A stretch of DNA of 21,938 nucleotides from the IMG/VR virus record IMGVR_UViG_3300047564_000504, positions 1 through 21,938 of that record, one strand, 5' to 3'. The notes beneath the pieces are model-generated. The model was not told where the DNA came from and did not search any database. It saw only the letters and a program-made list of their open reading frames with translations. Below, piece after piece: positions 1 through 21,938 of this stretch (position 1 is the stretch's first letter; each line of letters opens with the position of its first letter). Origin of the DNA: a virus. A program made the translations under genes and the position numbers.

Positions 1-347
1 TGCAATCATTCCAAACCTATGGGACAGCCTTACAAAAGCAATGCAAGATGATTCGTTACCACATCCAAAGCGATGGAACGCCATCAGTTTTTGGTGACGT
101 TAATGTGGATTACAACCTTGCAGATGAGGCCGCACAGCTTAACTTTTCCATAAGCAATTATGGTGTCTGGGACACAGGTTTGTGGGATTCTGCCATTTGG
201 GGGTCAGGTTTAGTGCCAATTGCCAACTGGCAAGGTGCAACAAATATTGGTTATACCTTTGCGCCGTTGTTGAAAACAGCAACGCAAGGCATACAATTGC
301 AGTGGGTCGCAACCGACTTGGTATTCGAGGCTGGTGGTGTGCTTTGA
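1..347 (+). CDS. C-terminus of a phage virion protein (5' end outside window)
   Basis: The reading frame is open from the left edge (first full codon at position 3) to TGA at 345-347, so this is the last ~114 residues of a longer gene; an internal ATG at 48 is unlikely to be the start. The tail is rich in Trp, Gly and Asp, with the spaced motif GVWDTGLWDSAIWGSG, then NWQGATNIGYTFAPLLKTA and a closing VATDLVFEAGGVL. Such Trp/Gly beta-strand endings are seen in tail or packaged-DNA-stabilisation proteins of short-tailed phages. It lies directly upstream of internal virion and tail fibre genes, which fits a head-tail joining or tail role. The exact family is inferred; that it is a structural protein is fairly safe. 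Confidence 0.6.
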   Translation, partial: QSFQTYGTALQKQCKMIRYHIQSDGTPSVFGDVNVDYNLADEAAQLNFSISNYGVWDTGLWDSAIWGSGLVPIANWQGATNIGYTFAPLLKTATQGIQLQWVATDLVFEAGGVL

Positions 348-780
348 GATAACTTCCGATCATTCGGCTGGTCATTGGACTGCTGAAAAGATTGAGGGTG
401 GTTATCACGAAGCAAGAAGCCGGTCTATCGGATTGAAAAAAAACGGCGAGTTTGTTGCCGGTGTGATTTACGAGAATTGGAATAGGCGATCAATCACTTG
501 CCATATTGCCATTTCTGGTCGGTTGACACCGAAGTACTTGGCGGTGATTTTTGACTATCCTTTTGTGGTTTGCGATGTCAAAAAAATTATCGTTCCAGTA
601 GATGCAACAAATTCAAAAAGTGTCACTTTGGTAGAAAAAATGGGTTTCACAGAGGAAGCCCGAATCAAAGACGGCATGGCTGATGGGGATTTGATCCTGT
701 ACACATTGGCAAAGAAAGATTGCAAATATTTGGGGGAACGATATGGGAAAAAAAGCACCAGCACCGCCACCAGCACCTGA
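334..780 (+). CDS. GNAT-like N-acetyltransferase, reduced
   Basis: The 148-residue protein begins with two consecutive GTG codons (334 and 337) and overlaps the upstream gene by 14 nt. Its C-terminal half has the GNAT pattern: a beta strand (KKIIVPVDATN), the helix segment NSKSVTLVEKMGF, and a final beta hairpin (GDLILYTLAKK). The usual acetyl-CoA loop Q/R-x-x-G-x-G/A is not evident, so catalysis is uncertain. GNAT-like proteins of this size are common among late genes of environmental phages, often near tail genes, and may modify a virion or host protein; the substrate is unknown. The last 38 nt also encode the start of the next gene, so the Ser/Thr-rich tail (KKSTSTATST) is probably dictated by that overlap. 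Confidence 0.65.
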   Translation: MVCFEITSDHSAGHWTAEKIEGGYHEARSRSIGLKKNGEFVAGVIYENWNRRSITCHIAISGRLTPKYLAVIFDYPFVVCDVKKIIVPVDATNSKSVTLVEKMGFTEEARIKDGMADGDLILYTLAKKDCKYLGERYGKKSTSTATST

Positions 781-1825
781 TTACAGGGGCGCGGCGATTG
801 AGCAAGGCGCGGCTAATTTAGAGTCTGCAAGGGCTACGGCTCGGTTATCCAATCCCAATACTTACACGCCTTACGGTACTCAGTTAGTAAGTTATGACGG
901 CGATATTCCTACTATTCGCCAAACCCTTACACCTACCGCACAAAAGACTTTAGAGGCTCAGCAAGGCGTTGAATTGTCATTGGCTAACCTTGGCGCTAAG
1001 GGCGCGAATACAGCCTCTGGTGTGCTTGATAAGCCGTTCAGTTTTGGTGGCCCTGATGTTCAAACCTCATTAGATTTAAGCAATGTGGCAAAGATGCCGG
1101 TCAATGCTGGCATGACAGGCCAAGAGGCCATCATGTCGCGCTTAGAGCCGTCTTTGGCAAGACAACGCACAAGTACAGAAACGCAATTGATCAATCAAGG
1201 ATTACGACCAGGCTCAGAAGCGTACAACAACGCAATTAACCTACTTGGTCAGCAAGAGACAGATGCTAGAACCCAAGCGGTTTTACAAGGTCTTAACCTT
1301 GATATTGGCGCAAATCAACAAGGGTTTGGTCAAGCGTTGGAAGCGGGCAAGTTTGGCAATACTGCTCAACAACAAGCATTGGCTGAAGCCATTCAATTAC
1401 GTCAATTGCCATTGAATGAAATCACGGCATTGATGTCTGGCTCGCAGATTCAGAATCCGCAGTTTGGTGCTTATTCTGGTGCTACGGTGCAAGCCGCACC
1501 AATATTTGCGGGTACACAAGCCCAAGGGCAGTACGACATGACCAAGTATGCCCAAGATGTTTCCCAAGCCAATGCAGCAACCGCAGGGCTGTATTCGTTG
1601 GGTGGCGCGGCTTTGGGTGCGCCTAAAGGCACGTTTTCTGACCGCAGATTGAAATCAAACATTGTCAGGCTTGGTACTCACCCCATTGGCATTGGAATTT
1701 ACGAATACGACATATTTGGCGGTCGCCAGATTGGTGTGATGGCTCAAGAGCTGATGGAAGTTATGCCAGATGCGGTGCAAGAGCACCCAAGCGGATATTT
1801 GATGGTTGATTATGGGAGACTTTGA
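743..1825 (+). CDS. Virion protein with truncated C-terminal S74 (intramolecular chaperone) domain
   Basis: This 360-residue protein starts at ATG 743, behind a GGGGGAA Shine-Dalgarno (SD) site. Residues 1-15 (MGKKAPAPPPAPDY) form a basic/proline leader. The body to about residue 290 is Gln/Ala/Leu-rich and mostly helical, as in internal or ejection proteins. Residues 299-304 read SDRRLK, the peptidase S74 self-cleavage motif with the Ser/Lys dyad five residues apart, followed by IGVMAQELMEVMPDAV and a terminal YLMVDYGRL. The gene stops exactly where the long C-terminal helix of ordinary S74 domains would begin, so only the first ~62 residues of the domain are present. In tail spikes and fibres this domain drives trimer folding and is then cleaved off. 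Whether this short form cuts itself is unknown. Confidence 0.75.
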   Translation: MGKKAPAPPPAPDYRGAAIEQGAANLESARATARLSNPNTYTPYGTQLVSYDGDIPTIRQTLTPTAQKTLEAQQGVELSLANLGAKGANTASGVLDKPFSFGGPDVQTSLDLSNVAKMPVNAGMTGQEAIMSRLEPSLARQRTSTETQLINQGLRPGSEAYNNAINLLGQQETDARTQAVLQGLNLDIGANQQGFGQALEAGKFGNTAQQQALAEAIQLRQLPLNEITALMSGSQIQNPQFGAYSGATVQAAPIFAGTQAQGQYDMTKYAQDVSQANAATAGLYSLGGAALGAPKGTFSDRRLKSNIVRLGTHPIGIGIYEYDIFGGRQIGVMAQELMEVMPDAVQEHPSGYLMVDYGRL

Positions 1826-3033
1826 TGGCAGCAATTAATTTAAGCCCTTTAACCGCCGAACAAGAATCGCTTGACCGCCGCCGCAAGATGGCAGAGGCAA
1901 TGCAACAGCAAGCGATTTTGCCCATTGAGATGCCTACCGTGCCAGGCGCAAAGGTTAGCCCATACCAAGGTTTGGCAAAGCTATTGCAAGGCTATATTGC
2001 TGGCAAAAATCTTGAAAGAGCCGAGGAAGAAAAGAAACAATATGAAACCGACTATATGTCTGACATAGGCTTTCTTTTACGCAATGCTGGTAAGACTGAC
2101 ACCATACAAGGCGATGTAATTACGCCCGCCAAAGAAGCTGTCATGCAACCTCCTATGCCTATTCAAGAAAATGTGGATCAGGTACAAGCCTTAACTGATT
2201 TAACTTTTCCTGACCCAACAAATGCCGCTAGAGCTGCAATTGGCCTAAATTTAATGCGTCCAGAAGACAAGCAAAGAATTCAAAATTTGCCTGTGATGTC
2301 AGAAGAAAAAATGATTGAGCCTGCTGTGGCTGAGGTAAGAGCGCCAAGCCGACAAGTTCCATTGTTGTCGCCTGATTTACTAAGCCCTGAGAACGCACAG
2401 CGTTACATCAAGACTAGCGCAGGAAAAACAGCATTGGCGCAATATTTGTTGCAACAGCAAGCACAGCAACAAGCGGCGGCACAAAAAGCCGCAGAACAAG
2501 CGCAAGAATTTAGAGTTGTTGCGCCTGGCGGCACTGTTTTGCAAGGCAACAAACCTGTATTTACTGCGCCAAAAGATTCGCCTGTTCGTGAGGTCAAAAC
2601 CATTGATGCAAATGGAATGCCTGTAACTAAGTACATTCCAGAAAATGTGCTTTTGACAATGGGTGCAATACCTGATCAATTCAAAGGTTTTGCGTCTGAC
2701 TTAATCATGTCTAAGTATTTGCCGCCTGCAATTATGAATGACCCGCAATTGCTTAACTTGGTTGGCTCACAATTGAATAAAGCCGCTGGTCAGGTTACCC
2801 CACAAGATGTTTCCAACTATATGTTGAGAGTGGCAGAAACCCGAGCCAAACTTGGCTATGAGGGCATTCCATTTAATGAGCCTGCTGGTTTGACTGCCGC
2901 ACCCAATCCTTTGGTCAAGCCTACTCAAAAAACCACTACCCGAGCTGAAATTGCAGATGCCGCAAAAAAATCCGGAAAGACAATTGAGCAGGTTACACAA
3001 GATGCAATAGCGAAAGGCTACAAGGTGCAATGA
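1825..3033 (+). CDS. Putative internal virion/ejection protein, 402 aa
   Basis: ATG at 1825 is preferred over the in-frame TTG at 1822: it overlaps the preceding stop as TGATG, and GGGAGA ends 5 nt upstream. The protein has no recognised domain. The N-terminus (LTAEQESLDRRRKMAEAMQQ) looks helical, a short helix-rich stretch (YQGLAKLLQGYIAGKNLERA) follows, residues ~205-230 are Gln/Ala-rich coiled coil, and the C-terminus (ADAAKKSGKTIEQVTQDAI) resembles a small helix-turn-helix or peptidoglycan-hydrolase linker. Its composition and its place between the S74-bearing protein and two similar genes fit a protein stored in the head and injected with DNA. No function is proven. Confidence 0.6.
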   Translation: MAAINLSPLTAEQESLDRRRKMAEAMQQQAILPIEMPTVPGAKVSPYQGLAKLLQGYIAGKNLERAEEEKKQYETDYMSDIGFLLRNAGKTDTIQGDVITPAKEAVMQPPMPIQENVDQVQALTDLTFPDPTNAARAAIGLNLMRPEDKQRIQNLPVMSEEKMIEPAVAEVRAPSRQVPLLSPDLLSPENAQRYIKTSAGKTALAQYLLQQQAQQQAAAQKAAEQAQEFRVVAPGGTVLQGNKPVFTAPKDSPVREVKTIDANGMPVTKYIPENVLLTMGAIPDQFKGFASDLIMSKYLPPAIMNDPQLLNLVGSQLNKAAGQVTPQDVSNYMLRVAETRAKLGYEGIPFNEPAGLTAAPNPLVKPTQKTTTRAEIADAAKKSGKTIEQVTQDAIAKGYKVQ

Positions 3034-3833
3034 TGGGATTATTTGACGATCTTTATGGAACAACTGAGGTAGCGCCTCAACCTGCAAAATCTAAGGCAAA
3101 AATTAATCCTGCTTTGGTTAACGCATTAACGCCACCTGCCGCAATGCCTGTTCAAGCAGATCCGTCTACTGCGCCAGCAAATGTTTTGCCTGTTTCACCT
3201 GTTGGTCAAATGTCGCCTAAAGATCAGGCGGCTTTTAATCTAGCGCAAAAAAACCGATTGGCAGCAGAGGCTTTAAAAAGAGAAGAAGAACAACGCAAAG
3301 AAGCAAACCCAATGGGGTCAATAACTGAGGGAGAGCGCAAAGCTAGTACCTTACTGACAAGAATGCAATCTTCCACAAAACAATTGCAAGACGTTTTAAC
3401 AAAATATCCTGATGCTGCAAAACCAGAATATTTGTCAAGTCTTGTGCAAGGTTTTAGTGAGCCTGCTGCTAACTTGATAAGGTCAACGCCTCGCCAACAA
3501 ATAGAAACGGCACAAAAAGATATTGTGGATGCGTTTTTGACAGCTTCTACTGGCGCTACATATACACCAATTCAATTTAAAGAATTTAAAGAATTTCTTT
3601 TTCCGCAAATTGGTGATGATGCACCAACTATAAAAGACAAAGAAAGCCGGTTAAAAACTGCAATCGAAGCAGTAAGACTACAAGCCGGTCGAGCCGCCAA
3701 ACTTGTACCAGAAACCAAAGCAGGCAACAACCCGCCAACAGGTGCACCGCCTGAAGCCAAGCAAGCGCCAGATGGCAAATGGTACTCGCCTGATCCAGCA
3801 AGAAAAGGCAAATACTTACAGTGGGGAGATTGA
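3033..3833 (+). CDS. Putative internal virion protein, 266 aa
   Basis: Two adjacent ATGs exist (3030 and 3033). The second sits 5 nt after AAGGTG and forms a TGATG overlap with the previous stop, so it is favoured. The protein starts MGLFDDLYGT, has a Pro/Ala-rich region to about residue 65, a charged helical segment (AEALKREEEQRKEA), and a central helical domain (residues ~95-215). It closes with APDGKWYSPDPARKGKYLQW, a short Trp/Tyr-rich tail seen on several phage internal proteins. It shares its helical, Ala/Gln-rich style with both neighbours, which suggests a set of co-injected or core proteins. No enzymatic motif was seen. Confidence 0.6.
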   Translation: MGLFDDLYGTTEVAPQPAKSKAKINPALVNALTPPAAMPVQADPSTAPANVLPVSPVGQMSPKDQAAFNLAQKNRLAAEALKREEEQRKEANPMGSITEGERKASTLLTRMQSSTKQLQDVLTKYPDAAKPEYLSSLVQGFSEPAANLIRSTPRQQIETAQKDIVDAFLTASTGATYTPIQFKEFKEFLFPQIGDDAPTIKDKESRLKTAIEAVRLQAGRAAKLVPETKAGNNPPTGAPPEAKQAPDGKWYSPDPARKGKYLQWGD

Positions 3834-3834
3834 G

Positions 3835-5475
3835 ATGGCTGGAAAACCTGTTGATTTTGACCCATTTGCGCCTCAACCAAAAGCGGTTGAGTTTGATCCA
3901 TTTGCGCCTAAAAAGCGGTCTTGGAAAGATGTTGCTGGCGAAGCGTTCACTAATATTCCTCAAAGCGCCGCTGCATTAGCAACCAATCTTTATGACGTAG
4001 TTACAGACCCCATTCAAGCCGTAAGAGGCGCGGGCGAACTAATAGTAGGTGGTACACAAAAATTGATGGGTGATCCTTTGTTTCAAATTCCTGCTTTGCG
4101 TGAAGCAGAGCAAAATGTGCAACAAAGGGGTAAAGCTGCATTACAGGCGGGCAAAGAATTTGTCGGTCAACGATATGGTGGTGAAGAACAATTAAAAGGC
4201 ACACTTGCAACAGACCCTGTGGGCGCTGCGGCTGATCTATCGTTGTTGTTTACTGGTGGCGCTGGCTTGGCATCAAAAACGCCTATGCTGTCAAAAGCTG
4301 CACCAACATTAAGAACGGCGGCTGAATACACAAATCCATTGAATGCGGTTACAAAACCCATTGCCTCAATGATTAGCCCAAAGGTTGCACCAGAAGTCAA
4401 AACATTAATGAATGAGGGCGTTACACCAACTACAGGACAAATCTTAGGTGGTGGGTTTCAACGGCTTGAGGAAGGTTTATCTAGTGTGCCGTTAGTTGGA
4501 GACTTTATTAAAAACGCCCAACTTAGAGCTGTAGAAGATTTGAACAAAGCGGCATTTAATCGGGCTTTAAAACCAATTGGCAAAGAATTGCCAAAAGATG
4601 TTACAGGGCGCGAGGCAGTGCAATTTGCAGATGATGCATTGGGTAGTGCTTATCAAAAATTACTGCCAAAAATGACAGTAAAAGCAGATAAAACATTTAG
4701 CACAGAATTATCAAATTTAAAGCAAGCAGTAGATTCTGGGGCAATGAATCAAACAACCAAAGACTTTTTTAATAAATGGATTGACGACAATGTCTCCAAC
4801 AAATTTCAAGGTCAAGGCGCAATTACTGGTGAAACTTTAAAGGGTATACAAGAAAATTTCCGTGTAAAAATTAATGAATTGTCTGCATCTACCCTAAATG
4901 ACGAAAGAGTTATTGCTAGCGCATTAAAAGAAGCACAAGATCAATTTAGGCAATTAGTCACTCGATCTAACCCTAACTATGCAAAAGAATTAAATGCAAT
5001 TAATACAGGATATGCTAACTTTAAACGTGTTCAAAATGCCGCTGGTAAGGTAGGGGCAGAAGAAGGTGTTTTTTCACCAGCTCAATTGCAAAATGCAGTT
5101 AGAGCTATGGACAAAAGCAAAGACAAGGCAAGATTTGCTGAAGGCAAGGCTTTAATGCAAGATTTGTCTGAATCTGGCAAAACTGTTTTAGGCAGTAAAG
5201 TTCCTGATTCTGGAACGCCTTACCGAACAATGGCTGCAATATTGGCATCTGGAGGCGCAGGTTTGTCGGGATACCCTGGCATTGCAGCGGGATTGGCGGC
5301 TAGTCCAGTAATGTATTCAGCGGGAGGTCAAAAAATGATGGCGGCATTATTGGCAAAAAGACCGGCTGGAGCGCAGAATTTTGCAGAACAAGTGAGGAAT
5401 AATCAACAAGCGCGAATTGCGGCTTTGTTGGGAGCGCAAACCTCTCCTTACACACTTATCGGAGATCAACAATGA
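3835..5475 (+). CDS. Putative ejection/internal virion protein with DPFAP repeats, 546 aa
   Basis: The frame is open upstream to 3703, but ATG 3835 lies one base after the previous stop with GGGGAG about 6 nt before it, and the protein then starts with a clean duplicated motif: VDFDPFAP at residue ~5 and VEFDPFAP at ~18. The middle is long and helical. Two Gly/Ala-rich hydrophobic patches (DLSLLFTGGAGLASK near residue 135, and IAAGLAASPVMYSAGG near residue 485) could contact membrane. That combination suits an injected protein that helps DNA cross the envelope. No lysozyme or transglycosylase motif was seen. Duplicated DPFAP elements may serve as binding tags for another virion protein; this is inference. 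Confidence 0.6.
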   Translation: MAGKPVDFDPFAPQPKAVEFDPFAPKKRSWKDVAGEAFTNIPQSAAALATNLYDVVTDPIQAVRGAGELIVGGTQKLMGDPLFQIPALREAEQNVQQRGKAALQAGKEFVGQRYGGEEQLKGTLATDPVGAAADLSLLFTGGAGLASKTPMLSKAAPTLRTAAEYTNPLNAVTKPIASMISPKVAPEVKTLMNEGVTPTTGQILGGGFQRLEEGLSSVPLVGDFIKNAQLRAVEDLNKAAFNRALKPIGKELPKDVTGREAVQFADDALGSAYQKLLPKMTVKADKTFSTELSNLKQAVDSGAMNQTTKDFFNKWIDDNVSNKFQGQGAITGETLKGIQENFRVKINELSASTLNDERVIASALKEAQDQFRQLVTRSNPNYAKELNAINTGYANFKRVQNAAGKVGAEEGVFSPAQLQNAVRAMDKSKDKARFAEGKALMQDLSESGKTVLGSKVPDSGTPYRTMAAILASGGAGLSGYPGIAAGLAASPVMYSAGGQKMMAALLAKRPAGAQNFAEQVRNNQQARIAALLGAQTSPYTLIGDQQ

Positions 5476-7103
5476 GTTACAACGGCAGCGGAACATTCCA
5501 AATAAACACATCTGGGCAACCAGTAGTCGCAGGCACGGTCATATCCTCGACCGCCTTTAACGCCCTTACAGCGGACTTGGCAACAGGTCTGTCCACGGCT
5601 ATTACAAAGGACGGTCAGACCACGACAACGGCTCGCATACCTTTTGCGGCGGGTATTAACTCAAGCCTAACCACAGACTCATCTAGCACCACCACAGGGT
5701 CAATTATTACGGCTGGCGGTGTGGGTATAGTCAAGAATCTTTATGTTGGCGCAAATACCAATATAGCGGGTACTCTTGGCGTTACCGGCGTTGCAACATT
5801 CAGCGCTGCGCCCATTTACTCTAGCTTGACTGCTTCAAGCGCGGTAGCCACAGATGCGTCTAAAGCACTTGTCAGTGTCACTAACACAGGCACAGGCAAC
5901 AACGTGCTTGCTGCTTCCCCGACCTTAACAGGAACGGTAGCAGGCGCAAGTTTGTCTTTGAGTTCTTTAACTTCTGGTCGCGTTGCTTACGCCACTACAA
6001 GCGGATTGATAACTGACTCTGCTAATTTGACGTTTAACGGCACAACCTTAACAACTGCAAATGACGCATCTATTTCTGGCCTCACAGTAGGCAAAGGTGG
6101 TAGTGCTGTTGCTTCTAATACGGCTGTAGGTTCTGGTGCATTGTCGGCTAATACATCAGGGGCTGGAAATGCGGCTCTTGGTTCAAACGCTTTAAACGCC
6201 AATACAACTGGCGGTGGAAATTCTGCATTTGGTCAAAGTTCTTTGTTGTCAAATACTACAGGTAACTCAAACACCGCCTATGGAAACGCATCATTACCAT
6301 TTAACACAACTGGTGGGTTTAATGTAGCAGTAGGACAAAATTCTCTCTTTGCCAATACCACAGCATCATCTAATACAGCAATAGGGTATCAGGCTTTAGG
6401 AGCTACGACTACTTCTGGTGATAACACTGGTGTTGGTTCGCAAGCTATGGCAACCAATACAACTGGTAACAGCAATACAGCAATGGGTGTTGTGGCTCTT
6501 CTTAATAATACAACTGGCAGTAACAATACGGTTGTGGGTAAGGGGGCTGGCGGAAGCATAACCACAGGTTCAAACAATGTTTTATTGGGAATATCTTCTG
6601 GTAATACAGGTGCAACCGCACTAACAACAGGCTCTCAAAATATTCATGTTGGTGCGTCTACTATTTCTTCTTCAAGTTCTGTGGATTATGAACACATAAT
6701 TGGTTTTAATTTGACGGGAAAGGGAACGGCCACTGTTTTTATTGGGAACGGCCCCTGTTACCAAAGCAACAACGGAGCAACATGGGCTGTCGTTTCCGAC
6801 AGACGCTTAAAGAAAAACATTGTTGACAACAACATTGGCTTGGACATCATCAACCAAATCCAAGTGCGGAACTTTGAGTACCGTTTACCAGAAGAAATTA
6901 CTGATGTACCACAAAACCAAGCCATTGCAAAAACTGGAATTCAGTTTGGTGTTATTGCTCAAGAACTTCATCAGGTTGCCCCAGATTGCGTCAAGACAGA
7001 ATCAACAGGAGTAATGACTGTGAATACAGATAACCTGACTTGGTACTTGGTCAACGCAATTAAAGAACTCAAAGCTGAAATTGACGCACTTAAAGGGGCA
7101 TGA
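5472..7103 (+). CDS. Tail fibre/spike with repeat shaft and S74 chaperone
   Basis: The 543-residue protein starts at ATG 5472 (ATGA overlap; GGAG in the SD position). Residues 1-60 (SYNGSGTFQINTSGQPVVAG onward) are a typical phage fibre attachment head. Residues 60-215 are Ser/Thr/Gly-rich beta shaft. Residues 216-385 hold ten 17-residue repeats of the form N-T-A-x-G-x-x-A-L-x-x-N-T-T-G, like head repeats of trimeric adhesins. A receptor-facing segment (~386-440) follows. Residues 442-543 are a full S74 intramolecular chaperone: SDRRLK with Ser442/Lys447, FGVIAQELHQVAPD, and the C-terminal helix LTWYLVNAIKELKAEIDAL. The chaperone should trimerise the fibre and then cleave before Ser442. This is probably the host-recognition protein. 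Confidence 0.88.
   Translation: MSYNGSGTFQINTSGQPVVAGTVISSTAFNALTADLATGLSTAITKDGQTTTTARIPFAAGINSSLTTDSSSTTTGSIITAGGVGIVKNLYVGANTNIAGTLGVTGVATFSAAPIYSSLTASSAVATDASKALVSVTNTGTGNNVLAASPTLTGTVAGASLSLSSLTSGRVAYATTSGLITDSANLTFNGTTLTTANDASISGLTVGKGGSAVASNTAVGSGALSANTSGAGNAALGSNALNANTTGGGNSAFGQSSLLSNTTGNSNTAYGNASLPFNTTGGFNVAVGQNSLFANTTASSNTAIGYQALGATTTSGDNTGVGSQAMATNTTGNSNTAMGVVALLNNTTGSNNTVVGKGAGGSITTGSNNVLLGISSGNTGATALTTGSQNIHVGASTISSSSSVDYEHIIGFNLTGKGTATVFIGNGPCYQSNNGATWAVVSDRRLKKNIVDNNIGLDIINQIQVRNFEYRLPEEITDVPQNQAIAKTGIQFGVIAQELHQVAPDCVKTESTGVMTVNTDNLTWYLVNAIKELKAEIDALKGA
6117..6626 (+). repeat. Ten in-frame 51-bp repeats in the tail fibre gene
   Basis: Asn residues open each unit at 216, 233, 250, 267, 284, 301, 318, 335, 352 and 369, exactly 17 residues (51 bp) apart with no slippage. 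Consensus is NTAxGxxALxxNTTGxx. The third position of the motif and the loop residues vary between copies, so the array is old and under protein-level selection rather than freshly duplicated. Each unit is expected to be one rung of a beta-helical or beta-roll trimer shaft. Confidence 0.9.
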
Positions 7104-7105
7104 AC

Positions 7106-7321
7106 ATGGACATTGAAATCACAGCAGAACAAATCGCCAAGCACTACTCTGCCGCTATGGACAGCGTAAACCTTATCAATGGCGGTCAGCCGGAAAATAT
7201 GACTGATACTGATTGGGCAGATTGCGTGTCACGCAACAAAGAGCATTTGGTCATCATGCTTGCCAAGGATTTTTGGACAACAGAAGATTTGACTCCATTA
7301 CAACAGGCAGCAATGCAATGA
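7106..7321 (+). CDS. Small conserved phage protein after tail fibre (assembly/chaperone-like)
   Basis: ATG 7100 overlaps the fibre stop (ATGA), but AAAGGGG ends only 1 nt before it; the in-frame ATG at 7106 has the better 7-nt spacing and gives 71 residues. The protein is acidic, with a helix, a Gly-Gln-Pro turn and a closing DFWTTEDLTPLQQAAMQ. The pattern DWADCVSRNKEHLVIML, with Trp and Asn-Lys-Glu-His, is shared by many small proteins encoded just after tail fibres, some of which are called tail fibre assembly proteins. No catalytic motif is visible, and the role is inferred from position. Confidence 0.6.
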   Translation: MDIEITAEQIAKHYSAAMDSVNLINGGQPENMTDTDWADCVSRNKEHLVIMLAKDFWTTEDLTPLQQAAMQ

Positions 7322-7473
7322 CACCAATTGAAGCTCGGGTAGACACGCACGAGGCAGTGTGTGAGCTGCGCTACGAAAGCATAAACGCACGTTTAAAGCG
7401 CATCGAGCAGATATTGATAGGGTCATGTGCCGCCATCATTGGTATGTTGATGACGCTGGTTTTAAAGCTCTAG
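7318..7473 (+). CDS. XhlA/holin-like small membrane protein, 51 aa
   Basis: ATG 7318 overlaps the previous stop as ATGA. The protein has a charged helical N-terminus (VDTHEAVCELRYESINARLKR) and one C-terminal hydrophobic helix (LIGSCAAIIGMLMTLVLKL). This architecture, a soluble coiled coil followed by a TM segment at the end, matches haemolysin XhlA-type proteins that sit next to holins in phage lysis cassettes. It opens the lysis region here. Its TAG stop (7471-7473) is in the same frame as the next gene, only three codons before that gene's presumed start. Confidence 0.65.
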   Translation: MTPIEARVDTHEAVCELRYESINARLKRIEQILIGSCAAIIGMLMTLVLKL

Positions 7474-7482
7474 GAACGCGAA

Positions 7483-8181
7483 ATTGATCCGATCAGCATC
7501 TGTCTGCTTGCCGCTGGACTGGTCAAAAACATCCAAGCAGGGTGTGAGCTTTTTAAGCAGGCCAAAGAATCTTTTGTTGAAATCAAAAACACTGCTGATG
7601 AAGTTATTGCCATTGGCAAAGAGGTTCACGGCTTTTGGAATCAATTGCTTTCGTTCTTTGGCGCAAAACCAAAGCCAACCGTCACAGCAAAGCCTTTGGC
7701 AAAAAAGAAGTCAGCTTATGTTGCTGTTGATGAAACCCAAGTCAAAATTGATATTGTCAAAAACTTAACCGAATTTTTTAAGTTACAAGAACAATTAGCC
7801 GCGCACATCAGAGAGGAAGAAGAAAAAAGTCAAACTGTCTATGACCCAGATCAAAACTTGATGGAGTCAGCCCTCAAGCGCGTAATGGCGCAGCAAGAGA
7901 TGGATAGGTTGGTTGTGACAATCAGAGAGACTATGGTGTATCAGTCACCGCCAGAGATGGGCGCACTGTACTCAGAGGTCTTCAAGATGCGCGAAGTCAT
8001 ATCAGAGGAACAGGAAAAAGCTAGACTCAAAGAGGAGGCGAAGAAGAGGCAAGTAGCATGGCAACACAGGGAAGAGGAAAGAAACCTACAAGCAAAGCTC
8101 GCGGCAGTGGTGGCGACTTTTATATTCCTCCTTTACCTTTGGTTGTGGCTCCTGTTCGTAAGTCAGTGGGGGAAGAAATGA
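7483..8181 (+). CDS. Coiled-coil, C-terminally membrane-anchored protein; apparent ATT start
   Basis: The frame is open from just after TAG 7471-7473 to TGA 8179-8181. No ATG, GTG or TTG occurs before TTG 7645, yet codons from 7483 read as sensible protein (IDPISICLLAAGLVKNIQ, then a helical stretch to HGFWNQLLSFF). ATT at 7483 lies 7 nt after AGGA (7472-7475), so an AUU start is proposed, giving 232 residues. Residues ~85-190 are strongly charged coiled coil; residues ~205-225 (ATFIFLLYLWLWLLFV) form one TM helix ending in KK. The topology suggests a cytoplasmic coiled coil anchored in the inner membrane. It lies in the lysis region, but its function is unknown. Confidence 0.6.
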   Translation: MDPISICLLAAGLVKNIQAGCELFKQAKESFVEIKNTADEVIAIGKEVHGFWNQLLSFFGAKPKPTVTAKPLAKKKSAYVAVDETQVKIDIVKNLTEFFKLQEQLAAHIREEEEKSQTVYDPDQNLMESALKRVMAQQEMDRLVVTIRETMVYQSPPEMGALYSEVFKMREVISEEQEKARLKEEAKKRQVAWQHREEERNLQAKLAAVVATFIFLLYLWLWLLFVSQWGKK

Positions 8182-8345
8182 TCGGCTGGATCGCTGCTTG
8201 CGTACTGATTGCTTTACTGTTGCCTTTGATGGGGTTTCTTTATCTTGACATACTTGAAACTAAAAATGAAGCCAAATCGCAAGTAGAAAAAGTGGAAAAG
8301 CTCAGAAGACAGATTGAACAAAAAGAAAGGGATAAAGAGAAATGA
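8178..8345 (+). CDS. Small TM protein with coiled-coil tail, 55 aa
   Basis: ATG 8178 overlaps the previous stop (ATGA) behind a GGGGGAAG SD. The product has one TM helix (WIAACVLIALLLPLMGFLYL) followed by a charged helix (KSQVEKVEKLRRQIEQKERD). The frame is also open from an in-frame ATG at 8058 with AGAGG about 8 nt before it; that longer form would overlap the upstream gene by 124 nt and add a Pro/Gly-rich head (FYIPPLPLVVAPV). The short start fits the packing seen elsewhere, but the long one is possible. It resembles the membrane partner of a spanin- or holin-type complex; this is inference. Confidence 0.6.
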   Translation: MIGWIAACVLIALLLPLMGFLYLDILETKNEAKSQVEKVEKLRRQIEQKERDKEK

Positions 8346-8515
8346 AAATAGTTTGCTTAATGGCCCTAGTTCTATTGTCTGCTTGTGAAGACAGATTTAG
8401 ATACCCTTGCCAAGACCCTAAAAATTGGGAAAATGCTGAATGCAAGCCACCAATTTGTACCGCCACAGGTACTTGTCCCGAAATGCTCACAACCCCTGAC
8501 AAGGAGAAAAAGTAA
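8342..8515 (+). CDS. Small lipoprotein, 57 aa
   Basis: ATG 8342 overlaps the previous stop and TAA 8513-8515 overlaps the next start (TAATG). The N-terminus MKIVCLMALVLLSAC is a signal peptide with an LSAC lipobox, so Cys15 should be lipidated. The mature part is Cys-rich: FRYPCQDPKNWENAECKPP, then PICTATGTC. I recall closely similar small lipoproteins (YPCQDPxNW...ECxPPxC) in the late regions of several marine and freshwater phages, but no function is known to me. Four regularly placed mature cysteines could form disulphides in the periplasm. It is distinct from Rz1, which is encoded 700 bp further on. Confidence 0.75.
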   Translation: MKIVCLMALVLLSACEDRFRYPCQDPKNWENAECKPPICTATGTCPEMLTTPDKEKK

Positions 8516-8838
8516 TGCCTACCATTGGATTCAAACAAAACAATAGGCTCACTGCTGACGAAATTGAGGTCAGAGTATGGGCGTTCGTTATTGTGGTCTT
8601 GGTGACCATTCTGTTGGCTTCTATGGGTATGTTTCTTTACTCAGTCTCATTTGTAACTCAACCTATGAATGGTGCTATGGCGGCAATTGACCGTGTATAC
8701 ACCCAACAGATTTCTACCATCATGGTATTCATCACTGGTGTGCTTGGCGGTGTGGCTGGTCGTTCTGGCGTTAAAGCGATTGCCAATGCGACTGCTAAAG
8801 CGGAAGCCATAGACAACGATGAGCCACCAAAGCCATGA
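8515..8838 (+). CDS. Putative holin, 107 aa
   Basis: ATG 8515 overlaps the lipoprotein stop (TAATG). Two hydrophobic segments are clear: residues 22-47 (VWAFVIVVLVTILLASMGMF and on) and residues 66-82 (ISTIMVFITGVLGGVAG). The C-terminus is hydrophilic (AIANATAKAEAIDNDEPPKP). Size, two TM helices, and position directly before Rz/Rz1 and an endolysin fit a class II-type holin. The lipoprotein stop and the Rz start overlap its ends, so it is co-translated with the lysis genes. Confidence 0.7.
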   Translation: MPTIGFKQNNRLTADEIEVRVWAFVIVVLVTILLASMGMFLYSVSFVTQPMNGAMAAIDRVYTQQISTIMVFITGVLGGVAGRSGVKAIANATAKAEAIDNDEPPKP

Positions 8839-9314
8839 GCTTGTTTAACCCTTATGTAATTCTTGGCATCGTCTTGGCGGTGCTGAGTGCCTTTGGCAGT
8901 GGGTATTACAGCGGTGAACAAAACGAATATGAGCGCCAACAGCTTGAGATTGCTGAACTTAACGCCAAAGCGCGTGAGACTGAGCAAGCAATGGCAAAGG
9001 TAGCGCAAACTTACGGTGAAACATTAAGAAAGGCAAACAATGTTGCAAAGCTCAAAGAAAATCAGCTTCGTGCTGATCTCAGCACTGGTGCTCTCAAGCT
9101 GCGGCTTCCTACCAAAGCGCCAAACTGCGCCGTTTCAATGCCCGAAACCGCCACCGTTGCCAGCGGAAGTGACAGCGGAGAAACAAGAGCCGAATCTAGT
9201 GGATCGGTTGATGTCGCTGCCGATCTTCTCCAGATCGCAGTCGATGGAGATGCCGCCATCAGAAAGCTCAACGCCTGCATCGAAACCTACGAAACCTTGA
9301 GGAACACAAAATGA
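8835..9314 (+). CDS. Rz: Rz-like inner-membrane spanin (i-spanin)
   Basis: ATG 8835 overlaps the holin stop (ATGA). The 159-residue protein starts with a signal-anchor (YVILGIVLAVLSAFGSGYYS), then a long charged coiled coil (residues ~30-85: QQLEIAELNAKARETEQAMA and on), and a C-terminal globular part with two cysteines. This is the standard layout of Rz, which spans the periplasm from the inner membrane and pairs with Rz1 to fuse inner and outer membranes at the last step of lysis. The identification is strongly supported by the lipoprotein gene nested in the +1 frame at 9040-9300. Confidence 0.85.
   Translation: MSLFNPYVILGIVLAVLSAFGSGYYSGEQNEYERQQLEIAELNAKARETEQAMAKVAQTYGETLRKANNVAKLKENQLRADLSTGALKLRLPTKAPNCAVSMPETATVASGSDSGETRAESSGSVDVAADLLQIAVDGDAAIRKLNACIETYETLRNTK
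9040..9300 (+). CDS. Rz1: Rz1-like outer-membrane lipoprotein spanin, nested in Rz
   Basis: This 86-residue gene lies wholly inside Rz in another frame. ATG 9040 has AAGG about 7 nt upstream. The signal peptide (SFVLISALVLSSC) carries an LSSC lipobox, so Cys21 would be lipidated. The mature domain is proline-rich (FQCPKPPPLPAEV, then MPPSESSTPASKPTKP), as in lambda Rz1. Fully embedded Rz1 genes are known from lambda and other phages. Together the two proteins should form the spanin complex that disrupts the outer membrane, which implies a Gram-negative host. Confidence 0.88.
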   Translation: MLQSSKKISFVLISALVLSSCGFLPKRQTAPFQCPKPPPLPAEVTAEKQEPNLVDRLMSLPIFSRSQSMEMPPSESSTPASKPTKP

Positions 9315-9739
9315 ACTTGACCCCTAATTTCACTTTAGAAGAACTGACGCACACTGATCACAGAGAATTTGACAATATGCCAAATGATGAGGAATTAGCA
9401 AACCTGTACCGTTTGGCTGATTTTCTTGAGCAAGTCAAAATTGTGTTGGGTGGCAAAACCATTATTGTGAATAGTGCGTTTCGCAGTGCGGAAGTTAACC
9501 GTGCAGTAGGTAGTTCAAATAAATCACAACATCGGCGTGGGTGTGCGGCAGATATTCGTGTGCCAGGCATGAAGCCTGATGAAGTAGTCAGAGCAATTAT
9601 TGAAGCTGAATTACCCTACGACCAAGTTATCAGAGAGTTTGACCGATGGACTCATGTCAGCATACCTAATGCCGATGATGTCAAACCAAGGTCAATGGCT
9701 TTGATTATTGATAAATCAGGAACTAGAGGATTTGCTTAA
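9311..9739 (+). CDS. M15-family peptidase endolysin
   Basis: The 142-residue protein starts at ATG 9311 (ATGA overlap with Rz). It has the M15A peptidase zinc site: SQHRRGCAADIR (His74 and Asp81) and RWTHVSI (His115), plus NSAFRSAEVNRAVG (Arg58), which contacts substrate. These enzymes cleave peptide bonds in the stem or cross-bridge of peptidoglycan. No signal peptide is present, so export should depend on the holin. The first 20 residues (NLTPNFTLEELTHTDH) match the usual start of this family. The gene is complete and is the last of the rightward late cluster; it meets the leftward genes tail to tail with a 4-nt overlap. Confidence 0.92.
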   Translation: MNLTPNFTLEELTHTDHREFDNMPNDEELANLYRLADFLEQVKIVLGGKTIIVNSAFRSAEVNRAVGSSNKSQHRRGCAADIRVPGMKPDEVVRAIIEAELPYDQVIREFDRWTHVSIPNADDVKPRSMALIIDKSGTRGFA

Positions 9740-9831
9740 TCAGCAAAAAAGTGCAGTAAGGCAACGACAACGCCAATGCCAACGATTGCGCCAATGAACA
9801 AAATTGCAATGGTGATAATTACTTCTTCCAT
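9736..9831 (-). CDS. Very small single-TM protein, 31 aa
   Basis: On the minus strand ATG 9831 opens a 31-residue frame: MEEVIITIAILFIGAIVGIG and a second half VVVALLHFFAD, almost entirely one TM helix with acidic ends. AGGAG lies 11 nt upstream; an in-frame ATG at 9840 would be only 2 nt from it. The start overlaps the preceding leftward gene and the TAA (9736-9738) overlaps the endolysin stop on the other strand. The strict hydrophobic pattern and SD-like site make it likely to be real, although it is short. Function unknown. Confidence 0.5.
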   Translation of the reverse strand: MEEVIITIAILFIGAIVGIGVVVALLHFFAD

Positions 9832-10004
9832 CGGTCGCATATCTCCTGTACGGTTTTGGTTTTTTTAGGTTTTTGGCATAGCTCGCTAATTGACTTTTCT
9901 TTTGACTTGCGCTGCATTTGGTAGACATTGAGGGGCGCTGGTGGTAGCAAGTTATAACCACCAACGCCCATCATTGACAAGCACAAAATAACGCGGCTAA
10001 TCAT
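9819..10004 (-). CDS. Small hypothetical protein with hydrophobic N-terminus, 61 aa
   Basis: ATG 10004 overlaps the end of the preceding leftward gene by 8 nt, and the stop overlaps the start of the 31-residue TM gene. The N-terminus (MISRVILCLSMMGVGGYNLL) is hydrophobic with a basic residue, like a signal peptide or short anchor, without a clear lipobox. The remainder is very basic (MQRKSKEKSISELCQKPKKT). No SD is visible; translation may be coupled. Function unknown; it sits at the distal end of the early leftward operon, where host-takeover genes often lie. Confidence 0.5.
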   Translation of the reverse strand: MISRVILCLSMMGVGGYNLLPPAPLNVYQMQRKSKEKSISELCQKPKKTKTVQEICDRWKK

Positions 10005-10623
10005 GTTCGTTTATTGAATAAAACCAATCATCTCCAGCCGTCCACTTGCGTGTGCCATCGACTGAATAAATGGTTTTTGCTGCTTGGAAATCAGGGAACT
10101 TGGCTTGATGGATTAGGCTTTGGTCATACCACAGGCATCGGTTGTTTGGTTGGGCGGCAAATTGACCAGATTCCAACTTGATGAAATTAAAAGATTTGTG
10201 TTCTTCAGCGGTCTCGGTAAAGCCGGTGTCAACGTCCATACCATCAGCGCAAAAATCCGCAGTGAACATATACGTCCCAAAGTGCCATTGCTTATCCTTG
10301 CCAAGAAACTTAACGCCAAGGTTACGCAAGCCAATCTTTTCGACAATGGTAAACCGATACCCCATGCAATCCCATAATTGCAAAATGTCCACAGGTAGGT
10401 CACTAGCGCCCTCTTTCCACACATAAGCGTGGATGGGTAGTTTGTCGTACAAAGCGCCGTATTCGGTCAATAGCGACTCAATCCTAAACACTTGCCCTCT
10501 GATGGCTTTAAGACTGACCCACACGCAAGGCACAAGCTCGCCATGCCCTTTGGTGTGGTTGTATAGAAACTCAGCCTTGATAAAGCACTGTAAAGGCGGT
10601 AATGATGCAACAAGATAGCTCAT
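9997..10623 (-). CDS. Conserved phage protein of unknown function, 208 aa
   Basis: The frame is open further upstream, but ATG 10623 overlaps the preceding stop (ATGA) and gives MSYLVASLPPLQCFIKAEFL. Recognisable blocks are NHTKGHGELVPCVWVSLKAI, LLTEYGALYDKLPIHAYVW and DLPVDILQLWDCMGYRFTI. I recall similar proteins (EFLYxHxxGHGE...LPVxxLQLWDC) in many phages as uncharacterised conserved genes. The composition, with many aromatic residues, suggests a compact mixed alpha/beta fold. It is co-transcribed with recombination genes, so an early function is likely, but I cannot name it. Confidence 0.7.
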   Translation of the reverse strand: MSYLVASLPPLQCFIKAEFLYNHTKGHGELVPCVWVSLKAIRGQVFRIESLLTEYGALYDKLPIHAYVWKEGASDLPVDILQLWDCMGYRFTIVEKIGLRNLGVKFLGKDKQWHFGTYMFTADFCADGMDVDTGFTETAEEHKSFNFIKLESGQFAAQPNNRCLWYDQSLIHQAKFPDFQAAKTIYSVDGTRKWTAGDDWFYSINEHD

Positions 10624-10922
10624 AGCAACTCCCGCTGTACAGGCACAAAACGCCATTCACGTTCTGCCCTGCCAGACTTTGACTTGGTGGTTTTGCCGGT
10701 CAACTCAACCATGCCAAGCCGAGCCATTTCAGGTAACCGCCTGGCTACCTGATTACCATCCAAGCCGGTCAGCTCTGCAATACCGTCTTTGCCCCGAGCG
10801 CCAAAGCGTTGGAGACAATCTACAATTTGGTCAAAGTGCTGACTTGCAAAGCTGGCTTGGTCGGCTGCGGCGTGGCTAGTCACTGGATCAAGTGACCGTG
10901 CGCGTTTAAAATTGAGGGTCAT
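10620..10922 (-). CDS. Winged-helix DNA-binding protein, 100 aa
   Basis: ATG 10922 is chosen over an upstream frame opening at 10988 because AGGAG lies exactly 6 nt before it. After a leader (MTLNFKRARSLDPVTSHAAA), residues 25-75 form a winged helix: FDQIVDCLQRFGARGKDGIA, then ELTGLDGNQVARRLPEMARL as the helix-turn-helix, and GMVELTGKTTKSKSGRAERE as the wing. This style, an HTH with the sequence Q-V-A-R-R-L-P-E-M, occurs in small phage regulators near replication and recombination genes. It probably binds DNA, either as an early regulator or as part of a replication complex. Confidence 0.7.
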   Translation of the reverse strand: MTLNFKRARSLDPVTSHAAADQASFASQHFDQIVDCLQRFGARGKDGIAELTGLDGNQVARRLPEMARLGMVELTGKTTKSKSGRAEREWRFVPVQRELL

Positions 10923-11133
10923 CTCTAGCTCCTGTATTTGTCTTTTCCTCCAAGTCATAACAGTTTGCCCATCCTGTCCATCCACCATCTGCCAAAGGTA
11001 TGGTGTCTAACTTAATTTTAAAATTTTCACCATCTTCAAACAAACTGCCAATGGTTTGGTAGCGTTTCTTTTCTTGACCGTCTTTGTTGGTGTATGTGCC
11101 GGTGATGACAACGATGTTTTTGATTTTCTTCAT
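10906..11133 (-). CDS. Small conserved phage protein, 75 aa
   Basis: ATG 11133 overlaps the exonuclease stop (ATGA). The protein starts MKKIKNIVVITGTYTNKDGQ and contains KKRYQTIGSLFEDGENFKIK and a Trp-rich GGWTGWANCYD. I recall similar short proteins beside ERF/RecT-type genes in phages. The alternating hydrophobic pattern suggests a small beta barrel or OB-like fold, so single-strand binding is conceivable, but nothing proves it. The last 17 nt overlap the next gene. No separate SSB gene was found in this operon, which makes this the most plausible candidate for that role. Confidence 0.6.
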   Translation of the reverse strand: MKKIKNIVVITGTYTNKDGQEKKRYQTIGSLFEDGENFKIKLDTIPLADGGWTGWANCYDLEEKTNTGARDDPQF

Positions 11134-11735
11134 GGGAGGCTTTCAAGTTGTTGGATTTTTAAATCTACGTCACCCAAGAACTGAATGACTGAATTCTCAA
11201 GCAAATTAACCATTTCGGGGTCATAGTTAATGCGCTTGATGAATAGCTGATGTCTTTCTGGAAGACGTGGATCGAATGAAACAAAGTCGCACCAAGGGCG
11301 GTCGGCAGAACACATTTGCCACATTATTTGCGTGATGTATTTGGCTGGCACAGTCTGACTTAACAGCGTGTCAATGTGGGTTGCGGTGTTTGGGCATTTA
11401 ATTTCAACCATACCCTCATTAGCAAGGCCATCAGGAGAAGCGCCAGACATGGGAATCCAAGGGTGGTCAATAAACCCCACCTCGGTCACTAGCAAGTCCA
11501 TCCTTGCCTCATAAGCCGCCCGAGCATAAGGCTCAGTGTCTGTACCCCACTGCATGGCTGAATTGCTGTAAGACTCGGCAGGCTTGCCGGTCATGCGCTC
11601 ACAAACAAGTTGGGCAAGGTAATTTTCGCGGCTGGCGCTTGGCCCTGTTTTGGTTTTGGCAATGATGTCTGCCACACGGCTTGCGGTGACCTTGCCGCAT
11701 CTGGCGGCAAACCATTCTTCTGTGCGCTGTTCCAT
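11130..11735 (-). CDS. YqaJ-like viral exonuclease (lambda exo family)
   Basis: The 201-residue protein starts at ATG 11735 (TAATG overlap with ERF). Its N-terminus EQRTEEWFAARCGKVTASRV is the typical YqaJ opening. The PD-(D/E)xK nuclease core is visible: Glu68 in WGTDTEPYA, Asp102 in SGASPDGL, Glu111 and Lys113 in MVEIKCP, and Gln136 in AKYITQIMWQM, matching lambda exonuclease Glu85, Asp119, Glu129, Lys131 and Gln157 in order. It should digest dsDNA 5'-3' to leave a 3' strand for the annealing protein encoded just upstream. The pair makes a complete recombination module. Confidence 0.92.
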   Translation of the reverse strand: MEQRTEEWFAARCGKVTASRVADIIAKTKTGPSASRENYLAQLVCERMTGKPAESYSNSAMQWGTDTEPYARAAYEARMDLLVTEVGFIDHPWIPMSGASPDGLANEGMVEIKCPNTATHIDTLLSQTVPAKYITQIMWQMCSADRPWCDFVSFDPRLPERHQLFIKRINYDPEMVNLLENSVIQFLGDVDLKIQQLESLP

Positions 11736-12301
11736 TATTTGCTCTCCAACATGGCTTTTTTAGCGTCCTTTTTGGCAATGACCTTAGATTGCCATGCTTG
11801 TTCGCCGTTTGTGGCCTTGTACGCCGCTTTATAGGCTTCCTGTAACTCTTTGAGGGTGATGACTTCATCCATTGCCGCCATTAGGTCAAGGATTTGGTTT
11901 TCATTAACTGTAGACTTGATTTCGGTCTTGCGGGCGGCTTGGTTGCCATCATCATCCTCGGGCGCAATACCGCAAGCAGCCATCAAGCTGTAGCGTCTGG
12001 CATAGGTCAGGGCAGAGCCGTAACCCTGTGGGTCTTGTTTGCTGGCTGGCACATGAAGAATGCCGCATTCCAACATTTCGCCTGATTCGTGGATAAACAT
12101 GGTTTCCACCATCACGCCGTTTTCGCAGTCATAGCATTTTTGGATCAGAGCTATGCCGTTGTCGTTTAAGCCTGTGATTACGGCTTCAACGCAAGCAGCC
12201 AGGTCAGCGTAGCGGCTTTTAAAGTGCGGATTAGTAGAGGATTTGAGGGCTGGGCCAAAGGCTTTTTGTGCTTTAACTAAAGCTGTTGCAATTTGTTTCA
12301 T
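11735..12301 (-). CDS. erf: ERF-family single-strand annealing protein
   Basis: The 188-residue protein starts at ATG 12301 with GGAGAC upstream. Family hallmarks are STNPHFKSRYADLAA (residues 22-36) and QGYGSALTYARRYSLMAACG (residues 92-111), followed by IAPEDDDGNQA. P22 Erf-type proteins anneal complementary single strands and help circularise phage DNA. The C-terminal third (ITLKELQEAYKAAYKATNGE) is a helical extension. It lies directly before the YqaJ exonuclease, its usual partner, and TAATG overlap implies coupled translation. Confidence 0.92.
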   Translation of the reverse strand: MKQIATALVKAQKAFGPALKSSTNPHFKSRYADLAACVEAVITGLNDNGIALIQKCYDCENGVMVETMFIHESGEMLECGILHVPASKQDPQGYGSALTYARRYSLMAACGIAPEDDDGNQAARKTEIKSTVNENQILDLMAAMDEVITLKELQEAYKAAYKATNGEQAWQSKVIAKKDAKKAMLESK

Positions 12302-12310
12302 GTTGTCTCC

Positions 12311-12556
12311 TTAGTGAAATTTTGGGCCACAGGTCACATCCACCAAAGTCTCGGCGGTGTAACCATTGATTTTGCGTTTACCGTAAATCGTGATGGCTCT
12401 GAGGCCATTCTTTTCGCACTGCTTGATTGCGTCTATCACCTCATTTCTGCCCATTGGCTGGATTTGCTTGTCCATGATCAGCTCTTGCTCGGTAAGTTTT
12501 GTTTCGGTAAAGTGGCTGCAACCGACCAGCGCCAGCAATAAAAATGCGTATCTCAT
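12311..12556 (-). CDS. Small lipoprotein, 81 aa
   Basis: ATG 12556 has GGAG 6 nt upstream; a TTG further up is less likely. The N-terminus MRYAFLLLALVGC carries an LVGC lipobox, so Cys13 is the likely lipidation site. The mature part contains SHFTETKLTEQELI, an Arg/Glu-rich helix (NEVIDAIKQCEKNGLRAITI), and a beta stretch (GYTAETLVDVTCG) with two cysteines. The start codon overlaps the stop of the TM gene before it (TAATG). As an early-expressed surface lipoprotein it could block superinfecting phages, but this is only suggested by class and position. Confidence 0.7.
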   Translation of the reverse strand: MRYAFLLLALVGCSHFTETKLTEQELIMDKQIQPMGRNEVIDAIKQCEKNGLRAITIYGKRKINGYTAETLVDVTCGPKFH

Positions 12557-12672
12557 TACGGTCTCCAAACAAAAAGGTCAAGCAAAACCACCACAATGGC
12601 GGCAATCGATACGATCCAAAGGGCGATTTGAGACCAATCGCGGGGTTTTTTGTAGTGCTCAATATCAAACAT
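12556..12672 (-). CDS. Very small TM protein, 38 aa
   Basis: ATG 12672 opens a 38-residue frame: a hydrophilic head (MFDIEHYKKPRDWSQ) followed by a single TM helix (IALWIVSIAAIVVVLLDLFV) and WRP. It overlaps the previous gene by the 8-nt sequence ATGTTTGA and the next gene by TAATG, the same junction types used throughout this operon. With a lipoprotein immediately after it, the two may act together at the envelope. No SD is evident, so coupling with the upstream gene is likely. Confidence 0.6.
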   Translation of the reverse strand: MFDIEHYKKPRDWSQIALWIVSIAAIVVVLLDLFVWRP

Positions 12673-12916
12673 AGTCGTGGCTTTCATAGTGGCTGTGGGG
12701 AGCAAATTCGCGTTCTAATTCGGCAATAACTGCCGGCGCAAGCACGTTGTAAAGGTCATGTTGACCAAGGTAGCAATGCCACAAATTGCCGCTGACAGGG
12801 CAAAAATAGCAGTCAACGGTTGAGGCTAAGTCGGCGTATTCAATTGCCAAATGCTCAAGGCCGGTATCGACCATGATGCGAGCATCGTTGTACGGTAGCG
12901 TTTCGATGTGTTTCAT
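12665..12916 (-). CDS. Hypothetical early protein, 83 aa
   Basis: ATG 12916 with AAGGA 6 nt upstream is favoured over an in-frame opening at 12994. The product begins MKHIETLPYNDARIMVDTGL and continues LEHLAIEYADLAST, with CYFCPVSGNLWHCYLGQHD in the middle and a His-rich end (FAPHSHYESHDYV). Two Cys (36, 39) and several His could bind metal. Not recognised; it is soluble by composition and belongs to the leftward early operon. Confidence 0.55.
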   Translation of the reverse strand: MKHIETLPYNDARIMVDTGLEHLAIEYADLASTVDCYFCPVSGNLWHCYLGQHDLYNVLAPAVIAELEREFAPHSHYESHDYV

Positions 12917-12950
12917 GTTTGTTCCTTTAGGGCCTTGCGCCCCATTTGGT

Positions 12951-13121
12951 TTATTTGTTTTTAAATGGGGAATTGGCTTTGAAGTTGTAGCCAAGTTTTT
13001 TTAATTCTTGCGTAGTGTCAGCAAGACTCATGGCGTTTACTTGTTGGTTTGTATAACCAAGATCACGCAATGCCTTGCGTTGGGCAATTGCTAAAGTAAC
13101 CATCCAATTTGCGTTCATCAT
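12951..13121 (-). CDS. Small early protein, 56 aa, first gene of the leftward operon
   Basis: ATG 13121 (a second ATG follows directly) has AAGGA 6 nt upstream. The protein is MMNANWMVTLAIAQRKALRD, then LGYTNQQVNAMSLADTTQEL and a lysine-rich end. The pattern LRDLGYTNQQVNAMSLADTT resembles a short helix-turn-helix or UBA-like helical pair. It is the first gene after the divergent control region, so it should be expressed immediately on infection. Function unknown. Confidence 0.55.
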   Translation of the reverse strand: MMNANWMVTLAIAQRKALRDLGYTNQQVNAMSLADTTQELKKLGYNFKANSPFKNK

Positions 13122-13166
13122 GTTGTTTCCTTAAAGACCCTGTGCGTTGTGCTGGGGAATGAATGT

Positions 13167-13208
13167 ATTGTTAAGCAAACTAAACAATCATGCAAGCACT
13201 TTGTTAAG
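13167..13208 (-). promoter_or_regulatory. Putative leftward early promoter with operator dyad
   Basis: On the minus strand TTGCAT (13195-13190) and AACAAT (13172-13167) are 17 nt apart, a weak sigma70-like pair (3/6 and 4/6 matches). ATTGTT (13167-13172) and AACAAT (13183-13188) form a perfect 6-bp dyad with a 10-nt spacer that covers the -10 and most of the spacer. TTGTTAAG occurs at 13168-13175 and again at 13201-13208, 33 bp apart (about three helical turns). This is where a repressor of the leftward operon would bind. Promoter strength is unproven. Confidence 0.4.
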
Positions 13209-13231
13209 TACCTGACTGTTTTGTGGGGATT

Positions 13232-13259
13232 TTGTTGTTTATTTGTCTTAACATAGAAT
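13232..13259 (+). promoter_or_regulatory. Putative rightward promoter for the Cro-like gene
   Basis: TTGTTG (13232-13237) and TAGAAT (13254-13259) are 16 nt apart; the -10 matches 5/6 and the -35 3/6. CTTAACA (13247-13253), the reverse complement of the TGTTAAG repeat, abuts the -10 and could be an operator. Transcription would begin near 13266, the A of the Cro-like ATG, and no SD is seen before that ATG, so the mRNA might be leaderless. Confidence 0.35.
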
Positions 13260-13265
13260 AAGCCA

Positions 13266-13421
13266 ATGACAAAACAGCAATTAACCCAGTTGGCAGGCTC
13301 ACAGGCTGAGCTTGCGCGACTATTGAACATCAGCCGGTCGGCGGTATGCCAGTGGGTGGTTGTTCCTGAGCTGCAATTGCGAAGATTGAAAGATTTGCGA
13401 CCACAGTGGTTTGTGGTGTAA
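13266..13421 (+). CDS. Cro-like HTH repressor, 51 aa
   Basis: The gene starts at ATG 13266 and is shorter than usual Cro (about 60-75 residues). After MTKQQLTQLAG comes a clear helix-turn-helix: SQAELARLLNISRSAVCQWV (residues 12-31), then VVPELQLRRLKDLRPQWF. The pattern Q-A-E-L-A-R-L-L-x-I-S-x-x-A-V-x-Q-W is that of Cro/YdaS-type regulators, where residues after the turn read the operator. It is the first rightward gene, next to repeats in the control region, so it should bind there. No opposing CI-type repressor gene is present in the window. Confidence 0.75.
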   Translation: MTKQQLTQLAGSQAELARLLNISRSAVCQWVVVPELQLRRLKDLRPQWFVV

Positions 13422-13523
13422 CATTGTTTGAAACACGGCTAGGTGGGGGGTAGCTATCCCACCGAAAAGAGAACAGACCCCTCCTGCCGAGGTTTCTTTT
13501 TCAGGGTCTTGTAAGGGTCTGAA
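13422..13523 (+). promoter_or_regulatory. Structured leader before the replication gene
   Basis: No gene lies here. GGTGGG (13442-13447) can pair with CCCACC (13458-13463) around a 10-nt loop. CAGACCC (13474-13480) can pair either with GGGTCT at 13504-13509 or with GGGTCTG at 13515-13521; the second choice hides the AAGGG (13513-13517) that serves as SD for ATG 13524. A short CCTC/GAGG stem (13480-13492) followed by TTTCTTTTT might act as a weak attenuator. All pairings are read by eye. Confidence 0.35.
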
Positions 13524-14285
13524 ATGCACTACTACCAATTCAATATTGGTGACTATCTTAGTCACACAAAGCATCTTGATTTAATGGAAGATTTGGCTTA
13601 TCGCCGACTTCTTGATCTTTACTATTTACATGAACGACCGTTGAACAGCGGTATAGCGTCTGTTGCACGGCAGATTGGTATGCGTGACCATGAGACAGAG
13701 GTCAAATCTGTGCTTGAGGAGTTTTTTAACCTATCTGATGACGGATGGATAAACCAACGAGCAGACAAAGAAATTAAGCATTTTCACAGCAAAATTGATC
13801 AGGCATCAAGGGCTGGTAAGGCATCTGCTGAACGGAGGATGAGCGCACGTTCAACGGACGTTCAACTAACCAATAACCAAGAACCAATAACCAATAACCA
13901 ATTAAAACCCTCTATATGTCCACCTGACGGTGAACTTGACTTAGCAAAAAAATTACCTGGCTGTGACCACAAGGCAGTCATTGAGCTATATCACCAGAAT
14001 CTGCCCACAATGCGGCGGGTGGAGGTTTGGAACGAAACCAGAGCTGGTTACCTACGGCAACGATGGCGGGAAGTGGCGGCAGAGCTAGCGCAAGCGCAAG
14101 ACATCACCGCATCTGATGTGCTTGACTGGTGGGGTGAGTTTTTCCAATCTGTTGGCAAATCCAGATTTTTGACCGGCAGGGTTAACAGCAAGGACGGTCG
14201 GGCATTTGTTGCCGACTTGGAATGGATACTCAAACCAAGCAATTTTGCAAAAATCGTGGAGGGGAAATATCATGGCAATAACTAA
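13524..14285 (+). CDS. DUF1376-containing phage replication protein
   Basis: The 253-residue protein starts at ATG 13524, 6 nt after AAGGG. Residues 1-80 are a DUF1376 domain: YYQFNIGDYLSHTKHLDLME, then EDLAYRRLLDLYYLHERPL. A Gln/Asn linker (residues ~115-126, TNNQEPITNNQ) follows, encoded by a heptamer array. The C-terminal half (VEVWNETRAGYLRQRWREVA and FFQSVGKSRFLTGR) is a replication-protein-type domain also seen after DUF1376. Such proteins take the place of lambda O or a helicase loader at the origin. It is the first large gene rightward of Cro, in the expected position for origin binding. No helicase gene is visible nearby. Confidence 0.8.
   Translation: MHYYQFNIGDYLSHTKHLDLMEDLAYRRLLDLYYLHERPLNSGIASVARQIGMRDHETEVKSVLEEFFNLSDDGWINQRADKEIKHFHSKIDQASRAGKASAERRMSARSTDVQLTNNQEPITNNQLKPSICPPDGELDLAKKLPGCDHKAVIELYHQNLPTMRRVEVWNETRAGYLRQRWREVAAELAQAQDITASDVLDWWGEFFQSVGKSRFLTGRVNSKDGRAFVADLEWILKPSNFAKIVEGKYHGNN
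13868..13902 (+). repeat. Five tandem 7-bp repeats (AACCAAT), candidate iterons
   Basis: Positions 13868-13902 consist of AACCAAT, AACCAAG, AACCAAT, AACCAAT, AACCAAT, with a single base change in copy 2, and are followed by an A/T-rich stretch to about 13918. Because 7 is not a multiple of 3, the repeats are read in rotating frames and still keep the gene open. Iterons inside the replication-initiator gene are the arrangement of lambda ori in O. This could be the replication origin, or a slippage-prone simple repeat in a tolerant linker. Confidence 0.55.
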
Positions 14286-14472
14286 GTTTACTCAGCAAAA
14301 AGACGATTCTTTTGATGACACATTGCGTTTAATGTGTTCTGTCCAAGGTTGTCCAAACCGTTGGTCAGTTAACTCTGATGGCGAAAAACCCAAGTGTTCA
14401 AAGCACCAATGGAATAAAACTGAGAAAAAGACACCCGCCAAAAGCTGGCACGATGTCGGGGAAGAATTCTAA
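14272..14472 (+). CDS. Small zinc-binding-like protein, 66 aa
   Basis: ATG 14272 lies within the end of the replication gene (14-nt overlap) after GGAGGGG. The product begins MAITKFTQQKDDSFDDTLRL and has Cys22, Cys27, Cys42 and His45 in the form C-x4-C-x14-C-x2-H (MCSVQGCPNRW, then PKCSKHQW), which suggests a zinc ribbon. The C-terminus is KTPAKSWHDVGEEF. It probably binds nucleic acid or serves as a replication accessory; the specific role is unknown. Tightly coupled to the DUF1376 gene. Confidence 0.6.
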   Translation: MAITKFTQQKDDSFDDTLRLMCSVQGCPNRWSVNSDGEKPKCSKHQWNKTEKKTPAKSWHDVGEEF

Positions 14473-14473
14473 A

Positions 14474-14683
14474 ATGAACTATGAGCACAGAAAAATTGCC
14501 AATTCAATCCTTAGCCGACTTAAAGACGGCGAACAATTTAGCCAATCAGTCATCCGAACAGCGCTTAGAGATACAGGAGACCTTACGGACAATGGAAGCG
14601 AGGGATTGGATCAGGCGTTACAAAACAAAAATCAAGGCGGTTGGCAAGAGAGAAGCTTACGCTTGGTGGCAAAGAACAATTGA
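14474..14683 (+). CDS. Overlapping small ORF, 69 aa (possible overprinted gene)
   Basis: ATG 14474 lies 1 nt after the previous stop and 9 nt after GGGGAAG (14458-14464), a better SD distance than for the competing start at 14481. The product begins MNYEHRKIANSILSRLKDGE and includes FSQSVIRTALRDTGDLTDNG and NQGGWQERSLRLVAKNN, which looks like a well-formed helical protein. It shares almost all its length with the 14481-14762 frame. Either one is a shadow or both are expressed; see the finding. Confidence 0.4.
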   Translation: MNYEHRKIANSILSRLKDGEQFSQSVIRTALRDTGDLTDNGSEGLDQALQNKNQGGWQERSLRLVAKNN

Positions 14684-14762
14684 CGATATTGAAAAACGCC
14701 GAGGTAAAGGCGCGGCTGATGACCTACGCAGGAGAATGAACAATGAGGGCGGCAAAAATTGA
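14481..14762 (+). CDS. Conserved phage hypothetical protein, 93 aa
   Basis: The frame starts at ATG 14481 and ends by overlapping the VRR-NUC gene. Its second half, MEARDWIRRYKTKIKAVGKR then EAYAWWQRTIDDIEKRRG and AADDLRRRMN, is strongly protein-like and matches small proteins I recall near phage replication genes. An internal ATG at 14592 with AGGAGA 11 nt upstream could be the true start, giving 56 residues and a smaller overlap with the 14474 frame. The role is not known; the basic, helical end suggests nucleic-acid or protein binding. Confidence 0.6.
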   Translation: MSTEKLPIQSLADLKTANNLANQSSEQRLEIQETLRTMEARDWIRRYKTKIKAVGKREAYAWWQRTIDDIEKRRGKGAADDLRRRMNNEGGKN

Positions 14763-15030
14763 TGCAAATCAAGAGGCGGTGGTCACGGCGCTACGAACGG
14801 CTGGCGCTACGGTGCAGTCTTTGGCTGGTGTTGGTAAGGGTGTACCTGATTTGTTGGTTGGCTATAAAGGCCAAACCCTGCTTATGGAGATTAAGGACGG
14901 CTTTAAAGCGCCGTCTGCGCGACTTTTGACTGAAGACCAGCTACGGTGGCATCATAACTGGAAAGGCGGCGCATTAGCGGTCGTAGACAGCCCTGATGCG
15001 GCTTTACGCATGATTAGGGTGATTAAGTGA
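14743..15030 (+). CDS. VRR-NUC-domain nuclease, 95 aa
   Basis: ATG 14743 follows AGGAG at about 9 nt. The protein is a minimal VRR-NUC fold: an N-terminal helix (ANQEAVVTALRTAGATVQSL), GKGVPDLLVGYKGQTLLMEI (Asp36, Glu49) and Lys51 in MEIKDG, which form the PD-(D/E)xK site, then LLTEDQLRWHHNW and a Gly-Gly-Ala-Leu strand. Stand-alone phage VRR-NUC proteins are thought to cut branched DNA such as Holliday junctions; the exact substrate here is inference. It sits between a small unknown gene and NinB, within the replication/recombination cluster. Confidence 0.88.
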   Translation: MRAAKIDANQEAVVTALRTAGATVQSLAGVGKGVPDLLVGYKGQTLLMEIKDGFKAPSARLLTEDQLRWHHNWKGGALAVVDSPDAALRMIRVIK

Positions 15031-15305
15031 GAAGCCTTGAGCAAAACCGGCTAATGTGGGCAAACCTTGAGGACATTGCCCAGCAAGTGGTCTGGTACGG
15101 TCAAAAGCTACCCAAGGAAGAATGGAAAGATGTTTTGACGGCTGCGCTGAAAAAGCAAAAGATCGTGCCAGGCATTGAGGGCGGGTTTGTGGTCATTGGC
15201 GCAAGGACAAGCAAAATGAGCGTGGCAGAGATGACCGAACTGATTGAGCTGTCATCTATGTTTGGCGCACAGCAAGGTGTTAAGTTTCGAGCATTAGAGG
15301 AATAA
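15027..15305 (+). CDS. ninB: NinB-like recombination protein, 92 aa
   Basis: The start is GTG 15027 overlapping the previous stop (GTGA), giving the family opening RSLEQNRLMWANLEDIAQQV. The rest also matches NinB: KLPKEEWKDVLTAALKKQ, IVPGIEGGFVVIGARTSKMS and the closing LIELSSMFGAQQGVKFRALE. NinB (lambda Orf) is a recombination mediator that binds single-stranded DNA and SSB. At 92 residues it is shorter than lambda Orf (146) but comparable with many phage NinB-domain proteins. It should work with ERF and the nucleases encoded nearby. Confidence 0.88.
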   Translation: MRSLEQNRLMWANLEDIAQQVVWYGQKLPKEEWKDVLTAALKKQKIVPGIEGGFVVIGARTSKMSVAEMTELIELSSMFGAQQGVKFRALEE

Positions 15306-15331
15306 AAAGGGGATCGGCACAAGGCCGACCC
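15304..15331 (-). terminator. Reverse-facing intrinsic terminator candidate
   Basis: Read on the minus strand, CCC/GGG and GCCGA/TCGGC pair (15324-15331 with 15310-15318, one A bulge at 15313) around a 5-nt loop, then a C and five T (15308-15304). In the plus direction no T-run follows. It is located in the 76-nt gap before DUF1364. No minus-strand gene is visible to its right, so it would stop antisense transcripts. Stem length is 8 bp. Confidence 0.45.
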
Positions 15332-15381
15332 AAAATAATCACCGCAAGCATTTAAAACGGCAACCAAAAAGAAGTATATCC

Positions 15382-15735
15382 ATGTTCCAAAAACATCAAT
15401 ATGTAAGGTCAAAAAAGTTACTCAAACTGGTGGCGGGGCTTGACTGCCAAGCCTGTGGGTCGGGCAACATGGTGCAAGCGGCGCACACAAATTGGGGTGG
15501 CGGCAAAGGTCGGGGCGTTAAGGCTGACGATAATCTGGTGGCTGCACTGTGCCTCAAATGCCATTACGAGATTGACCAAGGCAAGGACATGAGCAAAGAA
15601 GAACGGCAAGAAATGTGGGAACAAGCACACATTGCCACCGTAAAAAAACTGCACATTCAAGGACTTTGGCCTGTTGACGTGCCGATTCCAGCGTTTACAA
15701 TTGAGCCGCAGTTGTCTCCTTTGCAGGGGCATTGA
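15382..15735 (+). CDS. DUF1364 / HNH-like nuclease, 117 aa
   Basis: ATG 15382 is the first in the frame. The Cys-His pattern of DUF1364 is complete: GLDCQACGSGNMVQAAHTNW (Cys22, Cys25, His35), KGRGVKADDNLVAALCLKCH (Cys57, Cys60, His61) and EIDQGKDMSKEERQEMWEQA. The spacing resembles zinc-supported HNH endonucleases. Such genes are typical of phage nin-type regions. Its last 60 nt also contain a promoter-like sequence and the start of a terminator. Enzymatic activity is inferred from the family, not tested by anything in the sequence. Confidence 0.8.
   Translation: MFQKHQYVRSKKLLKLVAGLDCQACGSGNMVQAAHTNWGGGKGRGVKADDNLVAALCLKCHYEIDQGKDMSKEERQEMWEQAHIATVKKLHIQGLWPVDVPIPAFTIEPQLSPLQGH
15674..15701 (+). 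promoter_or_regulatory. Near-consensus sigma70-type promoter inside the DUF1364 gene
   Basis: TTGACG (15674-15679; 5/6) and TACAAT (15696-15701; 5/6) are 16 nt apart. Transcription would begin near 15708. A strong terminator starts only about 15 nt further (15723), so unaided transcripts would be about 40 nt. Downstream lie the ferritin-like, glycosyltransferase, hydroxylase, methyltransferase, terminase and portal genes. It could be the late promoter, needing antitermination. It lies in coding sequence, so chance is possible. Confidence 0.5.
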
Positions 15736-15749
15736 CCCCTGCTTTTTTT
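15723..15749 (+). terminator. Strong intrinsic terminator
   Basis: GCAGGGG (15723-15729) pairs perfectly with CCCCTGC (15736-15742) around a 6-nt loop that contains the TGA stop of DUF1364, and seven T follow directly. This is a textbook rho-independent terminator. It ends the rightward early transcript and stands only 9 nt before the ATG region of the next gene. Confidence 0.9.
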
Positions 15750-15758
15750 AGGATAACC

Positions 15759-16115
15759 ATGAAAAAAGACGTAGCCGACTTTATTTCCACGCTGTTTCAC
15801 AGCTCCACGGTGACGCATTTCATGCACCTGAGCACCGATTCATACGCCACACACAAGGCTTTGGGCAAATATTACCCAGCCATTGTCGATTTGGCTGATA
15901 GTTATGCAGAGGCGTATTCGGGCTGTTACGAAAAGATCAAGGACTTCCCAGAGAACTTTCACAACGCCAAAGACCCGCAAAAGTACCTTGCTAGCATCAA
16001 AACCTACATAGAAAAAAACCGTGATGCTTTGCCAGACGACAGCCATTTGCAAAACATTGTGGATGAAATTGCCGCACTGGTTGACAGCACAATCTATCTA
16101 TTGTCATTTAAATGA
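15759..16115 (+). CDS. Ferritin-like (Dps-like) small protein, 118 aa
   Basis: ATG 15759 with AGGA upstream is preferred to a TTG at 15732, which lies inside the terminator. The protein is helical: DVADFISTLFHSSTVTHFMH, then ATHKALGKYYPAIVDLADSY, AEAYSGCYEKIKDFPENF, and a last helix IVDEIAALVDSTIYLLSFK. This resembles a Dps/ferritin-like four-helix protein found in phages (DUF5856-type); His residues at 14 and 19-22 and Asp/Glu in helix 2 could bind metal. Whether it stores iron or shields DNA is unproven. It heads a small cargo cluster. Confidence 0.6.
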   Translation: MKKDVADFISTLFHSSTVTHFMHLSTDSYATHKALGKYYPAIVDLADSYAEAYSGCYEKIKDFPENFHNAKDPQKYLASIKTYIEKNRDALPDDSHLQNIVDEIAALVDSTIYLLSFK

Positions 16116-16792
16116 TTAGGATATTTGCTGGCTATGACCCTCGGGAGGCTGTTGGCTACCATGTGTTTTGCCAGAGCCTGATTGAGCGCACCAGTGAGCC
16201 GGTCGCCATAACACCGTTATACGGTACACAGCGGGACGGCACAAACGCATTCACTTATCAGCGGTTTTTAGTACCCTACTTCACCAAGTTCACCGGCAAG
16301 GCAATATTTTTGGACGCAAGCGATATGCTGATGCTGTCTAACATTGACGACCTTGCTAAGCTGTTTGACCCGACCAAAGCGGTACAAGTAGTCAAGCACA
16401 ATTACCTGACCAAGCACCCAAAGAAGTACATTGGCACATTAATGGAAGCGGCAAACAGGGATTACCCTAGAAAGAACTGGTCAAGCCTGATTTTGTGGAA
16501 TTGCGACCACCTAAGAAACCGAGTGCTGACACCTGACTTTGTGGCTGACCACAGTGGATCAGACTTGCACCGTTTCGGTTGGTTGCCCGATTCACTTATC
16601 GGTGAGTTACCGAAAGAATGGAACGTACTGGTGGGCGAGCAAGACAACAAGAACGCCAGAATTGCTCACTATACGCTTGGCATACCTGAGTTTGAGCATT
16701 ACCAAGATTGCGACTTCAGCAAGCAATGGCATAACACCAAGAGCCGAATGCTTAACGGCTTGATCAAAATGAAAGAAGTGGCTAATGTTTGA
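16112..16792 (+). CDS. Glycosyltransferase, GT8-like, 226 aa
   Basis: ATG 16112 overlaps the previous stop (ATGA). The start IRIFAGYDPREAVGYHVFCQ is typical of phage GT-A glycosyltransferases. FTYQRFLVPYF and the DxD-like metal site GKAIFLDASDMLML (Asp68/Asp71) follow, then NWSSLILWNCDHLRN, DSLIGELPKEWNVLVGEQ and AHYTLGIPEF (His186, a likely third metal ligand, as in GT8). It should transfer a sugar from a nucleotide donor. Target unknown: host lipopolysaccharide, a virion protein or DNA are all possible. It overlaps the hydroxylase gene by 8 nt, so the two are co-translated. Confidence 0.8.
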   Translation: MIRIFAGYDPREAVGYHVFCQSLIERTSEPVAITPLYGTQRDGTNAFTYQRFLVPYFTKFTGKAIFLDASDMLMLSNIDDLAKLFDPTKAVQVVKHNYLTKHPKKYIGTLMEAANRDYPRKNWSSLILWNCDHLRNRVLTPDFVADHSGSDLHRFGWLPDSLIGELPKEWNVLVGEQDNKNARIAHYTLGIPEFEHYQDCDFSKQWHNTKSRMLNGLIKMKEVANV

Positions 16793-17522
16793 CCTTTTGC
16801 AATGGTCAAGGGGCATCGAATTAAAATTACACAATGCAGTTTTTGATAGGTTTCGCAAGCATTCTTTAATTGGCGATCAACCATTTTTTAGCAAACAAAC
16901 GTTAAGACCCGCCAAAGAATTAGAGCTGGCGCACCCACAGATCAAAGCTGAAGTGCTAAAGATTCTTGAACGATATGAGGAACTGACACCGTTTCAGGTA
17001 ATGTCGCCAGATCAAGAAAGCTTGTCTAATGATGACCGATGGAAATTCTTTTTTTTAAAGTGCGCCAACATTAAGTTTAAGAAAAACGCCAAAATGATGC
17101 CGCAAACAATGGCAGTCATTGACAAATACCCTGAGATTGTTAGTGCATACCTGTCAATTCTTGCGCCGCACAAATCTTTGCCGCCTCATGCTGGGCCGTG
17201 GCCTGGCGTACTAAGGGCGCATTTGGGCGTGTTAATCCCAACAGGCAAACAAAAGCCGCACATTATTGTGGATGGGTTTAGGTATGAATGGAGAGAGGGC
17301 GAAGTGGTTTACTTTGACGACACCTACAAACATGAGGCGCACAACCCAACAGATGAGATTAGGGTGGTGCTGTTTATGGACGTGCTTAGGCCAATGTCAT
17401 TCCCCTATAACTGGGTAAATCGGTTTATACTTTCAATAGCAATCTTGTTCCCATACATTTGGATACCTTATTTCAGACACAAAAAATGGGAAAAACAATT
17501 CCATAAGGGTAAAAATGCCTGA
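16785..17522 (+). CDS. Aspartyl/asparaginyl beta-hydroxylase family dioxygenase, 245 aa
   Basis: ATG 16785 overlaps the glycosyltransferase stop (ATGTTTGA). Residues ~130-202 hold the AspH-type double-stranded beta-helix: LPPHAGPWPGVLRAHLGVLI, DTYKHEAHNPTDEIRVVLFM, then DVLRP. Against mammalian AspH (His679, Arg688, His690, His725, Arg735), the residues His135, Arg144, His146, His183 and Arg193 appear with exactly the same spacing, so iron and 2-oxoglutarate binding are well supported. The C-terminus has a hydrophobic stretch (FILSIAILFPYIWIPYF), perhaps a membrane anchor. Bacterial relatives (LpxO) hydroxylate lipid A, so a lipid or surface target is plausible. Confidence 0.88.
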   Translation: MFDLLQWSRGIELKLHNAVFDRFRKHSLIGDQPFFSKQTLRPAKELELAHPQIKAEVLKILERYEELTPFQVMSPDQESLSNDDRWKFFFLKCANIKFKKNAKMMPQTMAVIDKYPEIVSAYLSILAPHKSLPPHAGPWPGVLRAHLGVLIPTGKQKPHIIVDGFRYEWREGEVVYFDDTYKHEAHNPTDEIRVVLFMDVLRPMSFPYNWVNRFILSIAILFPYIWIPYFRHKKWEKQFHKGKNA

Positions 17523-17895
17523 TTACAGTTTGTTAGCCCAAGCCCTGACCCGCCAATCTGGTCTTGCGCCTTACGGCATGAGAAATCTGGAGGAGGGGCA
17601 AACCATATCTGAGGGTACAGCAAAAGGCAAAGGCTATTTTGGTGAGATGCCAATGAATCAAGGTGGCGCAATGACCGAAATGTCAAGCGCTTACAACCAA
17701 GACGGCAACATAGTTTCAAACCCATTGCTTGTGCCGACCCTGACTAAACAAGAGATTGATCTGCTTGGAATGGGGCTAGAGCCAACGCCAGAGATATACA
17801 AAAAAGCACAGGACTATGCCCAGCAACGTATAGGCGCAGGCCAAAGCCCATTTGCAAGCTCGCAAGAATTGCGTTATCCGATGCCAACCAAATGA
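17515..17895 (+). CDS. Uncharacterised phage protein, 126 aa
   Basis: ATG 17515 has AAGGG 5 nt upstream and overlaps the hydroxylase by 8 nt. The sequence includes LAPYGMRNLEEGQTISEGTA, KGKGYFGEMPMNQGGAMTEM and NPLLVPTLTKQEIDLLGMG, ending in FASSQELRYPMPTK. I recall proteins with MTEMSSA...PLLVPTLT...EI...SPFA in many uncultured phages, usually near structural or packaging genes; their role is unknown to me. Composition suggests a flexible soluble protein, perhaps virion-associated. Confidence 0.6.
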   Translation: MPDYSLLAQALTRQSGLAPYGMRNLEEGQTISEGTAKGKGYFGEMPMNQGGAMTEMSSAYNQDGNIVSNPLLVPTLTKQEIDLLGMGLEPTPEIYKKAQDYAQQRIGAGQSPFASSQELRYPMPTK

Positions 17896-19022
17896 AGATT
17901 ACCCAGAAAAAGGTTGACAGCCTAATACCTTACATCAACAACAGCCGCACCCACAGCGATGAGCAAGTGGCACAAATAGCGGCAAGCATTAAAGAGTTTG
18001 GCTGGACTAACCCAATATTGGTGGATGGCGACAACAGCATCATTGCCGGCCACGGCAGGCTAATGGCGGCAAGGAAGCTGGGCTACAAGGAAGTACCCAC
18101 CATTGAGCTGTCAGACTTAACAGAAACCCAAAAGAAAGCCTACATCATTGCCGACAACCGTTTGGCGCTTAACGCTGGTTGGGACAACAAGCTGCTAACC
18201 ATTGAGCTTAACGACTTGCTGGCAGACGGCTTTGCGCTGGAATTGCTGGGCTTTGACCCTAAAGAGCTAGATGCATTACTTGAGCCAGAAGTAGTCGAGG
18301 GCTTAACAGACGAGGACGCTGTTCCTGACGTGCCTGATGAGCCAACAACCAAACGCGGGGACATATATCAACTTGGTTATCACCGATTGATGTGTGGTGA
18401 TTCAACATTTATAGATGATGTTGAAAAGTTAATGCAGGGTACATATCCTGATCTGATACACACAGACCCACCGTATGGAATGAATGCTGTTAGCAAATCA
18501 TCTGTATTAAAAAAGAATTACAAAATTGATATTCTTGGTGATGATTCGCCCGATGTGGCAAAAGACGCATTTAATTTGATTTATGGGCTATATCCAGAAG
18601 CCAAACATATTTGGTGGGGGGCAAACTATTATTGTTCCGCATTGCCAGATAGCGAATGCTGGCTTGTTTGGGACAAGGACAATGGTCAATCCGATCAAAC
18701 CGATTGCGAGTTAGCATGGGCTAATTTTCGAAGTGTTGTGCGCCAATTTACCAAATCATCAGAAAAAAAGAATCGCGTACACCCAACACAAAAGCCCGTG
18801 GCATTAATGGAATGGATTATTCGCCGTTTCAAATTATCATCTGACACTATTGCTGATTATTTTGGCGGGTCTGGAAGTACATTGATTGCTGCTGAAAAGC
18901 ATGGGATCAAAGCATTTGTGATGGAATTTGATCCAAAATTTTGCGATGTGATTGTTAAGCGGTGGGAAGACTTTACAGGTAAGAAAGCCGTATTGTTGTT
19001 AGAATCCACCGTAACAGCTTAA
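17892..19022 (+). CDS. ParB-like domain fused to DNA methyltransferase, 376 aa
   Basis: ATG 17892 overlaps the previous stop (ATGA). Residues 1-~95 are a ParB/sulfiredoxin-like domain: QIAASIKEFGWTNPILVDGD, NSIIAGHGRLMAARKLGY, and KKAYIIADNRLALN. Residues ~155-370 are an amino-methyltransferase: DPPY at 192-195 (motif IV), HPTQKPVALMEWI, and FGGSGST at 324-330 (motif I), so motif IV comes before I as in beta-class enzymes. DPPY favours N6-adenine. It may protect phage DNA from restriction. The N-terminal half is visibly G+C-richer (lines at 18001 and 18121: 35/60 and 29/60) than the methyltransferase half (18361 and 18481: 20/60 and 16/60), which suggests a spliced-in domain. Confidence 0.88.
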   Translation: MKITQKKVDSLIPYINNSRTHSDEQVAQIAASIKEFGWTNPILVDGDNSIIAGHGRLMAARKLGYKEVPTIELSDLTETQKKAYIIADNRLALNAGWDNKLLTIELNDLLADGFALELLGFDPKELDALLEPEVVEGLTDEDAVPDVPDEPTTKRGDIYQLGYHRLMCGDSTFIDDVEKLMQGTYPDLIHTDPPYGMNAVSKSSVLKKNYKIDILGDDSPDVAKDAFNLIYGLYPEAKHIWWGANYYCSALPDSECWLVWDKDNGQSDQTDCELAWANFRSVVRQFTKSSEKKNRVHPTQKPVALMEWIIRRFKLSSDTIADYFGGSGSTLIAAEKHGIKAFVMEFDPKFCDVIVKRWEDFTGKKAVLLLESTVTA

Positions 19023-19042
19023 CGAGTTCCCCTATATAAAAG

Positions 19043-19381
19043 ATGCCAGTAATCCCACAAAAGGCTCATAAGCCAACCGATGAGACCCGCAGGATGGTTG
19101 AAAGCACCAGCGGATTAGGCTTGCCGCATGAGCAAATAGCCATTCTTGTGGGCATAGACGACAAGACTTTACGCAAGTATTACCGCACCGAGTTGGACTT
19201 GGGTAAGGCCAAAGCCAATGGGCAGATAGCCAAAACCTTGTTTGGTAAAGCCACAGGGGGCGACACTACCGCATTGATCTGGTGGACAAAGACGCAGATG
19301 CGCTGGGCTGAAACCGTCAAGCAAGAAATTACAGGCGCAGAAGGTCAAGACTTGGTGATCAAGTGGGCAGCAGGGAAATAA
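19043..19381 (+). CDS. terS: Terminase small subunit-like protein, 112 aa
   Basis: ATG 19043 is 20 nt after the methyltransferase stop, without a clear SD. Residues 12-50 form a helix-turn-helix: ETRRMVESTSGLGLPHEQIA, ILVGIDDKTLRKYYRTELDL. The rest (AKANGQIAKTLFGKATGGDT, TALIWWTKTQMRWAE) is typical of small terminases that recognise the packaging site. It overlaps the large terminase gene by 19 nt, the usual neighbour. The identification comes mainly from this motif and position. Confidence 0.8.
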   Translation: MPVIPQKAHKPTDETRRMVESTSGLGLPHEQIAILVGIDDKTLRKYYRTELDLGKAKANGQIAKTLFGKATGGDTTALIWWTKTQMRWAETVKQEITGAEGQDLVIKWAAGK

Positions 19382-20682
19382 TACTGCCGTATAGCCCTCG
19401 GGAAGCATTTATGCCTTTCCACAATAGAACAGAACGCTGGTCGTGTTTGGTTGCCCACCGTAGGGCTGGCAAGACCGTGGCGGCAATCAATGACCTAATC
19501 AAACGAGCCATCACCGAGGGTCATAGAGGGGCGCAATACGCTTATATAGCCCCATTTCGCAGCCAGGCTAAACGAGTGGCGTGGGACTATATTAAGCATT
19601 ACGCCGCGCCAATTACTAAAACCACCAATGAATCAGATTTGGCGGTAGAGCTGCTTAACGGCGCAAAGATCATGCTGTTTGGCTCAGACAATGCAGATGC
19701 CATGCGAGGTTTAGGGTTTAACGGCGTATACCTTGACGAATACGGTGACTTTAAGCCCAGCGTTTGGGGTAACGTCATTCGCCCCACATTGTCAGACCGG
19801 CTTGGCTGGGCGGTCTTTGGTGGTACGCCAAAGGGCAAGAATCAGTTTCACGATATTTACAAGGTCAGCCAAAACGTGCCTGATTGGTTTTTGTTAAGGC
19901 TACCAGCAAGCGTGTCCCAAATACTGCCAGACTCAGAATTGCAAGCGGCTCGGTCTCAGTTAAGCCAAGACCAGTACGACCAAGAGTATGAATGCAGCTT
20001 TGATGCGGCTATCCTTGGTGCGTTTTTTGGTCATGAAATGCGCTTGGCTGATGATGAGGGTAGGATTTGTGAGCTGCCGTTTGAGCCTGAGTATTCGGTT
20101 TACACGGCATGGGACTTAGGTTACCGAGACGACACTGCCATTTGGTTTTATCAGGTAGTGCGGGGTGAGATCAGGGTAATGGACTACTACGCTGTCAGCG
20201 GCGCAAGCATTGAAGAAATCTGCGATGCGGTCATAGCCAAGGGTTACCGATACACCCGCCACCACCTACCGCATGATGCTAGAGCCAAAACTTTGGCCTC
20301 GGGCGGTAAGTCGATTGTTGAGCAATTGGCGGCACATCTGGGTGGCATGAGCAAGCTGGCAATAGTGCCTGAGATTGGCATACAAGACGGTATCCAAGCG
20401 GTGCGAATGATTCTGCCCATCTGTTACTTTGATTCCAGATGCGATGAGGGCTTGGAAGCGTTAAGGCAATATCAGCGGGAATATGATGAGGACAAGAAAA
20501 CTTTTCGTCAAACTCCACGCCATGACTGGTGCTCACACCCCGCAGATGCGTTTAGAATGCTTGCAGTAGCCTATAGACAAGAAGCAAAAGATCAGACACC
20601 GCCCAAGGGCAAGACCCTGCAAACCATCACATTGGATGAGCTGTGGGACTTTGAAATGCAACATAAAGAGGAACGCATATGA
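19363..20682 (+). CDS. terL: Terminase large subunit
   Basis: GTG 19363 is needed because the family N-terminus (ILPYSPREAFMPFH) lies before the first ATG; GGTG is about 5 nt upstream. The ATPase has Walker A AHRRAGKT (31-38), Walker B GVYLDEYGDF (Asp125/Glu126), and a coupling segment FGGTPKGKNQFHD. The nuclease has Asp251 in TAWDLGYRDDTAIWF, Asp275 in VMDYYAVSG and Asp305 in HLPHDARAKT, with HDWCSHPADAFR near the end. At 439 residues it is complete for this family. It powers DNA packaging and cuts the concatemer. Confidence 0.95.
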   Translation: MGSREIILPYSPREAFMPFHNRTERWSCLVAHRRAGKTVAAINDLIKRAITEGHRGAQYAYIAPFRSQAKRVAWDYIKHYAAPITKTTNESDLAVELLNGAKIMLFGSDNADAMRGLGFNGVYLDEYGDFKPSVWGNVIRPTLSDRLGWAVFGGTPKGKNQFHDIYKVSQNVPDWFLLRLPASVSQILPDSELQAARSQLSQDQYDQEYECSFDAAILGAFFGHEMRLADDEGRICELPFEPEYSVYTAWDLGYRDDTAIWFYQVVRGEIRVMDYYAVSGASIEEICDAVIAKGYRYTRHHLPHDARAKTLASGGKSIVEQLAAHLGGMSKLAIVPEIGIQDGIQAVRMILPICYFDSRCDEGLEALRQYQREYDEDKKTFRQTPRHDWCSHPADAFRMLAVAYRQEAKDQTPPKGKTLQTITLDELWDFEMQHKEERI

Positions 20683-20954
20683 GCCAGCCAGTAGCAGAAG
20701 TCGGTGGATATAAAAACATCACCAGCACAGGCGCAGTCAGCACAGGCCCTTGCCAGTTGATTGGTTTTTACGTTAACAGCACAAGTTCAGGCACTTTGGT
20801 GCTTAAAGATGGCGGCTCTAGCGGTACTGTAATGAGCGGCACGATCACGCCTGCGGTTGGGTTTCACCGATTTCCTGCCAACGTGGGGTCAAGCCTACAC
20901 GCAACCATTGGCAGCACAATAGATGTGACGTTCTTCTTCTCTAGCGGAAACTGA
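20679..20954 (+). CDS. Small structural protein between terminase and portal, 91 aa
   Basis: ATG 20679 overlaps the terminase stop (ATGA). The protein is Gly/Ser/Thr-rich with alternating hydrophobic residues: SQPVAEVGGYKNITSTGAVS, LIGFYVNSTSSGTLVLKDGG, and TIGSTIDVTFFFSSGN. This is a beta-sandwich-like composition found in small proteins placed here in related phages, possibly a head decoration or a virion component. No catalytic residues. Not named with certainty. Confidence 0.65.
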   Translation: MSQPVAEVGGYKNITSTGAVSTGPCQLIGFYVNSTSSGTLVLKDGGSSGTVMSGTITPAVGFHRFPANVGSSLHATIGSTIDVTFFFSSGN

Positions 20955-20956
20955 TC

Positions 20957-21938
20957 ATGTACGAAGAAAACGGCGCATATGAGGGCGAAGACCCAGGCCC
21001 GTACTGGCATGACCAGATTGAGACCGCCATCAAGATATTTGACAAATGGGAGAAGCGCGGCTTAAAGGTTGTCAAGCGGTATCGGGATGAGCGTGATGCC
21101 ATTGAGATGCCAAGGATGAAGTTCAACATCCTGTGGTCAAACATTCAAGTGCTGTTCCCTGCCCTTTACGGTCGCCAAGCCAAGCCCGAAGTGTCACGCC
21201 GATACATGGATCAAGACCCTGTGGGTCGCCTTGCATCCACAATGCTTGAGCGTGTCATGGAGTACGAAACCACGCAATTCGGTGACTTTGACGCTGCCAT
21301 GTCTGGTGCGGTGCAAGACAGACTGTTGCCTGGTCGCGGTACGGCATGGATTCGATACGAGCCTGTGATCGTCAATGACCGACCTGATGATGACGGCGTA
21401 TTAGATGAGACCGAAGAATCACAGGTTTACAACACCGTGGAAGACCCGACAGAGCGCATTGATGCGGCTCACAGCCCTATTGATTACGTTTACTGGTCAG
21501 ACTTTTTGCATTCACCGGCCCGAACATGGGATGAGGTGTGGTGGGTGGCTCGCGCTGTCTACATGACCAAGGAGGAGGGTGTAGAGCGCTTTGGTGACGT
21601 ATTTAACAACGTCAGCCTGACCAGCTCAAACACCGACATGGACGGCAAGAATCCATTGACCGCCAAGATGACCTACGACAAAAAGGCGATGGTCTATGAG
21701 ATTTGGAACAAGCGCACGGCTAAGGTTTGCTGGATTGCCAAAGGTTATCCACAAGCGCTAGATGAGCGTGATGACCCGCTAGAGCTAGAAGAATTCTTCC
21801 CATGCCCTAAACCGTTGATGGCAACCACCACCACCGGCACAATGATTCCTGTACCTGATTACTGTGAGTACGAAGATCAGGCGCAAGAGTTGGATAATTT
21901 GACGCAACGCATTTACCTGTTGACCAAGGCTTGTAAAG
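20957..21938 (+). CDS. Portal protein (P22-like), 3' end outside window
   Basis: ATG 20957 follows GCGGAAA and runs open to the right edge, giving 327 residues without a stop. The N-terminus PYWHDQIETAIKIFDKWEKR is followed by MKFNILWSNIQVLFPALYGR, a portal hallmark, then RQAKPEVSRRYMDQDPVGRL, and TKEEGVERFGDVFNN. The C-terminal region in view (YDKKAMVYEIWNKRTAKVCW, CEYEDQAQELDNLTQRIYLL) also matches P22-type portals. The portal forms the dodecameric ring at the packaging vertex and joins the terminase encoded just before it. Confidence 0.9.
   Translation, partial: MYEENGAYEGEDPGPYWHDQIETAIKIFDKWEKRGLKVVKRYRDERDAIEMPRMKFNILWSNIQVLFPALYGRQAKPEVSRRYMDQDPVGRLASTMLERVMEYETTQFGDFDAAMSGAVQDRLLPGRGTAWIRYEPVIVNDRPDDDGVLDETEESQVYNTVEDPTERIDAAHSPIDYVYWSDFLHSPARTWDEVWWVARAVYMTKEEGVERFGDVFNNVSLTSSNTDMDGKNPLTAKMTYDKKAMVYEIWNKRTAKVCWIAKGYPQALDERDDPLELEEFFPCPKPLMATTTTGTMIPVPDYCEYEDQAQELDNLTQRIYLLTKACK

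Follow-up and report, generated by a model that had tools for sequence, protein, structure and literature searches.

The window, a 21,938-nt stretch of viral DNA, contains a predicted promoter–terminator unit that lies directly before the late genes (Table 1). The first-pass annotation had placed the promoter inside the end of a DUF1364 gene; the location inside a 3′ gene end held, but the gene itself was found to encode an HNH-type nuclease, its only Pfam matches being DUF968 and YbcO, both sub-threshold. The stop codon of this gene falls inside the terminator loop. On the other side of the hairpin, an AGGA ribosome-binding site (15750–15753) abuts the end of the T run, and the DUF5856 gene begins nine bases past this run, which leaves no space for a promoter, so that transcription of DUF5856 must pass the terminator. 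The genes that follow are closely packed, most of their reading frames overlapping, and the open reading frame list and a promoter scan gave no better promoter for them, in agreement with the earlier annotation; late transcripts must therefore traverse the terminator.

Two further sequences were observed upstream of the unit. Between the NinB and HNH genes, the minus strand carries a terminator-like stem and T run (15311–15331), which heads the list of the terminator scan. In the gap between Cro and the replication gene, which is the place of lambda nutR/tR1, the plus strand (13432–13506) carries a sub-threshold match to the int-alpA RNA (RF02996, 33.3 bits, E 2e-4) that may represent a control RNA of the early operon. 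The same RNA was detected above threshold in the relatives L003, L231, L238, and L125 and sub-threshold in L277, lying before the replication gene where checked.

Table 1. Position of the predicted control unit and of neighbouring features in the window.
Feature	Position	Strand	Basis or remark
Small open reading frame 'TGD'	14474–14683	+	Overlaps the gene at 14481–14762 in another frame; speculative trans-factor candidate
HNH-type nuclease gene	15382–15735	+	PHROG 131, E 1e-25; 3′ end holds promoter, decamer, and half of terminator
−35 hexamer TTGACG	15674–15679	+	Read in sequence; promoter scan; codons 98–99 (GTT GAC)
−10 hexamer TACAAT	15696–15701	+	Read in sequence; promoter scan; TTT ACA in 76/76 distinct coding sequences
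Predicted transcription start	15708	+	First base of decamer
Conserved transcribed decamer GCAGTTGTCT	15708–15717	+	Conservation in relatives; GCAGTTGYCT across the wider group
Predicted terminated RNA, ~42 nt	15708–15749	+	Predicted from promoter and terminator; fold
Terminator stem-loop GCAGGGG CATTGA CCCCTGC	15723–15742	+	Scan; fold; varied stem arms in relatives
Terminator T run TTTTTTT	15743–15749	+	Read in sequence
First late gene, DUF5856/PHROG 858	15759–16115	+	Pfam/PHROG match
Late operon	15759–21938	+	DUF5856, glycosyltransferase-like, Asp/Asn hydroxylase-like, ParB/methylase, terminase small and large subunits, onward

The two hexamers stand 16 nt apart and, as read in the first pass, each agrees with the consensus at 5/6 positions; the combined 10/12 made this the best promoter-like match within 10000–21938 and the only one there at that level. 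The terminator, likewise confirmed by direct reading, has a perfect stem of seven pairs (six G–C and one A–T), a six-base loop, and seven T residues. For the RNA reaching from the predicted start to the end of the T run, the terminator hairpin was the sole predicted fold (−14.4 kcal/mol, with 2 of 200 shuffles equally good), the 5′ stretch was predicted to be unpaired, and Rfam gave no match. Consensus scans did not rise above the chance level of shuffled sequence, with 9 promoter-like sites versus 14.0 expected and 16 terminator-like sites versus 14.5. The evidence that the unit is real is therefore its conservation in relatives; its activity as promoter and terminator is predicted from sequence.

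A search of viral contigs with the HNH protein returned 80 loci; the comparison covered 76 distinct full-length coding sequences. Mean synonymous diversity over codons 1–96 was 0.37. Diversity fell to zero at V98 and D99, which correspond to the −35, and at A/T104, F105, and T106, before or in the −10; it rose to 0.67 at the spacer codon P101 and, past the −10, to 0.49 at I107 and 0.42 at E108; the wobble base at 15702, immediately past the −10, varied freely. The synonymous divergence that the first-pass annotation had named as refuting its proposal was thus absent at D99, A/T104, F105, and T106. From 15708 onward, across the first ten bases of the predicted transcript, GCAGTTGTCT, synonymous diversity was again approximately zero, the third base of codon 109 being an invariant G despite a change of amino acid and being followed by CAG TTG TCT. 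The onset of this conserved block is exactly the start-site position expected for a TACAAT −10, and coincides with the start near 15708 that had been predicted in the first pass. In several relatives the HNH protein stops earlier, at a TAG codon, and GCAGTTGTCT was nevertheless retained. The reduction in synonymous variation gave MWU p values of 1e-4 for the promoter and 5e-3 for the leader, which are guides only because the compared HNH sequences are related. Comparison of the relatives confirmed that the promoter–terminator unit is under strong selection.

These data bear on a passive explanation, in which the terminator closes the early operon and is leaky enough for the late genes, the promoter-like sequence arising from the conserved peptide xDVPxP. 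The −35 does partly overlap this peptide, the consensus scans stood at chance level, and the −35 is poor in several groups. However, codon choice is frozen at the −35 and −10 and free between them, the decamer is retained outside coding sequence, and a promoter still occupies this position in groups whose upstream gene is another one; such a passive boundary is considered very improbable.

The wider phage group was searched using two viral-contig patterns, one consisting of TTGAC, TANAAT, and GCAGTTGNC (at least 119 matches, unrelated chance ones included), and the other of GCAGTTGYCT followed by a G-rich/C-rich hairpin and a T run (at least 119 matches); both patterns required the decamer, so that its constancy among their matches is partly by construction. 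All the viral matches listed for the second pattern, except L282, were in phages sharing an early region (Cro, a replication protein, NinB or its replacement, and the HNH protein) with late genes behind it. The same pattern had three matches across 257 billion bases of cellular genome sequence, none in a related phage context, and a search of cellular genome contigs with the HNH protein found no prophage copies. The unit-bearing phages form a large group, uncultured and mostly from freshwater, and the unit was present as one copy per genome in 15/15 near-complete relatives.

Divergent relatives retained promoter, decamer, and hairpin while their stem sequences differed, and the 27 different arm pairs found among relatives demonstrate covariation of the terminator stem. 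A pairing between the 5′ end of the RNA and the ribosome-binding site was discarded, since by inspection relatives do not retain it. Across 18 divergent representatives, upstream promoters scored 9.1 versus 6.4 for random upstream windows, and a −10 of 5/6 or better was located 5–9 nt from the decamer in half of them (9/18) versus 0.7% of controls. In L231 and MW202462 (L227) the decamer lies outside coding sequence, as does most of it in L238. The upstream gene is another HNH protein in L281/L303 and NinB in L324/L344; in both pairs the promoter sequence differs and the decamer and terminator are kept.

The distance between −10 and decamer ranged from 6 to 34 nt between groups, reaching about 600 nt of tRNA-like sequence in L299, and in some groups the promoter was weak or lay 14–34 nt from the decamer, whereas decamer and stem stayed 1–9 nt apart. 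The decamer therefore belongs to the terminator and not to the start site. A role as start-site element only was rejected, as in L279, L285, L227, L339, and L299 the decamer lies 13 to ~600 nt from the −10 yet adjoins the terminator. Among 122 distinct HNH relatives, chosen by their HNH protein regardless of the presence of the unit, 86 had both decamer and terminator, 25 had neither, and 11 had one only. The tRNA-like arrays, which are absent from the window, occur in L299 (400–1010, minus strand) and behind the HNH gene in L009, L034, L039, L067, L390, L394, and others, inserted either before or behind the terminator. They share a recurrent frame, ACACGCATGGGGATTG...CAGTCCCCAGCCGTGTTGGT, with D-arm and T-arm-like parts in L299; for most other array-bearing loci ARAGORN predicted no tRNA, and its single prediction in L299 lies elsewhere in that locus.

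A conserved promoter with a predicted product of ~42 nt before the late genes most plausibly points to a conditional terminator opening for those genes, and we lean towards the reading that the unit is a late switch of the pR′–tR′ kind, acting by conditional termination. In such a switch, a constitutive sigma-70 promoter within the 3′ end of the HNH gene would initiate RNA at ~15708, and most polymerases would halt ~42 nt on, at the strong terminator before the first late gene. A putative factor would then modify the polymerase via the transcribed decamer GCAGTTGYCT, either as DNA or as nascent RNA, and the modified polymerase would read through to express the late operon with its terminase, portal, and structural genes. 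The overall logic would be that of lambda pR′–tR′ and Q, with a different recognition element and a putative factor.

The lambda-like antitermination switch proposed in the first-pass annotation is favored, as a conditional terminator, by the promoter–terminator pair and by the closeness of the first late gene to the end of the T run, but the analogy is one of logic only. Like the lambdoid systems (lambda, 21, and 82), the unit lies at the end of a nin-like region before the late operon, and it combines a constitutive-looking promoter with an intrinsic terminator, a short predicted terminated RNA, and late genes that would need read-through. In contrast to them, no Q-family gene was found in the phages (PF06530 and PF03589 had matches in 0/22 related records, with control genomes positive), in keeping with the first-pass reading, and the stem begins at only about +16. 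Q systems depend on a site located between −35 and −10 plus a −10-like sequence shortly after the start (PMC6606751), whereas the element found across the unit-bearing groups is transcribed and lies beside the terminator. The −35/−10 spacer is partly conserved in the close group of the window and not across groups, and by inspection no −10-like pause hexamer (xAxxxT) is conserved from the predicted start to +10 within the GCAGTTGTCT block.

The AlpA system of Pseudomonas aeruginosa also pairs a promoter (alpB, PA0807) with a nearby intrinsic terminator that is bypassed by a dedicated factor, as is proposed for the unit. AlpA requires both a site in the −35/−10 spacer and a −10-like sequence at −1 to +5 (PMC9371919), and neither an AlpA-type site nor such a −10-like sequence is conserved across the unit-bearing groups. 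The terminators of its targets begin 26 bp (PA0807) and 54 nt (alpB) from the start (PMC7969949), so that a short promoter–terminator distance as such has precedent in PA0807. In the Caulobacter gene transfer agent, antitermination by GafZ and GafY, with a factor unlike Q by sequence, activates a phage-like structural operon (PMC11150451). This resembles the switching on of phage-type structural genes proposed here, but their terminator lies behind the first gene and their putative site lies between −35 and −10.

Several relatives depart from the arrangement seen in the window. In L401 and its kin, decamer and terminator close the early operon and the unit faces ~3 kb of convergent genes, which intervene before terminase. 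In one group the HNH gene is followed directly by DUF5856, with TACAAT but without TTGAC, decamer, or terminator; together with L401, this group indicates that the switch is dispensable or replaceable. In L364/L369 the terminator position behind the HNH gene is retained and CAGTCTGMGGTTGGGG takes the place of the decamer, perhaps as a different specificity of this module. All these exceptions fit exchangeable control modules, and the L401 case fits a small RNA too. The L401 and terminator-less groups count against a late switch, as do the missing Q family and the weak or distant promoters of some groups, and constitutive leakage through the terminator would equally yield late expression.

The main rival to the late switch is a small-RNA gene, in which the ~42-nt RNA would act in trans via its unpaired 5′ end, GCAGUUGYCU, the terminator would form its 3′ end, and the late genes would be expressed via leakage or otherwise. 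An unpaired conserved 5′ stretch followed by a terminator is typical small-RNA anatomy, the L401 group has no late gene directly behind the unit, and a precedent exists in StxS of Stx phage, a small RNA that arises when a phage late transcript terminates early (PMC12197685), as is predicted here, although StxS is 74 nt long and comes from an enteric phage. Against this, these phages show no enrichment of the decamer's reverse complement (2 matches in 0.9 Mb), the rRNA of E. coli, which may not be the host, lacks it even when one mismatch is allowed, and it is left unexplained why the first late gene follows the T run so closely. A small-RNA gene is rated as rather unlikely. It could also be that the terminated product of an antitermination switch doubles as a regulatory RNA, as is known for Stx phages (StxS, PMC12197685). 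This is consistent with all the conservation data, but each half would have to be conjectured, and the combination is judged quite unlikely.

The late switch would call for a trans-acting factor. The early genes near the unit gave no Q match in Pfam or PHROGs, and the AlpA family was absent from their Pfam/PHROG matches in a general family search. A speculative candidate, put forward by co-occurrence only, is the product of the small 'TGD' open reading frame, which was found in 58 of the 62 unit-bearing loci having ≥4.5 kb upstream and is as common as Cro; L282 and L351, two of the four loci without it, are probable chance matches. This frame and the gene overlapping it were both stop-free in 46 relatives. 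Its N-terminus is conserved (A..ILDR..DG......IT.AL..TGD), searches of the Pfam/PHROG type gave no family match, and its AlphaFold model was poor (mean pLDDT 66). Two neighboring proteins were also considered. The HNH protein is unlikely to be the factor, as its place beside the unit is taken by NinB in L324/L344 and by a different HNH protein in L281/L303, and a DUF7696-like protein was rejected, being missing from groups L227 and L303.

We tentatively propose that the unit may represent a new class of late antitermination in many uncultured phages, in which a putative factor would read the terminator-side decamer GCAGTTGYCT in place of a promoter-embedded Q site; that the decamer would be read in this class as nascent RNA or non-template DNA is a similarly doubtful suggestion. 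The unit provides a concrete candidate late-control element for mostly freshwater, uncultured phages without a recognized late regulator. Should the decamer be a recognition site, antitermination would be loaded behind the promoter, unlike in the Q, AlpA, and GafZ systems, and the factor involved would either define a new protein family or come from the host.
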